Shown piece after piece: positions 1-64,000 of a stretch of 64,000 nucleotides of DNA. Both the position numbers and the translations under genes were made by a program. Source of the DNA: Streptomyces sp. NBC_00433 (GTDB lineage: Bacteria > Actinomycetota > Actinomycetes > Streptomycetales > Streptomycetaceae); the NCBI GenBank assembly GCA_036015235.1, contig CP107926.1, positions 2,732,001 to 2,796,000 on the forward strand. The letters run 5' to 3'. Each line of letters opens with the position of its first letter. Position 1 is the first letter of the stretch. The notes beneath the pieces were generated by a model. That model was given only the letters and a program-made list of their open reading frames with translations, did no database searches and had not been told where the DNA came from.

Positions 1-232
1 CGCCGTCGATGGAGGTCTCGCAGAAGTCCCGCAGCCGGGCGAGGAATTCCTCGCCCCTGGCCGCCGCCTCGGGCGTCGGCATCGGATACGGGTGGATCAG
101 GTCCAGCCGGAATCGGCCGAGGAAGAGCTCCTTCGCGAAGCTCGGCCTGTGCCAGTCCCGCTCGCGGGCGGCCTCAGCCACCTGGCGTGCTTCGCGTTCA
201 GAGACCTTGCGTGTTGCAGCGGGTGCGGACAC
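1..232 (-). CDS. Acyl-CoA dehydrogenase family protein, N-terminal part (runs off the left edge)
   Basis: This is the first 77 codons of a minus-strand gene whose remainder lies outside the window. The GTG start at 232 is preceded by a strong GGAGG ribosome binding site about 9 bases upstream. The translation (with the stretches EREARQVAEAARE and SFAKELFLGRFRLDLIHP) matches my memory of the N-terminus of a long, about 640-residue, actinobacterial acyl-CoA dehydrogenase; the flavin-binding core and catalytic Glu are not in view. Such enzymes oxidise acyl-CoA thioesters with FAD. The substrate cannot be read from this fragment. The gene points away from the aldehyde dehydrogenase at 357-1811 only in position, since both are on the minus strand with a 124-base gap. 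Confidence 0.6.
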   Translation of the reverse strand, partial: MSAPAATRKVSEREARQVAEAARERDWHRPSFAKELFLGRFRLDLIHPYPMPTPEAAARGEEFLARLRDFCETSIDG

Positions 233-356
233 GGTTGCGTCACCTCCGGGTAGCCGGTTACCGACCGGTGCTACTTGTCCGTACTACCCGAATTCCGGCG
301 ACCCCACCAGACGAGCCGTCAGCGCCGGGCCCCTCGCGGCGGTCTGCGACCGCCTC

Positions 357-1811
357 TCACAGGTCGAGGCCGGTGAGCACCAGCACCCTCTCGTAGGTGT
401 AGTCCTCCATCGCGTACTTCACACCCTCGCGCCCCGAGCCGGAGTCCTTGACGCCGCCGTAGGGCATCTGGTCGGCCCGGTAGGAGGGGGCGTCGCCGAT
501 GATGACACCGCCCACCTCCAGGTCGCGGTGGGCGCGGAAAGCGAGCTGCAGGTCGTGGGTGAAGACGCCGGCCTGCAGGCCGAAGCGGGAGTCGTTGACG
601 GCCGCGAAGGCTTCCGCGGCGCCGTTGACCCGTTGCAGTGACAGGACGGGCCCGAAGGCCTCCTCGGTGGCGAGCACCGCGTCGGCCGGCAGGTCGGCCA
701 GCACGGTGGGCGCGTAGGAGGCCCCGTCGCGGGCGCCGCCGGCCAGCAGCTTGGCGCCCTTGGCGACGGCGTCGTCCACCCACTGCTCCACGCGTACGGC
801 CGCGGCCTCGTTCACCAGCGGGCCGACGTCGGTGGCCTCGTCGGCCGGGTCGCCGGTGGCCTGCGCGCGGACCGCCGCGACGACGCGCTCGGCCAGGGCG
901 TCGTAGACCGCCGCGTCGGCGATGACCCGCTGCACCGAGATGCAGGACTGGCCGCCCTGGTAGTTGGCGAAGGTCACGATCCGGCTCGCCGCCCAGTCCA
1001 GGTCGGCGTCCGAGGACCAGTCGGCGAGCACCACGGCCGCCGCGTTGCCGCCCAACTCCAGGGTGACGTGCTTGCGCGGCACCGAGTCCGCGATGGCGTG
1101 GCCCACGGTGTCGGAGCCGGTGAAGGAGATCACCGGCAGCCGCGGGTCCTGCACCAGCGCCGGCATCCGGTCGTTGGGCACCGGCAGGACGCTCCACGCG
1201 CCGGCCGGCAGGCCCTCGGCCCCGGCCAGGATCTCGCCGAGCAGCAACGCGGACAGCGGGGTCGCGGGCGCGGGCTTGAGGATGATCGGCACACCGACCG
1301 CGAGGGCCGGGGCGACCTTGTGCGCCACCAGGTTCAGCGGGAAGTTGAAGGGCGCGATGCCCAGTATCGGGCCGCGCCCGAAGCGCCGGGTCAGCGCGAG
1401 CCGTCCGACCCCGCCCGGGTCGGTGTCGAGGCGCTGAGCCTCGCCGGAGTTGAAGCGGCGGGCCTCCTCGGCGGCCCAGCGGAAAACCGACACCGCCCGG
1501 CCGACCTCGCCCCGCGACCATTTCAGCGGCTTGCCGTTCTCCGCGGTGATGAGCCGGGCTATCTCCTCGGCGCGCTCGGCCAGCCGCTTCGAGACGTGGT
1601 CCAGCGCGGCGGCCCGCACATGCGCGGGCGTCGCGGAGAATTCCGCCTGCGCCGCGGCCGCCGCCGCGACGGCCGCCTCGACCTGCGCCTCGTCCGGCAC
1701 GCTCACCCGGCCGACCAGGGCGCCGTCCCAGGGGCTGGTCACGTCGAAGGAGTCCGTGCCGGCGGCCTGCCGGCCGGCCAGCCAGAACGCGTACGGGGCT
1801 GCGGTCGTCAC
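357..1811 (-). CDS. NAD(P)-dependent aldehyde dehydrogenase
   Basis: A full-length aldehyde dehydrogenase of about 484 residues. It oxidises an aldehyde to a carboxylate through a thiohemiacetal. The catalytic Cys is residue 290 in GGQSCISV, the general-base Glu lies in VTLELGGNA, and the substrate-pocket Asn is in IAPFNFPLNL, so the enzyme looks active. The C-terminal MPYGGVKDSGSGREG motif is also intact. A GTG at 1811 is preferred because a GGCGGAAG stretch lies just upstream; an ATG five codons earlier (1826) has no visible ribosome binding site. The substrate is unknown. It resembles the non-phosphorylating and phosphonoacetaldehyde-like branch more than the betaine or GABA-aldehyde branch. 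Placement beside a PucR regulator and gabT suggests nitrogen-compound catabolism, which is inference. Confidence 0.85.
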   Translation of the reverse strand: MTTAAPYAFWLAGRQAAGTDSFDVTSPWDGALVGRVSVPDEAQVEAAVAAAAAAQAEFSATPAHVRAAALDHVSKRLAERAEEIARLITAENGKPLKWSRGEVGRAVSVFRWAAEEARRFNSGEAQRLDTDPGGVGRLALTRRFGRGPILGIAPFNFPLNLVAHKVAPALAVGVPIILKPAPATPLSALLLGEILAGAEGLPAGAWSVLPVPNDRMPALVQDPRLPVISFTGSDTVGHAIADSVPRKHVTLELGGNAAAVVLADWSSDADLDWAASRIVTFANYQGGQSCISVQRVIADAAVYDALAERVVAAVRAQATGDPADEATDVGPLVNEAAAVRVEQWVDDAVAKGAKLLAGGARDGASYAPTVLADLPADAVLATEEAFGPVLSLQRVNGAAEAFAAVNDSRFGLQAGVFTHDLQLAFRAHRDLEVGGVIIGDAPSYRADQMPYGGVKDSGSGREGVKYAMEDYTYERVLVLTGLDL

Positions 1812-2039
1812 GGTTCTTCCGCCCATCTGTCGCGGGTCTGTCGCGGGTGTCGCTCCCTGCCACGGTAGGCACGGGCGGCACCCTGCCGAGTTGTCCACGG
1901 CGGAGCAGGCGTCGGCCCGCGCGCTACGCAATGGCCAGCGCCGCCGCCATGGGCCGGATGGGCCCGGTGGTCCGGAAGCCGCCCCGCCGGGCGCCCGGCG
2001 GCCCTATCCTGGCGCCCCGGCACGGGGAGGGACGGGCGG

Positions 2040-2459
2040 ATGGCGCAGACGGTCACGATCGCACTGGACGACGGCTCGACGGTGGAGGCGGAGATCGTGG
2101 GCGAGGTGCCCTTCCAGCACCCCGACGACTCGGAGGGCTACGACGACGTCGGCGTACGCTCCCGGGCCGCGTCCATGGGCTCCGCCGTCACCCTGACCCT
2201 GGAAGGCGTGCGCGACACCGTGCGCAGCGTCGGCCGCTGGGCCGCGCAGACCATCACCGAGGGCGGCGCCGCCGGCTCCCCCGACTCCTTCGAGGTGGAG
2301 TTCGGCCTCAAGCTCGCCGTGAAGTCCGGCCAGCTGCTCGGCGTCATCGCGGAGGCCGGCACCGAGGCGGGCCTGACCGTGCGGATGTCCTGGGACCTCG
2401 CCGCCCGCCGGGCCGCCACCCCGCCGCCCGGCGGCACGGGGGCGCCACCGGCGCCGTAG
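2040..2459 (+). CDS. CU044_2847 / trypsin-co-occurring-domain (TrypCo1-like) small protein
   Basis: A 139-residue soluble protein with no signal peptide or membrane segment. The N-terminal half starts as a beta-strand-rich segment (TVTIALDDGSTVEAEIVGE), the middle carries a helical part and a conserved FEVEFGLKLAVKSGQLLGVI strand region, and the last 25 residues are Pro/Ala-rich and probably disordered. This pattern matches the actinobacterial family called CU044_2847 or Trypsin-co-occurring domain 1, which in other genomes sits next to trypsin-like proteases and is suspected to be an adaptor in conflict or signalling systems. Here no protease is adjacent. The ATG at 2040 follows GGGAGGGACGGGCGG, a reasonable ribosome binding site. 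The gene faces away from the aldehyde dehydrogenase, with 228 bases between. Confidence 0.6.
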   Translation: MAQTVTIALDDGSTVEAEIVGEVPFQHPDDSEGYDDVGVRSRAASMGSAVTLTLEGVRDTVRSVGRWAAQTITEGGAAGSPDSFEVEFGLKLAVKSGQLLGVIAEAGTEAGLTVRMSWDLAARRAATPPPGGTGAPPAP

Positions 2460-2489
2460 GCGTCACCGCGAGGGCCTTCACCGCGAGGC

Positions 2490-4040
2490 TCAGGCGCCGG
2501 CCTCGGCCTCGGTCTTGAGGGCCAGCCACAGCTCCATGCGCACGTCGGGGTCGTCCAGGGAGCGGCCGAGGATCTCCTCGACCCGCCGCATCCGGTAGCG
2601 CAGCGTGTGCCGGTGCACCCCGAGGTCGGCCGCCGCCGCGTCCCACTGGCCGTGGTGGGACAGCCAGGCGTGCAGCGAGGCGACCAGGTCGCCGCGCGAG
2701 GTGGCGTCGTGCTCGCGCAGCGGCCGCAGCAGGCCCTCGGCGAAGGCCCGTACGGCGTCGTCGGCGAGCAGCGGCACCACCGACCCGGCGCCGACCTCGC
2801 CGTGCTCGACCAGGTTGCGGCCCCTGCGGACCGCGACCGCCAGCGCCCGCTCGGCCTGCCGGTTCGCCTCGGGCACCTCCTCGGGCGGCACCGCCGCCGA
2901 CAGCCCCGCGGCCAGCGCGTCCTCGGCCTCGGCCAGGTCGGCCGCCGCCGCCAGCGCGGTGGCGTCCTGCGCGGCCAGCACGATCAGCCGGGCGTCCTCC
3001 TGGATCACCAGCAGCGGGTCGCCGGAGCGGGCGGCGGCCGAGTCCACCCGCTCGGCCAGCCGGGACAGCGCCTCCGGGCCGCGCTGGGCGTCGCTGGGCT
3101 CGGCGATCAGCACCCGCACCGGGTGGTCGAGCAGGCTGCGGTAGAGCGCGCCCGCGACACTGCGGGCATGGCCGGCCTCGCCGGCGAGCAGCATCCGCAG
3201 CAGGGCGGCGGCCAGCCGGGTGTGCGCGTCCTGGAGGGTGCGGGACTGCTCCAGCGACAGCGTCAGCAGGGCGACGGCGGCGTGCACCACATAGCGCGCC
3301 GAAGTGTCGAGGCGCTCCTCGGTGCCGACCGCGAGATAGCCGCGCGGGCGGCGCCCGGTGCCCAGCGACTGGATCTCGACCCGGTCCTCGCTGCCCGCGG
3401 GCCCCGCGACGGCGGCGCCGGCCGGCCCCTGGATCTCCCGCAGCCGGTCGATCTCGCCCGTCAGCCGGGCGGCGCGGCGGCCCGCCCAGTCGGGCGCGGC
3501 GGCCACCACGGCGCCCGAGGCGTCGTAGAGCGCCGCCCAGCCGTCGAGGTGGGCGGCGAGCCGGGCCAGCAGCGCGGCCGTGCCGTCAGGGGCGAGCGCC
3601 GCCCGGGTCAGCTCGCGCTGGGCGTCGAAACCCGCGGTCACCGCCTTGTAGCGCTCGGCGGCGAGCGCGGCGGAAACGGTCTTGCTGATCGCGATGAAGG
3701 GTGTCCTGCGCGGCACCTCGACCAGCGGCAGCCCGCCCCGCTCGGCGGCCGCCACCAGGGCCTCGGGCACCGTGTCGTGCCCGACCCCGACGCCGAAGCC
3801 CAGCCCGACGACCTTCGCGGCGGTCAGCCGCCGCACATAGCCGCGCATCGCCTCCGCGTCGCCGACCTCCAGCTTGAGCCCGGTGGTCAGCAGCAGCTCG
3901 CCGCCCTCCAGATACGGGCCCGGATCGTCCAGTTCGCTGGTGTGCACCCAGCGGACCTCCGGATCCAGCCGGTCCTTGCCGGCGAGGACGGTCAGCTTGA
4001 GCGCCGAGTGCTGCACGAGGGAGGCGAGGGTGAGCGGCAT
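2490..4040 (-). CDS. PucR-family transcriptional regulator
   Basis: A 516-residue regulator. The first 125 residues form the purine-catabolism regulator (PucR) sensor domain, beginning LTLASLVQHSALKLTVLAG and containing the typical WVHTSELDDPGPYLEGGELLLTTG region. The middle is a CdaR/GGDEF-like domain. The last 60 residues hold the PucR-type helix-turn-helix (WDAAAADLGVHRHTLRYRMRRVEEILG). Family members bind DNA near catabolic operons for purines, amino acids or polyamines. The ATG at 4040 starts exactly where the family begins; a TTG 20 codons earlier is less likely. It ends 30 bases before the stop of the TrypCo1-like gene (convergent). A likely target is one of the neighbouring aldehyde dehydrogenase or gabT genes, which is inference from position only. 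Confidence 0.85.
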   Translation of the reverse strand: MPLTLASLVQHSALKLTVLAGKDRLDPEVRWVHTSELDDPGPYLEGGELLLTTGLKLEVGDAEAMRGYVRRLTAAKVVGLGFGVGVGHDTVPEALVAAAERGGLPLVEVPRRTPFIAISKTVSAALAAERYKAVTAGFDAQRELTRAALAPDGTAALLARLAAHLDGWAALYDASGAVVAAAPDWAGRRAARLTGEIDRLREIQGPAGAAVAGPAGSEDRVEIQSLGTGRRPRGYLAVGTEERLDTSARYVVHAAVALLTLSLEQSRTLQDAHTRLAAALLRMLLAGEAGHARSVAGALYRSLLDHPVRVLIAEPSDAQRGPEALSRLAERVDSAAARSGDPLLVIQEDARLIVLAAQDATALAAAADLAEAEDALAAGLSAAVPPEEVPEANRQAERALAVAVRRGRNLVEHGEVGAGSVVPLLADDAVRAFAEGLLRPLREHDATSRGDLVASLHAWLSHHGQWDAAAADLGVHRHTLRYRMRRVEEILGRSLDDPDVRMELWLALKTEAEAGA

Positions 4041-4128
4041 ACGGACCAGATACCGGCAATCGCTGGATTTTGGCCGACCGGGAGTGGTCGCCCCCTCCAA
4101 TTGTGCCGCACCGTACAGCCCGCCCCCC

Positions 4129-6270
4129 TCACCCCCGCAGATCCACCAGGATCGGCGGCGCGTGCTCCCCCGTCGTCGCCGTCAACGACACCACCGCATG
4201 CCCGGCGGGCACGGCATGGGCCAGATCCGAAGCGGACCACCGCTCCCGCTCGACCTCGCGGACGGTGACCGACTCGGTGGTGACCGCCTCACCGGTGAAG
4301 AGCTTCCGCACCCCGCGGCTGAGCCGCCGCGGAAGGCCGCCGGACTGGTCGGGGGTACGGGTGACGTCCCTGGTCTCCACCCAGGTGGTCCCCCACGCCT
4401 CCGCGAAGCGCTTGCCGTCCCAGGTGGTCACCCCGGACATCGCCATCCGGCAGCCCATCGCGCCGAGCAGCGCGGTGCGCAGGTCGTCGGGCACCTCGTC
4501 GAGCGTCCGCAGGGTCATGACGACCCCGGCGTTCGCCGAGCGCAGCCGGGCCAGCCCGCCGACCGACTCGGCGGTGACGGTGTGGGCCGCGTCGTCCAGG
4601 ACCAGGCAGGCGAAGAGCGTCCGGTCGCGCCGCGCGGTGACGGCGGCCGTGAACTGCGCAAGCAGCAGGCGCACCAGGATCCTGGACGCCTCGATGTGTC
4701 CGTGCTCGGGCAGGTCGACGCGGACCCGCACCGGGTGTTCGAGCGCCCGCATCGAGAACGGGCGGGTGCGGCCTGTGACGTCGAAGAAGCCGGCGAAGGC
4801 CGGCCGGTCGAGCAGGGCGATCCGGTCGGCGAGCAGCGGGCCGATGTCGCCGCGCTGGCCCGTCTGCCGTTCGCGGGCGTCCAGCTCCCTGGCCAGCCCG
4901 GGGGCGCCGGCCGCGTCGAGCGCGTCCCGCAGTGCGGCGAAGGCGTGCGGGGTGCCGTCGAGCAGTTCGCGCAGCTCGGGGACCGCGGGGAAACGGCCCC
5001 GTGCGGTGCGGAAGGGGCCGAGGATCTGCCGCAGGGCGCTCGTCGCCCGGCGGGTGTCGGCGGCCCCGCTGTGGGCGTCGAGCAACGCTTCCGCGAGCGT
5101 TCCCGCCGCCACCTCCGGATCGTCGGTTCCGTAGAGGTCCAGGTCGTAGCGGGACGCCGGGTCGGCGAGTGCGATCACGACGTCGTAGGCGTCGGAGGGC
5201 CCGAGGTAGGAGCCCGCGGAGCCGACCGCCACCACCGCGGCCTGCCCCGCCAGCGCCTGAAGGCACAGCGATTCGGCGACGGGCCGCACCACCTGGCGGG
5301 TCTTGCCGGATCCCGAGGGGCCGACCACCACGAGCCCGGTGCCCAGCAGCGTCGGGTCGAGCGCGATGCCGGACCCTCGGTGCTGGTAGGGGTTGCGGTC
5401 GTCCTCGGTGCCGCGGCCGATCCGCACCTGGCGGGCCACCAGGTCATGCGGGGCGCCGCGGTGCGGCAGGTCACGGGCGCCGGACGGGTGGCCGCAGGCC
5501 GCGCCGCCGTCGCGCAGCACCCCGTCGGTGAAGGCGTCGAGCCGGCCGGGGTCGGTCACCGCGTTGCGCCACGCACTGCGGATCCGGGCGTAGTCGACGT
5601 CGTTCATCCGGCCGGTGCGCACCTCGGTGGTGAGCCGGTCGGCGAGCGCGTGCCGCTGGGCCGCCCGCAGCTCGGGCCAGACGACCGGGTCCTCGTCGGG
5701 GTCCGCGGGCGCGGCTCCCGGTTCCGGGGCGTCCACGAGCTTGCGCATCGCGGGCTCGCCGTATCGGCGCCAGACCTCCAGCCACTGGCCTTTGCGTCCG
5801 AGCATGAGCCCCAGCAGGAAGAGCACCACGGCGTATCCGGAGTAGCCGAAGACGGTCTCGAAGAAGAGGGTGTGTGTCCAGCTGTCGGGCAGGAAGATCC
5901 GCAGGATGTCGATGACCAGCTGGTAGGCGAGGTCGCCGCCGTTGAAGAAGAGCGACCAGAGGAATATCGCGGACAGCCCGGTCAGTGCGGCGAGCCCGAG
6001 CAGGTGGCGGCCCGACAGGCGGTTCGGGTCGGGCTTGGGGCGCGGGGTGTGCCCGAAGCCGTAGATGCCGGGCGCGTCGGCCGCACGGGGGGTGCGCAGC
6101 CAGATTTCCAGGGCCGACGCGGGCGGCGCCTTGGCAGGCATCGGCGGCGGCGCGGTGGGCCGGGGTACGGGGCTGGTGGGTTGGGGCGGTGCGGCCGAGG
6201 GGGTGGGCGGGCCGGTGCCCGCACGCCCGTGGCCGTAGCTCTGCGTGCCCTCGTGATCCATGGCATCCAT
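4129..6270 (-). CDS. Membrane-anchored VirD4/TraD-like ATP-binding protein
   Basis: A 713-residue protein. The first 60 residues are Pro/Ala-rich and probably disordered. Two hydrophobic segments follow (LLGLAALTGLSAIFLWSLFF near residue 80 and YSGYAVVLFLLGLMLG near residue 125), then a large cytoplasmic domain. That domain has a clean Walker A (GPSGSGKTRQ) and a Walker B-like strand (LFACLVLDDAAH). The layout is like type IV coupling ATPases or FtsK/HerA-type motors, but the conserved C-terminal motifs of true coupling proteins are hard to find, and there is no relaxase nearby. It is a known annotated ATP/GTP-binding protein type in Streptomyces, of unknown role. The ATG at 6270 has GAGGGG about 16 bases upstream; a second ATG lies at 6261. 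It is divergent from gabT. Confidence 0.65.
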   Translation of the reverse strand: MDAMDHEGTQSYGHGRAGTGPPTPSAAPPQPTSPVPRPTAPPPMPAKAPPASALEIWLRTPRAADAPGIYGFGHTPRPKPDPNRLSGRHLLGLAALTGLSAIFLWSLFFNGGDLAYQLVIDILRIFLPDSWTHTLFFETVFGYSGYAVVLFLLGLMLGRKGQWLEVWRRYGEPAMRKLVDAPEPGAAPADPDEDPVVWPELRAAQRHALADRLTTEVRTGRMNDVDYARIRSAWRNAVTDPGRLDAFTDGVLRDGGAACGHPSGARDLPHRGAPHDLVARQVRIGRGTEDDRNPYQHRGSGIALDPTLLGTGLVVVGPSGSGKTRQVVRPVAESLCLQALAGQAAVVAVGSAGSYLGPSDAYDVVIALADPASRYDLDLYGTDDPEVAAGTLAEALLDAHSGAADTRRATSALRQILGPFRTARGRFPAVPELRELLDGTPHAFAALRDALDAAGAPGLARELDARERQTGQRGDIGPLLADRIALLDRPAFAGFFDVTGRTRPFSMRALEHPVRVRVDLPEHGHIEASRILVRLLLAQFTAAVTARRDRTLFACLVLDDAAHTVTAESVGGLARLRSANAGVVMTLRTLDEVPDDLRTALLGAMGCRMAMSGVTTWDGKRFAEAWGTTWVETRDVTRTPDQSGGLPRRLSRGVRKLFTGEAVTTESVTVREVERERWSASDLAHAVPAGHAVVSLTATTGEHAPPILVDLRG

Positions 6271-6526
6271 GGCGCGTCTGCCCCTCGTCGCCGCCGATGC
6301 GCACAATGTAGTCGAGCCGCTACACCCAAAGAAAGGATCTTGGCCGGACGCCCGCCCCGGCCGGGCCGGGGGGCCCAGTGCGCCCGGGGCGTCGGCACTG
6401 GCCGATCCGGCGAAGAGGTGCCGGTCAGTGCGACCGATCGGCGTATGCGGGGGGTGGTTGGGGCGGCCTAGCCTCGGGGAAGGTCCGGATGGAGCTGGGT
6501 CGAGGAATTCGAGGAGAATGCCCGTC

Positions 6527-7858
6527 ATGAGCGAATTGCCGCAGGAGCGCAGGCTGGTCACCGCCGTGCCGGGGCCGAAGTCGCAGGAGTTGTCGGCCAG
6601 GAAGTCGGCGGCGGTCGCGGACGGGGTGGGGGTGACGCTGCCGGTGTATGTCACGCGGGCCGGCGGCGGGATCGTCGAGGACGTGGACGGGAACCGGCTG
6701 ATCGACTTCGGGTCGGGCATCGCGGTGACGTCGGTGGGGAACAGCGCGCCGGCGGTGGTCCGCCGGGCCACCGCGCAGCTGGCCGACTTCACCCACACCT
6801 GCTTCATGATCACGCCCTACGAGGGCTACGTGGAGGTCGCCGAGCAGCTCAACGCGCTCACGCCCGGCGACCACGCGAAGAAGTCCGCGCTGTTCAATTC
6901 CGGCGCCGAGGCGGTGGAGAACGCGGTGAAGATCGCCCGCTCCTACACCAAGCGCCCGGCGGTGGTGGTCTTCGACCACGGCTACCACGGCCGCACCAAT
7001 CTGACGATGGCGCTGACGGCGAAGAACATGCCGTACAAGGAGGGCTTCGGCCCCTTCGCGCCCGAGGTCTACCGGGTGCCGCTGGCGTACGGCTACCGCT
7101 GGCTGACCGGTCCCGAGCACGCGGCGGAGGAGGCCGCGGCGCAGGCGATCGACATCATCACCAAGCAGATCGGCGCGGAGCACGTCGCGGCGATCGTGAT
7201 CGAGCCGATCTCGGGCGAGGGCGGCTTCATCGAGCCGGCGAAGGGCTTCCTGCCGCGGATGGCGCAGTTCGCCAGGGACAACGGGATCGTCTTCGTCGCC
7301 GACGAGATCCAGACCGGCTTCTGCCGGACCGGGCAGTGGTTCGCGTGCGAGGACGAGGGTGTGGTGCCCGACCTGATCACCACCGCCAAGGCGCTCGCGG
7401 GCGGGCTGCCGCTGGCGGCGGTCACCGGTCGGGCCGAGATCATGGACGCGGCCCACACGGGCGGCCTGGGCGGCACCTACGGCGGCAACCCGGTGGCCTG
7501 CGCGGCGGCGCTGGGCGCGATCGAGACGATGAAGGAGCTGGACCTGGCCGCGCGGGCGCGGCGGATCGGCGAGGTCATGACGCCGCGGCTGCGTGCGCTG
7601 CAGGAGAAGTACCCGGCGATCGGCGAGGTCCGCGGGCGCGGCGCGATGATCGCGGTGGAGCTGGTGCGGCCCGGCACCAAGGAGCCGGACGCGGCGCTGA
7701 CGTCCGCGGTGGCCAAGGCGTGTCATGCAAACGGCCTTGTGGTGCTCACCTGTGGGACGTATGGCAACGTGCTTCGGTTTCTGCCGCCGCTGGTCATCGG
7801 GGAGGATCTGTTGAACGAGGGCCTCGACATCATCGAGGAGGCCTTCGCCGGAGTGTGA
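6527..7858 (+). CDS. gabT: 4-aminobutyrate aminotransferase
   Basis: A 443-residue class III aminotransferase that moves the amino group of GABA to 2-oxoglutarate, giving succinic semialdehyde. The PLP-binding Lys is residue 288 in TTAKALAGGLPLAAV. The pocket motifs NSGAEAVENAVKIAR, the DEIQTGFCRTG strand and GLGGTYGGNPVACAAA agree with GabT. The ATG at 6527 has GAGGAG ten bases upstream; the ATG at 6518 lies only one base after that site and is unlikely to be used. It is divergent from the ATPase gene, with 256 bases between. With the polyamine uptake, amine oxidase and aldehyde dehydrogenase genes nearby, it fits the last amino transfer of putrescine breakdown. It could also act on other omega-amino acids. 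Confidence 0.9.
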   Translation: MSELPQERRLVTAVPGPKSQELSARKSAAVADGVGVTLPVYVTRAGGGIVEDVDGNRLIDFGSGIAVTSVGNSAPAVVRRATAQLADFTHTCFMITPYEGYVEVAEQLNALTPGDHAKKSALFNSGAEAVENAVKIARSYTKRPAVVVFDHGYHGRTNLTMALTAKNMPYKEGFGPFAPEVYRVPLAYGYRWLTGPEHAAEEAAAQAIDIITKQIGAEHVAAIVIEPISGEGGFIEPAKGFLPRMAQFARDNGIVFVADEIQTGFCRTGQWFACEDEGVVPDLITTAKALAGGLPLAAVTGRAEIMDAAHTGGLGGTYGGNPVACAAALGAIETMKELDLAARARRIGEVMTPRLRALQEKYPAIGEVRGRGAMIAVELVRPGTKEPDAALTSAVAKACHANGLVVLTCGTYGNVLRFLPPLVIGEDLLNEGLDIIEEAFAGV

Positions 7859-7881
7859 CCGACGGCAGGAGGCGGGGGCTC

Positions 7882-8922
7882 GTGAAGAACGTGTGGGGGC
7901 CTGATGGCGGAGGGGTGAGTGGACGCCTCGCGGCCTCCGGGGTGACGTACGGTTTCACCGGAACACCCCGCTCGCGGTCGGCTCTGTCGGAGTCGGCATC
8001 GAGTGACAACGGGCCGGTGATTCCCCATCACCGGCACGGCAGTGCCCTCGCGCACGCAACCACCGGGTCCGATGGTGGCCCCGGTACACCTCGCCGATCG
8101 ATCGGCCGTTCGTCCCACACCCCCCGGGACGGGCGGCGCGGCGATCGACATGGCCGCCCCGGAACTGTCCCCCCTGTTCCGGGGCGGCGTTCTGCTGCCC
8201 GGCCGCTCAGCGCGCTGGGTGCGGTCTTCGCCGCCGGTGTCGCCCTTTTCGTCGTGCTCACCCGGCAGGTCTCTGACGGCGGTCCTCTGGTGGACCGGGA
8301 CTGGTCGGTGCTCGGCTGGTTCCAGCGCGCCTCGGCGGCGCATCCGGCGCTGCGCGACCCGGCCCAGGTGCTGTCCGACGTGGGCAATGTGCAGGTCGCG
8401 GTGCCGCTGCTGCTGGCCGCGGTGGTCTTCGCGGCGCTGCGGGGCAGGGCCGCGAGGCGGCCGCTGTGGTGGCTGCCGCCGCTGACGGCCGCCCTGGCCA
8501 TGGCGGTGCTGCCGCTGGTGGTGGGCGGGGTGAAGTCGGCGGTGGCCAGGCCGGCGCCCGGCAAGGTGCATCTGGGGCCGAACGGCTACGCGGGCTTCTT
8601 CCCCTCGGGGCACACCGCGACCTCGGCGGTCGCGATCGGTGCGGCGGCGCTGCTGGTGCTGCCCTTCGTGCGGTGGGCGGCGGTGCGCGCGGTGCTGGCC
8701 GCGGCGGCGGTGCTGCTGGCCGCCGCGGTGGGCGCGGCCCTGGTGTGGCACGGCTACCACTGGCCGCTGGACGTGCTGGCCAGCTGGTGCCTGGCCGGGG
8801 CGCTGCTGTCGGTGGTGGCGGCGGCGGGGGTGCTGGAGCGCGTGGTCGCGGGACGGCGTCCCCCCGCCGCCGGTGCCGGGTCAGCTGTTGGTGGGGAAGC
8901 CGAGGTTGATACCGCCGTGTGA
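7882..8922 (+). CDS. PAP2-family membrane phosphatase (start uncertain)
   Basis: The last 250 residues form an integral membrane PAP2 phosphatase. The three catalytic motifs are visible: KSAVARPAP, PSGHTATS, and WHGYHWPLDVLASW. About five hydrophobic helices are seen. Such enzymes dephosphorylate phosphatidic acid, undecaprenyl pyrophosphate or similar lipids at the membrane. The N-terminus is unclear: the first convincing helix starts near 8200, while this frame stays open back into gabT. I chose GTG 7882 because GGAGG lies 8 bases before it; GTG 8017 is an alternative. The first 100 residues are polar, Arg/Pro/Gly-rich and unlike the family, so a later start or an upstream sequencing error is possible. 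Its last 42 bases overlap the end of mmsA on the other strand. Confidence 0.75.
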   Translation: MKNVWGPDGGGVSGRLAASGVTYGFTGTPRSRSALSESASSDNGPVIPHHRHGSALAHATTGSDGGPGTPRRSIGRSSHTPRDGRRGDRHGRPGTVPPVPGRRSAARPLSALGAVFAAGVALFVVLTRQVSDGGPLVDRDWSVLGWFQRASAAHPALRDPAQVLSDVGNVQVAVPLLLAAVVFAALRGRAARRPLWWLPPLTAALAMAVLPLVVGGVKSAVARPAPGKVHLGPNGYAGFFPSGHTATSAVAIGAAALLVLPFVRWAAVRAVLAAAAVLLAAAVGAALVWHGYHWPLDVLASWCLAGALLSVVAAAGVLERVVAGRRPPAAGAGSAVGGEAEVDTAV

Positions 8923-10389
8923 GGGGTCGAGCCAGCGCTGGGTGACGGCCTTGCCGCGGGTGAAGAACCTCACGCCGTCCTCGCCGTAGGCGTGCGTGTC
9001 GCCGAACAGCGAGGACTTCCAGCCGCCGAAGGAGTAGTAGGCGACCGGCACCGGGATGGGCACGTTGATGCCGACCATGCCGACTTCGACCTCGTGCTGG
9101 AAGCGGCGGGCGGCGCCGCCGTCGTTGGTGAACAGCGCGGTGCCGTTGCCGTAGGGGTTGGCGTTGATCAGGGCCAGGCCGTCGTCGTAGGACGGGACGC
9201 GCACCACGGAGAGCACCGGGCCGAAAATCTCGTCGTCGTAGACGGACATGCCGGGCCTGACCCGGTCGAAGAGCGTCGGGCCGAGCCAGAAGCCGCTGCC
9301 TGCCGCGTCGTCGGACAGCGGGTGCTTGCGGCCGTCGACGGCCAGTTCGGCGCCGTCGGTGACGCCCGAGTCCAGGTAGGAGCTGACCTTGTCGCGGTGG
9401 ACGCCGGTGACCAGCGGGCCCATCTGGGAGTCGGGGGCGCTGCCGGGGCCCACGGTGAGGCGGGCGATGCGCTGCTTGATCCGCTCGACCAGGTCGTCGC
9501 CGACCGGGTCCACGGCGACCAGCACCGACACGGCCATGCAGCGCTCCCCCGCGGCGCCGAAACCGGCGTTGACGGCGGCGTCCGCGGCCAGGTCCAGGTC
9601 GGCGTCGGGCAGGACGAGCATGTGGTTCTTGGCGCCGCCGAGCGCCTGGACGCGTTTGCCGTGCCGCGTCGCGGTCTCGTAGACGTAGCGGGCGATCGGG
9701 GTCGAGCCGACGAAGGACACCGCCTTGATGTCGGGGTGCTCGAGGAGCCGGTCGACGGCTGGCTTGTCGCCGTGGACGACGTTGAAGACGCCGTCGGGCA
9801 GCCCGGCCTCGCGCCACAGGGCGGCAAGGAAGTTCGCCGCGGAGGGGTCCTTCTCCGACGGTTTGACGACCACGGTGTTGCCGGCGGCGATGGCGAGCGG
9901 GAAGAACCACATCGGGACCATCGCGGGGAAGTTGAACGGCGAGATCACCGCGACAGGGCCGAGCGGCTGGCGCAGCGAGTAGACGTCGATGCCGCTGGAG
10001 GCCTGCTCGGTGAAGCCGCCCTTGAGCAGGTGCGGGATGCCGCAGGCGTATTCGACGACCTCCAGGCCGCGGGCGATCTCGCCGAGGGCGTCGGAGTGCA
10101 CCTTGCCGTGCTCGGAGACGATGATCGCGGCCAGGTCCTCGCGGCGGGCGTTGAGCAGTTCGCGGAAGGCGAAGAGCACCGTGGTGCGCTTGGCGACCGA
10201 GGCGTGCCGCCACTGGCCGAAGGCGTCGAGCGCGGCGCCGACCGCCTGGTCGACGACGCCCGAGTCGGCGAAGTCGACCTGCCCGCCGACCTCGCCGGTC
10301 GCGGGGTCGTAGACGTCGCCGCGCCGCTCCGCGGTGCCGGTCCAGGGGCGGCCGGCGATCCAGTGGGTGATGTGCTGGGGGCTCGTCAC
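8881..10389 (-). CDS. mmsA: CoA-acylating methylmalonate-semialdehyde dehydrogenase
   Basis: A 502-residue aldehyde dehydrogenase of the MmsA type, which converts methylmalonate semialdehyde or malonate semialdehyde to propionyl-CoA or acetyl-CoA in valine, myo-inositol and beta-alanine breakdown. The catalytic Cys is residue 284 in GERCMAVSV. The family hallmarks PFNFPAMVPMWFFPLAIA, FVGSTPIARYVYE, GGAKNHMLVLPDADLD and SFGGWKSSLFGD are all present. As expected of MmsA, the Glu used by hydrolytic aldehyde dehydrogenases is replaced at GGAKNH. The GTG at 10389 follows GGAAGG. The gene is convergent with the PAP2 gene and overlaps it by 42 bases. The other two aldehyde dehydrogenases in the window are clearly different subfamilies. 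Confidence 0.92.
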   Translation of the reverse strand: MTSPQHITHWIAGRPWTGTAERRGDVYDPATGEVGGQVDFADSGVVDQAVGAALDAFGQWRHASVAKRTTVLFAFRELLNARREDLAAIIVSEHGKVHSDALGEIARGLEVVEYACGIPHLLKGGFTEQASSGIDVYSLRQPLGPVAVISPFNFPAMVPMWFFPLAIAAGNTVVVKPSEKDPSAANFLAALWREAGLPDGVFNVVHGDKPAVDRLLEHPDIKAVSFVGSTPIARYVYETATRHGKRVQALGGAKNHMLVLPDADLDLAADAAVNAGFGAAGERCMAVSVLVAVDPVGDDLVERIKQRIARLTVGPGSAPDSQMGPLVTGVHRDKVSSYLDSGVTDGAELAVDGRKHPLSDDAAGSGFWLGPTLFDRVRPGMSVYDDEIFGPVLSVVRVPSYDDGLALINANPYGNGTALFTNDGGAARRFQHEVEVGMVGINVPIPVPVAYYSFGGWKSSLFGDTHAYGEDGVRFFTRGKAVTQRWLDPSHGGINLGFPTNS

Positions 10390-10654
10390 GGGCTGACCCT
10401 TCCGTCGTCGTCCCGCAAGTGTCACCACGGGGGCCCCGGGCCACAAGCACCGCGCCCTCCGCGGGTGGCAGTGCTGTGACCGCAGAGGTTCGCCGGAAAG
10501 CTCGCGACGTCCGGTGCGGTGCATCGCAAGGCGCCGGATCAGCCTCGTAGCGGGCCTGCTCGGCCGATTCGGCAACGCCGCGAAGTTCCGCCTTCGGCGG
10601 GAGGTGTCCCCAGTGCCGGGCGTCGCGAGCCGGCGGACCTGTGCGGTCACCGCA
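10390..10654. other. Intergenic block with possible dispersed repeat
   Basis: This stretch upstream of mmsA shows no convincing gene. It contains several short inverted repeats, for example the arms around cgcgaagttccgccttcggcgg near 10580-10600, and the string ccagtgccgggcgtcgcgag near 10612. From memory, closely similar text occurs between unrelated genes in other Streptomyces genomes, so it may be a dispersed intergenic repeat or a structured RNA. That memory is weak evidence. The promoter of mmsA should also lie here. Confidence 0.3.
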
Positions 10655-11104
10655 CTAGCCATCCGCCAGCTGCGCGGCCGCCTCGTGCATGGCCAGTTCG
10701 AGGACGACCGGGTCGGTGAGGTGGCCGGTGCCGTCCGGCGGGACCAGCCAGCGCACCCCGCGGGTGGGCCGGCCGGGGTAGGGCACCACGATCCAGGTGC
10801 CGCGGCCCACCGCCCGTACACCGGTGCCCAGCCAGCGGGCGGCGGTGCCGGGCGGCACGAAGAAGCCGATCCGCGCGTCGCCGAAGTCGGCGAGCACCGG
10901 TCCCGGCCGGTCCACCAGCCGGCTGAGGACGTCCAGGGTCGGGTAGCCCAGCGCGCTGCCGAGGACCAGCACGTCCCACTTGCGCCCGGCGGGCAGCAGC
11001 GTCACCCCGAGCGGGTTGTCCTCCCACTCCCGGCGGACGCCCTCCGGATCGTGCGCCACCGACGCCAGCCATTCGACCGCACTCATCGCCCCGGCGCTGC
11101 CCAT
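10655..11104 (-). CDS. Conserved Streptomyces protein, primase/polymerase N-terminus-like
   Basis: A 149-residue soluble protein with no signal peptide. Its sequence (WLASVAHDPEGVRREW at the start, LGYPTLDVLSRLVDRPGPVLAD in the middle, GTWIVVPYPGRPTRGVRWLVPPDG later) is of a kind widely annotated in Streptomyces as hypothetical or as bifunctional DNA primase/polymerase-like. It is much too short for an active primase and I cannot see a metal-binding acidic triad. No function is proposed. The ATG at 11104 has a strong GGAGG eight bases upstream; a second ATG at 11086 is less well placed. It lies 137 bases downstream of the putative puuB gene and may be transcribed separately. Confidence 0.6.
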   Translation of the reverse strand: MGSAGAMSAVEWLASVAHDPEGVRREWEDNPLGVTLLPAGRKWDVLVLGSALGYPTLDVLSRLVDRPGPVLADFGDARIGFFVPPGTAARWLGTGVRAVGRGTWIVVPYPGRPTRGVRWLVPPDGTGHLTDPVVLELAMHEAAAQLADG

Positions 11105-11241
11105 GCCGACCCCTCCTTCTGCCCAGTGAGCACTGCTGTCACGGGGGAGAGGGCGCAGGCGGACGGTTATTACGCGGGTTTCGCCACTCGTCGGTAGTGA
11201 GACGGCTCACGCAGCACGGCCCGCACGCCCCCGGCGAGGGG

Positions 11242-12639
11242 TCAGCTGTCGAAGCCGAGCCCTGCCCGGTCCATGGCGCGCAGCCACAGGTTGCGCCGCC
11301 CCTGGGCGCGGTCGGCGCGGGCCAGCGACCACTTGGTCAGGCCGATCCCGGCGGAGGCGAGCGGCTCGGGCGGGAAGGGCAGCGGTTTCCTGCGCACCAT
11401 CTCCAGCCGGGTGCGCTCGGTGTCGGCGCCGGCCAGCAGGTCGAGCACCACCTCGGCGCCGAATCTGCTGGCGCCGACCCCGAGCCCGGTGTAGCCGGCC
11501 GCGTAGCCGACCCGGCCGGAGCAGGCGGTGCCGAAGAAGGCCGAGAAGCGGGTGCAGGTGTCGATGGCGCCGCCCCAGGCGTGGCTGAAGGCGAGGCCTT
11601 CGAGCTGCGGGAAGCAGGTGAAGAAGTGCCGGGCCAGGGTGCGGTAGGTGGCGGGGCGGTGGTCGTAGTCGGCGCTCATCCTGCCGCCGCGGGGATATAC
11701 CGCGTCGTAGCCGCCCCACAGGATGCGCTGGTCGGCGGTGAGCCGGAAGTAGTGGAAGCGGTTGGCGCTGTCGCCGAGGCCCTGCCGGCCGCGCCACCCG
11801 ACCGCCTGGCGCATGGCGTCGGTGAGCGGCTCGCTGACCAGGGCGTAGTCGTAGACCGGGACGGTGTAGGGGCGGACCCGGCGGACCAGGGAGGGGAAGG
11901 CGTTGGTGCCGAGCGCGACCCGGTGGGCCAGCACCCGGCCGTAGGGGGTGCGTACGGCCATGCCGGCGCGGTGCCTGACCATGGCGGTGGCGGGGCTGCG
12001 TTCGTAGATCCGTACGCCGGCTTCCTCCGCGGCCCGCTGGAGGCCCCAGACGAGCCGGGCGGGGTTGAGCATCGCGACGCCGTGCCGGTCGTGGAGGCCG
12101 CCGTGGAAGGTGGGCGAGTCGACCTCGGCGCGGACCTGGTCGCGGTCGAGCAGTTCGACGTCGAGGCCGTTCGCCGTGGCAATTGCCGCGGCTTCGCGGA
12201 GCTCGGCATATTGGTACGGCTCGGTGGCCACGTCGATCTCGCCGGTGCGCTCGAAGTCGCAGTCGATGCCGTACCGCGCGACCGCCGCCTCGATGGCGTC
12301 GAGGTTGCGGTCGCCGAGGAGGCGGAGCGCGGCGAATTCCGCCGGCCAGCGGGCCAGGCCGTTCATGGCGCCGTGGGTGAGGCTGGCGGCGCAGAAGCCG
12401 CCGTTGCGGCCCGAGGCGGCCCAGCCGACCCTGGCCCCCTCGACGAGCACCACGTCGCGGTCCGGGTCGCGCTCCTTGGCCAGCAGCGCCGTCCACAGCC
12501 CGGTGTAGCCGCCGCCGACGACGAGCAGGTCGCAGTCCTCCTCGCCGGTCAGCGCCGCCCGCGCCGGGGGCCGCGCGGGGTCGTCGAGCCAGTAGGGCGT
12601 CTGCTCGGCGCCGGCGAGCGAACGGGCGGCCGGGTCCAT
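11242..12639 (-). CDS. puuB: FAD-dependent oxidoreductase, gamma-glutamylputrescine oxidase type
   Basis: A 465-residue DAO-family flavoprotein. The dinucleotide-binding motif VVGGGYTGLWTALLAKE sits near residue 40, followed by RVGWAASGRNGGFC, typical of the glycine/D-amino acid oxidase fold and of PuuB-like enzymes. These oxidise the free amine of gamma-glutamylputrescine or related substituted polyamines to an aldehyde with release of ammonia and hydrogen peroxide. The gene lies 49 bases behind potC in the same direction, so it looks like the last gene of the potD-A-B-C unit. That context is the main reason for the PuuB call; a sarcosine- or glycine-oxidase activity remains possible. The ATG at 12639 follows GGAGGAGCC. 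Confidence 0.75.
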   Translation of the reverse strand: MDPAARSLAGAEQTPYWLDDPARPPARAALTGEEDCDLLVVGGGYTGLWTALLAKERDPDRDVVLVEGARVGWAASGRNGGFCAASLTHGAMNGLARWPAEFAALRLLGDRNLDAIEAAVARYGIDCDFERTGEIDVATEPYQYAELREAAAIATANGLDVELLDRDQVRAEVDSPTFHGGLHDRHGVAMLNPARLVWGLQRAAEEAGVRIYERSPATAMVRHRAGMAVRTPYGRVLAHRVALGTNAFPSLVRRVRPYTVPVYDYALVSEPLTDAMRQAVGWRGRQGLGDSANRFHYFRLTADQRILWGGYDAVYPRGGRMSADYDHRPATYRTLARHFFTCFPQLEGLAFSHAWGGAIDTCTRFSAFFGTACSGRVGYAAGYTGLGVGASRFGAEVVLDLLAGADTERTRLEMVRRKPLPFPPEPLASAGIGLTKWSLARADRAQGRRNLWLRAMDRAGLGFDS

Positions 12640-12688
12640 GGCTCCTCCGGTGGAAGGTGGCGGCGGTGTCGGTGGTCCGGTGGCCGGG

Positions 12689-13495
12689 TCAGGTGCGCGC
12701 CCCTCTGCGGCGGCCGCCGACGAATTGCCCGGCCACCACCAGCAGCACCGCGACCGCGAACATCGCCGTACCGATGACGTTGACCTGCACCGGGGTGCCG
12801 CGCTGCGCGGAGCCCCAGACGAACATCGGGAAGGTCACGGTGCTGCCCGCGTTGAAGCTGGTGATGATGTAGTCGTCGAAGGACAGCGCGAAGGACAGCA
12901 GCGCGCCGGCCGCGATGCCGGGTGCCGCCAGCGGCAGGGTGACCCGCAGGAAGGTCTGGGCGGGGGTGGCGTAGAGGTCCTGGGCGGCCTGTTCCAGGCG
13001 CGGGTCCATGCTCATGATGCGGGCCTTGACCGCGACGACCACGAAGCTCAGGCAGAACATGATGTGCGCGATCAGGATCGTCCAGAAGCCGAACCGGATG
13101 CGCATGTTGAGGAAGAGGGTGCCGAGCGAGGCGCCCATCACGACCTCGGGCATCGCCATCGGCAGGAAGATCAGCATGTTGGTGGCGGCCCTGCCGCGGA
13201 AGCGGTAGCGGGCCAGCGCGAAGGCGGTCATGGTGCCGAGCACGGTGGCGCCGATGGTGGCGTAGACCGCGAGCCGCAGGCTCAGGGTGAGCGAGCCGCA
13301 CATGTCGGCGACGCCGCAGGGGTGCTGCCAGGCGTCGGTGGAGAAGTGGTTCCAGGTGTAGTTGAAGCGGCCCTTGGGCTTGTTGAAGGAGAAGGCCAGG
13401 ACGACCAGGTTGGGCAGGATGAGGTAGCCGAGCGCGAGGACTCCCGCGAGCACCACCACGTTCCTGCGCAGCCAGCGCATCGGACGCGTCTGCAT
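12689..13495 (-). CDS. potC: Polyamine ABC transporter permease PotC
   Basis: A 268-residue inner-membrane permease with about six hydrophobic helices. The coupling EAA loop is visible as EQAAQDLYATPAQTFLRVTLPLAAPGIAAG. The stretch SFALSFDDYIITSFNAG is typical of PotC, where the acidic pair lies in the transport path. With PotB it forms the channel of the spermidine/putrescine importer driven by PotA. The ATG shares one base with the potB stop codon (TGATG), so translation is probably coupled. The gene is 49 bases upstream of the flavin oxidase. Confidence 0.9.
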   Translation of the reverse strand: MQTRPMRWLRRNVVVLAGVLALGYLILPNLVVLAFSFNKPKGRFNYTWNHFSTDAWQHPCGVADMCGSLTLSLRLAVYATIGATVLGTMTAFALARYRFRGRAATNMLIFLPMAMPEVVMGASLGTLFLNMRIRFGFWTILIAHIMFCLSFVVVAVKARIMSMDPRLEQAAQDLYATPAQTFLRVTLPLAAPGIAAGALLSFALSFDDYIITSFNAGSTVTFPMFVWGSAQRGTPVQVNVIGTAMFAVAVLLVVAGQFVGGRRRGART

Positions 13496-14433
13496 CAGAC
13501 CAGCTCCTCCGTCCCGGCCCTGCGGATGTAGACGGTGACGATCGCCAGGATGGCCGCCATCAGGATGAAGGACAGCGCGGCGGCCGTCGGGTAGTCGAGC
13601 ACCCGCAGGAACTGCGACTGGATGACGTTGCCGATCATCTTCTGGTTGGTGGAGCCCAGCAACTCGGCGTTGATGTAGTCGCCGGTCGCCGGGATGAAGG
13701 TCAGCAGCGTGCCCGCGACCACCCCGGGCAGCGACAGCGGGAAGGTCACCTTGCGGAAGGTGGTGAAGGGCGTGGCGTACAGGTCGCCTGACGCCTCGTG
13801 CAGCCGCCCGTCGATCCGTTCGAGCGAGGTGTAGAGCGGCAGGATCATGAAGGGCAGGAAGTTGTACGTCAGCCCGCAGACCACCGCCAGCGGGGTGGCG
13901 AGCACCCGGTCGCCCTGGGTGACGTGCAGCCACGAGGTGACGTCCAGGACGTGCACGGTGTTCAGGAACGACACCACGGGCCCCTGGTCGGCCAGGATCG
14001 TCTCCCAGGCCAGGGTGCGGATCAGGAAGCTGGTGAAGAAGGGCGCGATCACCAGGACCAGCACCACGTTCCGCCAGCGCCCGGCCCTGAAGGCGATCAT
14101 GTACGCCAGCGGGTAGCCGATCGCCAGGCAGGCCGCGGTGGCGATACCGGAGTAGAGCAGCGACCGCAGGAAGTGCGGCCAGTATTCGCGCAGCGCGTCC
14201 CAGTAGGTCGCGAAGTGCCAGGTGACCTTGAAGCCCTTGTCGAGCGACCCGGTCTGCACGGAGGTCGAGGCCTGGTAGACCATCGGGGCGACGAAGAAGA
14301 CCAGCAGCCAGGCGGCCCCGGCGAGCAGCAGCAGATACGGCGTCAGCCGGCGCCGCCCGGCGGCCCGGCGCAGCGCCGCGGGTACGGCCGCCGGCCCCGG
14401 GGCGGTCGGCGGGGGCGCGGTGGCGGCGGTCAT
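13495..14433 (-). CDS. potB: Polyamine ABC transporter permease PotB
   Basis: A 312-residue permease with about six transmembrane helices after a Pro/Ala-rich cytoplasmic tail of some 25 residues. The EAA-type coupling loop appears as HEASGDLYATPFTTFRKVTFPLSLPGVVAG, and PATGDYINAELLG is the PotB-type acidic loop. It pairs with PotC to form the membrane channel. The ATG overlaps the potA stop by four bases (ATGA), and its own stop overlaps the potC start, so potA-potB-potC are tightly coupled. The substrate is most likely putrescine or spermidine, but ABC transporters of this subfamily can also carry other cationic compounds. Confidence 0.9.
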   Translation of the reverse strand: MTAATAPPPTAPGPAAVPAALRRAAGRRRLTPYLLLLAGAAWLLVFFVAPMVYQASTSVQTGSLDKGFKVTWHFATYWDALREYWPHFLRSLLYSGIATAACLAIGYPLAYMIAFRAGRWRNVVLVLVIAPFFTSFLIRTLAWETILADQGPVVSFLNTVHVLDVTSWLHVTQGDRVLATPLAVVCGLTYNFLPFMILPLYTSLERIDGRLHEASGDLYATPFTTFRKVTFPLSLPGVVAGTLLTFIPATGDYINAELLGSTNQKMIGNVIQSQFLRVLDYPTAAALSFILMAAILAIVTVYIRRAGTEELV

Positions 14434-15635
14434 ACGGCGGCCTCCGCGGCGGTGCCCGCGCCGTCCGGGGAGAGCGCCGCCTCGACCGCGTCGGAGTCGA
14501 GCCCGGCGTCGATGTCCTGGGTGGCGTCCAGGCCGAAGGTGTGCGCGGGGTTCCAGTGCAGGACGACGGGGGCGCCGGGGACGAGCCGGCCGTCGCGTTC
14601 GACGTTCGGCACGAAGACCTCGAGCTCCGGGCAGACCGGGCTGTCGATCACGTACTGCGTGGACACCCCGATGAAGCTGGAGTCGACGATCCGTCCCGGC
14701 ACCCGGTTGCGCCCCTCGGGTATCGCGTCCTCGTCGTCCCGGTGGGCCAGCGCGATCTTCTCCGGGCGGACGCCGGCGAGCACCGTGCCGCCCGCGGTGA
14801 CCTTGGCGCCGCACCTCGCGGCGGGCAGGGTGAGCCGCTGTCCGGCGGAGACCAGCTGGATGTCGCCGCCCGAGGTGCCGGTGACCTCGGCCTCGATGAG
14901 GTTGGAGGTGCCGAGGAAGTTCGCCACGAAGGTGGAGCCGGGGTTCTCGTAGAGGTCGGCGGGGGCGCCTAGCTGCTCGACGCGTCCCCCGTTCATCACC
15001 GCGACGGTGTCGGCCATCGTCATGGCCTCCTCCTGGTCGTGGGTGACGTGGATGAAGGTGATGCCGACCTCGGTCTGGATGCGTTTCAGCTCCAGCTGCA
15101 TCTGGCGGCGCAGCTTGAGGTCGAGGGCGCCGAGCGGCTCGTCGAGCAGCAGCACCTCGGGCTTGTTGATCAGCGCCCTGGCCACGGCGACCCGCTGCTG
15201 CTGGCCGCCGGAGAGCTGGTGCGGCTTGCGGCGGGCCATGCCGCCGAGCTGCACCAGGTCCAGCATGTCGCCGACCTGCTGCTTGACCGACTTGATGCCG
15301 CGGCGGCGCAGCCCGAAGGCGACGTTCTCGTAGACGTCCAGGTGCGGGAAGAGCGCGTAGTTCTGGAAGACCGTGTTGACCGGGCGCTTGTAGGGCGGCA
15401 GGGCGGTGACGTCCTTGCCGCCGAGTGCGACGGAGCCCGTGCTGGGGTCTTCGAGGCCCGCGATCATCCGCAGGGTGGTGGTCTTGCCGCAGCCGGACGC
15501 GCCGAGCAGCGCGAAGAAGGACCCGGCGGGGACGGCGAGGTCCAGCGGGTGGACGGCGGTGAAGGACCCGTAGGTCTTGCTGAGCCCGGAGAGGCGGACG
15601 GCGTCGCCGGGCACTGCGGTGGGTTCGGTCGTCAT
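14430..15635 (-). CDS. potA: Polyamine ABC transporter ATP-binding protein PotA
   Basis: A 401-residue ABC ATPase. All nucleotide-binding motifs are intact: Walker A GASGCGKTT, Q-loop in VFQNYALFPHLDV, signature LSGGQQQR, Walker B LLLDEPLGALD and the switch His in THDQEEAMTMAD. The last 140 residues make the TOBE regulatory domain usual for PotA and other MalK-like ATPases. It powers import by PotB and PotC. The gene starts 16 bases after the potD stop and ends overlapping potB. Confidence 0.93.
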   Translation of the reverse strand: MTTEPTAVPGDAVRLSGLSKTYGSFTAVHPLDLAVPAGSFFALLGASGCGKTTTLRMIAGLEDPSTGSVALGGKDVTALPPYKRPVNTVFQNYALFPHLDVYENVAFGLRRRGIKSVKQQVGDMLDLVQLGGMARRKPHQLSGGQQQRVAVARALINKPEVLLLDEPLGALDLKLRRQMQLELKRIQTEVGITFIHVTHDQEEAMTMADTVAVMNGGRVEQLGAPADLYENPGSTFVANFLGTSNLIEAEVTGTSGGDIQLVSAGQRLTLPAARCGAKVTAGGTVLAGVRPEKIALAHRDDEDAIPEGRNRVPGRIVDSSFIGVSTQYVIDSPVCPELEVFVPNVERDGRLVPGAPVVLHWNPAHTFGLDATQDIDAGLDSDAVEAALSPDGAGTAAEAAV

Positions 15636-15651
15636 GGCAGTTGTCCTCGGG

Positions 15652-16884
15652 TCAGGCGCCGATGAGCTTGGAGAACTTCTCCTCGTAGCGGGTGTCCTCG
15701 TCCTCGCTGAGGGAGCGGAAGCTGTGCGACTTGGCGTCCATCGCGGCGTCCGGGAGGATCAGCGGGTTGGTGGCGAGCGACGGGTCGATCTTCGCCAGGT
15801 ACGGCTTCACCCCGGCCACCGGGCACACGTAGGCGATGTACGCCGACACCTGGGCGGCGACCTGCGGCTCGTAGTAGTAGTCGATGAGGCGTTCGGCGTT
15901 GGTCTTGTGCCGCGCCTTGGCGGGGATCAGCAGGTTGTCGGTCGAGAAGAGGAATCCGGCGTCGGGGAAGACGTACTCGATGTCCGGGTCGTCGATCCGC
16001 AGCTGCACCAGGTCGCCCGCCCAGGCCACGCAGGCCGCGATGTCGCCCTTGCTCAGGCCGTCGGTGTAGTCGTTGCCGGTGAATTTGCGGATCTGCTGGC
16101 TGTCGACGGCCTTCTGCACCCGGGCGAGCGCCGCGTCGTAGGTGTCGTCGGTGACCGTCTCCGGCTTGTGGCCCATGTCGAGCAGCGTCATGCCGATGGT
16201 GTCGCGCATCTCGGACAGCATCGCGACCCGGCCCTTGAGCGAGGGGTCGTCGAGCAGCTGCGAGATCGAGGTGACCGCCCGGCCCTTGGTGGCCTTCTTG
16301 TTGTAGGCGATGCAGGTCGCGATGCCCTGCCAGGGGTACGAGTAGGCGCGTCCCGGGTCCCAGTCGGGGCTGCGGAAGCGCTGTTCGAGGTTGGCGAAGG
16401 CGTGCGGCAGGTGCGCGGGGTTGAGCTGCTGCACCCAGCCGAGCCGGATCATCCTGGCCGCCAGCCAGTCGGTGAGCACCATCAGGTCGCGCCCGGTGTC
16501 CTGGCCCGCGGACAGCTGCGGCTTGATCTTGCCGAAGAATTCGACGTTGTCGTTGATGTCCTCGGTGTACTTGACCTTGATCCCGGTGCGCTTGGTGAAG
16601 GCCGCCAGGGTCGGGCGGTGCTTGCCGTCGTCGGAGACGTCGATGTATTCGGTCCAGTTGGAGAAGTCGACCGTCTTCTCCTGCGCCGAGTGGTCGGTGG
16701 ACGCGGTGCCGTCGCCGGTGCGGCCCGCCGCGGGTATCCCGCAGGCGGCCAGGCCCGCCGCGCCGACCGCGCCGAGGCCGGCGGCGCGCAGCAGCGTCCG
16801 CCGGCCCATCGCGGCACGTCCGCCGCTCATACTGCGCCGCAGGGCCGCCCGCAGCGGCGGGGGCAGGGGCTCGTACTGCTCCAT
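15652..16884 (-). CDS. potD: Polyamine ABC transporter substrate-binding lipoprotein PotD
   Basis: A 410-residue extracellular solute-binding protein. The N-terminus has a paired-arginine motif (GRRTLLRA) followed by a hydrophobic stretch and a lipobox ending LAAC, so it is probably exported, perhaps through the Tat route, and anchored to the membrane by a lipidated Cys. The mature part, with NWTEYID, TGIKVKYTEDINDN and FPDAGFLFSTDNLLIPA, is PotD-like. The ATG at 16884 has GGAGG nine bases upstream. It is the first gene of the potD-A-B-C-puuB unit, so the promoter should lie in the 278 bases between it and the divergent adenosine deaminase-like gene. Confidence 0.9.
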   Translation of the reverse strand: MEQYEPLPPPLRAALRRSMSGGRAAMGRRTLLRAAGLGAVGAAGLAACGIPAAGRTGDGTASTDHSAQEKTVDFSNWTEYIDVSDDGKHRPTLAAFTKRTGIKVKYTEDINDNVEFFGKIKPQLSAGQDTGRDLMVLTDWLAARMIRLGWVQQLNPAHLPHAFANLEQRFRSPDWDPGRAYSYPWQGIATCIAYNKKATKGRAVTSISQLLDDPSLKGRVAMLSEMRDTIGMTLLDMGHKPETVTDDTYDAALARVQKAVDSQQIRKFTGNDYTDGLSKGDIAACVAWAGDLVQLRIDDPDIEYVFPDAGFLFSTDNLLIPAKARHKTNAERLIDYYYEPQVAAQVSAYIAYVCPVAGVKPYLAKIDPSLATNPLILPDAAMDAKSHSFRSLSEDEDTRYEEKFSKLIGA

Positions 16885-17162
16885 GGATGACGCCCTCCGG
16901 TCTCGGGGCCTTCGCGGGGGTTATCGGCGAGCGCTGCCCGGTCGCCCGACAGCGTGGCCGATGCCCGGATTGGTGGCTGATCCTGACAGAGGGGTCGTCC
17001 TCCAACAAGGGATTCCGTTGTTGCCATTTGGTTACGCGACGAAATCTGTGCCCGGGGCCGCCGATCCGCCGGTCCGGGGCGCCGCTGAGAGGCCGCCGGC
17101 GGCCGTTCTACGATGAAGGGCACCGCCCGTCGTATCCGCACCCTTGTCCAGGAGGACCCCGC

Positions 17163-18200
17163 ATGCCCGACAGCGCTCCCGCAGGCGGCCTCGACGCCTT
17201 CATCGCCGGGCTGCCGAAGGCCGAGCTGCATGTGCACCACGTGGGGTCCGCCTCGCCGCGGATCGTGGCGGAGCTGGCCGCCCGGCACCCGGACTCGGCC
17301 GTGCCGACCGATCCGGCGGCGCTCGCCGACTACTTCAGCTTCCGGGACTTCGCCCACTTCATCGACGTCTACCTCTCGGTGGTCGACCTGGTCAGGGACG
17401 CCGAGGACGTACGGCTGCTCACCTACGAGGTGGCCAGGGACATGGCCCGGCAGAACGTGCGCTATGCCGAGCTGACGGTGACGCCGTACAGCTCGACCCG
17501 GCGCGGCATCCCCGACCGCGAGTTCATGGCGGCGATCGAGGACGCCCGCAAGGCGGCGGAGGCGGAGCTGGGCGTGATGCTGCGCTGGTGCTTCGACATC
17601 CCCGGCGAGGCGGGGATCGCCTCGGCGGAGGAGACCGCGCGGCTCGCGATCGACCTGCGGCCGGAGGGGCTGGTCTCCTTCGGTCTCGGCGGGCCGGAGA
17701 TCGGGGTGCCCAGGCCGCAGTTCAAGCCGTACTTCGACCGGGCGCGCGCCGCCGGGCTGCACAGCGTGCCGCATGCCGGGGAGACCACCGGGCCCGAGAC
17801 GGTCTGGGACGCGCTGCGCGAGCTGGGCGCCGAGCGGATCGGCCACGGCACCAGCGCGGCCGGCGACCCGCGGCTGCTCGACCACCTGGCCGAGCACCGC
17901 ATCCCGCTGGAGGTCTGCCCGACGTCCAACATCGCCACCCGGGCGGTCGCCACGCTCGAAGAGCACCCGATACGGCAGATGGTCGAGGCGGGTGTGCTCG
18001 TGACGATCAACAGCGACGACCCGCCGATGTTCGGCACCGACCTGAACACCGAGTACGCGGTCGCGGCCCGGCTCCTGGAGCTCGACCACCTCGGGGTGGC
18101 GGGGCTGGCGAAGAACGCGGTCGAGGCGTCGTTCCTCGACGCGCCGGGCAAGGCGCGGATCGCCGCCGAGATCGACGCCTACGCGGCCGCATGGCACTGA
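17163..18200 (+). CDS. Adenosine deaminase family protein
   Basis: A 345-residue amidohydrolase of the adenosine deaminase type. The metal-binding HxH is seen as ELHVHHVGS near residue 20, followed by HAGE (catalytic Glu), RIGHGTS, CPTSN and INSDDPPMFGT (metal-binding Asp). All zinc ligands are therefore present. The enzyme should deaminate a purine nucleoside or base, but the HVHHVGS variant of the usual HLHLDG motif suggests a substrate other than plain adenosine. The ATG at 17163 is preceded by AGGAGG with nine bases between. It is divergent from potD, and its last ten bases overlap the start of the GDPD gene, so the two are co-expressed. Confidence 0.82.
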   Translation: MPDSAPAGGLDAFIAGLPKAELHVHHVGSASPRIVAELAARHPDSAVPTDPAALADYFSFRDFAHFIDVYLSVVDLVRDAEDVRLLTYEVARDMARQNVRYAELTVTPYSSTRRGIPDREFMAAIEDARKAAEAELGVMLRWCFDIPGEAGIASAEETARLAIDLRPEGLVSFGLGGPEIGVPRPQFKPYFDRARAAGLHSVPHAGETTGPETVWDALRELGAERIGHGTSAAGDPRLLDHLAEHRIPLEVCPTSNIATRAVATLEEHPIRQMVEAGVLVTINSDDPPMFGTDLNTEYAVAARLLELDHLGVAGLAKNAVEASFLDAPGKARIAAEIDAYAAAWH

Positions 18201-18910
18201 CCGTCGCCCACCGGGGCGATCCTTACGCGCACCGCGAGAACACCCTGCCGTCGGTGCGCTCCGCGCTGCTCAAGGGCGCGGACGCCGTCGAGGTCGACAT
18301 CCGGGTGACGTCGGACGGGATGCCGGTGCTGCTGCACGACCCGTCGCTGGACCGCCTGTGGGGCCACCCGCAGGCCGTCGCGGGGCTGGCCTGGGACGAG
18401 GTCGTCGAGCTCACCGGCGGGGAGCTGCCGGCGCTGGGCGACGCGCTCGCGGAGCTGCGGCGCCACGCGCACGGCAGGATGCTGCTCGACCTGACCCACG
18501 CCGGACAGGTCGGCCCGACGCTGGCCGCGGTCCGCGCCGCGGGGGCCGAAGAGCGGGTCTACTACTGCGGCGGGGCGACCGCCATGCGTGCCGTGCGGGA
18601 CGCGGACGCGGACGCGGAGATCGCGCTGACCTGGACGACCTCGGCATGGCCCGCGCCCACGCTGCTGGCCGAGGTGGCGCCGCGCTGGCTGAACCTGCGC
18701 TTCGGGCTGGTCGACCGGCCCACCGTCACCTACGCCCGCGAGCACGGCCTGCTGGTGGCGGCCTGGACCGCCGACTGGCCGCGCTCGATGCGCCGCCTGC
18801 TGGCGCTGGGCACGGACGCGGTCACCACGAACCGGCTGACCGCGCTCCAGCGCCTGACGGGGCGCCCCGCGCCGGGCGGCACGGCGAGCGGCCCGGCGGG
18901 GCGCCCCTGA
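18191..18910 (+). CDS. Glycerophosphodiester phosphodiesterase family protein
   Basis: A 239-residue TIM-barrel phosphodiesterase. The active-site motifs AHRGDPYAHRENTLPS and VEVDIRVTSDGMPVLLHDPSLDR carry the expected His, Glu and Asp residues. Family members hydrolyse glycerophosphodiesters to glycerol 3-phosphate and an alcohol such as choline or ethanolamine. There is no signal peptide, so it is cytoplasmic. The ATG at 18191 overlaps the previous gene by ten bases. The pairing of this gene with a deaminase in a polyamine region suggests supply of amino alcohols or salvage, but this is inference. Confidence 0.85.
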   Translation: MALTVAHRGDPYAHRENTLPSVRSALLKGADAVEVDIRVTSDGMPVLLHDPSLDRLWGHPQAVAGLAWDEVVELTGGELPALGDALAELRRHAHGRMLLDLTHAGQVGPTLAAVRAAGAEERVYYCGGATAMRAVRDADADAEIALTWTTSAWPAPTLLAEVAPRWLNLRFGLVDRPTVTYAREHGLLVAAWTADWPRSMRRLLALGTDAVTTNRLTALQRLTGRPAPGGTASGPAGRP

Positions 18911-19007
18911 GGGCCGGCCCTTGGGAGCTTTGCCCGGGGGCTGTCCCGCACTCCCCGGCGGGGGTGCGGCGACAGACCTGCGGCAGCAGTCCTCGGTCCA
19001 GCGACCC

Positions 19008-20441
19008 TCAGTCCAGCGACGTCATCACGTGCTTGATCCGCGTGTAGTCCTCGAAGCCGTAGCCGGACAGGTCCTTGCCGTAGCCGGACTGCTTGAAGCC
19101 GCCGTGCGGCATCTCGGCGACCAGCGGGATGTGGGTGTTGATCCAGACGCAGCCGAAGTCCAGACGCTTGGACATCCGCATCGCGCGGGCGTGGTCCTTG
19201 GTCCACACCGACGACGCCAGCGCGTAGTCGACGCCGTTGGCCCAGGTGAGGGCCTGCTCCTCGTCGGTGAAGGACTGCACGGTGATGACCGGGCCGAAGA
19301 CCTCGCGCTGGATGATCTCGTCGTCCTGCCGCAGCCCGGAGACGACGGTGGGCGCGTAGAAGTAGCCCTCCTCGCCGACGCGGTGGCCGCCGGTCTCGAT
19401 CCTGGCGTGCGCGGGGAGCCGCTCGATGAAGCCGCTGACCTGGTCGAGCTGGTTGGCGTTGTTCAGCGGGCCGTAGAGGACGTCCTCGTCGTCGGGCCTG
19501 CCGGTCTTGGTGTCGGCGGCGGCCTTGGCCAGGGCGGCGGTGAATTCGGCGTGGATCGACTCGTGCACCAGGACGCGGGTGGCGGCGGTGCAGTCCTGGC
19601 CGGCGTTGAAGAAGCCGGCCACCGCGATGTCCTCGACGGCGCGCGGGATGTCGACGTCCTCGAAGACCACCACGGGGGCCTTGCCGCCCAGTTCGAGGTG
19701 GACCCGCTTGAGGTCCTTGGCGGCGGATCCGGCGACCTCGATGCCGGCCCTGACCGAGCCGGTGATCGAGGCCATCGCGGGCACCGGGTGCTCGACCATC
19801 AGCCGGCCGGTGTCGCGGTCGCCGCAGATCACGTTGAAGACGCCCTTGGGGAGGTGCTCGCCCAGGATCTCGGCGAGCAGCACGGTGGACGCCGGGGTGG
19901 TGTCCGACGGCTTGAGCACCACCGTGTTGCCCGCGGCGATGGCGGGCGCGAACTTCCAGACCGCCATCATCATCGGGTAGTTCCAGGGCGCGACCTGCGC
20001 GCAGACCCCGACCGGCTCGCGCCGGACCATGGAGGTCATCCCCTCCATGTACTCCCCCGCGGAGCGGCCCTCCAGCATCCGCGCCGCACCGGCGAAGAAG
20101 CGGATCTGGTCGACCATCGGCGGGATCTCCTCGCTCGCGGTCAGGCCGATCGGCTTTCCGGTGTTCTCGCTCTCGACGGCGACGATCTCGGCGGCCCGCT
20201 TCTCGATCGCGTCGGCGATCCGCAGCAGCGCCTTCTGCCGGTCCGACGGCGTGGTGTCGCGCCAGCCGGGGAAAGCCGCGGCGGCCGCGGCCATGGCCGC
20301 GTCGACGTCCTCGGCGCCGGACAGCGGCGCGGTGGCATACGCCAGGCCGGTCACCGGGTTGACCACCTCGGTGGTGCGGCCGTCCGCGGCCGCGCGGAAT
20401 TCTCCGTCGATGTAGTTGCGCAGGTTGCGGAGTTCGGTCAC
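19008..20441 (-). CDS. Gamma-aminobutyraldehyde-type dehydrogenase
   Basis: A 477-residue aldehyde dehydrogenase. The catalytic Cys is residue 284 in NAGQDCTAATRV, the general-base Glu is in HLELGGKAPVVVFED, and the Asn is in APWNYPMMMAVWK. The NAGQDC signature and overall sequence fit the aminobutyraldehyde and betaine aldehyde branch (PatD/PuuC-like), which oxidises 4-aminobutanal to GABA. GTG 20441 follows AGGGAGC at good spacing. It is divergent from the Lrp/AsnC regulator and aminotransferase. It would supply GABA to GabT encoded at 6.5 kb. Confidence 0.88.
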   Translation of the reverse strand: MTELRNLRNYIDGEFRAAADGRTTEVVNPVTGLAYATAPLSGAEDVDAAMAAAAAAFPGWRDTTPSDRQKALLRIADAIEKRAAEIVAVESENTGKPIGLTASEEIPPMVDQIRFFAGAARMLEGRSAGEYMEGMTSMVRREPVGVCAQVAPWNYPMMMAVWKFAPAIAAGNTVVLKPSDTTPASTVLLAEILGEHLPKGVFNVICGDRDTGRLMVEHPVPAMASITGSVRAGIEVAGSAAKDLKRVHLELGGKAPVVVFEDVDIPRAVEDIAVAGFFNAGQDCTAATRVLVHESIHAEFTAALAKAAADTKTGRPDDEDVLYGPLNNANQLDQVSGFIERLPAHARIETGGHRVGEEGYFYAPTVVSGLRQDDEIIQREVFGPVITVQSFTDEEQALTWANGVDYALASSVWTKDHARAMRMSKRLDFGCVWINTHIPLVAEMPHGGFKQSGYGKDLSGYGFEDYTRIKHVMTSLD

Positions 20442-20646
20442 GGCGATTGCTCCCTGGTCGTCCGGATCACGGTGCTCTGTCGGATGTCCACGCACTGAGA
20501 CAGCTCCCAGCTTAGCCGCAGAACTGCCGTATTCGACATACCCAACTCCCACCGACAACCGAATCGGTATCCAGGACGGCACTCGGCGACGAATTTCATC
20601 GTGCGGGGCTTGCGGGACCGTCGACCTCTCCTGCACAGTGGGGCGC

Positions 20647-21123
20647 GTGGCCACACGTGACATGAACGGCGGGTCGCCGTCGATAGACGCGGTGTCGAAG
20701 GCGATCATCGAGCAGCTCCAGGAGGACGGCCGCCGCCCCTACGCGGCGATCGGCAAGGCCGTGGGCCTGTCGGAGGCCGCGGTGCGGCAGCGGGTGCAGA
20801 AGCTGCTCGACCAGGGAGTCATGCAGATCGTCGCGGTCACCGACCCGCTCACCGTGGGATTCCGCCGGCAGGCGATGGTCGGCATCACCGTCGAGGGCGA
20901 CATCGACCCGGTCGCCGACGCCCTGGCGGCGCTGGACGAGGTCGAATACGTGGTGATCACCGCGGGCTCCTTCGACCTGCTCGCCGAGATCGTCTGCGAG
21001 GACGACGACCACCTGCTGGAGCTGATCAACAAACGCATCCGCGCACTGCCCGGCGTGCGCTCCACCGAAAGCTTCGTCTACCTCAAGCTCCGCAAGCAGA
21101 CCTACACCTGGGGAACCAGATAG
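20647..21123 (+). CDS. Lrp/AsnC-family transcriptional regulator
   Basis: A 158-residue regulator. The N-terminal winged helix-turn-helix (IIEQLQEDGRRPYAAIGKAVGLSEAAVRQRVQKLLDQGVMQIVAV) is followed by the ligand-binding RAM domain (from about residue 75). There is no ribosome binding site before either GTG 20647 or ATG 20662. A TTGCGG and a CACAGT hexamer 18 bases apart end seven bases before the GTG, so the message may be leaderless; this is inference. It stops two bases before the aminotransferase start and is divergent from the aldehyde dehydrogenase, so it probably controls both. Confidence 0.88.
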   Translation: MATRDMNGGSPSIDAVSKAIIEQLQEDGRRPYAAIGKAVGLSEAAVRQRVQKLLDQGVMQIVAVTDPLTVGFRRQAMVGITVEGDIDPVADALAALDEVEYVVITAGSFDLLAEIVCEDDDHLLELINKRIRALPGVRSTESFVYLKLRKQTYTWGTR

Positions 21124-21125
21124 CC

Positions 21126-22487
21126 ATGAGCGCAGACCTGTCGAAGACGGCGTACGACCACCTGTGGATGCACTTCACCCGCATGTCGGACTACGAGAAC
21201 GCACCCGTGCCGACCATCGTGCGCGGCGAGGGCACGTACATCTACGACGACCACGGCAAGCGCTACATCGACGGCCTGTCCGGGCTCTTCGTGGTCAACG
21301 CGGGGCACGGGCGGCACGAGCTGGCCGAGACCGCGTACAAGCAGGCGCAGGAGCTGGCCTTCTTCCCGGTGTGGAGCTACGCGCACCCCAAGGCCGTGGA
21401 GCTGGCCGAGCTGCTGGCGCACTACGCGCCGGGCGACCTGAACAAGGTCTTCTTCACCACCGGCGGCGGCGAGGCCGTCGAGACGGCGTGGAAACTGGCG
21501 AAGCAGTATCACAAGCTGACCGGCAACCACACGAAGTACAAGGTCATCTCACGGGCCGTCGCCTACCACGGCACCCCGCAGGGCGCGCTGTCCATCACCG
21601 GGCTGCCGGCGCTCAAGGCGCCCTTCGAGCCGCTGGTGCCGGGCGCACGCAAGGTGCCCAACACCAACATCTACCGGGCGCCGCTGCACGGCGACGACCC
21701 GGAGGCCTTCGGCCGCTGGGCCGCCGACCAGATCGAGCAGCAGATCCTCTTCGAGGGGGCCGACACGGTCGCCGCGGTCTTCCTCGAACCGGTGCAGAAT
21801 GCGGGCGGCTGCTTCCCGCCGCCGCCCGGCTATTTCCAGCGGGTGCGGGAGATCTGCGACACCTACGACGTGCTGCTGGTCTCCGACGAGGTGATCTGCG
21901 CCTTCGGCCGGCTCGGCACGATGTTCGGCTGCGAGAAGTTCGGCTACGTGCCGGACATGATCACCTGCGCCAAGGGCATGACGTCCGGCTACTCGCCGAT
22001 CGGCGCCTGCATCGTCTCCGACCGGATCGCCGAGCCCTTCTACGCGGGCGGCAACACCTTCCTGCACGGCTACACCTTCGGCGGCCACCCGGTGTCGGCC
22101 GCGGTCGCGCTGGCCAACCTCGACATCTTCGAGCGCGAGGGCCTCAACCAGCACGTCCTGGACACGGAGGCCGGCTTCTTCGGCACGCTGAACCGGCTGC
22201 GCGACCTGCCGATAGTCGGCGACGTCCGCGGCAACGGCTTCTTCTACGGCATCGAGCTGGTCAAGGACAAGGCCACCAAGGAGACCTTCACCGACGAGGA
22301 GACCGAGCGCGTCCTCTACGGCTTCCTGTCCAAGGCCCTCTACGACAGCGGCCTGTACTGCCGCGCCGACGACCGCGGCGACCCGGTCGTCCAGCTCGCC
22401 CCGCCGCTGATCTCCGACCAGGCGCTCTTCGACGACATCGAGGGCATCCTGCGCACGGTCCTGACGGAGGCCTGGGCGAAGCTCTGA
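21126..22487 (+). CDS. Class III aminotransferase, putative polyamine or omega-amino acid transaminase
   Basis: A 453-residue PLP enzyme. The cofactor Lys is residue 283 in TCAKGMTSGYSPIG. Further conserved parts are FFTTGGGEAVETAWKLAKQ, SDEVICAFGRLG and HGYTFGGHPVSAAVA. The family includes putrescine-pyruvate, beta-alanine-pyruvate and taurine-pyruvate transaminases, and the close spacing to an Lrp/AsnC regulator (two bases) and the divergent aminobutyraldehyde dehydrogenase suggests direct transamination of putrescine or a related diamine. It differs clearly from gabT at 6527-7858. The start overlaps no ribosome binding site of note, so it is probably coupled to the regulator gene. Confidence 0.85.
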   Translation: MSADLSKTAYDHLWMHFTRMSDYENAPVPTIVRGEGTYIYDDHGKRYIDGLSGLFVVNAGHGRHELAETAYKQAQELAFFPVWSYAHPKAVELAELLAHYAPGDLNKVFFTTGGGEAVETAWKLAKQYHKLTGNHTKYKVISRAVAYHGTPQGALSITGLPALKAPFEPLVPGARKVPNTNIYRAPLHGDDPEAFGRWAADQIEQQILFEGADTVAAVFLEPVQNAGGCFPPPPGYFQRVREICDTYDVLLVSDEVICAFGRLGTMFGCEKFGYVPDMITCAKGMTSGYSPIGACIVSDRIAEPFYAGGNTFLHGYTFGGHPVSAAVALANLDIFEREGLNQHVLDTEAGFFGTLNRLRDLPIVGDVRGNGFFYGIELVKDKATKETFTDEETERVLYGFLSKALYDSGLYCRADDRGDPVVQLAPPLISDQALFDDIEGILRTVLTEAWAKL

Positions 22488-22656
22488 GGCCGTCGGCCGC
22501 GCTCACCCGTACGGACGGATCGGCGCGGCCGGCCGACGCGCCTGCGGGCGTACGCGGCCACCGCCTGCCTACGGTGCCGGGGAGTGACCGCCCACTCCCC
22601 GGCGTCGGCGACACATCGCCGCCTGCCGCCGGGGGGACGACTCGCGGAGGAACGGC

Positions 22657-23385
22657 ATGGTGGCCCCGCCCGACAACGACGTGCTCTTCGCCCGCACCCT
22701 GCGGCACTCCCACCGGGGCTCGCCGGCCCTGCTCGGCGTCTCGGTCGCACTGCGCGAGGGAGAGATCCTCGGTGTGGTCGGGCCGCGCGGCAGCGGCAAG
22801 ACGACACTGCTGCGCTGCCTGTCGGGGCAGCTGGTGCCCGACCAGGGCGAGGTGTGGTTCAACGGCGCACCCGTCCACACGCTGGCCGCCGCCGCCCGCG
22901 ACCAGCTGCGCAGGGAGCGCTTCGGCTGGGTAGGCAGCGAGCCCGACCTGCTGCCCGAGCTGACCGCGTGGGAAAACGCCGCGCTGCCGCTGCTGATGCG
23001 CGGCGTCAGGTCGCGGGCCGCCCGCGCCAAGGCCCAGGAGTGGCTGGAGCGCCTCGACGTCGGCCCCGCCGCCCGCAAGCACCCCGGCGCGCTGCTCCAG
23101 TCGGAGCGCCAGCGCGTCGCGGTGGCCCGCGCCCTGGTCGCGGTGCCCGCGGTGGTCTTCGCCGACGATCCGGCCGCCCCCCTGCACCACGCGGAGCGCG
23201 CCCAGGTGCTGCGCACCCTCACCAGCGCGGCCCGCTCCCACGGCATGACCGTGGTCCTCACCGGCACCGACCCGGGCACCGCCGCCTACGCCGACCGCAC
23301 GCTGGCCCTGCGCGACGGCCGCTCCGACCCGGCGACGGCCCCCCAGGACCGCGAGACCCCCGACCCGGCCCCGGCGAACGCATGA
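22657..23385 (+). CDS. ABC transporter ATPase-like protein with degenerate catalytic motifs
   Basis: A 242-residue ABC-fold protein. Walker A is intact (GPRGSGKTT). The other motifs are changed: the Q-loop Gln is missing (GWVGSEPDLLPEL), the LSGGQ signature reads LLQSERQR, Walker B ends FADDP with Asp in place of the catalytic Glu, and the switch His is gone (VLTGTDPG). It should bind nucleotide but may not hydrolyse it well. The last 20 residues are Pro/Asp-rich. The ATG at 22657 follows GGAGG at eight bases. Its stop overlaps a 37-codon frame, and an FtsX-like membrane gene follows 104 bases on. Confidence 0.75.
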   Translation: MVAPPDNDVLFARTLRHSHRGSPALLGVSVALREGEILGVVGPRGSGKTTLLRCLSGQLVPDQGEVWFNGAPVHTLAAAARDQLRRERFGWVGSEPDLLPELTAWENAALPLLMRGVRSRAARAKAQEWLERLDVGPAARKHPGALLQSERQRVAVARALVAVPAVVFADDPAAPLHHAERAQVLRTLTSAARSHGMTVVLTGTDPGTAAYADRTLALRDGRSDPATAPQDRETPDPAPANA

Positions 23386-23495
23386 CCCGGCGAAGCGTCC
23401 ACGGGCAGAGCCCCGTTCACGAGGCGGACCCCGGCAACGGCCACGAGGGCGGCCCGGTGCGCGGCTCCCACCACCCTCGGGCGGCGTCGTGCTGA
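23382..23495 (+). CDS. Possible 37-codon linking ORF
   Basis: An ATG overlaps the stop of the ABC gene (ATGA), and the frame (MTRRSVHGQSP...) runs to a TGA that overlaps the GTG start of the next gene. The peptide is polar with many His, Pro and Gly residues and is not recognisable. It may be translated only to couple the two genes. It could also be the true N-terminus of the downstream membrane protein, joined by a frameshift or a sequencing error near 23490. Confidence 0.3.
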   Translation: MTRRSVHGQSPVHEADPGNGHEGGPVRGSHHPRAASC

Positions 23496-24616
23496 GCTGG
23501 CGGATGGTGCGCGGGGCCCGGCTCGGAGCCATGGGCCGGTGGTTGACCGTGGTCGCCGCGGCGGCCGGTACGGGTCTGCTGCTGCTGTCCGCGCTCGGGT
23601 GGGCACTGGGGCACGCGCAGCCCGGCGCCGGGGCCGGGGCCGGGGCGCGGCTGGTGTGGTGCCTGCTGCCGGTCGCGCTGACCGTCCAGCTGGCCGCGGC
23701 GGTCGGCCGCGCGCAGCCGCTGGGGTGGCCGCGCTCGGGGCTCGCCGCGATCGGACTCGGCAGGACAGCGACCGCGATGATCGGCGCCGCAGGCGCCGCG
23801 CTGGCCTGCGCCGCAGGCAGCGCGGTCGCCCTGCTGCTCTTCCTCTACCTGCGCGGCGACCTGGACGGTGTGCCGTACGCGGGCTCCGCGTCCGGTGTGC
23901 TCGGCGCCGGGCACCGGCTGCCCGTCGCGGGCGCCGCGACGCTGCTGGCCGCGGTGCCGCTGGCAGCGGCCGGCGTCGCCGCCGCCGGGCTGTGGCAGCC
24001 GCGGGCGCCGAAGCCGGGCGCCGCGCCCGCGGGGCTGCCGTGGGGCGTCGCACTGACCGCGATCGGGCTCGCCGTGCAGGTGAGCGCGCAGCGCGGGGAC
24101 ACGCTGCCGCTGCCCAGCGGCCTCGGTTCCGTGTCGCCCGCCACAGCCGCGGGGTGGCTGGTGGCCTCGGCAGGCATGGTGGTCGCCGGGCCCGGCTTGG
24201 TGCACCTGTGCGGGCGGCTGCTGGCCCTGCACCGCCCCGGCGCGCTGCGGCTGCTGGCCGGGCGGGCGCTCCAGCAGGAGGCGCGCAGGATCGGCCGGCC
24301 GCTCGGCCTGCTGTGCGCGACGGCGACGGCGGCCGTGGCCGTCTACGACCTGCAGAGCGGCGCAGGACACCGGCTCGGCCCGCTGACGGTCTTCGCCGCC
24401 GCCCTGATCGGCGTGTGCGTGCTGGCCATCGCGGGCACCGCGACGCTGGAGGCCAGGGGCGCCAGGGCGCGCTCCACCACGGCGCTGCGCGACCTGGGGG
24501 CCTCGCCGGCCCTGCTGCGCGGCGCGCTCGCGCTGCGCGCCGGGGTGCTGCTCGCGGTCGCGATCCCCCTCACGGCGGTGGTCGCGGGGCTCGCGACCGT
24601 ACCGGCCACCCGGTGA
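23489..24616 (+). CDS. FtsX-like multi-pass membrane protein, partner of the ABC gene
   Basis: A 375-residue integral membrane protein with eight to ten hydrophobic stretches. The C-terminal part (ALRDLGASPALLRGALALRAGVLLAVAIPLTAVVAGL) resembles the cytoplasmic turn and last helix of FtsX/MacB-type permeases, where LRxLGAS contacts the ATPase. No large extracellular domain is seen. No substrate can be proposed. It follows the degenerate ABC ATPase gene in the same direction. The GTG at 23489 has no clear ribosome binding site and overlaps a short upstream frame. Confidence 0.6.
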   Translation: MLSWRMVRGARLGAMGRWLTVVAAAAGTGLLLLSALGWALGHAQPGAGAGAGARLVWCLLPVALTVQLAAAVGRAQPLGWPRSGLAAIGLGRTATAMIGAAGAALACAAGSAVALLLFLYLRGDLDGVPYAGSASGVLGAGHRLPVAGAATLLAAVPLAAAGVAAAGLWQPRAPKPGAAPAGLPWGVALTAIGLAVQVSAQRGDTLPLPSGLGSVSPATAAGWLVASAGMVVAGPGLVHLCGRLLALHRPGALRLLAGRALQQEARRIGRPLGLLCATATAAVAVYDLQSGAGHRLGPLTVFAAALIGVCVLAIAGTATLEARGARARSTTALRDLGASPALLRGALALRAGVLLAVAIPLTAVVAGLATVPATR

Positions 24617-24642
24617 GCCGGCCGGCGGGCTATCGTGCAGGC

Positions 24643-25755
24643 GTGCCTGCCGACACCCCGCCCCCGCCCGCCCGTGAGATCGAGACGCTGGAGGAATTCG
24701 ACCGGGTCGCCCTGACCGGCTCCTTCGCCGGATACCGCCTGCAAGCCGTCGACCTGACGGACCGTACGTTCGCGCTGCTGGTCGCCGACACCACGCAGGC
24801 GGTCTTCCTCGGCTGCCCGATGGAGCCGCAGGCGCTCGCGCATGTCAGGGCTGGCGGCGCGCTGGTCTTCCCGCCGGTCCCGCACCTGCCCTTCGACCCC
24901 TACCGTGCCACGCTGTACACCCCTCCGGAGCTGTACGCGGATCTGGCCGGCGGCTACGAGCACACGCCCGACGCCCGAGCCTACGACTGGTTCCGGTCGA
25001 CCTCGGCGAGCGGCGACATACTCGCCTCGATGCTGCGCTCGATCCACGACGACGCCGTGACCGACGCCCTGGACGAGCATCTGGCAGGCGCCCGGGTGGT
25101 GGGCGTGATGGGCGGCCACGCCATGAAGCGCGGCACCGACGCCTACGCCGGGGCCGCCGGGCTCGGCCGTACCCTGGCCCGCGAGGGCCTGACGGTGGCC
25201 ACCGGCGGCGGGCCCGGCGCGATGGAGGCGGCGAATTTCGGCGCCTACGCCGCGCCGCACGAGGACGTGATGCTCGGCAAGGCGCTGTCCGTGCTCGGCG
25301 GGGCGCCGTCCTTCCGCCCGTCGGTGGGCGCGTGGGCGCTGACCGCCTTCGAGGTACGGGAGCGCTGGCCGGAGGGCGGCACGTCGCTCGGGGTGCCGAC
25401 CTGGTTCTACGGCCACGAGCCGCCGAACGCCTTCGCCTCGCACGTGGCGAAGTTCTTCGCCAACTCGGTGCGCGAGGACACCCTGCTGGCCCGCTGCAAT
25501 GCCGGCGTGGTCTTCCTGCCGGGCGCGGCGGGCACCGTGCAGGAGATCTTCGACGCGGCGACTCCGAACTACTACTCCTCGCGCGGCGAGCCCGCGCCGA
25601 TGGTGCTGGTCGACAGGGCGCACTGGACCGAGCAGCTGCCGGCCTGGCCGCTGCTGAGCGCGCTCGCGCGCGACCACCCGATGGCGTGGCGCATCGCGCT
25701 CGTCGAGTCGGTGGCCGAGGTGCCCGACGCGCTGGCCCGGCTGGCGGAGAAGTAG
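24643..25755 (+). CDS. LOG-family protein (lysine decarboxylase-like fold)
   Basis: A 370-residue protein. The second half has the nucleotide-binding LOG fold: VVGVMGGHAMKRG, ATGGGPGAMEAANFGAY, and LPGAAGTVQEIFDAA. The last motif replaces the classical PGGxGTxxE of cytokinin riboside 5'-monophosphate phosphoribohydrolases with PGAAGTVQE, keeping the Thr and Glu. The N-terminal 150 residues are an extension not present in minimal LOG proteins. The role is probably hydrolysis of a nucleotide N-glycosidic bond, with unknown substrate. The GTG at 24643 is preferred. A GTG at 24613 that overlaps the previous stop (GTGA) is an alternative and would imply coupling. Confidence 0.7.
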   Translation: MPADTPPPPAREIETLEEFDRVALTGSFAGYRLQAVDLTDRTFALLVADTTQAVFLGCPMEPQALAHVRAGGALVFPPVPHLPFDPYRATLYTPPELYADLAGGYEHTPDARAYDWFRSTSASGDILASMLRSIHDDAVTDALDEHLAGARVVGVMGGHAMKRGTDAYAGAAGLGRTLAREGLTVATGGGPGAMEAANFGAYAAPHEDVMLGKALSVLGGAPSFRPSVGAWALTAFEVRERWPEGGTSLGVPTWFYGHEPPNAFASHVAKFFANSVREDTLLARCNAGVVFLPGAAGTVQEIFDAATPNYYSSRGEPAPMVLVDRAHWTEQLPAWPLLSALARDHPMAWRIALVESVAEVPDALARLAEK

Positions 25756-25776
25756 CCGGGCGGCAGCCGGCCCTGC

Positions 25777-26256
25777 TCACCCAGCGGCGGCGACGGCGTC
25801 CTCCAACTCCTTGACCACGATCTTCTTCATGGCCAGCATCGACTTCACGGCGGCCTCCGACCTGGCCGGGACGGGGTCGGCGATCAGCTCTTCGAGCCGC
25901 CGGGGCACGATCTGCCAGGAGACGCCGTAGCGGTCCTTGAGCCAGCCGCAGGGGCCCTCCTCGCCGCCCTTCTCGGTCAGCGCCGCCCACAGGCGGTCGA
26001 CCTCCTCCTGGGACCCGCAGTCGACGGACAGCGACATCGCCTCGTTGAAGGTGAAGTGGGGGCCGCCGTTCAGCGCCAGGAAGCGCTGCCCGGCCAGCTC
26101 GAACTCCACCAGCATCACCGTGCCGGGCACGCCGGGCCCCGCGTCGCCGTACCGCTGCTCGCGGACGACGCGCGAGTCGTCGAAGAGCGAGGTGTAGAAG
26201 GCCGCGGCCTCCTCGGCCTTGTCGTCGTACCAGAGGAAGGTGGTGATCTTCTGCAT
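25777..26256 (-). CDS. VOC-family protein (PhnB / 3-demethylubiquinone methyltransferase-like fold)
   Basis: A 159-residue vicinal-oxygen-chelate protein: MQKITTFLWYDDKAEEAAAFYTSLF at the start, FLALNGGPHFTFNEAMSLSVDC in the middle and GWLKDRYGVSWQIVPRRL near the end. These are typical of the PhnB-like group wrongly named 3-demethylubiquinone-9 3-methyltransferase. The reaction is unknown. The ATG at 26256 follows GGGAG. It is convergent with the LOG gene and is followed by the thiQ stop upstream on the same strand, with 145 bases between. Confidence 0.8.
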   Translation of the reverse strand: MQKITTFLWYDDKAEEAAAFYTSLFDDSRVVREQRYGDAGPGVPGTVMLVEFELAGQRFLALNGGPHFTFNEAMSLSVDCGSQEEVDRLWAALTEKGGEEGPCGWLKDRYGVSWQIVPRRLEELIADPVPARSEAAVKSMLAMKKIVVKELEDAVAAAG

Positions 26257-26401
26257 GGTGTGCTCCCGGATCTCGTCGGCCTGAGGGCGTCCTCGCCCTT
26301 CCAGCAGATAGGACGGATCGGGGCGGCGAAACTCATCGGTGCCCATGCGGGTGGTTCCCACGGCGGTCCGGGCGCGGGCCGCAGCCCCGCCACCGCCCGG
26401 G

Positions 26402-27493
26402 TCAGCGGGGCAGGACGACGATGTCCTCCGGGTCGAAGGCGACGCCCACGGACTCGCCCTCCCGAGGGGCGGCCCGCAGCGCGCACTCCGCTTCGAGGAG
26501 CGGCCCGCGCTCGGGGCGCAGCCGCACCGCGACATGGCCGCCGCGGAAGGTGCGGGAGACCACCTCGCAGCGCAGGACGCCCTCCGCCGACAGCCGTACG
26601 CCGGTCGGGCGGACCAGCAGCCGGCAGGGCCCGTCGGGGGCACCGGCCGGGGCGGGCAGCCTGCCCCAGTCGGTGGCGGCGACACCGCCGGCGACCACCG
26701 CGTCGGTGATGGTCTCGAAGCCGAGGAAGCGGGCGACGAACTCGTCCGCCGGGTGCTGCCAGACCTCCAGCGGTGTGCCGGTCTGGGCGATCCTGCCGTC
26801 GCGCATCAGCACCACCCGGTCGGCCATCGCGAAGGCCTCGCCCTGGTCGTGCGTGACGGCCAGCACGGTGGTGCCGAGCCGGCCGAAGAGCTGCCGCAGC
26901 TCCACCACCAGGCGTTCGCGCAGCGAGCGGTCGAGCTGGCCGAGCGGCTCGTCCAGCATCAGCAGCCGCGGCTCGGGCGCCAGCGCGCGGGCCAGCGCGA
27001 CCCGCTGCTGCTCGCCGCCGGACAGCGCGGCGACCGCGCGGGGCTGCGCGTCGGGCAGGCCGACCAGGTCGAGCAGTTCGGCGACCCGGCGCTGCCGCTG
27101 CTCGCGCGGCGCCTTGTGCATCCGGGGGCCGAAGCCGACATTGCCGCCGACGTCGCGCTGCGGGAAGAGCTGGTGGTCCTGGAACATCAGCCCGACCCCG
27201 CGGCGGTGCGCCGGCACGTCGCGCTGGTCGGCGCCGCCGAGCAGCACCCGGCCCGCGTCCAGGGCGGTGAGTCCGGCGACGGCCCGCAGCAGGGTGGACT
27301 TGCCGCTGCCGCTGGGGCCCAGCACACTGACGATCTCGTGCTCGGCGACGTCCAGGTCCACGGCGTCCAGCGCGGCCCGCGCCCCGAAGCGCACGGTGGC
27401 GGCGTCAAGGCGCAGCAGGGCGCCGTCCGCCGCGCCCTGCGCGGTAGGTGCTCCGGCGCCTGAGGCGGCTCCCGCGGTGGCTCTTGCGGTCAC
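26402..27493 (-). CDS. thiQ: Thiamine-type ABC transporter ATP-binding protein
   Basis: A 363-residue ABC ATPase with intact motifs: Walker A GPSGSGKST, Q-loop FQDHQLFP, signature LSGGEQQR, Walker B LLMLDEPLGQLD and THDQGEAFAMAD. The last 120 residues form a TOBE-like regulatory part. It drives the ThiP permease. The GTG start overlaps the permease stop by four bases (GTGA). The thiamine assignment rests on the TPP riboswitch at the head of the operon and the ThiB-like binding protein, not on the ATPase itself, which alone would look like an iron or spermidine transporter ATPase. Confidence 0.85.
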   Translation of the reverse strand: MTARATAGAASGAGAPTAQGAADGALLRLDAATVRFGARAALDAVDLDVAEHEIVSVLGPSGSGKSTLLRAVAGLTALDAGRVLLGGADQRDVPAHRRGVGLMFQDHQLFPQRDVGGNVGFGPRMHKAPREQRQRRVAELLDLVGLPDAQPRAVAALSGGEQQRVALARALAPEPRLLMLDEPLGQLDRSLRERLVVELRQLFGRLGTTVLAVTHDQGEAFAMADRVVLMRDGRIAQTGTPLEVWQHPADEFVARFLGFETITDAVVAGGVAATDWGRLPAPAGAPDGPCRLLVRPTGVRLSAEGVLRCEVVSRTFRGGHVAVRLRPERGPLLEAECALRAAPREGESVGVAFDPEDIVVLPR

Positions 27494-29208
27494 AATTCCC
27501 CCGATCCGGTGGTGCGCAGCGATTCGAGCGCCAGCAGCGAGGCGGCGCAGACCACCATCAGGACGGTGCTCAGGGCCATCGCCTGGCCGTAGTTGAGCGC
27601 GCCCGCCCGGCCCAGCAGCCGGGCGACGGCGACCGGCAGGGTGGGGTCGTCGGGGCGGGCGATGAAGACGGTGGCGCCGAATTCGCCCAGCGAGACGGCG
27701 AAGGCGAAACCCGCGGCAATTGCCACGGCCCGGGAGACCATGGGCAGTTCCACCTCGCGCCAGACCCGCCACGGCGAAGCGCCGAGCACCGCCGCGGCCT
27801 CGCGCAGCCGCTCGTCGACCGCCCGCAGCACGGGCAGCATCACCCGCACCACGAAGGGCGTGCCGACCAGTGCCTGGGCGAGCGGCACCAGCAGCCAGGA
27901 GTCCCGCAGGTCGAGCGGCGGCTTGTCGAGCGCGATCAGGAAGCCGAAGCCCACGGTGACGGCGGAGGTGCCCAGCGGCAGCATCAGCAGCGCGTCGAAG
28001 CCGCGGACCAGCCGGCCGGCCCTGCGCACCAGCGCCGCCGCGGCCAGCCCGCCGACGGCCAGCGCGATGGCGGTGGCGATGGCGGCGAAGCGCAGCGAAT
28101 TGCCCACGGTCTCCCAGGGGGCGACGCTGAAGGTGCCGCCGTCGGTCGAGCCGAGCGCCCGGTAGAAGGCCAGGCCGTAGCCGCTGGGTGTGTCGAAGGA
28201 GCGGGCCACGAGCACCCCGAGCGGCAGCAGGATGAGCAGCCCGATCACGGCGAGCACACCGCCCAGCAACGTACGCTCCGCCGCCCCGCGCGGCCGGTGC
28301 GCGGTCAGGGCCGGGTCGACCAGCCGCAGCGCGGACTCGCGGCGGCGAACCGACCAGGCGTGCAGGGCCAGGATCGCGATGACCGCGACGAATTGCAGCA
28401 GGGTCAGCACGGCGGCGGTCGGCAGGTCGAAGACCTCCGCGGTCTGCCGGTAGATCTCCACTTCAAGGGTGGAGCGGGTCGGGCCGCCGAGGATCTGGAT
28501 CACACCGAAGGAGGTGAAGGTGAAGAGGAAGACCATCAGAGCCGCCGCGGCCACCGACGGGCCGAGGGCGGGCAGTGTCACCCGGCGCCAGGCGGCGAGC
28601 CGGGAGGCGCCGAGCATCCTGGCGGCGTCCTCCTGCGCCGGGTCGAGCTGCGCCCACAGCCCGCCCACGGTGCGGACCACGACGGCGTAGTTGAAGAAGA
28701 CGTGGGCGACGAGGATCGCCCACACGCTGGTGTCGAGCCGCACCCCGAGCAGCGAGTCGGTGAGGCCGTCGCGGCCGAGCAGGGCCAGGAAGGCGGAGCC
28801 CGCGACGACGGTCGGCAGCACGAAGGGCACCGTGACGACCGCGCGCAGCAGCCGCCGCCCGGGGAAGTCCAGGCGGGCGAAGGCGTAGGCGCCGGGCAGC
28901 GCGACCAGCAGGGTGAGCGCGGTGGACGCGGCCGCCTGCCAGCAGGTGAACCACAGCACATGGCGGATTCCGGCGTCGCCCAGGACGTCGGCGAAGCGGC
29001 CGAACTGCCAGTTGCCGCCCTGGTGCAGGCCGCGGGTGACGATCGCCGCCACCGGATAGGCGAAGAAGGCCGCGAAGAAGAGCAGCGGGAGCGCCATCAG
29101 GGCGGCGCGGACGGCCGCCCGGCGCCCGCCGCCGGTCCGGCCGGCGCCCGCGCGGGGGCCGCCGGCCTTGCGGGCGCCGCGGTCGTACGCCGTCCGCAGC
29201 GCGCTCAC
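27490..29208 (-). CDS. thiP: Thiamine-type ABC transporter permease (two fused permease domains)
   Basis: A 572-residue membrane protein with about twelve transmembrane helices in two permease halves. Each half has a coupling loop: EDAARMLGASRLAAWRRVTLPALGPS in the first, and REAAAVLGASPWRVWREVELPMVSRA in the second. Fused permeases of this type occur in ThiP and FbpB/AfuB importers. The N-terminal 35 residues are basic and Gly-rich. The GTG at 29208 has no strong ribosome binding site and lies 19 bases after the thiB stop. It is the channel of the riboswitch-controlled transporter. Confidence 0.85.
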   Translation of the reverse strand: MSALRTAYDRGARKAGGPRAGAGRTGGGRRAAVRAALMALPLLFFAAFFAYPVAAIVTRGLHQGGNWQFGRFADVLGDAGIRHVLWFTCWQAAASTALTLLVALPGAYAFARLDFPGRRLLRAVVTVPFVLPTVVAGSAFLALLGRDGLTDSLLGVRLDTSVWAILVAHVFFNYAVVVRTVGGLWAQLDPAQEDAARMLGASRLAAWRRVTLPALGPSVAAAALMVFLFTFTSFGVIQILGGPTRSTLEVEIYRQTAEVFDLPTAAVLTLLQFVAVIAILALHAWSVRRRESALRLVDPALTAHRPRGAAERTLLGGVLAVIGLLILLPLGVLVARSFDTPSGYGLAFYRALGSTDGGTFSVAPWETVGNSLRFAAIATAIALAVGGLAAAALVRRAGRLVRGFDALLMLPLGTSAVTVGFGFLIALDKPPLDLRDSWLLVPLAQALVGTPFVVRVMLPVLRAVDERLREAAAVLGASPWRVWREVELPMVSRAVAIAAGFAFAVSLGEFGATVFIARPDDPTLPVAVARLLGRAGALNYGQAMALSTVLMVVCAASLLALESLRTTGSGEL

Positions 29209-29227
29209 CGCGCGCTCGCTTCAGCGC

Positions 29228-30343
29228 TCACTTCAGGACGATCGCATTCCACGCGTCGACCCAGTCGTCGCGCTGGGCGGCGATCTTCGCCGGTGCGAGC
29301 GTCGTGGGGTGCTCGATCTTCGCGCCGTATTTGACGAAGACCGGCGGCTCGACCGCGTCCTTGCGCACCGGGTCGACGTACATCTGCAGCGGCATGTCCT
29401 GCTGGAAGGTCCTGCTCAGCATGAAGTCGATCAGCGCCTGGCCGCCCGCGGTGTTCTTCGCGCCGTGCAGCAGTCCGGCGAATTCGATCTGCCGGAAGCA
29501 GGTGCCGGTGGCCACCCCCACGGGTGACTGGGCCGGCTCGGGGGTGACGCCGACGACCTCGGCGGGCGGGCTGGAGGCGTAGGAGACCACCAGCGGCCGG
29601 TCGCCCTTGGCCTGCTTGCCGGCCGAGGAGCCGGAGAAGCGGTCGTTGTAGGCCTGCTCCCAGCTGTCGACGACCTCGACCCCGTTGCCCTTGAGCTGCT
29701 TCCAGTACGCCTGCCAGCCCGCGTCGCCGTAGGTGGCGGCGCTGCCCAGCAGGAAGGCCAGGCCGGGCGAGGACGTCGACACGTTCTCGGTGACCAGCAG
29801 GTTCTTGTACGCCGGCTTGACCAGGTCGGCGAAGGTCTGCGGCGGTGCCAGGTGGTGGGCGGTGAAGTAGGCCCGGTCGTAGTTGACGCAGACGTCGCCC
29901 GAGTCGATCGGGGTGACCCGGTGCTTCGCCGCGTCGAGCTGCACGTCGGCGGGGACCTGGCCGAGGTCCTTGGCCGTGTACGGCGTGAACAGGCCGTTGT
30001 CGAGCGCCCGGGAAAGCAGGGTGTTGTCGACGCCGAAGAAGACGTCACCGCGCGGGTGGTCCTTGGTGAGGATGGCCTGGTTCACGGCCGCGCCGGCGTC
30101 CCCGCCGCGCAGCACCTTGACCGTGTAGCCGGTCTCCTTGGTGAATTCGGCGAGCACGGACTTCGACGCGGCGAAGGAGTCGTGGCTGACCAGGGTGACG
30201 GTCTTGGAGCCGCTCCCGGCGGCACCGCTGCCCCTGGCGTCCTTGCCCTTGTCCTGCGAGTCGCTGCCGCAGGCGGCCAGCACGGTCGCGGCGGCGGTGG
30301 CCAGGACGAGCGCGCCGGCGGCACGCCGGGATGTGGTTCTCAT
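29228..30343 (-). CDS. thiB: Thiamine-type ABC transporter substrate-binding lipoprotein
   Basis: A 371-residue exported protein. A signal peptide with a lipobox (VLAAC near residue 24) marks it as a lipoprotein. The mature part fits the ThiB family: VTLVSHDSFAASKSVLAEF, GDAGAAVNQAILTK, DVFFGVDNTLLSRAL and DSGDVCVNYDRAYF. It should bind thiamine, its phosphates or a precursor. The ribosome binding site GGGAG at 30352-30356 lies in the 3' end of a TPP riboswitch, so TPP should switch translation off. It heads the thiB-thiP-thiQ operon. Confidence 0.88.
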   Translation of the reverse strand: MRTTSRRAAGALVLATAAATVLAACGSDSQDKGKDARGSGAAGSGSKTVTLVSHDSFAASKSVLAEFTKETGYTVKVLRGGDAGAAVNQAILTKDHPRGDVFFGVDNTLLSRALDNGLFTPYTAKDLGQVPADVQLDAAKHRVTPIDSGDVCVNYDRAYFTAHHLAPPQTFADLVKPAYKNLLVTENVSTSSPGLAFLLGSAATYGDAGWQAYWKQLKGNGVEVVDSWEQAYNDRFSGSSAGKQAKGDRPLVVSYASSPPAEVVGVTPEPAQSPVGVATGTCFRQIEFAGLLHGAKNTAGGQALIDFMLSRTFQQDMPLQMYVDPVRKDAVEPPVFVKYGAKIEHPTTLAPAKIAAQRDDWVDAWNAIVLK

Positions 30344-30351
30344 CTGCGATG

Positions 30352-30455
30352 ACTCCCTACGCCGGTATGACCCGGATCAGGTGGGAGGGTCTGCGGCCTG
30401 AGACCTCGCTTTCAGGTCCCTCGCCGCACTCTCAGCGCCGTCGCAGGCGCTCCCC
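30352..30455 (-). promoter_or_regulatory. TPP riboswitch (THI element)
   Basis: On the minus strand the segment starts GGGGAGCGCC, has the conserved GCTGAGAGT, then GACCCT, ACCTGATCCGGGTCATACC and the closing GCGTAGGGAG. These are the hallmark pieces of the thiamine pyrophosphate riboswitch in the right order. The 3' GGGAG both pairs with the 5' end in the closing stem and serves as the ribosome binding site of thiB. This points to translational control by TPP. Confidence 0.95.
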
Positions 30456-30529
30456 TGTCGGAATGTTCTGTTGTACGACCGTATGAAGCCATGTCTTCCG
30501 CCGGTCGCCGACCGTACGCTATCAGCAGG

Positions 30530-31636
30530 TCAGCGCTCGGCTGCGGCCAGCTGCCCGCAGGCGCCGTCGATCTCCTGGCCCCGGGTGTCCCGCACGGTCA
30601 CGGGCACGCCGTGCGCTTCGAGCGCGGCCACGAACGCCCGCTCGTCCTCGGGCCGAGACGCGGTCCACTTCGAGCCGGGCGTCGGGTTGAGCGGGATCAG
30701 GTTGACGTGCACCCGGTGGTTCTTCAGCAGCCTGCCCAGCCGGTCGGCACGCCACGCCTGGTCGTTCACGTCGCGGATCAGCGCGTACTCGATCGAGATC
30801 CGGCGGCCGGAGACCTCGGCGTAGTGCCAGGCCGCGTCCAGCACCTCGCGGACCTTCCAGCGGGTGTTGACCGGTACGAGGGTGTCGCGCAGCTCGTCGT
30901 CGGGGGCGTGCAGCGACACCGCGAGGCGGCACTTGAAGCCCTCGTCCGCGAAGCGGTACATCGCGGGCACCAGGCCCACGGTGGACACGGTGATGCCGCG
31001 CTGCGACAGGCCGAGCCCGTCCGGCTCGGGGTCGGTGAGCCGGCGGATGGCGCCGACGACCCGCTTGTAGTTGGCCAGCGGCTCGCCCATGCCCATGAAG
31101 ACGATGTTCGACAGCCGGGCCGCGCCGCCGGGGACCTCCCCGTCGCGCAGCGACTTCATGCCGGCCACGATCTGGTGCACGATCTCGGCGGTCGACAGAT
31201 TCCGGTCCAGGCCCGCCTGGCCGGTGGCGCAGAAGGGGCAGTTCATGCCGCAGCCGGCCTGTGACGAGATGCACATGGTGACCCGGTCCGGATAGCGCAT
31301 CAGCACCGACTCGACGAGGGTCCCGTCGAAGAGCTTCCACAGCGTCTTGCGGGTGTCGCCGTCGTCGCACGACGCGTGCCGCACCACGGTCATCAGCTCG
31401 GGCAGCAGGTCCTCCGCGAGCTTCCCGCGGGCCGCGGCAGGTATGTCCGTCCAGGCGGCCGGGTCGTCGGCGAACCGCGCGAAGTAGTGCTGCGACAGCT
31501 GCTTGGCCCGGAAGGGCTTCTCCCCGAGCGCTGCCACCGCCTCACGTCGCTCGGCGGGCGAGAGGTCGGCAAGATGCCGCGGGGGCTTCTTGGCCCCACG
31601 CGGCGCGGCGAAAGTCAGTTCTCCGGCTACAGGCAT
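30530..31636 (-). CDS. rlmN: Dual-specificity 23S rRNA / tRNA adenine-C2 methyltransferase
   Basis: A 368-residue radical-SAM enzyme that methylates A2503 of 23S rRNA and A37 of some tRNAs. The iron-sulfur cluster Cys residues 129, 133 and 136 are in CGMNCPFC. The sequence [17 protein letters not shown] (SAM site) and the C-terminal [14 protein letters not shown] (with the methyl-carrying Cys) are present. The ATG at 31636 lies inside a 23-base direct repeat that recurs at 38536-38558, so the first seven codons and the upstream flank may come from an integrated element. A GGGA lies eight bases before the ATG. Confidence 0.93.
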
Positions 31637-31639
31637 GAT
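31617..31639 (+). repeat. Direct repeat copy 1 (att-like site) over the rlmN start codon
   Basis: A 23-base segment identical to 38536-38558. It covers the rlmN ATG and its next codons. To its right, a further 28 bases match the other copy imperfectly (mismatches plus one indel); to its left the two copies are unrelated. This is the pattern expected for the attachment site on the gene side of an integrated element. Confidence 0.8.
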
Positions 31640-31996
31640 GCGTCCCAGTGTCGCAGACCGCGCGGCACTGCCTGCTCAGAGCGGATCGGCGGGGGTCGTC
31701 GTTGGTCGTTGACGGTCACCGATGGCCAGCCTCGCACGGCCCACAGACGGCCCGGGAACCCAGTGGAACCGTGGTGAGGCTGCCGGTGAGGTACGGGTGA
31801 GTCAGTGAGTTCTCACTGCCTGCCTCACTCGGGCACCTCACCGGGTTGACCTGCGGAAGTGAGGCTGGTGACCCTGGTGACACCCCGCTGGGCAGCCTGT
31901 TTGGACCCTCAACGACGGGCTTTCGCGGGAGCGCCGCTGCCTCACTCACCAAGCCGACCGGGAGCTCCTGCAGGCGGGCGGAGGCTAGGGCAGAAA
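31640..31996. other. Non-coding arm region with clustered GTGAG/CTCAC motifs
   Basis: About 350 bases with no convincing gene. Between 31773 and 31950, GTGAG or its complement CTCAC occurs about ten times, including GTGAGGCTG twice (31774 and 31859). The motifs sit next to the att-like repeat, as integrase arm-binding sites do in attP regions. A 78-codon minus-strand frame (31716-31952) crosses it, but its sequence is not protein-like. Confidence 0.45.
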
Positions 31997-32076
31997 TGAG
32001 AGGGCGGTAAGTGACGTACTGCCCGTTTCGCGCTTGCAGGTGGGGCTGTCGGGCTGGTGGTGGCCTCTTCGGGTGG

Positions 32077-32500
32077 CTATCGCCGTGGCTGGGTGAACAA
32101 CCCCTGCTCGGACTCGATCAGGATCCCGCGTTCGACCAGCCGCTTCAGCTTCAACCGGACGTTGTTGACGTTGCTGGGCGCGATCTCCAGAGCCATCGCC
32201 TCGCAGACCGCCCGCGCCCGCAGCGGGGCGTCGGCCGCGGCGAACACCCGCCATGATCTGCCGGTAGGCCGGATGGTCCGGCAGCTTCGTGGCCGGTGGC
32301 GTCGGCGGGGACGGATCGGGCAGGGCCAGCAGCGTCTTGCGGGTGATGCGGACTTCTTCGGCGAGGCGGTCGAACTCCGCCAGTTGCGCGTTGAGTTCGG
32401 CGATGCGTCCCCGCGTGGTCTCGGCCTGCGTGGCGATCTCGCGCTCTTGCTCCTCCAGGCGCGCCAGCACCGCTCCCAAGGTCAGCTCGCTGCCGCTCAC
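32077..32500 (-). pseudogene. IS-carried coiled-coil / winged-helix protein, frameshifted
   Basis: The GTG at 32500 overlaps the transposase stop (GTGA). The first 84 residues are read cleanly: a long coiled coil (ARLEEQEREIATQAETTRGRIAELNAQLAEF) followed by a Pro-rich linker and LPDHPAYRQIM. At 32247-32249 an extra base shifts the frame; without it the reading continues as a winged-helix-like part (AVFAAADAPLRARAVCEA and VNNVRLKLKRLVERGIL) to a stop at 32077, giving about 140 residues. The repaired length is an exact codon multiple, which supports a one-base insertion. I recall intact homologues in Streptomyces. It could be a transposition helper or regulator; nothing proves that. Confidence 0.7.
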
Positions 32501-33336
32501 GCGCTGCGCCAGGTGGGGGTGGAGGTCGCGGTCAGTATCCGGGCCATCCGGTCGCTTATGGCCCAGTACACCCTCGACTCGGCAGAGGCGGGCCGGTGTT
32601 CGTAGTCCCGTACCAGCCTGCGGTGCAGCGTCATGATCCCGTTCACCTGCTCCACCACCCACCTCTTGGGCTGCGGGACGAACCCGCTGCCCTCCGGGTT
32701 ACGCTCGACGACTTCGACGTCGATGCCCACCTTCCGCCCGTGGTCGATGACAGCGTTCTTGAACCCCTGGTCCACCAGGGCCTTCTGCACCGTGTCGGTG
32801 TCGGCGGCGACCTTGTCCAGCAAGGCGATGCCGGCGGCGTTGTCGTGCGCGGACGCGGCCAGCACCACCACCGCGATCACCAGACCGAGAACATCAACTG
32901 CCAGGCCGCGCTTGCGGCCCGGGACTTTTTTTGCCGCGTCCCTTCCGGTGGTGTCGGCGGGCACTCCGACGGCCGCGTGCAGGCTCTGGGTGTCGAGCAC
33001 CACCAGGCTGGGGTCGGCCTTGCGCCCCCGGCTCTCGCGCACCTGCCAGCGCAGCAGGTCGTGGATGGTCTGGTCGGTGCCGTCATCGCGCCACGTGTAG
33101 AAGTAGTACTTCACCGCGCCGACCGGGGGCAGGTCGTGGGGGAGGTAGTCCCACTGGCAGCCGGTACGGGACTGGTAGAGTAGGGCGTTGACGATCTCCC
33201 GCATCGCGTAGGCGCCCTGGTGGCCGCTGACGGAGGGATGCCGAGCCTTCCAGGAGGCGATGACGGGCTCGATCAGGGCCCACCGCTCGTCGGACAAGTC
33301 GCTCTTGTAGGGCTGGCGGTCGCTCACGAAGAACAC
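32497..33336 (-). CDS. IS5-family transposase
   Basis: A 279-residue DDE transposase with the N-terminal DUF4096-like part (LSDERWALIEPVIASWKAR, YQSRTGCQWDYLPHDLPP) and the RNase H-like catalytic part. Likely acidic residues are in VVLDTQSLH, DQGFKNAVIDHG and RWVVEQVNGIM. The reading frame is complete. It spans most of the element bounded at 32000 and 33429. The stop overlaps the second gene of the element, so the two are translationally coupled. Confidence 0.9.
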   Translation of the reverse strand: MFFVSDRQPYKSDLSDERWALIEPVIASWKARHPSVSGHQGAYAMREIVNALLYQSRTGCQWDYLPHDLPPVGAVKYYFYTWRDDGTDQTIHDLLRWQVRESRGRKADPSLVVLDTQSLHAAVGVPADTTGRDAAKKVPGRKRGLAVDVLGLVIAVVVLAASAHDNAAGIALLDKVAADTDTVQKALVDQGFKNAVIDHGRKVGIDVEVVERNPEGSGFVPQPKRWVVEQVNGIMTLHRRLVRDYEHRPASAESRVYWAISDRMARILTATSTPTWRSA

Positions 33337-33512
33337 TCCAGCACGACAGAACTCCCCGATCAGCGCCGATGCCCCTGCGCCACACGTTCCAGCGACAACA
33401 AACGCGGCATCACGTCACATACCGCCCTCTGACACCTCACGGGCGCCTGCTCGCTGCGACGATGTATCGAGCGCCCCTCATAGGCAAGGCAAGCCGACCG
33501 TAGGGATGGCCC

Positions 33513-34073
33513 ATGGACGCCAACACCGTCACCGCTATCTGCGCCACCGGAATCGCCACAGCATCGTTCGCCGTGACAATCATGGAAACCCGCGCCAACC
33601 GCCAGCACAACCGGCATTCCGTCGCTCCGATCCTGGAACTCTGGGCTCGGCGACGTGTGGGAGGGCCCACGGGCATCCTCATAGCGAACTACGGCCTCGG
33701 CCCGGCGATCATCACCCAGAGCCGAGCGTTTCTCGACGGAGTCGACCTCGGCCCTTGGGCAGAGGAAGCACTCGAAACCGTCCGTAGGGCCGTGCAAGAA
33801 CGCCCTCACGGCATGGCACTCAACCATCGCGGGGTAACCATCCCAGCGGGCAACGAACGGTTCCTCCTATCCACCGATGCCTATGATCCCAGGCGCCACT
33901 CGGATCTGTGGGACCTGGTCTGGCGCCGCCTCACGCTCAAGATCGACTACGAGTCCCTGTATCGGACCGAAACTCTCAGCGTCTCCCTCCGGACTCACGA
34001 CAGCCCCCCCTTCCTACCCGGGGCGCATCAGAGTGGGCCGGATGCCCCAGAAACCCATGCAGGGCGAGCGTGA
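33513..34073 (+). CDS. Hypothetical protein with N-terminal membrane anchor
   Basis: A 186-residue protein of unknown function. Residues 3-23 (ANTVTAICATGIATASFAVTI, mildly hydrophobic) form a likely single membrane anchor, followed by a basic METRANRQHNRH and a soluble domain with a mixed alpha/beta pattern (ILIANYGLGPAIITQSRAFLDG, and LWDLVWRRLTLKIDYESLY). The ATG at 33513 follows a weak GGGATGG. The gene sits between the two insertion sequences and its stop is 80 bases before the IS3 end, so it is intact. Codon choice is less GC-biased than in the core genes, consistent with foreign origin. Its layout is like that of the protein at 37266-37934. Confidence 0.6.
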   Translation: MDANTVTAICATGIATASFAVTIMETRANRQHNRHSVAPILELWARRRVGGPTGILIANYGLGPAIITQSRAFLDGVDLGPWAEEALETVRRAVQERPHGMALNHRGVTIPAGNERFLLSTDAYDPRRHSDLWDLVWRRLTLKIDYESLYRTETLSVSLRTHDSPPFLPGAHQSGPDAPETHAGRA

Positions 34074-34222
34074 AAGCCAGAGCGGGAAGCAGGAAGCGCG
34101 CCCGCCGAGCGGCGACTCTCAACACCGGGTCTGGTGCAGGGTTGGGTGACGGTTGACCTGCCCCACCTCTGAGGTTCCAGTTCTGCTGGCTAACTGACGG
34201 CCTTCACGAAAGGCTGTCGGAC

Positions 34223-34519
34223 ATGCCCCGCGCCTACCCTGCTGAGTTCCGCGCCCGCGCCGTTGCGTTGGTGCGGGCTGGAAAAGAACAGAAGCAGACC
34301 GCCGTCGACCTCGGCATCCATCCGGTCACGCTGTCGAAGTGGTTGCGCCAGGACGACATCGACAACGGCCTGCGCCCTGGCAGGGTCTCGGAGGAGTCCG
34401 CAGAGCTGCGTGCAGCGCGGCGACGAATCCGCGAGCTGGAAACCGAGCTCGAGATCGTCCGCAAGGCCGCCAAGTTCCTCGGCGAGGACAAGCCGGCCCC
34501 AAAAGGCTCTACCCGGTGA
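34223..34519 (+). CDS. IS3-family transposase OrfA
   Basis: A 98-residue helix-turn-helix protein: RAYPAEFRARAVALVRAGKEQKQTAVDLGIHPVTLSKWLRQDD followed by a leucine-rich helix (AELRAARRRIRELETELEIVRKAAKFLGED). It recognises the element ends. OrfB lies in the -1 frame. The sequence CCAAAAGG at 34500-34507 could allow a -1 slip to make OrfAB, and the GTG at 34516 overlapping the OrfA stop (GTGA) could start OrfB alone. Confidence 0.9.
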   Translation: MPRAYPAEFRARAVALVRAGKEQKQTAVDLGIHPVTLSKWLRQDDIDNGLRPGRVSEESAELRAARRRIRELETELEIVRKAAKFLGEDKPAPKGSTR

Positions 34520-35281
34520 TCGACCGTCTCGTCGATGCCGGGGCACCGGTCGACCGATGCTGCCGGATCCTCGGGGTCGCCCGGCAGAACTACTACAAGC
34601 ACAAGCGCACCCCGACCACACCGCGGCAGCTGCGACGGGAGTGGCTGACCGGGCTGATCCGGGAGGTCCACGTCGCCTCACGCGGCACCTACGGCTACCG
34701 CCGCATCCACGCCGAGCTCACCCTGGGCATGGGCATCCAGGTGTGTTCCAGGACGGTGTCGGTGCTGATGACACAGGCCGGTATCCACGGACTGCCCGGA
34801 CCGGTGCGGATCAAGCGCCTGCGGGGTGTCGTCACCGCCGATGACCTGGTCAACCGGAAGTTCCATCGGCTGCGACCCAACGAGCTGTGGGTCACCGACA
34901 TCACGCAACACCGCACCAGAGAAGGGTGGGTGTACTGCGCGGCGGTCCTGGACGCGTTCAGCCGCAAGATCGTGGGCTGGTCGATCGACTCCAGACAGGA
35001 CTCCGCCCTCGTGGTCAACGCGCTGGACATGGCCATCCGCAACCGGTGCCCCGAACCAGGCGGGATAGTGCACGCCGATCACGGCATCCAGTTCACCTCC
35101 TGGGTCTTCGGGGAAAGGATCCGCTCAGCCGGGCTCCTGCCGTCGTTCGGCACTGTCGGGGACGGCCTGGACAACGCGATGACCGAGTCGTTCTGGTCCT
35201 CGATGCAGATCGAGCTGCTCAACCGCAAACGGTGGAAGACCCGGGTCGAGTTGGCGAACGCGATCTTCGAGTACATCGAGG

Positions 35282-37090
35282 GACCCCGTTGCCCAATTGG
35301 GTGATGGCTTCTGATCTCGGCCTTGGCGGTTGGTTGAGGGGTGGAGCCTGAGGTCGGGGGCCTGAGTCGCGAGCCCGCCTCGATCTTGGGACGGAGGGGT
35401 TGGGTGTCGATGCGGGCGGACTCGGGTCGGGAGGTGCCTGAGGAGACGCGGGCGGTGGCCTGGGCGGCGTTTCCCAAGGGGTGTCTGGCGATGCGGGTGC
35501 GGGACGCGCTCGGTCCACTGTTCGATGACGAGGTCTTCAAGTCCACGTTCGGCGTGCGTGGCCGCCCCGGTGTCGCTCCGGGCCAGCTGGCGCTGGTCAG
35601 TGTGCTGCAGTTCGCGGAGAATCTGACCGACCGCCAGGCGGCCCACGCGGTACGCGCGAGAATCGACTGGAAGTACCTGCTTGGCCTCGACCTGGCCGAT
35701 CCGGGCTTCGACTTCACCGTGCTGACGGGGTTCCGCGACCGTCTCCTGGCCCACAGTCTGGAGGAGAAGATCCTGGATCTGCTGCTGGAGCGGCTCAACG
35801 AACTGGGGCTGGTGTCCGGGCGGGGCCGGCAGCGTACCGACTCCACGCACGTGCTTGCCGCGGTGAGGGACCTCAACCGCCTGGAGTTCATCGGCGAGAC
35901 GCTGCGGGCCACGCTGGAGGCGGTCGCCGTCGCAGCGCCCGAGTGGCTCGCCTCCTGGATGCCCCCGGCCTGGCAGCAACAGTACGGGGCCCGGGTGGAC
36001 TCCTACCGGCTGCCGAGTGGTGAAAGCGAGCGGACGCAGCTCACCTGGCGTATTGCAGCTGACGGCTACCAGTTCCTCAATGCGTCCTTCGCGGCCAGTG
36101 CCCCGGCCTGGCTGCGGCAGGTCCCGGTTGTTGGCATCCTGCGGACGGTGTGGCTCCAGCAGTTCCAGCGCACGATCACCGACGGAGTGCAAGAGGTGTC
36201 CTGGCGGGGGAAAGACGATCTCCCGCCCAGCAGAGCACGGATCACCTCGCCCTACGACCCCGACTCCCGCAACGCCGTCAAGCGCGGCTCGGCCTGGGAC
36301 GGCTACAAAGTCCACTTCAGCGAGACCTGCGACGCCCGGGAGACCGGCCGACCGCATCTGATCACCCACGTGGTGACAACGGACGCCACGGTCGGCGACC
36401 CCGTGGTCGTCGACGAGATCCATGACCGCCTCGACGCCAAGGGCCTGCTGCCGGGCGAACACCTGATGGATGCCGGCTACATCTCCGCGGAGCTCCTGTT
36501 GACGGCGCCCACCCAGAGAGGTGTCCGCGTGATCGGCCCGGTCCGGCCCATGACCCGCCGCACCGTCCAGGCAACCGGCTACGACAAGGCATCCTTCACT
36601 ATCGACTGGGACGCTCATCGGGCGATCTGCCCCGACGGTGCCCACAGTCGTTACTGGACCGAGGGACTCGACAACAATCAGCGACCCGCGATCCGCATCC
36701 GCTTCGCCACCGAGACCTGCGCGCCCTGCCCGTCCCGCGGGCAGTGCACCAACTCAACACGTTACGGCCGACAGCTCACCGTCCGCCCACAAGATCAAGA
36801 CGCCGTCCTCGAACGCGTCCGCGCGGAGCAAACCACCGAGGAGTGGAAGGCGGTCTATGCCCTCCGCTCCGGAGTGGAGGGCACGATCCACCAGGCGGTC
36901 ATGGCCGCCGGCGCTCGCCGCACCCGCTACGCAGGACTGCGAAAGACCGCCCTCGCACACGTCCTTACAGCCACCGCCGTCAACCTCATCCGCCTCGATG
37001 CCTGGTGGACCGGGCAGCCACTCGCACCTACCCGAACATCACACCTCGCCGCCCTCGACCTCGCCGCATAGACAATTGGGCAACGGGGTC
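35282..37090 (+). mobile_element. IS1182-family insertion sequence nested in IS3
   Basis: A 1809-base element with 18-base perfect inverted ends: GACCCCGTTGCCCAATTG at 35282-35299 and its complement at 37073-37090. The 7-base target copy ATCGAGG flanks it at 35275-35281 and 37091-37097. Its single gene is the transposase at 35341-37071. Perfect ends and target copies suggest a recent insertion. Confidence 0.93.
35341..37071 (+). CDS. IS1182-family transposase
   Basis: A 576-residue transposase. The N-terminal DUF772 part (LGPLFDDEVFKSTFGVRGRPGVAPGQLALVSVLQFAENLTDRQAAHAVRARIDWKYLLG) is followed by the catalytic region with QRTDSTHVLAAVRDLNR, GEHLMDAGYISAELL and a C-terminal RSGVEGTIHQAVMAAGARRTRYAGL. 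A Cys-rich patch (ETCAPCPSRGQC) is typical of this family. The reading frame is intact. GTG 35341 is the earliest start; GTG 35404 is an alternative. The stop lies two bases before the right inverted repeat. Confidence 0.92.
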   Translation: MEPEVGGLSREPASILGRRGWVSMRADSGREVPEETRAVAWAAFPKGCLAMRVRDALGPLFDDEVFKSTFGVRGRPGVAPGQLALVSVLQFAENLTDRQAAHAVRARIDWKYLLGLDLADPGFDFTVLTGFRDRLLAHSLEEKILDLLLERLNELGLVSGRGRQRTDSTHVLAAVRDLNRLEFIGETLRATLEAVAVAAPEWLASWMPPAWQQQYGARVDSYRLPSGESERTQLTWRIAADGYQFLNASFAASAPAWLRQVPVVGILRTVWLQQFQRTITDGVQEVSWRGKDDLPPSRARITSPYDPDSRNAVKRGSAWDGYKVHFSETCDARETGRPHLITHVVTTDATVGDPVVVDEIHDRLDAKGLLPGEHLMDAGYISAELLLTAPTQRGVRVIGPVRPMTRRTVQATGYDKASFTIDWDAHRAICPDGAHSRYWTEGLDNNQRPAIRIRFATETCAPCPSRGQCTNSTRYGRQLTVRPQDQDAVLERVRAEQTTEEWKAVYALRSGVEGTIHQAVMAAGARRTRYAGLRKTALAHVLTATAVNLIRLDAWWTGQPLAPTRTSHLAALDLAA

Positions 37091-37265
37091 ATCGAGGTCT
37101 TCCACAACCGACAGCGGCGCCACTCGGCACTGGGCTACCGCACCCCCATCGAGTACGAACTACTCTCCGAACAAGACAAAATCCCCGCCGCCAGTTAGCC
37201 ACCGCAGCTGGAACCCAAACCGTGGGGCAGGTCACCGGGTGCCAGGCACCTACCAAGATGCCTAC

Positions 37266-37934
37266 ATGGACGCAGGAGTGGCTGCGCTCGCAGGCGCAGC
37301 AGTCGGAGCAGCGGGTACCGCTGTGGCTGCATGGTTCAGCGGCTTCTGGGCTCAGCGACAGACGGAGATCCAAGTAGCTGCCCAAAGCCGCCAAATGGAG
37401 CTCCAGATACGCGCCGAGCTCGCAAATCAGCTCAGGGAGCCACGCCGCAAGGCGTACGCGGATTTTCTGGTGGCTGCTGAGACGTCATCGGACCAGGTTG
37501 ACGATGTCGTCCACGAGCTTGAGAAGGAACGCTTGGACCCGGCCCGGGTGCGGGACGTCATGGCGAGAGCCGCGGGATCATGGAACGCTCTTGAGAAGTC
37601 AGCCTCCGTGGCGAGGCTCGAAGGGCCAGAGGATATTGCTGAGGACGTCTCCGCCGTGCAGTTGGTGCTCAGCGAGACGATGCAACGTGCCTCAATGTGG
37701 TTCCTCGCCTACGAGGTAGGGGCTCCAGACGTCGAGTGGAGACCCATACCAGCGGGCGCACGAGCCAAGGTCGCTACAGCCCACCAGTACGTCACCACCT
37801 TCCGGCATCACGCTATGGACGCTATCCGCGCCGATGGGCTGGAAACAGAGGGAGACCAGGTCAGGCGCAGAAACCGTCTGGCCCCCCTGCCGCCTCGCGC
37901 CCCGGACACGGCGCAGGAGGCCCCTCTCAGTTAG
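37266..37934 (+). CDS. Hypothetical protein with N-terminal membrane segment and coiled coil
   Basis: A 222-residue protein of unknown function. Residues 2-24 are hydrophobic (AALAGAAVGAAGTAVAAWFSG) and would anchor it in the membrane. A helical, probably coiled-coil segment follows (QRQTEIQVAAQSRQMELQIRAELANQLREPRRKAYADFLVAAE), then more helices, and a Pro/Arg-rich tail. Such short anchor-plus-helical proteins are common as hypotheticals in Streptomyces. The ATG at 37266 has no obvious ribosome binding site. The gene begins only 32 bases after the right end of IS3, so its native promoter may have been displaced. Confidence 0.55.
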   Translation: MDAGVAALAGAAVGAAGTAVAAWFSGFWAQRQTEIQVAAQSRQMELQIRAELANQLREPRRKAYADFLVAAETSSDQVDDVVHELEKERLDPARVRDVMARAAGSWNALEKSASVARLEGPEDIAEDVSAVQLVLSETMQRASMWFLAYEVGAPDVEWRPIPAGARAKVATAHQYVTTFRHHAMDAIRADGLETEGDQVRRRNRLAPLPPRAPDTAQEAPLS

Positions 37935-38239
37935 CTGGGCTGGGAGCGCCTCGTGACCGAGGCCTCCGGAAGCTTCGTTGAATCGCAGGCGCTACCCGGG
38001 CGTACGCCTGCGGCGGTCTAGACCCATACCACCCTCGATCCCTTTGAATCGAAGGTCCGACAGGCCCTGACGGAGTCAACCCCTTGTTACGAGGGGACTG
38101 AATTTGCGAATCCATGGCAGGTAGGGAACAATCTGACGCGCGGCCAGGTCCGCCAGCCCAGCAAAAAGCCACCCGCCTGCTTGCACACATACGGGTGGCC
38201 TGGGTTCCCACTTCGAGAAGAAGAGGTACCAGGTTCATT
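37935..38239. other. Non-coding stretch of the island
   Basis: About 305 bases without a supported gene. It has a hairpin with GCAGGCG at 37985 and CGCCTGC at 38005, and a second one near 38080-38097 (CCCCT and AGGGG arms) that may end transcription of the gene before it. A minus-strand frame covers part of it but is not protein-like. Confidence 0.4.
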
Positions 38240-38422
38240 ATGAGCAAAGTCCCGTGCCAAAGCCAGCCGACCGCCACGCCCCCCTGGGGTGCCGGTCTCG
38301 CCTACGTCGGTGCTCTCGTCGGAGGAGTGATCCTGATCTGGGCCAGGCGTACCATCCCAGCGGAGGCATCCCTGTACGTGGCGCCGTTCCTGGCGGCCTA
38401 CCGGTGGAGGCCGTCTCGTTGA
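38240..38422 (+). CDS. Possible small membrane protein
   Basis: A 60-residue frame from ATG 38240 with a purine-rich AGAAGAAGAGG 13-14 bases upstream. The middle (GLAYVGALVGGVILIWARR) is a convincing membrane helix with a positive inside edge. The function is unknown and no homologue is recognised. The placement next to the right att-like repeat of the island and before a strong hairpin terminator supports a real transcript, but the call is tentative. Confidence 0.35.
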   Translation: MSKVPCQSQPTATPPWGAGLAYVGALVGGVILIWARRTIPAEASLYVAPFLAAYRWRPSR

Positions 38423-38473
38423 TCCGTAGGGTCGCTCGCCCTGCGACGGCCCCGAGGCGGCCCCACGTCTGAA

Positions 38474-38518
38474 GAGGAGCCCTCCCTTAGCCGCAAAACT
38501 GCTGGTGGGGGGCTCCTC
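38474..38518 (+). terminator. Strong hairpin near the right end of the island
   Basis: The arms GAGGAGCCC and GGGCTCCTC pair perfectly, with further pairs inside, around a 20-base loop. No U-run follows, as is usual in Streptomyces. It would stop transcripts leaving the island before cdsA. Confidence 0.6.
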
Positions 38519-38535
38519 AGGGGCGTGGTGAACCT

Positions 38536-38558
38536 AGTTCTCCGGCTACAGGCATGAT
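38536..38558 (+). repeat. Direct repeat copy 2 (att-like site) before cdsA
   Basis: A 23-base copy of 31617-31639, which contains the first codons of rlmN. Here it is not part of a full gene. The 27 bases to its right resemble the sequence to the right of copy 1 with a few mismatches and one indel. It is probably the attachment site at the chromosome side, with the former upstream flank of rlmN to its right. Confidence 0.8.
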
Positions 38559-38645
38559 TCGTCAAGTGTCGCATCCCGCGGGGCAAAGCTTCACCGGCAG
38601 CGGGCCCGGAGGCGGCAGGCGGCACGGCAGGCGGCAAAAAGAGGA

Positions 38646-39641
38646 TCAGCCCTTGCCGACGAAGGCGACCAGGAGGAGCCAGACCACCGGGGCGGTCGGG
38701 AGGAGGCTGTCGAGGCGGTCCATGATGCCGCCGTGGCCCGGGAGCAGCGTGCCCATGTCCTTGATGTCGAGGTCGCGCTTGATCATGGACTCGCCGAGGT
38801 CGCCGAGGGTGGCGCTGACGGCGGCGGCCAGGCCGAGCAGCAGGCCCTGCCACCAGTGGCCGCCGTCGATGACGTACTGCATCAGCAGGGCGCCCGCGAC
38901 CATGGCGAAGGCGATCGCGCCGAGCAGGCCCTCGCGGGTCTTGCCGGGGCTGATGCGGGGGGCGAGCTTGCGGCTGCCGAAGCGCCAGCCGACCGCGTAG
39001 GCGCCGGTGTCGCTGATCACGGTGAGCAGCAGGAAGACCAGCACCCGGCGGGGGCCGTCGTCCGCGGCGAGCATCATCACCACGAAGGTGGCGAGGAAGG
39101 GCACGTAGAAGGCGGCGAAGACGCCCGCGGTGACGTCCTTGAGGTAGTCGTGCGGGGGCTCGGTCATCCGCCAGACCAGGATGGCCAGCGAGGTCAGGGC
39201 CATCGCCACCCAGGCGCCGTCGGCGCCGCGCAGGTAGCCGGCCACCACTATGGCCACGCCGCCGACCGCGAGCGGGATCAGGGGGACGCGGATGCCCTTG
39301 CGCTCGGCGAGCCGCGAGGTCAGCTCCCAGAGGCCGACCACCACCGCGACCGCGACGACGCCGACGAAGACCGCCTTGACGATGAAGAGCGAGGCGATGA
39401 TGATCACGCCGAGCCCGACCCCCACCCCTATCGCGGCCTGCAGATTCCGCCCTGCGGACTTCTTCGCGGGGGCGGGCTGCTGCGGCGGCTGGGGCGCCGA
39501 GGCCGGGGGTGGCGGTGGCATAGGAGGAGTCTTCCCCCTGGTGCCGGTTTCCGTGCCGGAACCCGCCGTGGCCGTGACCGTGTCCTCGGGCGCTCCCCAG
39601 TGACCGGCGCGTGGCGAAGCGCCCCAGGAAGAGTCGTTCAC
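38646..39641 (-). CDS. cdsA: Phosphatidate cytidylyltransferase
   Basis: A 331-residue membrane enzyme that makes CDP-diacylglycerol from phosphatidic acid and CTP. The signature SMIKRDLDIKDMGTLLPGHGGIMDRLD matches the CDP-diglyceride synthetase pattern in every fixed position. About eight transmembrane helices are seen after an 70-residue Pro-rich cytoplasmic tail. It follows frr (81 bases away) in the order rpsB-tsf-pyrH-frr-cdsA. The island lies just downstream. Confidence 0.95.
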   Translation of the reverse strand: MNDSSWGASPRAGHWGAPEDTVTATAGSGTETGTRGKTPPMPPPPPASAPQPPQQPAPAKKSAGRNLQAAIGVGVGLGVIIIASLFIVKAVFVGVVAVAVVVGLWELTSRLAERKGIRVPLIPLAVGGVAIVVAGYLRGADGAWVAMALTSLAILVWRMTEPPHDYLKDVTAGVFAAFYVPFLATFVVMMLAADDGPRRVLVFLLLTVISDTGAYAVGWRFGSRKLAPRISPGKTREGLLGAIAFAMVAGALLMQYVIDGGHWWQGLLLGLAAAVSATLGDLGESMIKRDLDIKDMGTLLPGHGGIMDRLDSLLPTAPVVWLLLVAFVGKG

Positions 39642-39722
39642 TGAGCTTCGCCTCGCGTCGTCGTCGGGGGTCGTGAGAGCCGGGGATGGGTCGGGCGGCA
39701 GATGCGGGGATCCAGCGGGAGG

Positions 39723-40280
39723 TCAGACCTCCAGCAGCTCCGCTTCCTTGTGCTTGAGCAGTTCGTCGACCTGCGCGACGTACTTCGAGGTGGTGTCGTC
39801 CAGCTCCTTCTCGGCGCGACGCACCTCGTCCTCGCCGGTGTCGCCGTCCTTGACGAACTTGTCCAGGGTCTCCTTCGCCTTGCGGCGGATGCTGCGGATG
39901 GAGATCTTGGCGTCCTCGCCCTTGGCCTTGGCGACCTTGATGTACTCCCGCCGGCGCTCCTCGGTCAGCTGCGGGAAGACCACCCGGATGATACGGCCGT
40001 CGTTGCTCGGGTTGACGCCGAGGTCGGAATTGCGGATCGCCTCCTCGATGTTGCGCAGGCTGCTGCTGTCGAAGGGGGTGATCACCGCCATCCGCGGCTC
40101 GGGCACCGCGAAGGACGCCAGCTGGTTGATCGGCGTGACGGCGCCGTAGTACTCGGCCACGATCTTGTTGAACATCGCCGGGTGCGCACGGCCGGTGCGG
40201 ATCGCCGCGAAGTCGTCCTTGGCGACGACGACAGCCTTCTCCATCTTCTCCTCGGCTTCGAGGAGGGTTTCTTCAATCAC
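39723..40280 (-). CDS. frr: Ribosome recycling factor
   Basis: A 185-residue factor that splits post-termination ribosomes with EF-G. The sequence [33 protein letters not shown] and the C-terminal helix ending [10 protein letters not shown] are characteristic, and length is exactly the family norm. I chose the GTG at 40280, seven bases after AGGAG; an ATG one codon earlier (40283) is too close to that site. It is 34 bases downstream of pyrH. Confidence 0.96.
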
Positions 40281-40314
40281 CATGTGCTCCTGGTATTCAG
40301 ATGGCGGGTTGCGG

Positions 40315-41097
40315 CTAGTCGCGAGTGCCGTGGGTGTTGACCAGTGTGCCGATCTTCTCACCCTTGACCGCCCGCGCGATGTTGCCCTCGGCGAGCAGCT
40401 CGAACACCAGGATCGGCAGCTTGTTGTCCTGGCACAGGGTGATCGCGGTGAGGTCGGCGACCCGCAGGTCGCGGGCGATGACCTCGCCGTACTCCAGTGC
40501 GTCGAACTTGACCGCGGCGGGGTTCAGCTTGGGGTCGGAGTCGTAGACGCCGTCCACCCCGTTCTTGCCCATCAGCATCGCTGCCGCGTCGATCTCCAGC
40601 GCGCGCTGGGCGGCGGTGGTGTCGGTGGAGAAGTACGGCATTCCCATACCCGCGCCGAAGATCACCACGCGGCCCTTCTCCAGATGCCGTACGGCCCGCA
40701 GCGGGATGTACGGCTCCGCGACCTGGCCCATGGTGATCGCGGTCTGCACCCGGGTCTCGACGCCCTCCTTCTCCAGGAAGTCCTGGAGCGCCAGGCAGTT
40801 CATCACGGTGCCGAGCATGCCCATGTAGTCGGAGCGGGCGCGGTCCATGCCGCGCTGCTGCAATTCCGCGCCGCGGAAGAAGTTGCCGCCGCCCACGACG
40901 AGGGCGATCTCGTAGCCGTCGGCGACGACGGCGGCGACCTCACGGGCGATGGCGTGCACCACATCCGGGTCGACGCCGAGAGCGCCGCCGCCGGCGAAGG
41001 CCTCGCCGGACAGCTTGAGCAGGAAGCGGCGGCGCGGGCCGCCGCTGCCCTCGGCGGCGGATGCGGTGGTCGGGGCCTGTTCGGCGCCTTCGTTCAT
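40315..41097 (-). CDS. pyrH: Uridylate kinase
   Basis: A 260-residue UMP kinase. The conserved parts [50 protein letters not shown] and [15 protein letters not shown] are all present. It makes UDP for pyrimidine nucleotide pools and cell wall precursors. The ATG at 41097 follows GGAG; the first 20 residues are a disordered actinobacterial extension. A hairpin between it and tsf suggests partial termination. Confidence 0.96.
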
Positions 41098-41120
41098 GGA
41101 GGTCTCCTCGTGCACGTACA

Positions 41121-41175
41121 AAGGAGGCCATTGCCGTGGGTCCTTGTGGGTTCCCGGTACGGCAATGGCCTCCTT
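41121..41175 (-). terminator. Hairpin between tsf and pyrH
   Basis: A 17-base perfect inverted repeat, 41121-41137 against 41159-41175, around a 21-base loop. It lies between the tsf stop and the pyrH start on the transcribed strand. It probably reduces readthrough from rpsB-tsf into pyrH. Confidence 0.8.
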
Positions 41176-41283
41176 GTCACATCTGCGGCCGGCCGGCGGG
41201 CGGCCGACCGCATACGACCCTAGCGGGGCCGCCGGTCGCTCGCTGCCCGGTGGCAGCCGGTACCCGGCCTGCGGCCGTGGCGG

Positions 41284-42120
41284 TCAGACGCCGACGCGGA
41301 AGCGGGCGAAGCGCTTCAGCGTCACGCCGGCCTCGTCGAGCACCTTCTGGACGGTCTTCTTGGCGTCCTTGGCGAACGACTGCTCCAGGACCACGTTCTC
41401 CTTGAAGAAGCCGTTCACCCGGCCCTCGACGATGCGCGGCAGGGCGGCGTCGGGCTTGCCCTCCTCGCGAGCGGTGGCCTCGGCGACGCGCCGCTCGTTC
41501 TCGACGGTGTCCGCGTCGACCTCGTCGCGTGTCAGGTACTTCGGCGCGAAGGCGGCGATGTGCTGGGCGACGTCCTTGGCGGTCTGCGCGTCGGCCTTGT
41601 CCAGCTCGACCAGCACGCCGACCTGCGGGGGCAGGTCCGGGCTGGTGCGGTGCAGGTAGGAGGCCACGTAGCCGCCGTTGAACTGCGCGAAGCGGTCCAG
41701 CACGATCTTCTCGCCGAGGGTGGCGTTCGCCTCGTCGACGAAGGCCTGCACGGTCTGGCCGGGCTTGATCTCGGAGCTGAGCAGCACGTCGATGTCGGCC
41801 GGCTTGGTGCTCGCCACGTGGGCGGCGACAGCGTCGGCGACGGCGACGAACTTGTCGCCCTTGGCGACGAAGTCGGTCTCGCACTTCAGCTCGACAAGGA
41901 CGCCCTCGGAGTTGTCGTCGGCGATCAGGGACACCACGGCGCCGTTGGAGGCCGAGCGGCCCTCGCGCTTGGTGACACCCTTCTGGCCCTTGACCCGAAG
42001 GATCTCGACGGCCTTGTCCAGGTCGCCTTCGGCCTCCACAAGGGCGTTCTTGCAGTCCATCATGCCCGCGGCGGTCAGCTCGCGGAGCTTCTTGACGTCA
42101 GCGGCGGTGAAGTTCGCCAT
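41284..42120 (-). CDS. tsf: Translation elongation factor Ts
   Basis: A 278-residue nucleotide exchange factor for EF-Tu. The N-terminal UBA-like part (ADVKKLRELTAAGMMDCKNALVEAEGDLDKAVEILR) and the TDFVAKGDKF motif that contacts EF-Tu are present. The ATG at 42120 is the family start. It follows rpsB by 112 bases, which contain a strong hairpin. Confidence 0.97.
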   Translation of the reverse strand: MANFTAADVKKLRELTAAGMMDCKNALVEAEGDLDKAVEILRVKGQKGVTKREGRSASNGAVVSLIADDNSEGVLVELKCETDFVAKGDKFVAVADAVAAHVASTKPADIDVLLSSEIKPGQTVQAFVDEANATLGEKIVLDRFAQFNGGYVASYLHRTSPDLPPQVGVLVELDKADAQTAKDVAQHIAAFAPKYLTRDEVDADTVENERRVAEATAREEGKPDAALPRIVEGRVNGFFKENVVLEQSFAKDAKKTVQKVLDEAGVTLKRFARFRVGV

Positions 42121-42162
42121 GGGTTTGAGTCTCTTCCCGAATGGTCGGTGGATCTACGGGTG

Positions 42163-42190
42163 GACGGCGGGGGCATCGGCCCCCGCCGTC
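42163..42190 (-). terminator. Hairpin between rpsB and tsf
   Basis: A 12-base perfect stem (GACGGCGGGGGC at 42163 and its complement ending at 42190) with a 4-base loop. It sits in the rpsB-tsf gap and may attenuate, so that less tsf than rpsB is transcribed, as in other bacteria. Confidence 0.7.
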
Positions 42191-42232
42191 GTCACGCGTG
42201 GTGCCCGGCGGCTGTGCGCCGCCGGCCTCTGG

Positions 42233-43159
42233 TCAGGCCTGCTCGGTGTCGCCCTCGGCGGCGGCCGGCGCGTCCTCGGCCGGGGCCTCGGTCGCGGGGG
42301 CCTCGTCGGCAGGGGCCTCGGTGGCGGGAGCGGCCTCGGCCGCGGCGTCGGCGGCGGGCGCCTCGGTCGCGTCGTCGGCCTTCTTCTCGCCCTCGAGCAG
42401 GTCGCGCTCCCACTCGGCCAGCGGCTCCGCCGGGGCGCCCTCGGCCTTCTTGTCGCTCAGCGCGGCGCCGGAGCGGGAGATCAGGCCCTCGGCGACGGCG
42501 TCGGCGATCACGCGGGTGAGCAGCGTGACGGAGCGGATCGCGTCGTCGTTGCCCGGGATCTTGTAGTCGACCTCGTCGGGGTCGCAGTTGGTGTCCAGGA
42601 TCGCGACCACCGGGATGCGGAGCTTGCGCGCCTCACCGACGGCGATGTGCTCCTTCTTGGTGTCGACGATCCACACCGCGCTGGGCACCTTCTGCATCTC
42701 GCGGATGCCGCCGAGGGTCTTCTCCAGCTTGTCCTTCTCGCGGGAGAGGACCAGCAGCTCCTTCTTGGTGAGGCCGGACGCGGCCACATCCTCGAAGTCG
42801 ATCTCCTCGAGCTCCTTGAGGCGCTGCAGGCGCTTGTAGACGGTCGAGAAGTTGGTGAGCATGCCGCCCAGCCAGCGCTGGTTGACGTAGGGCATGCCGA
42901 CGCGCGAGGCCTGCTCCGCGATGGCCTCCTGCGCCTGCTTCTTCGTACCGACGAACATGATGGAGCCGCCGTGCGCGACGGTCTCCTTGACGAACTCGTA
43001 GGCGCGGTCGATGTACGACAGCGACTGGAGCAGGTCGATGATGTAGATGCCGTTGCGCTCGGTGAAGATGAAGCGCTTCATCTTCGGGTTCCAGCGACGG
43101 GTCTGGTGCCCGAAGTGGACGCCGCTCTCGAGCAGCTCCCGCATCGTGACGACGGCCAT
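42233..43159 (-). CDS. rpsB: 30S ribosomal protein S2
   Basis: A 308-residue S2 protein. The core (residues 1-240) is standard: [38 protein letters not shown] and [20 protein letters not shown] segments. The last 60 residues form a low-complexity Ala/Glu/Pro tail with repeats of APATEAP and APADEAP, an extension found in actinobacteria. The ATG at 43159 is used. It heads the rpsB-tsf operon. Confidence 0.97.
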
Positions 43160-43424
43160 GGCCGTACTCCTTGATGTACTCGGTTACCGCGGCCGCCGGA
43201 CGGCGGTCGCGCCTGACGCCCCGACGCGCCGTGCCACGAGGGACCGAGGGGCGCGGCCACCGTCCCGGAGAAGGGGGTGGGTGGCGGGGCGTGCGAAGTC
43301 GACCCGGTGACCCGGATCGCCAGAGAAAGTGTACGGGACCGGTGGAGCCACCGGCGACACCCGAGTTATCCACAGGCCGCGACCATGATCATCTTTCGCC
43401 GGCGAAATGCGGGATCGTCATGTC

Positions 43425-43982
43425 ATGGCATTCACGACGATGTGGTTCACGATGATCGCGGCGCTGCTGGCCGGCGCAGGCGGGCTGCCTTCCGCCGCGT
43501 CCGGCGGCGGCTCCGGCGAGCGGAGCTGGCCCGTGTCGGGGCAGGGGCCGCGGGGGCGGCCGGTGGTGCTGCGGGCCTTCGAGCCGCCCGCGACGGCGTG
43601 GGGGGCCGGGCATCGCGGGGTCGACCTGCGGGCGGGCCCGGGGGCGGCGGTGCGCGCGGCGGCGCCGGGCGAGGTCGTCTTCGCCGGGCGGGTGGGCGGC
43701 ACGGGCGTGCTGGTGGTGCGGATCGGGCCCGCCCTGCGGATCAGCTACGAGCCGGTGCGGGCGACGGTGCCGGTCGGCGCCCGGGTGGCCGCCGGGCAGC
43801 GGGTCGGCGTGCTGGACGGCGGGCTCGCGCACTGCCCGGGAGGCTGCCTGCACTGGGGGCTGCTGCGCTCGGGGCCGGCCGGTGACGCCTACCTGGATCC
43901 GCTGTCGCTGCTGCCCGCGTGGATACGCCGCCCGGGTCCGTCGCGGCTGCTGCCCGTCTACCGCGCCGCGGTGCCGGGGTGA
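43425..43982 (+). CDS. M23-family metallopeptidase, exported
   Basis: A 185-residue LytM-type peptidase. A signal peptide (FTTMWFTMIAALLAGAGGLPSAAS) leads to a catalytic domain with HRGVDLRAGPG and the C-terminal CLHWGLLR, which hold the zinc-binding His and Asp of the family. It should cleave peptide cross-links of peptidoglycan, or be an inactive activator of another hydrolase. I chose ATG 43425; ATG 43407 is six codons upstream and lacks a ribosome binding site. It is divergent from rpsB with 265 bases between. Confidence 0.8.
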   Translation: MAFTTMWFTMIAALLAGAGGLPSAASGGGSGERSWPVSGQGPRGRPVVLRAFEPPATAWGAGHRGVDLRAGPGAAVRAAAPGEVVFAGRVGGTGVLVVRIGPALRISYEPVRATVPVGARVAAGQRVGVLDGGLAHCPGGCLHWGLLRSGPAGDAYLDPLSLLPAWIRRPGPSRLLPVYRAAVPG

Positions 43983-43983
43983 G

Positions 43984-44010
43984 CCGCCCCCGCATGCGGG
44001 CGGGGCGCGG
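43984..44010. terminator. Hairpin between the M23 and TetR genes
   Basis: A GC-only imperfect inverted repeat centred on the palindrome CGCATGCG. It lies between two converging genes and can serve as a bidirectional terminator. Confidence 0.5.
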
Positions 44011-44027
44011 CGGCGGGAGGGGCGGGG

Positions 44028-44609
44028 TCAGCCGGTGACGCCGTGCAGGGCCATGGTTATCGCGGCCCGGGTGATCCGCTCGGGGTCCTCGGCGGCGCCC
44101 AGCTCGATCCTGCGGACGGCCGCGTCGACCACGCCCTGCAGCAGCATGGCGGTCAGCCGCGGCTCGTCGTGGCCGAGGTCGGACAGGGCCTCGACCACCA
44201 TGGCCACCAGGCCGCCGTGCGCGGCGCGGATCTTCTCCCGGGCGCCGGGGTCGAGCTCGCCCGCGGAGATCGCCGCGACCGCGCGGTGCCTGCGGTCCCC
44301 GACCAGGGCCAGCTGGCTGCGGACGTAGGCCTCGATACGGCCCTCGGCGCTGTCCGCGGTCTCCATCGCGGCCTCCACCTCGGCCGCCCAGACCGGGAAG
44401 TCGACCGCGCACAGCTCCTCGACCACGGCGGCCCGGGAGCGGAAGTACTCATAGACCGACGAGCGGGCCAGCCCGGTCCGCTCGGCCAGGGCCGGGAAGG
44501 TCAGCGCGTCGGTGCCGCCCTCGGAGAGGAGGGATCGGGCGGCGTCCAGCAGGGCCCGGCGCTGCATCGTGCGGTGTTCGGCCACCGAGGCCGCTCGAAT
44601 CCTGGGCAT
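44028..44609 (-). CDS. TetR-family transcriptional regulator
   Basis: A 193-residue repressor. Residues 15-62 contain the TetR helix-turn-helix (ALLDAARSLLSEGGTDALTFPALAERTGLARSSVYEYFRSRAAVVEEL). The rest is a helical ligand-binding part. A 14-base palindrome CACTGTAGACAGTG lies 6 bases upstream of the ATG and is likely its own operator. It starts 30 bases after the whiG stop in the same direction. Ligand and other targets are unknown. Confidence 0.88.
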   Translation of the reverse strand: MPRIRAASVAEHRTMQRRALLDAARSLLSEGGTDALTFPALAERTGLARSSVYEYFRSRAAVVEELCAVDFPVWAAEVEAAMETADSAEGRIEAYVRSQLALVGDRRHRAVAAISAGELDPGAREKIRAAHGGLVAMVVEALSDLGHDEPRLTAMLLQGVVDAAVRRIELGAAEDPERITRAAITMALHGVTG

Positions 44610-44614
44610 CCCAC

Positions 44615-44628
44615 CACTGTAGACAGTG
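44615..44628. promoter_or_regulatory. Palindromic operator candidate before the TetR gene
   Basis: The sequence CACTGTAGACAGTG has 6-base arms that pair perfectly around a 2-base centre. It lies in the 30-base gap between whiG and the regulator gene, over the ribosome binding region, as expected for an autoregulatory site. Confidence 0.6.
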
Positions 44629-44639
44629 CGAAGGCGCGC

Positions 44640-45476
44640 TCACCGGCCGACGTCGGCGAGCTTTGCCCGCAGTTGAAGCACCGACTTGGTGTGGATCTGG
44701 CTGACCCTGCTCTCGGTGACGCCCAGCACCTGGCCGATCTCGGCCAGCGTCAGGCCCTCGTAGTAGTAGAGGGTGACCACGGTCTTCTCGCGCTCCGGCA
44801 GGGTGTTGACGGCGCGGGCGAGCAGCCGGCGCAGCTCGCGGTCCTCGGCGACCTCGACCGGGTTGTCGGCGCCGGTGTCCTCCAGGGTGTCCACCAGGCT
44901 GAGCCGGTCGCCGCTGTCGGCGCCGACGTGCAGCAACTCCTCCAGCGCCACCACGTTGGCCAGCGACAGCGCGCTGAAGACGCCGTGCAGCTCCTCCAGG
45001 CCGACGCCCATCTCGGCGGCCACCTCGGGCTCACTGGGGGTGCGGCGGAGCTTGGCCTCCAGGGTGGCGTAGGCGCGCTCCACCGCCCTGGCCTTCTGCC
45101 GCACCGAGCGCGGGATCCAGTCCAGGGCCCGCAGTTCGTCGATCATGGCGCCGCGAATCCGGGTGATCGCGTAGGTCTCGAACTTGATCGCCCGGTCCGG
45201 GTCGAACTTCTCGATCGCGTCGATCAGCCCGAAAACCCCGGAGGACACGAAGTCGGCCTGCTCGACATTGGCCGGAAGTCCCACACTGACCCTGCCCGCC
45301 ACGTATTTCACCAGCGGCGAGTAGTGCAGGATCAACTGCTCGCGCAGCCGCACGTCCCCCGTGGACTTGTAGGTCCGCCACAGCTCGTCGAGCGACGTGG
45401 GGGCGGCGGGCCGAGGGGTGGCGGGGGCGGTGGTCGCGGCCGCCGCCCGTTCGGACCCGGGGGTGTACTGGGGCAT
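44640..45476 (-). CDS. whiG: RNA polymerase sigma factor WhiG
   Basis: A 278-residue sigma-28/FliA-type factor that commits aerial hyphae to sporulation. Region 2 ([83 protein letters not shown]) and region 4 ([47 protein letters not shown]) are almost the same as WhiG as I remember it from S. coelicolor, which also starts MPQ. The ATG at 45476 has only a weak ribosome binding site; an ATG ten codons upstream is less likely. It is the clearest marker of genus-level identity. Confidence 0.96.
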
Positions 45477-45759
45477 GCGTCGTTGTGCGCCGTTCTGCCG
45501 TGACATGGACGGGAAATCGAGCCTCCGAGAGCGTAGCGTGACCATAGTGTCGCTTATTGCTACATCATCCGTATGGGACATGCGCAGATACGTTCCTCTA
45601 CGGGTACGCGGGCGCCGGGCCGGCTCACGGGGTCCGGCACAGGGGCCGCCGAACGTCCGCATCCGGCCATCATGGTGCGCGGCCGGGGCCCGAACTCCGC
45701 TCCCCGCGATCACCGCAGGTCATGGACTTCCCTTGTCACCTGATGGTGTACCGGTCACG

Positions 45760-47073
45760 TCAACCCGTGTGCCCTGCACGGTCATCCCGTGCGGTACGGA
45801 CCAATTGCCACCTCCCGTCCTGCCGTTCGACGAAGCCGAGCGCCTGCAATTCGTAGAGCCTGCTCAGCGTGTCGTCGCAGGTGGCCCCGGCGGCGTCGGC
45901 GATCTGCCGCCCGTCCGCGGCGCCCCGGCCCGGCATCGCTTCGAGCACCCGGGCCGCCGCCGCGCCGAGCAGGTCGCGGGGCAGCACCGGGCCGCGCCGC
46001 CGCGGCGCGAGGTCGGCGCCGATCTCGCCGACCAGCTCCACGACTTCGGCCGCGTCGGTCACCACCGCCGCGCCCCCGCGCAGCAGTTCGTGCACCCCTT
46101 CGGACAGCCCGCTGGTGCACGGCCCCGGCACCCCCATGGTGACCCGGCCCATCGCCGCCGCCCGGCGGGCGGTGATCAGCGAGCCGCTGCGGTAGCGGGC
46201 CTCGACCACCACCGTGCCGCGGGTCAAGGCGGCGATGACCCGGTTGCGCAGCACGAAGCGGCTTCTGGTCGGGTGGTCGCCGGGCGGCAACTCGCCGACC
46301 AGCAGCCCGCTTTCGGCGATCCGCCCGATCAAGTCGGCATTGCCCGGCGGATACGGCACGTCCACCCCGCACGCCACCACCCCGATGGTGGCGCCGCCCG
46401 CCGCCAGGGCACTGCGGTGCACCACGCCGTCCACCCCGTAGGCGGCGCCGGAGACCACCACCCAGCCCGCCCCGGCCAGCCCCGCGCCGAGCCCGGCCGC
46501 CATGTGGGCCCCGTAGTCCGTGCAGGCCCTGGCGCCGACCACCGCGACCGACCGCAGCGCCCACAGCCGCAGCGACGGCCGCCCCCGCACCCACAGCCCG
46601 AAGGGGCGCTGCGGCCCGAGGTCGTCGAGCTGCCCCGGCCAGTCGCCGTCCCCGGGGCAGACGAAGCGCGCCCCCGCCCGATGGGCCGCGGCCAGATCGA
46701 CCGCCGGGTCCGTACGGGCGGCCCGCCGGGCATAGGTCGCCGTCCGCCGCGGGCCGGCCCCCGGCAGCGGCCGCCCACCACGCGCGGCCCGCAGCGCCCC
46801 CTGCACCCCGCGGTCCCGCACCGCCAGGCCCATCACCTCGTCCCCCGGCTCGGCGATCCGCGTCAGCGCGGCCCTGCCCAGCCGCTCCTCCCACCCGATC
46901 CACTCCCCGAGCCCCTGTGCGGCCGCCGCCCCGTCCTCTCCCCCGCTCCCGTAGAACCGCCGGAGCGCTTCCGTCAACCCCTCCGGATCGGGCGCGGGCC
47001 CCGACCCCGCCGGCCGGCCGACGCGACCCCCGCCCGTCGACGCGTCCAGGTCGGACGCCGGGCCCGGTGTCAT
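45760..47073 (-). CDS. dprA: DNA-processing protein DprA
   Basis: A 437-residue Rossmann-fold protein that loads RecA on incoming single-stranded DNA in competent bacteria. The core has ALRSVAVVGARACTDYG, VVSGAAYGVDGVVHRSAL and PPGDHPTRSRFVLRNRVIAALTRGTVVVEARYRSGSLITA. The C-terminal winged helix follows (RQIADAAGATCDDTLSRLYELQALGFVER). The ATG overlaps the comM stop by four bases. Streptomyces is not known to be naturally competent in general, so the role may be in recombination. Confidence 0.94.
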   Translation of the reverse strand: MTPGPASDLDASTGGGRVGRPAGSGPAPDPEGLTEALRRFYGSGGEDGAAAAQGLGEWIGWEERLGRAALTRIAEPGDEVMGLAVRDRGVQGALRAARGGRPLPGAGPRRTATYARRAARTDPAVDLAAAHRAGARFVCPGDGDWPGQLDDLGPQRPFGLWVRGRPSLRLWALRSVAVVGARACTDYGAHMAAGLGAGLAGAGWVVVSGAAYGVDGVVHRSALAAGGATIGVVACGVDVPYPPGNADLIGRIAESGLLVGELPPGDHPTRSRFVLRNRVIAALTRGTVVVEARYRSGSLITARRAAAMGRVTMGVPGPCTSGLSEGVHELLRGGAAVVTDAAEVVELVGEIGADLAPRRRGPVLPRDLLGAAAARVLEAMPGRGAADGRQIADAAGATCDDTLSRLYELQALGFVERQDGRWQLVRTARDDRAGHTG

Positions 47074-48722
47074 CGGCTCACCGCCGGGGCCGGGCCGCGG
47101 CTCACGCCGGTGCGGAGCTGGAGTGCCGCTCTGACGTCGTCGGCTTCCGGGCGGGGGTGTCCCGCCAGGTCGGCCAGGGTCCAGGCGACGCGCAGCACCC
47201 GGTCGAGGCCCCGGGCGGTGAGCAGGCCGCGCTCCATGTCCCTCTCGGCCGGGTGCATCGCGCCGGGGGCGACCGGCCAGCGGGTGCGCAGCTCATGGCC
47301 GGGGATGTCGCCGTTGGCCCGCCACGGGGTGCCGGCATAGCGCACGGCGGCCCGCTCCCTGGCCTCCCGCACCCGGGCGGCGACCACCGCGGTGCTCTCC
47401 GCCGGGCCGCGGCCGATCAGCTCGGAGCGGCTGACCGCCTCGACCTCCACCCGCAGGTCCACCCGGTCGAGCAGCGGCCCCGACAGCCTGGCCTGATAGC
47501 GGCGCACCGCCGTCGGTGAGCACTCGCACCCCGCGCCCAGCAGGGAATGGCGCCCGCAGGGGCACGGATTCGCCGCCAGCACCAGCATGAAGCGGGCCGG
47601 CAGCCGCATCACGCCCGCCGAGCGGGCCACCACCACATGGCCGGACTCCAACGGCTGCCGCAGCGCTTCGAGTGCTTTCACGGTAAATTCTGGTGCTTCG
47701 TCAAGAAAAAGCACCCCGCGGTGGGCGAGCGACACCGCTCCCGGCCTGGGCAGTCCGCTGCCGCCGCCGACCAGGGAGGGCATCGTGGCCGAGTGGTGCG
47801 GTGCGCAGAAGGGCGGGGTGTCCACCAGCGGGCGGCCCGCCGGGAGGATGCCGGCCACCGAGTGGACCGCGGTGACCTCAAGGGACTCCTGGCGGGTCAG
47901 CGGCGGCAGGATGCCGGGCAGCCGCTCGGCCAGCATGGTCTTGCCCGCCCCCGGCGGGCCCTTGAGGTAGAGGTGGTGGGCGCCGGCCGCGGCGACCTCC
48001 AGGGCGAGCCGGGCGGCGGACTGGCCCGCCACGTCGGCCAGGTCCGGGCGGACCGCCCGGCCGGCCTCACGTCCGGCGCCGGACGAGCCGCCGCCGAGGC
48101 TGGTGGCCAGGCCCGCGCCCATCCCGCCGCCGGGCACGGTCAGCCCGGCCAGCATCGAATCCGGCCGGCCGTCCCCGTAGGGGCCCTCGTCCTCCTCCTC
48201 GGGGACCGGCTCGTCGTTGAGCACCGCGACCAGCTGGCGCAGGCTGCGCACCCCGAGGACCGCGACGTCCGGGACCAGCGACGCCTCCGCCATCGTGCGC
48301 TCGGGGACCACCACATGGCGATATCCCGCCTCGGCCGCCGCCAGCACCGCCGGGAGCACGCCCCGCACCGGGCGGACCCGGCCGTCGAGGCCCAGCTCGC
48401 CGATCATCATCAGGTCGGCGATGGACTTGGGGGCGATCCGCTCGTTGGCGGCGAGCAGCGCGCACGCCACGGCCAGGTCGAATCCCGAGCCGCCCTTCGG
48501 AACGGACGCCGGGCTCAGGCCGACGGTCAGCTTCTTCTGCGGCCAGGTCTCACCGCTGTTCACGATCGCGGCGCGCACCCGGTCCCGGCTCTCGACCAGG
48601 CTCTTGTCGGGCAGGCCGACCAGGGTGAATGCGGCGAGGCCCGGCTCCAGGTCCGCCTGGACCTCCACGACCACGCCCTCGACGCCGATCAGCGCGACCG
48701 AGCACGTACGGGCGAAGCCCAT
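47070..48722 (-). CDS. comM: ComM-like YifB-family Mg chelatase-related AAA ATPase
   Basis: A 550-residue protein. The N-terminal Lon-protease-like domain (SVALIGVEGVVVEVQADLEPGLAAFTLVGLPDKSLVESRDRV) is followed by the AAA domain with Walker A GPPGAGKTMLAERLP, Walker B GVLFLDEAPEF, and the sensor NPCPCG region, a Cys-rich loop. ComM helicases branch-migrate recombination intermediates in natural transformation. The start overlaps the yraN stop by one base (TGATG), and its stop overlaps dprA by four, so the three genes are one unit. Confidence 0.93.
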   Translation of the reverse strand: MGFARTCSVALIGVEGVVVEVQADLEPGLAAFTLVGLPDKSLVESRDRVRAAIVNSGETWPQKKLTVGLSPASVPKGGSGFDLAVACALLAANERIAPKSIADLMMIGELGLDGRVRPVRGVLPAVLAAAEAGYRHVVVPERTMAEASLVPDVAVLGVRSLRQLVAVLNDEPVPEEEDEGPYGDGRPDSMLAGLTVPGGGMGAGLATSLGGGSSGAGREAGRAVRPDLADVAGQSAARLALEVAAAGAHHLYLKGPPGAGKTMLAERLPGILPPLTRQESLEVTAVHSVAGILPAGRPLVDTPPFCAPHHSATMPSLVGGGSGLPRPGAVSLAHRGVLFLDEAPEFTVKALEALRQPLESGHVVVARSAGVMRLPARFMLVLAANPCPCGRHSLLGAGCECSPTAVRRYQARLSGPLLDRVDLRVEVEAVSRSELIGRGPAESTAVVAARVREARERAAVRYAGTPWRANGDIPGHELRTRWPVAPGAMHPAERDMERGLLTARGLDRVLRVAWTLADLAGHPRPEADDVRAALQLRTGVSRGPAPAVSR

Positions 48723-49084
48723 CACGCCACCCCCCGCACATGCTCCACCGCGGGGGCGCCGCGGTCGGGGAGGATCACGCCGACCAGGTCGATCCGCACC
48801 CCGCCCGGCGGCGCCCCGCCGTGCTCGGCGGTCCATCGCTCGGCCAGGGACCGCAGCCGCTCCAGCTTCGCCGGGGGCAGCGCCTCCATCGGGTGCTGGA
48901 AGGGCCCGGCCCGCCGGGTCTTGACCTCGCAGACCACCAGGGCGTCACCCTCGGTCGCGAGAATGTCGATCTCACCGCGGCGGCCGTGCCGCCAGTTCCG
49001 CCCGAGCACCGTCAGGCCCGCGGCCTGCAGGGCGCGGACCGCGACCTCCTCGCCGTACCGCCCCAGCGCACCTCGTGCGTTCAT
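48722..49084 (-). CDS. YraN-family (UPF0102) endonuclease-like protein
   Basis: A 120-residue protein of the YraN family with a restriction-endonuclease-like fold. The catalytic pattern is seen as [23 protein letters not shown]. The ATG at 49084 follows GGAGG at eight bases. In actinobacteria it is regularly linked to comM and dprA, as here, which suggests DNA processing, but the enzyme activity is not well established. Confidence 0.85.
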
Positions 49085-49163
49085 GCGTACCACCTCCGTC
49101 ACTCACTGTGACAGAGGTGGACCCACCCAAGATGATCTTGCTCGCCGACCTGTGGATAACTTT

Positions 49164-49268
49164 CGAGCCCCGAGCCCCGCGCCCCGAGCCCCGAGCCCCG
49201 CGCCCCGAGCCCCGCGCCCCGCGCCCCGCGCCCCGCGCCCCGCGCCCCGGGCTCCGCGCCCCGAGCCC
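49164..49268. repeat. Tandem heptamer repeat CG(A/C)GCCC, 15 copies
   Basis: Fifteen uninterrupted 7-base units run from 49164 to 49268. The third base alternates between A and C in an irregular order, and one unit (49248-49254) is CGGGCTC. It lies between the stop of the DUF2469 gene and the start of the yraN-comM-dprA unit, where no coding is expected. Slipped-strand changes in copy number are likely. Confidence 0.9.
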
Positions 49269-49311
49269 CCGCCACGGCGACCCGACCCCGCCGGGCCCGG
49301 CCCCCGCGACC

Positions 49312-49638
49312 TCAGCTGTTGAAGCCCGAGTCGTCCGACGGCAGGTCGAGGTCCGCCTTGTTCAGCTCCTCGATATTCACGTCCTTGAACGTGAGCACCC
49401 GCACCTGCTTCACGAAGCGAGCCGGCCTGTACATGTCCCAGACCCACGCATCGGCCATCGAGACCTCGAAGAACACCTCGCCCTGCACCGAGTGCACCTG
49501 CATCTCGTAGTCATTGGTGAGGTAGAAGCGCCGCTCGGTCTCGATCACGTACTTGAACAGGCCGACGACGTCGCGGTACTCCCTGTAGAGCTTCAGCTCC
49601 ATCTCGGTCTCGTACTTTTCGAGGTCCTCGGCGCTCAT
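49312..49638 (-). CDS. DUF2469-family protein
   Basis: A 108-residue acidic protein (MSAEDLEKYETEMELKLYREYRDVVGLFKYVIETERRFYLTNDYEM). It is highly conserved in actinobacteria and sits with sip and yraN genes there as well. It has no known function. The ATG at 49638 follows AAGGGGA at good spacing. It is 49 bases downstream of sipZ. Confidence 0.88.
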   Translation of the reverse strand: MSAEDLEKYETEMELKLYREYRDVVGLFKYVIETERRFYLTNDYEMQVHSVQGEVFFEVSMADAWVWDMYRPARFVKQVRVLTFKDVNIEELNKADLDLPSDDSGFNS

Positions 49639-49687
49639 CGTGTGTTCCCCTTCAGCCGTGCGTGCCCCCATTGTGCGTCACACGGTC

Positions 49688-50464
49688 TCACGACCGCGCG
49701 GAACTTCTCCGCACCAGTTTGGCCACCGGGTCGTACGCGGCCCCGCCCACGATCAGCACGGCTCCGGCGATGACCGCGATCGTCAGCGGGCCGAGCGGCC
49801 CCACCCCGGGCGATCCGCCGCCGGGGACCACGTGGAAGGCGGAAGTGCGTGCCAGCAGGCCCATCCGGGACGAAGGCCAGGCGACACCGTCCACCCGGGC
49901 GCGGACGTCGCCGGCGGGGACCGAGCCGCCCTCGGCGTCGGCCAGGTGGATGCGGGAGTCCTCGGAGACGGCGCGGTTGTCGCCGAGCAGGAATATCTGG
50001 CCGGCCGGGACCCGGGTGCTGAACGGCTCGAACGAGGCCGGGCCGCCGCCCTTGAGGTACGTCTCGTCGACGGCCTTGCCGTTCACCGTGAGCCGGCCCT
50101 TGGCGTCGCAGCAGGCGACCACGTCACCGCCGACCCCGACGACCCGCTTGACGAGCGGCTGGTCGCCCCACAGCTTGTCCTTGAAGACCACCACGTCACC
50201 GCGGTGCACTTCGGAGCCCGATATCTTCTGGGCCAGCAGCCGGTCGCCGGGCTGCACGGTGGGCACCATGGAGTTGGTCGGCACCGTGTAGGGGCGGTAG
50301 ACCAGGGCGGCCCAAGCGGCGCCGCCCAGGAAGAGGACGCAGCCCAGCGCGATGACCGCGCCGGACAGCCGGTGGCCGATCCCGCCTCTGCCACCGGCTG
50401 TGCCGCGTCGTACGGTGCCGCTGCTCCCTGTGGTGCTGGTCATCGCACCGCTGCTGCTGCTCAT
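49688..50464 (-). CDS. sipZ: Type I signal peptidase (SipZ-like)
   Basis: A 258-residue signal peptidase that removes signal peptides outside the membrane. The catalytic Ser is in VPTNSMVPT and the catalytic Lys in VKRVVGVGGD; boxes C-D-E follow, including LLGDNRAVSEDSR. One N-terminal anchor (AVIALGCVLFLGGAAWAALV) and one C-terminal helix (IAVIAGAVLIVGGAAY) are visible. It is the last of four such genes in a row and starts 33 bases after the sipY stop. Confidence 0.92.
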   Translation of the reverse strand: MSSSSGAMTSTTGSSGTVRRGTAGGRGGIGHRLSGAVIALGCVLFLGGAAWAALVYRPYTVPTNSMVPTVQPGDRLLAQKISGSEVHRGDVVVFKDKLWGDQPLVKRVVGVGGDVVACCDAKGRLTVNGKAVDETYLKGGGPASFEPFSTRVPAGQIFLLGDNRAVSEDSRIHLADAEGGSVPAGDVRARVDGVAWPSSRMGLLARTSAFHVVPGGGSPGVGPLGPLTIAVIAGAVLIVGGAAYDPVAKLVRRSSARS

Positions 50465-50497
50465 GGACCGGAACCCTACCGGGCGGTACGCCCCAGG

Positions 50498-51655
50498 TCA
50501 GCAGTCTCCCGCGGTCTCCTGCACCGGCTCCGCCCTGGACAGCAGCCGCCGCCTGCGCCACATCACCAGCGGCAGGGCGCCCGCGAGGCCCGCCCCCACC
50601 GGAATGGCCGCACCAGCCGCACCAGCCGCATTGATGCCGGGCTGCGAGAACGTACCCGGGATGGACAGCACGTCCCAGCGGGTCACCGGCCAGGCCACCA
50701 CGAAGGCGCGGCCGACCACGTCGCCGTCGGGCACGGTGCCGCCACCCGGGAGCGTGGTGTGGAAGCGGGAGTCGAGCGAGTCCTGGCGGTGGTCGCCCAT
50801 CACCCAGATCCTGCCCTTGGGCACGTGCACCGTGAAGGGCACCTCGGGGCTGCACGCGGTGTTGCCGGGGAAGATGTACGGCTCGACCAGCGCCTTGCCA
50901 TTGACCATCAGCGGTCCTGTGCCCTTGCACGACACCGTGTCGCCGCCGACCCCGATCACCCGCTTGATCAGGTCCTTCTCGTCGGCCGACGGCATCAGGC
51001 CGATGAAGCTGAGGCCCTTCTGCAGGCCGCGCACCACCGCATTGCTGCTGGGCGACGGATTCTCCGGCAGCCAGCCGCCCGGGTCGTGGAAGACGACGAC
51101 CTCGCCGCGGCTGGGCGTGGAGCCGAACCAGGGGGTGAGCTTGTCGACCAGCACCCGGTCGCCCTTGAGCAGGGTGTTGTTCATCGAGTCCGACGGGATG
51201 GAGAAGGCCTGCACGAGGAACGTCTTGATCAGCAGCGCCAGCACCAGGGCGATGCCGATCAGCAGCGGCAGCTCCTTCCAGAACGACCGCTGCTTGCCGG
51301 CGCGAGAGGGCCGCTCGGCCTCCTCGTCGTCGTCCGGGTCGCGCTCCGGCTCGGCGGGGCCCACCGGGCCCGCGGGGTCGCCCGGGGCGCCGCCGGCCAT
51401 CGCCGGGATGCCGTTGCCGGGCAGCGCCATACCCGGCGCCGGGTCCGTGGCCCATCCGCCGTTCACCGCGCTGCCGCCGGGTGCCTGGTCATGCTCCACC
51501 GGAGTCGCTCCCGTGCCGTTGTCGTAGGCCGGCCCGGCCGGGGGCCGTCCGGGGACCGCGGCTTCTGCCGCCGATTCGTCGGCCGGGGGCACCTCGGCAT
51601 CCCGCTTCTCGGGCTCGCCGGGTCCAGACCGTGCGCCGACCACCAGGTCCCCCAC
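50498..51655 (-). CDS. sipY: Type I signal peptidase (SipY-like)
   Basis: A 385-residue signal peptidase. A 120-residue Pro/Gly/Asp-rich N-terminal region is followed by an anchor (LLIGIALVLALLIKTFLVQAF), the Ser in IPSDSMNNT, the Lys in IKRVIGVGGD, and WVMGDHRQDSLDSR. A C-terminal helix is present. GTG 51655 lies six bases after GAGGA; GTG 51661 is an alternative. Its first 167 bases overlap the 3' part of sipX in another frame. Confidence 0.9.
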   Translation of the reverse strand: MGDLVVGARSGPGEPEKRDAEVPPADESAAEAAVPGRPPAGPAYDNGTGATPVEHDQAPGGSAVNGGWATDPAPGMALPGNGIPAMAGGAPGDPAGPVGPAEPERDPDDDEEAERPSRAGKQRSFWKELPLLIGIALVLALLIKTFLVQAFSIPSDSMNNTLLKGDRVLVDKLTPWFGSTPSRGEVVVFHDPGGWLPENPSPSSNAVVRGLQKGLSFIGLMPSADEKDLIKRVIGVGGDTVSCKGTGPLMVNGKALVEPYIFPGNTACSPEVPFTVHVPKGRIWVMGDHRQDSLDSRFHTTLPGGGTVPDGDVVGRAFVVAWPVTRWDVLSIPGTFSQPGINAAGAAGAAIPVGAGLAGALPLVMWRRRRLLSRAEPVQETAGDC

Positions 51656-52643
51656 ATCCACTCCTCACTCCAGACCGCCGCCTGCGCCGCCTCCGGCGCA
51701 GGCCCGCCACTCCCATAACGAGCGAGAGTTCCGCAGGAGTCGGTAGCTGGTTCGTCCTTTGACCGTTGTTGGCCGAGCCCACAGTAGTGGGCTCAGCTGT
51801 GACTCCTCCGTCGGCCGACCCCGGCGCCGGGACCGCGCCGAAGGTCGCCGGCTCCTTCAGGCGCTGCCAGTGGCCGATCGGCCAGCCGATCACAAAAGCC
51901 CGTCCGACCACCAGACTCTCCGAGATGGTGCCGCCGCCGGCCTGGTCGGTGTGGAAGCGCGAGTCGGCCGAGTCCGAGCGGTGGTCGCCCATCACCCACA
52001 GCCGTCCCGGCGGCACATGGTCGACGAATTTCATCAATGAGGGTGGATTGCCGGGGTACAGATAGGGCTCGTCCAGGGGCTTGCCGTTGACGAGCAGCCG
52101 CCCTTGGGCGTCGCAGCACTCGACGGTGTCGCCGCCGACCCCGATCACCCGCTTGATCAGATCCTGCTCGCCGGTGGCGGGCAGCAGCCCGATGAAGGTG
52201 AAGAACTGCTTCACCTGCTTGACGACCACCGGGTCGGGCTTGGGCGCGGGCTCGCCCTGGAGCCAGCCGCCCGGGTCCTTGAAGACGACCACGTCCCCCC
52301 GGTGCGGCTGGGCGCCGAACCACGGGGTGAGCTTGTCCACCAGCACCCGGTCGCCGATCTTGATGGTCTGCTCCATCGATCCGGACGGGATCACGAAGGC
52401 CTGGAGCAGGAAGGTCTTGAGCACCAGCGCGATCACCAGGGCCACCACGATGAGCAGCGGCACTTCCCTGGCCAGGGAGCGCCGCCGCCTGCGGCGGACC
52501 TTGCGGGCCAGCCGGCGCCGCTCGATCCTGGTGTTGCCGGGAAGTCTGGGCGGCAGGCCGTCGTCCTGCGCCGGCTCCCGCGCGGCACCGACGTCCGCGC
52601 CCGCCCTGCCGGAGGCCGAGCGTGCCTTGCCGCGGTTACCCAT
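51489..52643 (-). CDS. sipX: Type I signal peptidase (SipX-like) with basic C-terminal tail
   Basis: A 384-residue signal peptidase. Anchor LLIVVALVIALVLKTFLLQAF, Ser in IPSGSMEQT, Lys in IKRVIGVGGD, WVMGDHRSDSADSR and the family segment LPTPAELSLVMGVAGL are present. The reading frame then continues for about 70 residues as an Arg/Gly-rich tail that lies over the sipY 5' end. From memory the S. coelicolor protein also has a PAEL.LVMGVVGL tail, so this may be real. The start overlaps the sipW stop by eight bases. Confidence 0.88.
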   Translation of the reverse strand: MGNRGKARSASGRAGADVGAAREPAQDDGLPPRLPGNTRIERRRLARKVRRRRRRSLAREVPLLIVVALVIALVLKTFLLQAFVIPSGSMEQTIKIGDRVLVDKLTPWFGAQPHRGDVVVFKDPGGWLQGEPAPKPDPVVVKQVKQFFTFIGLLPATGEQDLIKRVIGVGGDTVECCDAQGRLLVNGKPLDEPYLYPGNPPSLMKFVDHVPPGRLWVMGDHRSDSADSRFHTDQAGGGTISESLVVGRAFVIGWPIGHWQRLKEPATFGAVPAPGSADGGVTAEPTTVGSANNGQRTNQLPTPAELSLVMGVAGLRRRRRRRRSGVRSGCGGPGGRRTVWTRRAREAGCRGAPGRRIGGRSRGPRTAPGRAGLRQRHGSDSGGA

Positions 52644-53355
52644 GCGGGCCGGCCGGCACGGGCACGGCGGCGAAGGTCGCGGGGCGGCGCAGCCTGGTCC
52701 AGTGGCCGACCGGCCAGCCGATCCAGTCGGCGCGGCCGATCACCCGGCCGACCGGGACGGTGCCGCCGCCGGGATCGCCGAGGTGATCGCGCGAGTCACG
52801 CGAGTCGTCGCGATGGTCGCCCATCACCCAGAGTCTTCCGTCCGGAACCACGATGTCGAACGGTACCTGGGAAGGTGTGTTTCCGGGATAAAGGTAAGTC
52901 TCGTCCAGCGGGTGGCCGTTGACCATGAGCCGGCCCCGCGCGTCGCAGCAGGTGACCCGGTCGCCGCCGACGCCGATCACCCGCTTGACGAAGTCCGTGC
53001 CGCCCGCCTGCGTGAACGACCCGTCGCCGTCGAACACGATCACATCCCCCCGCCGCGGTGTGCCGCCGAAGCGGTACGCCAGCTTGTCCACCAGCACCCG
53101 GTCACCGATCCGCAGCGTGCCCTCCATCGAGCCGCTGGGCACCTGGAAGGGCTGTACCACGAAGCTGCTGACCAGCAGCAGCGCCGCCACACCGGAGAGC
53201 GCGAGCAGGATCGTACGCCGCCAGTCGGCCCACCACAGCGGCAGCGACCGCGCCAGTCGCGCACGCAGCACAACGGAACGCGACCGCTCCTCCGGTTCCG
53301 CCTCGTCGGCGGCAGAGGAACGGTCGCGTTCCGGTACGGCTGCTTCGGTGTCCAT
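52636..53355 (-). CDS. sipW: Type I signal peptidase (SipW-like)
   Basis: A 239-residue signal peptidase and the first of the four. Anchor LLALSGVAALLLVSSFVVQPF, Ser in VPSGSMEGT, Lys in VKRVIGVGGD, and WVMGDHRDDSRDSRDH are visible. It has no clear C-terminal helix. The rplS stop is 45 bases upstream on the same strand. Four paralogues in tandem are usual in Streptomyces, which secretes many proteins. Confidence 0.93.
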   Translation of the reverse strand: MDTEAAVPERDRSSAADEAEPEERSRSVVLRARLARSLPLWWADWRRTILLALSGVAALLLVSSFVVQPFQVPSGSMEGTLRIGDRVLVDKLAYRFGGTPRRGDVIVFDGDGSFTQAGGTDFVKRVIGVGGDRVTCCDARGRLMVNGHPLDETYLYPGNTPSQVPFDIVVPDGRLWVMGDHRDDSRDSRDHLGDPGGGTVPVGRVIGRADWIGWPVGHWTRLRRPATFAAVPVPAGPHG

Positions 53356-53400
53356 CGAGGCCAGAGCTTATCCGGCCGCTCCCTGGATACCGCTACGCGA

Positions 53401-53751
53401 TCAGTTGTCGCGCTTCTCCTTGATCTTCGCGGCCTTGCCGCGCAGTTCGCGGAGGTAGTACAGCTTGGCGCGGCGCACGTCGCCGCGGGTGACGACCTCG
53501 ATCTTCTCGACGATCGGGGTGTGCACCGGGAAGGTGCGCTCGACACCGACGGAGAAGCTGACCTTGCGGACCGTGAAGGTCTCGCTGACGCCCGCGCCCT
53601 GGCGGCGGATGACGACGCCCTTGAACTGCTGCACACGGGAGCGGTTGCCCTCGATGACGCGCACGTGGACGTTGACGGTGTCGCCGGGGCGGAAGGCCGG
53701 GACGTCGGTGCGCAGCGAGGCGCTGTTGAGGCCCTCGATCAGGTTGGTCAT
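53401..53751 (-). CDS. rplS: 50S ribosomal protein L19
   Basis: A 116-residue protein at the interface of the ribosomal subunits. The full family length and the segments [33 protein letters not shown] and [20 protein letters not shown] are present. The ATG at 53751 follows AGGAAG. It follows trmD, with 131 bases between. Confidence 0.97.
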
Positions 53752-53882
53752 ATGGTTCTGCTTCCTCGCCGATGCCACAGGTCATCGACGGAACGTGGTG
53801 GTTCGTCATGGGGTGCGCGGCCGGTGCCGGCGGGCGTCGTTCCCCCTGTGGCAGGGGCGCGCGCCGGACGGGCAGCAGCCGC

Positions 53883-54704
53883 TCATTCTTCCACGGCGTA
53901 GGGGCTCGGCCCAAATCGCCCGTCGGGGCCGGGCTGCCAGCCCAGGATGCTGAGCATCTCGCGGTCGCGCCGGTCGAAGACGGACGGGTCGCAACGCCGC
54001 ACCAGGTCGGGCCGGTTGGCGACCGTGCGCCGCAGCGCCTCGTCGCGCCGCCAGCGGGCGATCCTGCCGTGGTGGCCGCTGAGCAGCACCTCGGGGATAC
54101 CGCGGCCGCGCCACTGCGGCGGCTTGGTGAAGACCGGGCCCTCCAGCAGGTTCGCCATCGCGCCCGGCGCGAAGGAGTCGTCGCGGTGCGACTGCGCATT
54201 GCCGAGGACGCCGGGCAGCAGCCGGGCCACCGCCTCGGTGATGACGAGCACCGCCGCCTCGCCGCCGGCCAGCACGTAGTCGCCGATGGAGACCTCGTAG
54301 ACCGGCATCCTGGTGCGGTATTCGGCGGTGACGCGGCTGTCGATGCCCTCGTAGCGCGCGGGCGCGAAGACCAGCCAGGGGTGCGCGGACATCTCCGCGG
54401 CCAGTTCCTGGGTGAAGGGCCGCCCGCTCGGGGTGGGCACGACCAGTGCGGGCCTGGAGGCGCCCGCCTCGTAGCCCTCGGCCATGGTCTCGTCCAGTGC
54501 CTCGCCCCACGGCCCGGTCATCATGACCATGCCGGGGCCGCCGCCGTACGGGGTGTCGTCGACGGTGTTGTGCCGGTCGTGGGCCCACTCGCGCAGGTCG
54601 TGCACCCGGACGTCCAGGCGTCCCGCCGCACGGGCCTTGCCGACCAGCGAGACCTTCAGCGGCTCCAGATACTCCGGGAAGATCGTGACGACGTCGATCC
54701 GCAT
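53883..54704 (-). CDS. trmD: tRNA (guanine-N1)-methyltransferase
   Basis: A 273-residue SPOUT enzyme that makes m1G37 in tRNAs to prevent frameshifting. Knot motifs PYGGGPGMVMM, PARYEGIDSR, and EVSIGDYVLAGGEAAVLVITEAVARLLPGVLG are intact. Its start is one base after the rimM stop, so the two are probably coupled. Confidence 0.96.
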   Translation of the reverse strand: MRIDVVTIFPEYLEPLKVSLVGKARAAGRLDVRVHDLREWAHDRHNTVDDTPYGGGPGMVMMTGPWGEALDETMAEGYEAGASRPALVVPTPSGRPFTQELAAEMSAHPWLVFAPARYEGIDSRVTAEYRTRMPVYEVSIGDYVLAGGEAAVLVITEAVARLLPGVLGNAQSHRDDSFAPGAMANLLEGPVFTKPPQWRGRGIPEVLLSGHHGRIARWRRDEALRRTVANRPDLVRRCDPSVFDRRDREMLSILGWQPGPDGRFGPSPYAVEE

Positions 54705-54705
54705 C

Positions 54706-55293
54706 TCAGCCGCCGTCCCTGGGAGCGGCCGCCGTGCCGGCCTCCCCGGGAGCTTCCGCCGTCCCGTCGAGGTCCGCGGCGGCCTCCTCGTCCAGCAGCC
54801 CGGGCGGCGGGTCGATCACCGCGCGCTGCTCCTCCAGGTCGATCTCCGGCACGAACTCGGTGACGAAGGGGATCAGCACCTCGGTCTCGTCCGGGCGCCG
54901 GACGACCAGCAGGTCCTGGTAGGGCAGGTGGCTGATCTCGGCGATCCGGCCGATCTCGCGGCCGTCGACGGTGACCACGTCGAGGTCGATGAGCTGGTGG
55001 TCGTAGAACTCCTCGGGGTCCTCGGGGGTCTGCGCCGGGTCCACCTCGGCGATCAGCAGCGTATTGCGCAGCGCCTCGGCGCCGGTGCGGTCGCTGACGC
55101 CCTCGAAGCGCAGCATCAGCCGCCCGCTGTGCACCCGCCCCGCGGCAATGGTGAGCGGCCCGGTGGCGGCCGGATCCGTGGCCAGGACGGCGCCCGGCGC
55201 GAGCCGCAGCTCCGGCTCGTCGGTGCGCACCTCGATGCTCACCTCGCCCTTGATGCCGTGGGCGCGGCCGATCCTGCCGACTACCAGCTGCAT
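54706..55293 (-). CDS. rimM: Ribosome maturation factor RimM
   Basis: A 195-residue 30S assembly factor. The N-terminal part [25 protein letters not shown] and the PRC-barrel end [25 protein letters not shown] are characteristic. The C-terminal 25 residues are Ala/Gly-rich. I chose the ATG at 55293, where the family begins, with GAGGTG ten bases upstream. It lies between the KH gene and trmD. Confidence 0.94.
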
Positions 55294-55423
55294 GGAGCGC
55301 TTCACCTCTCGTACGTGGTCCGGTTCGTACGACATCCAGGTCGTACGGCATACGGCTCGGGCCGGGAGCGGCATCGCCACCCCCGGCCCGAGCCGGTCTT
55401 CCGTGCGGTACTACGGCCGGTGC

Positions 55424-55663
55424 TCAGCGCGCCTGGTCGACGTCGACCAGGTCGACGCGGATACCACGGCCGCCGAGCGCACCCACGACCGTGCGCAGTG
55501 CGCGGGCGGTACGGCCGTTGCGGCCGATCACCTTGCCGAGGTCGTCGGGGTGCACCCGGACCTCGAGCACACTGCCGCGGCGCAGGGTGCGCATGTCCAC
55601 CTGCACATCGTCGGGATTGTCGACGATGCCCTTCACGAGGTGCTCAAGAGCCTCCTCAAGCAC
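55424..55663 (-). CDS. khpA: KH-domain RNA-binding protein (KhpA-type)
   Basis: A 79-residue single KH domain. The GxxG loop is visible in VIGRNGRTARALRTVV. Such proteins bind RNA, often with the Jag/KhpB protein, and are always between rpsP and rimM in actinobacteria. The gene starts two bases after the rpsP stop. Confidence 0.9.
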   Translation of the reverse strand: MLEEALEHLVKGIVDNPDDVQVDMRTLRRGSVLEVRVHPDDLGKVIGRNGRTARALRTVVGALGGRGIRVDLVDVDQAR

Positions 55664-55665
55664 GC

Positions 55666-56109
55666 TCAGGCCTCGGTGGACTCAGCCGCGGCCGGGGCCT
55701 CGGCGGTGTCGTCGGCCTTCTTGTCGGCCTTCTTGGCCTTCGGGGTGATCGCCTCACCCTTGGGCTCGTCGGCGCTGTCCTTGGCCGCGGCCTCGAACAG
55801 GGCGCGCTTGTCGGCCTTCGGCTCGGCGACGAGCAGCGGCGCGGGGGCCTCAAGGCCCTTGTGCTTCTGCCAGTCACCGGTGAGCTTGAGGATGGCCAGC
55901 ACGGGCTCGGTCGGCTGGGCGCCGACGGAGAGCCAGTACTGCGCGCGGTCCGAGTCGACCTCGATGCGCGACGGGTTCTGCACCGGGTGGTACAGGCCGA
56001 TCTCCTCGATGGCCCGGCCGTCACGGCGGGTACGGGAGTCGGCGACGACGATGCGGTAGTGAGGCGAACGGATCTTGCCCAGACGCTTCAGCTTGATCTT
56101 GACTGCCAC
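55666..56109 (-). CDS. rpsP: 30S ribosomal protein S16
   Basis: A 147-residue S16. The core, residues 1-85 ([42 protein letters not shown]), is standard. The rest is a charged Ala/Lys/Glu tail, typical of actinobacteria. It heads rpsP-khpA-rimM-trmD-rplS. Confidence 0.97.
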
Positions 56110-56257
56110 GGGAGTGGATTCTCCTGGTGTTGACGTGTTTGGGCACGACGAGCTTCCACGTGGGGTTGCGGGAGTCGTGCGCCCGATGGACGCGTCAGCC
56201 GAAGGAGAGAGGGTTCCTGCACGGCTGTCGAGTTCTCAGCTGGACATTCTGCCACAC

Positions 56258-56848
56258 TCAGGCGACGCCCACGACCTCAGGGATGCGGAAGGGCTGCCCG
56301 CAGGCCCCGCACATGATCGGCGCCTGGGCCAGCACGGACGGCACCACGCGCACATTGCGCCCGCAGTCGCAGACCGCCTTGACCCGCACACCGCCGCCCG
56401 AGGAGCCGTGGCGCGCGGCCGGCCCGCGGAAGGAGCTGGCGGTGTCCGCCGTGGTGGCCACGGTGTGGGCCTTGAGGGCGCGCTGCAGACGGTCGATGGT
56501 CACCCGATATCGCTTGCGGGTGTCGGGGCGCATCACCACGAGCGAGAACCCGCTGCTGGGATGCGGCTCCTCGGCATGGTCGAGGCCCATCTCGTCGGCA
56601 ATGGCCAGGAAACGGCGGTTGTGGTAGCGGCCGGCACGCGAGGTGTCACGGATGCCGCGTGCTGCGGCGATCCCGTGCACGGCCTCGTGCAGCAGCCTTT
56701 CGAAGGAGAGGGCGTTTCCGCAGGCGGACGACGACTCTCCGATCAGGGACTCGGGGGCGGCCAGATCGGGCAGCTCGGGGTGGTGCCGTTGAATATCGGC
56801 CCACGCGACTGCCAGCTCGGCGGCGAGAACAGGTGGTGTCGTGCTCAC
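56258..56848 (-). CDS. SprT-like zinc metallopeptidase with C-terminal zinc ribbon
   Basis: A 196-residue protein. Residues 54-58 form HEAVH within LLHEAVHGIAAARGIRDTS, and His76 in RYHNRRF may be the third metal ligand, as in SprT. Near the C-terminus, VCDCGRNVRVV and PIMCGACGQPF supply the four Cys of a zinc ribbon. SprT and Spartan proteins cut DNA-bound proteins, but the bacterial branch is little studied. The GTG at 56848 is the family-like start (STTPPVLAAEL); a longer frame upstream is not supported. Confidence 0.75.
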   Translation of the reverse strand: MSTTPPVLAAELAVAWADIQRHHPELPDLAAPESLIGESSSACGNALSFERLLHEAVHGIAAARGIRDTSRAGRYHNRRFLAIADEMGLDHAEEPHPSSGFSLVVMRPDTRKRYRVTIDRLQRALKAHTVATTADTASSFRGPAARHGSSGGGVRVKAVCDCGRNVRVVPSVLAQAPIMCGACGQPFRIPEVVGVA

Positions 56849-57088
56849 GCCGTGACAACGAGCCGGGCGCTCCCGGTGTTCCGATTCCGGGCCAGCCCAA
56901 TTAATTTGCACTGATCGGTCAGTTCCGGATGATGCGCATTGGATGGGCCTGGATGGGCGTGGATGGGCATGACGCAGGGCGGGTGCGGAGGACAGTGGAG
57001 AACCCGCGCACCCGCCCCATCGCTGGACGAACCACGTATTACGTACATCGGTTTTCGGTCAGCGGACGCCGCGGGCGTCCGCGGGCGG

Positions 57089-58501
57089 TCAGTACGCCCG
57101 TGCGACGATCGCGAGCGTGCCGGGAGCGTCGTCCGAGTCCGGCACCCCGCCGTCCTTCGTGACCAGGCAGCGCACCGAAACGCCCTGCTGGGCGAGCTCC
57201 TCCTCGCCCACCGGGCCGAGGTCGGCCCACGGGATGCGGGCCCAGCCGGTCGCGGCGGCCGCGACGGCCTCCTCGATGGTCGAGACGTCCACAGTGCGGG
57301 ATTCCCGGCGCTCGCGGGACTCCCGCAGCAGCTGCGCCTGGTCCTCCTCCAGCACCGCGGGCAGCAGCTCGGCGAGGCCGTCCAGCGCGACCGGCGTCTT
57401 GCCGCCGGGGATGCGCCGCGCCAGCATCGCGGTGCCCGCCTCCAGGTCGCGCGGGCCCACCTCGACCCGCACGGGCACGCCCTTCAGCTCCCAGTCGACC
57501 GCGCGGCGGCCGAAGGGGGTGTCGGTGCGGTCGTCGACCACGACCCGCAGGCCCGCGGCCTTGAGCCGGTCGCCGATCTCCCGGACCTTGGCCACGACCT
57601 CGTCGTCGCCCTTGATCGCCAGCACCACGACCTGCACATGGGCCAGCCGCGGCGGCACCCGCAGCCCGTTGTCGTCGCCGTGCATCATCACCAGGGCGCC
57701 GATCATGCGGGTGGTGCTGCCCCAGGAGGTCTGCCAGACGTGCTCCTGGGCACCGTCCTTGGACAGGTACTGCGTGTTGAAGGCCTTCGCGAAATTCTGG
57801 CCCAGCTCGTGGCTGGTGCCCAGCTGCAGCGCCTTGCCGTCGCCCATCATGCCTTCGAGGGTGAGGGTGTTGATCGCCCCTGCGAAGCGCTCCTTGACCG
57901 TCTTGCGGCCCAGCACGACGTCCATCGCCAGCACGTTGGTCATGAAGTCGGCGTAGACCTCGCGCTGGATCCGCGAGGCGTAGTCGCGCGCGTCCTCGTA
58001 GCTGGCGTGCGCGGTGTGGCCCTCCTGCCAGAGGAATTCGGTGGTGCGCAGGAACAGCCGGGGGCGCAGCTCCCACCGCACCACGTTCGCCCACTGGTTG
58101 ATCAGCAGCGGCAGGTCGCGGTAGCTCTGCACCCACTTGGAGAAATACTCATTGATGATCGTCTCCGAGGTGGGGCGCACCACGATCGGCTCTTCGAGCT
58201 CCTTGCCGCCCGCGTGCGTGACGACCGCCAGCTCCGGCGCGAAGCCCTCGACGTGCTCGGCCTCCCGGGTCAGGTAGGACTGCGGGATGAAGAGGGGGAA
58301 GTACGCGTTCTGCGCACCGGCCTCCTTGATCCGCAGGTCCATGTCCTGCTGCATCCGCTCCCACAGGCCGTAGCCGTACGGCCGGATGACCATGGTGCCG
58401 CGGACCGGGCCGTTGTCGGCCAGCTCTGCTTTGTTGATCAGGTCCTGGTACCAGCGCGGGAAGTCGTCCGCCTGGGGGGTGAGAACGGGAGCCTTTGCCA
58501 T
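57089..58501 (-). CDS. proS: Prolyl-tRNA synthetase
   Basis: A 470-residue class II synthetase of the eukaryote/archaea-like type (no editing insertion). Class II motifs are seen as IRPYGYGLWERMQQDMDL, RPTSETIINEYFSKW, RWELRPRLFLRTTEFLWQEGHTAH and the C-terminal anticodon-binding part. The ATG at 58501 is the family start (MAKAPVLTPQADDFPRWYQD). It charges tRNA-Pro. Confidence 0.95.
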   Translation of the reverse strand: MAKAPVLTPQADDFPRWYQDLINKAELADNGPVRGTMVIRPYGYGLWERMQQDMDLRIKEAGAQNAYFPLFIPQSYLTREAEHVEGFAPELAVVTHAGGKELEEPIVVRPTSETIINEYFSKWVQSYRDLPLLINQWANVVRWELRPRLFLRTTEFLWQEGHTAHASYEDARDYASRIQREVYADFMTNVLAMDVVLGRKTVKERFAGAINTLTLEGMMGDGKALQLGTSHELGQNFAKAFNTQYLSKDGAQEHVWQTSWGSTTRMIGALVMMHGDDNGLRVPPRLAHVQVVVLAIKGDDEVVAKVREIGDRLKAAGLRVVVDDRTDTPFGRRAVDWELKGVPVRVEVGPRDLEAGTAMLARRIPGGKTPVALDGLAELLPAVLEEDQAQLLRESRERRESRTVDVSTIEEAVAAAATGWARIPWADLGPVGEEELAQQGVSVRCLVTKDGGVPDSDDAPGTLAIVARAY

Positions 58502-58696
58502 GCAGGCGATGGTACGTGCCGAGGCGGCCGCAGCGTGAATCGATAACGCCCGCGGGACCGGCCGCGGAACGGATGAAAAACAGCTCCCCAGGCCCCTGGA
58601 CGGCACGGGCAAACAGCAGTTGTCTGGCTCTCGGGGACGAAAGCGGCACACCTTCCCACGGGGGCACACAGCGAGGCGTGGCTGATTGGGGCTTCG

Positions 58697-59539
58697 ATGG
58701 CACCTACCCTCTATCGCGGATCCAGGCCGGCGACGGCGCACCAGGGCCGGGCACGGGACTGGGCCGAGATCCAGGAACGCATGCTCGTACCGCTCTACGA
58801 CACCGTGCACGACCGGCTCGACGTCGGCCCCGGCACCCGGCTCCTCGCCCTCAACTGCGGTTCGGGCCTCGCCCTGCTGCTCGCCGCGGCCCGGGGCGCG
58901 GCCGTCACCGGATACGACGCCGACCCCGAGCGGCTGCGTCTTGCCGCGGAAAGGGTCGCAGTACGCCGAAGGCCCGGCACATTACCGCGCGGAGCGCCCA
59001 CGCACCCCGCCGCGGCCTCCCTGCGCGCCGGCGCACCCGGAAAGTCCGACCTGCGCGACGGCGGCTACGGCGTGGTCACCGCCCTCGACCCGGCCACACC
59101 CGCCGGTGCCCTGCGCCCGGCGCTGTCCGCCGTCGCCGCCGGGGCCCGCCCGGGCAGCGCGGTGGTGCTGGCCGGCTGGGGGCCGCCGGAGCGCTGCTCG
59201 GCCGCCCGGGTGCTGAAGGTCGCCGCCCGGCTCGCCGAGCCCCGCGTCCCGGCCGGGCCCGCGCCGCGGCTCAGCGGCCGGGACGACCTGGAGGACCTGG
59301 CCAGGGACGCCGGGCTGCGGCCCGACGGCTCGGGGCGGGTGTCCTGCCCGTTCGGCTACCAGGACAAGGCCAGCGCCGTCAGGGGCCTGCTGTCGACCGG
59401 CCTCTTCGACGCGGCGGTGGCCGCCACCGACCAGCAGCAGGTGGAGAAGGAGGTCGCCGAGGCCCTGCACCCCTACCGGCGCCCCGACGGCACCGTCCGG
59501 ATGGAGAACGTCTTCCGCTACCTCGTCGCCCGCGTCTGA
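58697..59539 (+). CDS. SAM-dependent methyltransferase-like protein
   Basis: A 280-residue protein with the first part of a Rossmann methyltransferase: TRLLALNCGSGLALLLAAARGAAVTGYDADPERL near residue 50, in place of the consensus LDxGCGxG. The second half is a helical part with SCPFGYQDKASAVRGLLSTGLFDAAVAA, also found in actinobacterial methyltransferase-like proteins. Activity is uncertain. The ATG at 58697 is preceded by TTGGGG. It is divergent from proS. Confidence 0.6.
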   Translation: MAPTLYRGSRPATAHQGRARDWAEIQERMLVPLYDTVHDRLDVGPGTRLLALNCGSGLALLLAAARGAAVTGYDADPERLRLAAERVAVRRRPGTLPRGAPTHPAAASLRAGAPGKSDLRDGGYGVVTALDPATPAGALRPALSAVAAGARPGSAVVLAGWGPPERCSAARVLKVAARLAEPRVPAGPAPRLSGRDDLEDLARDAGLRPDGSGRVSCPFGYQDKASAVRGLLSTGLFDAAVAATDQQQVEKEVAEALHPYRRPDGTVRMENVFRYLVARV

Positions 59540-59597
59540 CTCCGCCAGGCCGAGAAACCCGGTGGCCGCCGGGCATGGCATCGGCAAGGGTGAGGGC

Positions 59598-60101
59598 ATG
59601 CCCACCACTCCGCTGCCGCCCGGCGCCCCGGCGTCCGTACGCCTGGTCAAGGCCGGGCGCGAGAAGGTCTCCTACCCCGCCACCGTGGTCGCCGACGACG
59701 GCGTCCGCGTGACCGTGACCGCGCCCTGGTCGCTGCCGCACGTCCGCGACTTCGGCTTCGTCCGCTTCGAGCCCGGCGACCTGTTCACCGAGCACTACTG
59801 GCGCGACCGGTGGTACGCGGTCAAGGAGGTGCGCGACGCCCGCGGTGTGCCCAAGGGCTGGTATTGCGACATCGCCCGCCCGGTCGCCGTCGCGGACGGG
59901 GTGCTCACCTCGGAGGACCTGGACCTCGACTTGTGGGTGTCGGCCGACGGCACCGAGGTGCTGCGGCTGGACGAGGACGAATTCGCCGCGAGCGGCCTCG
60001 CGGTGCGCGACCCGGACGCGGCCGGGCGCGCGGTGCGCGCGCTGGACGAACTGGAGGCGCTGGCCCGCCGCGACGGCGGGCTGGCACCGCTGCTCGGCTG
60101 A
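59598..60101 (+). CDS. DUF402-family phosphohydrolase-like protein
   Basis: A 167-residue protein. The beta-barrel core, including FVRFEPGDLFTEHYWRDRWYAVKEVRDARGVPKGWYCDIARP and VLTSEDLDLDLWVSADG, is characteristic of DUF402, some members of which are nucleoside tri/diphosphatases. The ATG at 59598 follows AAGGGTGAGG. It lies 58 bases downstream of the methyltransferase-like gene and is convergent with the GNAT gene. Confidence 0.85.
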   Translation: MPTTPLPPGAPASVRLVKAGREKVSYPATVVADDGVRVTVTAPWSLPHVRDFGFVRFEPGDLFTEHYWRDRWYAVKEVRDARGVPKGWYCDIARPVAVADGVLTSEDLDLDLWVSADGTEVLRLDEDEFAASGLAVRDPDAAGRAVRALDELEALARRDGGLAPLLG

Positions 60102-60132
60102 ACCGCGGGGCGGGGGCCCGGCCCCTGCCCCG

Positions 60133-60648
60133 TCACAGGCCGGGCCATTCCTCCACGGTCAGGGCGAAGCGCTCGTGGTCGCGCCAGGCGTCGTTGATGT
60201 ACAGCATCCGCGGCGAGAAGCCCTCGTGCCGGAAACCGAGCCGCTTGGCCATGGCCACCGACCTGATGTTGTCCGGCTGGACGCTGATCTCCAGCCGGTG
60301 CAGGCCGAGGCCCCCCGGCTCGGCGCTGAAGCAGCGGTCCACCACCAGGCGCAGACCCTCGCTCATCCGCCCGGTCCCGTTGTAGGGCACGTAACTGTCG
60401 TAGCCGAGCGCGCCGTTGCGGAAGCGGGACATCACGATGTTGGCGACATTGCACTTGCCGACGATGCCGCCGTCCTCGTCGTTGACGATCAGGAAGGTCC
60501 GCAGTCCCTCACCCTGCCGGCGCAGCAACTCCGGCAGGCCGTCCGGCTCCACCGGATTCCACGGAGCGAGGTGCTCGACGGAGCGCAGCACCGCGCTGCG
60601 GTGCGCCTCGGCGTCACTGGACATGGGTTCTCTGATCGATACACGCAT
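60133..60648 (-). CDS. GNAT-family N-acetyltransferase (RimJ/RimL-like)
   Basis: A 171-residue acetyltransferase with RIM-like features: IVGKCNVANIVMSRFRNGALGYDSYVPYNGTGRMSEGLRLVVDRCF and the acetyl-CoA region LHRLEISVQPDNIRSVAMAKRLGFRHEGFSPRMLYIND. It may modify N-termini of ribosomal proteins or another amine. It follows ffh at 36 bases and is probably in the same transcript. The ATG at 60648 has a weak ribosome binding site; ATG 60624 is possible. Confidence 0.82.
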   Translation of the reverse strand: MRVSIREPMSSDAEAHRSAVLRSVEHLAPWNPVEPDGLPELLRRQGEGLRTFLIVNDEDGGIVGKCNVANIVMSRFRNGALGYDSYVPYNGTGRMSEGLRLVVDRCFSAEPGGLGLHRLEISVQPDNIRSVAMAKRLGFRHEGFSPRMLYINDAWRDHERFALTVEEWPGL

Positions 60649-60684
60649 GGACCCATCATCCCCGGACGCCGGAAGGCACCCGCA

Positions 60685-62247
60685 TCAGCCCATGAACTTC
60701 TTGAACTCGTCGGGCAGTTCGAAGTCCTGGCCGCCGGCAGGCAGCCCGAAGGGGCTGTCGCCGCCCTCGCCGGGCCCCTGGCTCTGCTGCTCCTCCCGGC
60801 GGGCGGCCGCCGCGGCGGCGTCGGCCTTGCGCTTCATCGGGTTGCCGCTCTGCCGCTTGCCCTTGGCCTGCTTCTGCTGCTTCTTCTGCCGGCCGGCACC
60901 GCCGCCCATGCCCGGCATCCCCGGCATCCCCGGCATGCCGCCGCCCTGCGCCATCCGCGACATCATCTTGCGCGCCTCGAAGAACCGCTCCACCAGGCTC
61001 TTGACCGCGCTGACCTCGACACCGGAGCCCTTGGCGATACGGGCCCTGCGCGAGCCGTTGATCAGGTGCGGGTCGGCGCGCTCGCCCGGCGTCATGGACT
61101 TGATGATCGCGGCGGTGCGGTCGACGTCCTTCTCGTCCAGGTTGTTGATCTGGTCCTTGATCTGGCCCATGCCCGGCAGCATGCCGAGCAGCTTGGAGAT
61201 CGAGCCCATCTTGCGGACCTGCTCCATCTGGGCCAGGAAGTCGTCCAGCGTGAATTCCTTGGGACCCTTCGCCAGCTTGGCCGCCATCTTCTCGGCCTCG
61301 GCCTGGCTGAAGGTCTGCTCGGCCTTCTCGATCAGCGACAGCATGTCGCCCATACCCAGGATGCGGGACGCCATCCGGTCCGGGTGGAACGCGTCGAAGT
61401 CGTCGAGCTTCTCGCCGTTCGACGCGAACATGATCTGCTTGCCGGTCACGTGCGCGATCGACAGGGCCGCGCCGCCACGGGCGTCGCCGTCGAGCTTGGA
61501 GAGCACCACGCCGTCGAAGCCGACGCCGTCGCGGAAGGCCTCCGCGGTGTTGACCGCGTCCTGGCCGATCATCGCGTCGACGACGAAGAGGATCTCGTCG
61601 GGGTCGGTCGCGTCGCGGATGTCCGCGGCCTGCCGCATCAGCTCCTGGTCGACGCCGAGGCGGCCCGCGGTGTCGACGATCACGATGTCGTACTGCCGGG
61701 ACTTGGCGAAGTCGATGGAGTCCTTGGCGACCTTGACCGGGTCGCCGACGCCGTTGCCAGGCTCGGGCGCGTAGACCGCGACGCCGGCGCGCTCGGCGAC
61801 GACGCTGAGCTGGTTGACGGCGTTGGGACGCTGGAGGTCGCAGGCGACCAGCAGCGGGGTGTGGCCCTGGCCCTGCAGCCACTTGCCGAGCTTGCCCGCC
61901 AGCGTGGTCTTGCCGGCGCCCTGGAGGCCCGCCAGCATGATCACGGTCGGCGGCTGCTTGGCGAAGCGCAGCCGGCGGGTCTCGCCGCCCAGGATGGTGA
62001 CCAGCTCGTCATTGACGATCTTGATGACCTGCTGCGCGGGATTCAGCGCCTGCGAGACCTCGGCGCCCGAGGCGCGCTGCTTGACGTTGGCGATGAAGGC
62101 ACGAACGGCGGGCAGCGCGACGTCCGCTTCGAGGAGCGCGATCCGGATCTCGCGCGCGGTGGCGTCGATGTCCGCCTCGGACAGACGGCCGCGCCCCCGG
62201 AGGGTCTTGAAGGTATTCGCGAGGCGATCAGACAGAGTGTCGAACAC
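60685..62247 (-). CDS. ffh: Signal recognition particle protein Ffh
   Basis: A 520-residue SRP GTPase that binds signal peptides of nascent membrane proteins. The NG domain has GLQGAGKTTLAGKLGKW, DTAGRLGVDQELMRQ and LSKLDGDARGGAALS. The methionine-rich M domain at the end has the GGGMPGMPGMPGMGGG run, longer than usual and repetitive, followed by a Lys/Gln-rich tail. It lies between glnD and the GNAT gene. Confidence 0.96.
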   Translation of the reverse strand: MFDTLSDRLANTFKTLRGRGRLSEADIDATAREIRIALLEADVALPAVRAFIANVKQRASGAEVSQALNPAQQVIKIVNDELVTILGGETRRLRFAKQPPTVIMLAGLQGAGKTTLAGKLGKWLQGQGHTPLLVACDLQRPNAVNQLSVVAERAGVAVYAPEPGNGVGDPVKVAKDSIDFAKSRQYDIVIVDTAGRLGVDQELMRQAADIRDATDPDEILFVVDAMIGQDAVNTAEAFRDGVGFDGVVLSKLDGDARGGAALSIAHVTGKQIMFASNGEKLDDFDAFHPDRMASRILGMGDMLSLIEKAEQTFSQAEAEKMAAKLAKGPKEFTLDDFLAQMEQVRKMGSISKLLGMLPGMGQIKDQINNLDEKDVDRTAAIIKSMTPGERADPHLINGSRRARIAKGSGVEVSAVKSLVERFFEARKMMSRMAQGGGMPGMPGMPGMGGGAGRQKKQQKQAKGKRQSGNPMKRKADAAAAAARREEQQSQGPGEGGDSPFGLPAGGQDFELPDEFKKFMG

Positions 62248-62331
62248 GGTGGTCGCAGATCCTCGGGGTCGGGAGTGGAAACGTCGCCTCCCAGAGTATC
62301 CGTCCGGACAGAAAGCTGTTCTTCCCAGCCC

Positions 62332-62376
62332 GAAGCTGTCCCTGCCCGCCGGAAGGCAGCGGGCAGGGACAGCTTC
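62332..62376 (-). terminator. Terminator at the end of glnD
   Basis: An 18-base perfect stem (62332-62349 with 62359-62376) around a 9-base loop. The upstream arm overlaps the glnD stop codon. It separates glnD from ffh. Confidence 0.85.
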
Positions 62377-64000
62377 AGCGCAGCGCCGCCTCCACCTGGC
62401 GGGCCACCTCGGCCGCTCGCGGCGGCGGGAGCACCTTGCCGTCCTTGCCGACGACGTAGAAGGCGTCGACCGCGTTGGAGCCCAGGGTGGAGATGCGGGC
62501 CGAGCGTACGGTCACGCCGGTCGCGGTCAGGGCCAGGCCGATGCGGTGCAGCAGGCCCGGGGCGTCATGGGCGCGCACCTCGATCACGGTGGCGGTCTGC
62601 GAGGTGTGGCCCGGGGCGACGGTGACCCGGGGTGGCGGCGGGGTGACGCCGCGCCGCCTGGGGTAGGCGGCCTCGCGCTCGGCGAGCCTGGACTCGATGT
62701 CGAGGGTGCCCTCGAAGGCCCGCGCCAGGTCGGCCCGCAGCCTCGCGGTCTCGGGCAGCGCGCCGTATTCCGCCGAGACCCGCCAGCTGAGCAGGGCGAC
62801 CGGGCCCTCGCCGATCGGGTCGACGGCCCGCAGGTCGGCGGCTCTGACGCCGAGCCGGTGCAGCGCGAGCACCCCGGCGGCCTGGGCGAGCAGCCCGGGG
62901 CGGTCCGGGACGGCGAGCAGCAGCTCCACGCCCAGCGCCTCGTCCAGGGCCTCGCCCTCGCCGTCGGGCTCGGCGTGGGCGTGCAGGGCCAGCACGGGGC
63001 CGTGGGTGCGGGCGGCCTCGATGGCGAGCCGCTCCTCCTCCGCGGTGGAGTCGCGGTCGGCGGCCTCGGGCAGCGCACCGGTGTCCAGCGCCCCCGCGAC
63101 CCGGTCGACCAGGTCGGCCAGCAGCGAGGCCCGCCAGGTGCTCCAGGCGGCAGGGCCGGTGGCCAGGGCGTCGGCCTCGGTGAGCGCTGCCAGCAGCTCC
63201 AGCGTGGAGGTGTCCCGTACGGTGCCGGCGACCGCGCGTACGGTCTCCGGGTCGTCCAGGTCGCGCCGGGTCGCGGTGTCGATCAGCAGCAGGTGGTGGC
63301 GTACGAGCAGCGCCAGCGTGTCGGCGTCGGCGCTGTTGAAGCCGATCCTGGTGGCGACATCGCGGGCGATGACCTCGCCGGCCTCGCTGTGGTCGCCCGG
63401 CCAGCCCTTGCCGATGTCGTGCAGCAGGGCCGCGGTCAGCAGCAGGTCGGGGCGGCCGACCCGGCGGGTCAGGCCCGCGGCCTGCACAGCGGTCTCGACC
63501 AGGTGCCGGTCGACGGTGAAGCGGTGCACGGCATTGCGCTGCGGTCGGCAGCGGACCCGCTCCCAGTCCGGCAGCAGCCGGGTGATCAGTCCCTCGGCCT
63601 CCAGCGCCTCCCAGACCTGCACGGTGGACTCGCCGGCGCCGAGCAGCGTGACCAGCTGCTCACGGGCCTCGGCGGGCCAGGGTTCCGGCAGCGGGCGGGC
63701 GGCCGCGGCCAGCCTGCGCACCGCGTGCAGCGAGAGCGGCAGGCCCGCCTGCGCGGCGGCGGCTGCGGCCCGCAGCGGCAGCACGGGGTCGCGGTCGGGC
63801 TTGGCGGCCAGCGCCAGCACCGCCTCGCCCTCCTGCTCCACGACGCCGTCCGCCAGCGGTACGCGCTCGGGTGTGTTGCCGGCCGGGGTGCTCCTGCTGC
63901 GGCCGAGCAGCCGGCGGCGGGGCCGGGAGTCGCGGGCCCGCAGCACCCGGGCGACCTCGCGCCAGGTGACGTCGGAGGCGTAGGAGATCCGCCGGGCGGC
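62375..64000 (-). CDS. glnD: [Protein-PII] uridylyltransferase, C-terminal part (truncated at right edge)
   Basis: The reading frame is open to the end of the window, so the N-terminal nucleotidyltransferase domain lies outside. The visible 541 residues hold the HD phosphohydrolase domain (LLTAALLHDIGKGWPGDHSEAG, and LLVRHHLLLIDTATRRDL) and two ACT domains at the end (LLLAVPDRPGLLAQAAGVLALHRLGV and EVRAHDAPGLLHRIGLALTATGVTV). GlnD senses glutamine and modifies PII. It ends in a strong hairpin. Confidence 0.93.
   Translation of the reverse strand, partial: AARRISYASDVTWREVARVLRARDSRPRRRLLGRSRSTPAGNTPERVPLADGVVEQEGEAVLALAAKPDRDPVLPLRAAAAAAQAGLPLSLHAVRRLAAAARPLPEPWPAEAREQLVTLLGAGESTVQVWEALEAEGLITRLLPDWERVRCRPQRNAVHRFTVDRHLVETAVQAAGLTRRVGRPDLLLTAALLHDIGKGWPGDHSEAGEVIARDVATRIGFNSADADTLALLVRHHLLLIDTATRRDLDDPETVRAVAGTVRDTSTLELLAALTEADALATGPAAWSTWRASLLADLVDRVAGALDTGALPEAADRDSTAEEERLAIEAARTHGPVLALHAHAEPDGEGEALDEALGVELLLAVPDRPGLLAQAAGVLALHRLGVRAADLRAVDPIGEGPVALLSWRVSAEYGALPETARLRADLARAFEGTLDIESRLAEREAAYPRRRGVTPPPPRVTVAPGHTSQTATVIEVRAHDAPGLLHRIGLALTATGVTVRSARISTLGSNAVDAFYVVGKDGKVLPPPRAAEVARQVEAALR

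Follow-up and report, generated by a model that had tools for sequence, protein, structure and literature searches.

The window analysed here, a 64-kb stretch of Streptomyces chromosome, raises the question of how 6.9 kb of DNA came to lie between rlmN and cdsA, bounded by direct repeats, with no integrase gene between them. The target gene rlmN (30530..31636, minus strand; Pfam Radical_SAM and RlmN_N) keeps its 5' end intact thanks to the left attachment site, attL, and cdsA (38646..39641, minus strand; Pfam CTP_transf_1) is its chromosomal neighbour. Both genes are present in 35/35 genus genomes. The island is very probably the remnant of an actinomycete integrative conjugative element (AICE) that integrated at the rlmN start. 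This reading builds on the site, the empty junction in relatives, fuller relatives of the element, an integrase stump and the register of arm-type sites, each demonstrated by sequence comparison. The original prediction, an eroded or cis-mobilizable integrative element that is bounded by att sites at the 5' end of rlmN and has no integrase, is supported by the empty site, the fuller relatives and the stump.

Core repeats and the empty rlmN-cdsA junction

The perfect 23-nt repeat occupies 31617..31639, the attL core that spans the rlmN start codon, and 38536..38558, the attR core on the cdsA side, which is followed by the native rlmN upstream flank. The window holds no further copy, also when up to three mismatches are allowed, and 100 dinucleotide shuffles gave no match. 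In the whole 8.99-Mb genome a 21-nt core with up to three mismatches again finds two sites; a looser core pattern adds one place that looks unrelated (among the matches listed). The repeat lengthens to 28 nt with one mismatch. Beyond that, and on the right side only, it goes on imperfectly and shifted by 1 nt across a block resembling CAGTGTCGCA. Thus both the perfect repeat at the rlmN start and 6.9 kb away and its one-sided rightward continuation, as first described, were borne out. Both window cores read GGC at a point where the third base is G in the other 34 genus genomes (among the matches listed). Simple integration of a foreign attP does not predict GGC in both cores, a point that counts against an AICE remnant.

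A relative with an uninterrupted rlmN-cdsA junction had been proposed as the check, and such junctions are common: the gap measures 32-204 bp (cut-off ≤250 bp) in 23 of the 35 genus genomes. When the two window flanks are joined, they align end to end with one of these (G011) at 94% identity over 2,215 nt. Island-free relatives carrying both repeat copies would have spoken against integration; the core matches once at rlmN in each of the 23 short-gap genomes, with one extra match away from rlmN in G005, G014 and G029 (both among the matches listed). The distance between the genes also varies without such elements, an observation that sits uneasily with an AICE remnant: in eight genomes (G008, G010, G013, G018, G021, G025, G030, G033) it is 0.6-9.3 kb with a single core copy at rlmN (among the matches listed), and no in-register arm pair of the kind described below was found in their left ends.

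The flank of the right copy resembles the empty G011 site, and that of the left copy resembles G030 (91% over 47 nt). The DNA at 31640..31667 would stand in, as part of the element, for the rlmN upstream region. It holds a conserved CCAGTGTCGCAGA block, which 14 of the 20 rlmN upstream regions listed contain unchanged, the left copy of the window being one of the 20. A scan of 31400-38700 for sigma-70-type promoters returned 0 sites, so the promoter reading derives from the conserved block. From this block we infer that the rlmN promoter was replaced by element-borne DNA.

Candidate arm-type sites and the right-end hairpin

Between the two cores, motif register comparison identified two candidate arm-type sites on the plus strand, ACGGCCC-N4-ACGGCCC at +117 from the left core (31736..31753) and ACGGCCC-N4-GCGGCCC at -92 from the right core (38446..38463). 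The motif was first spotted in the window and in the rlmN elements of G032, G026 and G007, and the others were used as a test set. The paired repeat ACGGCCC-N4-RCGGCCC is found in register in 12/12 left ends, 12/12 right ends and 20/20 named right ends, at least three of the latter being counted twice because L136, L142 and L168 are G007, G032 and G074 again. It occurred in 0 of 10,000 random segments. The comparison scan covered 16 genomes, from which G001 and G028 were left out because the core pattern did not fit. The pairs look like putative integrase arm sites, to which the integrase would bind. In a literature search for the motif, the match in PMC3583192 was a PCR primer in the part of that article available.

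Between the right arm and the core a conserved hairpin (38478..38514, plus strand) emerged from comparison of 16 sequences. In eight of its 13 predicted pairs both sides have changed at least once with pairing preserved, and some of the 16 rows break pairing. It is likely the terminator of the integrase gene or part of attR. A general terminator scan, which found 3 candidates versus a mean of 3.2 in shuffles, missed this hairpin.

Contents of the island and its fuller relatives

Insertion sequences make up 4,513 of the 6,919 bp of the island. An IS5-family copy (31999..33430, minus strand; 25-nt inverted repeats, 88%; NF033580) has its transposase at 32497-33336. An IS3-family copy (34154..37234, plus strand; 48-nt inverted repeats, 79%; NF033516) is split by an IS1182-family copy in its transposase gene (35282..37090, plus strand; 18-nt perfect inverted repeats; NF033551), which is flanked on both sides by ATCGAGG. 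The earlier description of the contents as a cargo of unknown membrane proteins therefore fits only about 2.4 kb, the rest being IS elements. These three copies between the repeats could suggest that the repeat is no att site but the by-product of an IS-driven duplication of the rlmN leader. However, none of them is bordered by the repeats, rlmN core repeats bound integrase-bearing elements in other genera, and the arm-type pairs stand at fixed distances, which leaves such a duplication scarcely credible. The IS3 copy was also considered as the cause of a deletion; lacking a clear target duplication at its flanks and a second copy in the genome, this was set aside as a guess.

Two leftover cargo genes lie on the plus strand. 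The first, of 186 aa (33513..34073), has no family match, and among the compared loci it is matched only in G030, by a 35% relative within the 0.86-kb rlmN-cdsA gap of that genome; G004 has a 243-nt DNA match (71%) to the gene region. The second, of 222 aa (37266..37934), has no Pfam match and no match among the loci compared. The absence of these cargo genes from intact AICEs among the compared loci is an observation on the side against an AICE remnant. Further right, a gene for a small protein of 60 aa (38240..38422, plus strand) has a 72% identical counterpart in the right end of G032's element.

A Pfam search of scanned ORFs and tblastn with the predicted proteins of the G032, G026 and G007 elements found no integrase, Rep or Tra between the repeats. 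The one tblastn match (E 0.004) lies inside the IS1182-family copy, and the scanned ORFs gave no relaxase family match. The ORF scan and tblastn thus agree with the initial view that the island carries no integrase or transfer gene.

What the island has lost is indicated by its relatives. Over the final 585 bp of the island (37974-38558), the sequence matches at 81% identity the terminus of a 17-kb element that occupies the same site in Streptomyces sp. DvalAA-14 (G032 = L070); the alignment spans 588 positions, from the integrase end to att. Because the match begins within the last codons of the G032 integrase, the window retains only a stump of that gene (37974..37988, plus strand). The whole right-end stretch is common to G032 only, among 394 family genomes. 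The left end has matches, at equal distance, in the corresponding ends of other rlmN elements. The DvalAA-14 element thus shares the core site, the right end, the arm-type pairs and the 60-aa gene, but unlike the window it has an integrase, Prim-Pol and a weak TraB/FtsK match.

Two cores with an integrase beside the distal one occur in G032, G026, G007, G107, G103, G182, G074, G166 and G242 (the rlmN elements named in the family being among the matches listed). The G182 integrase is in broken frames, and the rlmN elements of G095 and G046 have decayed integrases. G044, whose second core lies at a gene other than rlmN on a separate contig and whose rlmN-cdsA junction is short, and G283 were left out of the element counts, as were chance-like second core matches (e.g. 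G005, G014, G029, G030, G067, G086, G148, G202). L218, a circular 18-kb record with genes for FtsK, primase/polymerase, a helix-turn-helix protein and an integrase, is read as an excised relative.

Actinophages too carry tyrosine integrases of this general kind, and a prophage or phage satellite using the rlmN start could have left this remnant. This is very improbable, since the 10 phage matches listed (of 15) are 28-30% identical, versus 63-66% among eight aligned rlmN integrases and 60% for L218. Moreover, the element with the nearest right end carries Prim-Pol and a TraB/FtsK-like gene, and no phage gene was seen in the scanned ORFs.

Alternatively, the island could be a living cis-mobilizable element, kept through excision and carriage by a related AICE integrating alongside. 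It has a core and an arm-type pair in exact register at both att sites, and AICE accretion with cis mobilization is discussed in the available part of PMC9513070. The rlmN elements also recur, with the rlmN core in 20 of 80 integrase loci listed, a share that is biased because these loci were picked by likeness to the rlmN integrases. Against this, the genome itself shows no working integrase of the family: the best match is a 35% relative, plus a short stump elsewhere, on which grounds trans-mobilization by a resident integrase was rejected. Three IS copies lie inside the island, the search of family genomes recovered its complete right end elsewhere only from the G032 element, and the piece at 33431-34153 was not found in the other genus genomes (35 compared), save for the G004 match. 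Current mobility of this kind is therefore unlikely, if still worth considering.

Relation to known elements and proposed history

AICE modules comprise int, rep and tra (PMC3218068, as available in part). The integrase gene beside att is a few-codon stump in the island and is present in the fuller relatives; neither the scanned ORFs nor tblastn revealed a replication gene (RepSA, RepAM or Prim-Pol), and the island shows no FtsK/TraB-type transfer gene. With no Rep, Tra, Xis or int left, AICE membership rests on the ends and the relatives. Defective AICEs or AICE traces and cis-mobilizable elements likewise combine direct repeats, a missing integrase and possible cis mobilization, but the defective AICE described in the available part of PMC9513070 keeps traB while int and/or rep are missing, and no traB was found in the window. 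An integrative mobilizable element would have its own integrase with a relaxase or oriT; the island has no integrase gene, and its scanned ORFs gave no relaxase match. Like AICE remnants and cis-mobilizable elements, it has direct-repeat att sites around DNA free of int and transfer genes and descends from a known mobile element of the same site, as the identity to G032 indicates. This kind of element is already known.

Nor is the target new. AICE03 of Streptomyces RLB3-6 sits in rlmN (PMC9513070), the only source found in searches for an AICE in rlmN or for a Streptomyces rlmN integrase or attB. The rlmN 5' end, which the original prediction had called unfamiliar, holds as an att site but not as a novelty, being published for one Streptomyces AICE in the available part of that article. 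AICE03, compared by description only, resembles the island in being of the AICE kind, in belonging to Streptomyces and in lying in rlmN between short direct repeats. It differs in that it encodes an integrase and an excisionase of its own and has a repeat of 11 nt, whereas the window is without both genes and has a 23-nt repeat.

For the AICE remnant, the following history is the most likely. An AICE tyrosine integrase would have recombined attP with attB at the rlmN start codon. The incoming element would have supplied a core copy and the short block conserved upstream of rlmN, leaving the gene with its first codons and, presumably, a working promoter. The native upstream flank would thereby have been displaced by 6.9 kb and now lie beside cdsA. 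Replication, transfer, excisionase and integrase genes would have been lost later and three insertion sequences would have come in, in an order that is conjectural. Besides a few integrase codons, what remains is two or three small cargo genes and two complete-looking att sites, and an incoming related element might still excise the island. The locus illustrates the decay of a Streptomyces-family conjugative element at a fixed site, where the attachment sites outlast the rest.

A broader model can be put forward tentatively, as a possibility that we do not favour. One AICE integrase family would use a fixed bipartite attP, with ACGGCCC arm pairs at +117/-92 and the right-end hairpin, and exchangeable cores. 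In the rlmN branches the core would bring a replacement leader and promoter for the 5' end of a protein gene, mirroring the way in which tRNA 3' ends are restored, and the window island would carry this module without an integrase and still be open to excision. The att layout of core, paired arms and hairpin is testable for an integrase family whose targets are protein genes, not tRNA genes. It could help to spot defective elements missed by gene-based searches, and rlmN could serve as a chromosomal landing site.

A tRNA target was considered and rejected, there being no tRNA in the window and none in 25/25 integrase loci (about 1.5 kb of flank each). Compared by description, the rlmN integrases are like the pSLS subfamily, tyrosine integrases that avoid tRNA genes and, in the available part of PMC3218068, are said to be the sole AICE integrase subfamily outside them.

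Core repeat and the rlmN-cdsA junction

A perfect 23-base repeat covering the rlmN start and recurring before cdsA had been noted, and exact copies of AGTTCTCCGGCTACAGGCATGAT are present at 31617-31639 and 38536-38558. The repeat has two matches in the window at up to three mismatches and none in 100 shuffles, and the extended 28-nt copies differ at a single base. In the whole genome (8,986,572 bases) the 21-nt core occurs twice at up to three mismatches, and a looser core pattern adds one place. The start of the rlmN ORF (31636..30530, minus strand, Pfam RlmN_N) falls within the left copy. The flank of the right copy, CATCCCGCGGGG, is the native one and resembles the empty site of the relative G011, and the flank of the left copy is similar to G030 (91% over 47 nt). 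A GGC common to both window cores is missing in the other 34 genus genomes, which suggests that the element was derived from, or homogenised within, the same lineage; this feature counts against reading the island as a decayed actinomycete integrative conjugative element (AICE).

Both rlmN and cdsA are found in all 35 genomes of the genus, our strain included. The gap between them is 32-204 bp in 23 genomes, 603-2,272 bp in six and more than 3 kb in five (the window, G008, G026, G032 and G033); in G007 the genes lie on separate contigs and give no gap figure. In all 23 genomes with a short gap the core matches once at rlmN; three of them (G005, G014 and G029) have one more match elsewhere. The window flanks joined at the core align without a break to six of ten loci (G011, G005, G006, G015, G028 and G001), with 94.0% identity over 2,215 nt for G011, and related genomes thus do contain an uninterrupted junction. 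The alignment falls into two pieces in the other four, of which G025 and G030 have gaps of 0.7-0.9 kb and G004 and G020 short, dissimilar ones. Also counting against the decayed-AICE reading, eight genus genomes with gaps of 0.6-9.3 kb have one core copy at rlmN, so the junction also grows otherwise or loses its second core.

Layout of the attachment site

Beside each core lies an arm pair, ACGGCCC-N4-RCGGCCC (7-mers with an 11-bp period), at 31736 (+117 from the left core) and 38446 (-92 from the right core). The pair is in register in 12 of 12 left ends (+117 in ten, +116 in G032, +106 in G007) and 12 of 12 right ends, where G007 has it at -90 and the other eleven at -92. It is also present, at -90 to -93, in 20 of 20 right ends beside named integrase loci, among which L136, L142 and L168 are G007, G032 and G074 again. 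The pair was not found in random 320-nt window segments (0/5,000 on each strand), in 133 segments inside four elements, or beside rlmN in 12 of 16 genomes that have no second core there; the exceptions were G020, with a pair at +126, and G018, with a looser pair at +137, and G001 and G028 were left out of this reading. The motif has nine matches in the genome of our strain, versus eight for the pattern read backwards; it is therefore not enriched by itself, and the evidence lies in its register. By analogy with the integrase arm sites of lambda (PMC4111918), the ACGGCCC pairs may be arm sites of the integrase. A description of such a layout was not found in the portions available of the literature searched, which was one library. 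Between right arm and core, a hairpin of 13 predicted pairs is conserved in a comparison of 16 sequences; eight of the pairs have at least one two-sided change, and some rows break the hairpin.

Among 60 related integrase loci that lack an rlmN core, 12 also have the arm motif within 400 nt after the integrase, and in nine of these 12 it precedes DNA that reads as the putative 3' end of a gene for phosphoglycerate mutase. In L218, a circular record of 18 kb that bears a plasmid annotation and is read as an excised relative, the motif flanks a different stretch, itself duplicated, on both sides. The genome of our strain has a second element with an integrase of this family, also eroded, at L223 (719 and about 3430-3970; C1 about 4213518-4216800). 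It retains the left arm pair and a short C-terminal stump of the integrase (66% identical), and its right arm and hairpin are degenerate and adjoin a putative phosphoglycerate mutase gene 3' end.

Two small junctions may be added. In G030 (L077, gap 856 bp) the 47-nt match at the left end is accompanied by a relative (35%) of the window's 186-aa cargo gene, with neither a second core nor an arm pair, and this gap is perhaps an even more decayed remnant. The 161-bp junction of G020 (L089), with its left arm pair still in place, is perhaps the scar of a lost element.

Fuller elements at rlmN and decay of the island

In G032, 17 kb lie between two core copies, and a Phage_integrase gene ends 0.55 kb before the cdsA-side core. 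This element also has a Prim-Pol gene and another gene that weakly matches TraB and FtsK. Its two att sites (L070:1-18601) resemble each other beyond the core, over about 100 bp in stretches of 62 nt (89%) and 35 nt (86%), and local leader sequence of the host seems to be part of the element. G026 has 5.3 kb between cores and 7.7 kb of other DNA from the second core to cdsA. Related integrases occur in G026 and in G007 (split over contigs), and the seven other rlmN integrases in the alignment share 63-66% identity with the G007 one. Among the matches listed, integrases of this group also adjoin the distal core in g9, g13 and g14, three other genera of the same bacterial family. The closed elements there measure 2.2-12.8 kb; their integrase match is full-length in G107, G103, G074, G166 and G242, in broken frames in G182 and only a fragment in G095. 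In G046, which is split over contigs, the integrase is truncated. These elements form a series of decay, with the window island as its last step.

Window positions 37974-38558 are 81% identical to G032 over 588 aligned positions, from the last codons of the integrase to the core. A match that begins in these codons places an integrase, as judged by sequence, formerly just left of 37974. Among 394 family genomes the whole stretch is shared by G032 only; in G026 and G011 the match is confined to short parts close to the core. A tblastn search of 31640-38535 with the predicted proteins of the G032, G026 and G007 elements gave a single weak match (E 0.004), inside an IS1182-family copy, which bears out the original prediction of an island without integrase or transfer gene. 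Insertion sequences make up 4,513 of its 6,919 bp: an IS5-family copy (31999-33430) and an IS3-family copy (34154-37234) interrupted in its transposase gene by the IS1182-family copy (35282-37090). ATCGAGG at both edges of the latter (35275-35281 and 37091-37097) is likely a target duplication. The window cargo genes were not found in an intact AICE among the loci compared, which counts against the decayed-AICE reading; G004 has a partial DNA match to the region of the 186-aa gene.

On an integrase tree with 85 family rows plus one distant row, rlmN labels lie mainly in two clades and require 8 changes versus a shuffled mean of 22. The count may be inflated, since some rows labelled 'other' are close to the end of a contig or have cdsA but no core. 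The core was seen in 20 of the best 80 integrase loci, those most like the rlmN integrases. In G044, where rlmN has a short junction, an rlmN-type core (L130:1575) precedes an ORF of 84 aa on a contig that also holds genes related to the G032 cargo, a possible secondary integration site. The core can thus lie at a gene other than rlmN and the site is not absolute, a further point against the decayed-AICE reading. An AICE in rlmN is already published for Streptomyces strain RLB3-6, with a direct repeat of 11 nt as against 23 nt in the window, and the same paper also describes AICE decay with direct repeats retained (PMC9513070); the kind of island is therefore already known.

The rlmN leader

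Of 20 rlmN upstream regions compared, 14 contain an exact CCAGTGTCGCAGA block, and no ribosome-binding motif was seen by eye between it and the rlmN start codon. The element may supply a substitute rlmN promoter; a sigma-70 scan found no site. Further along, a TPP riboswitch (30337-30466, minus strand, 61.1 bits) lies upstream of ORF 30343-29228, which is read as a putative binding protein of a thiamine ABC transporter.
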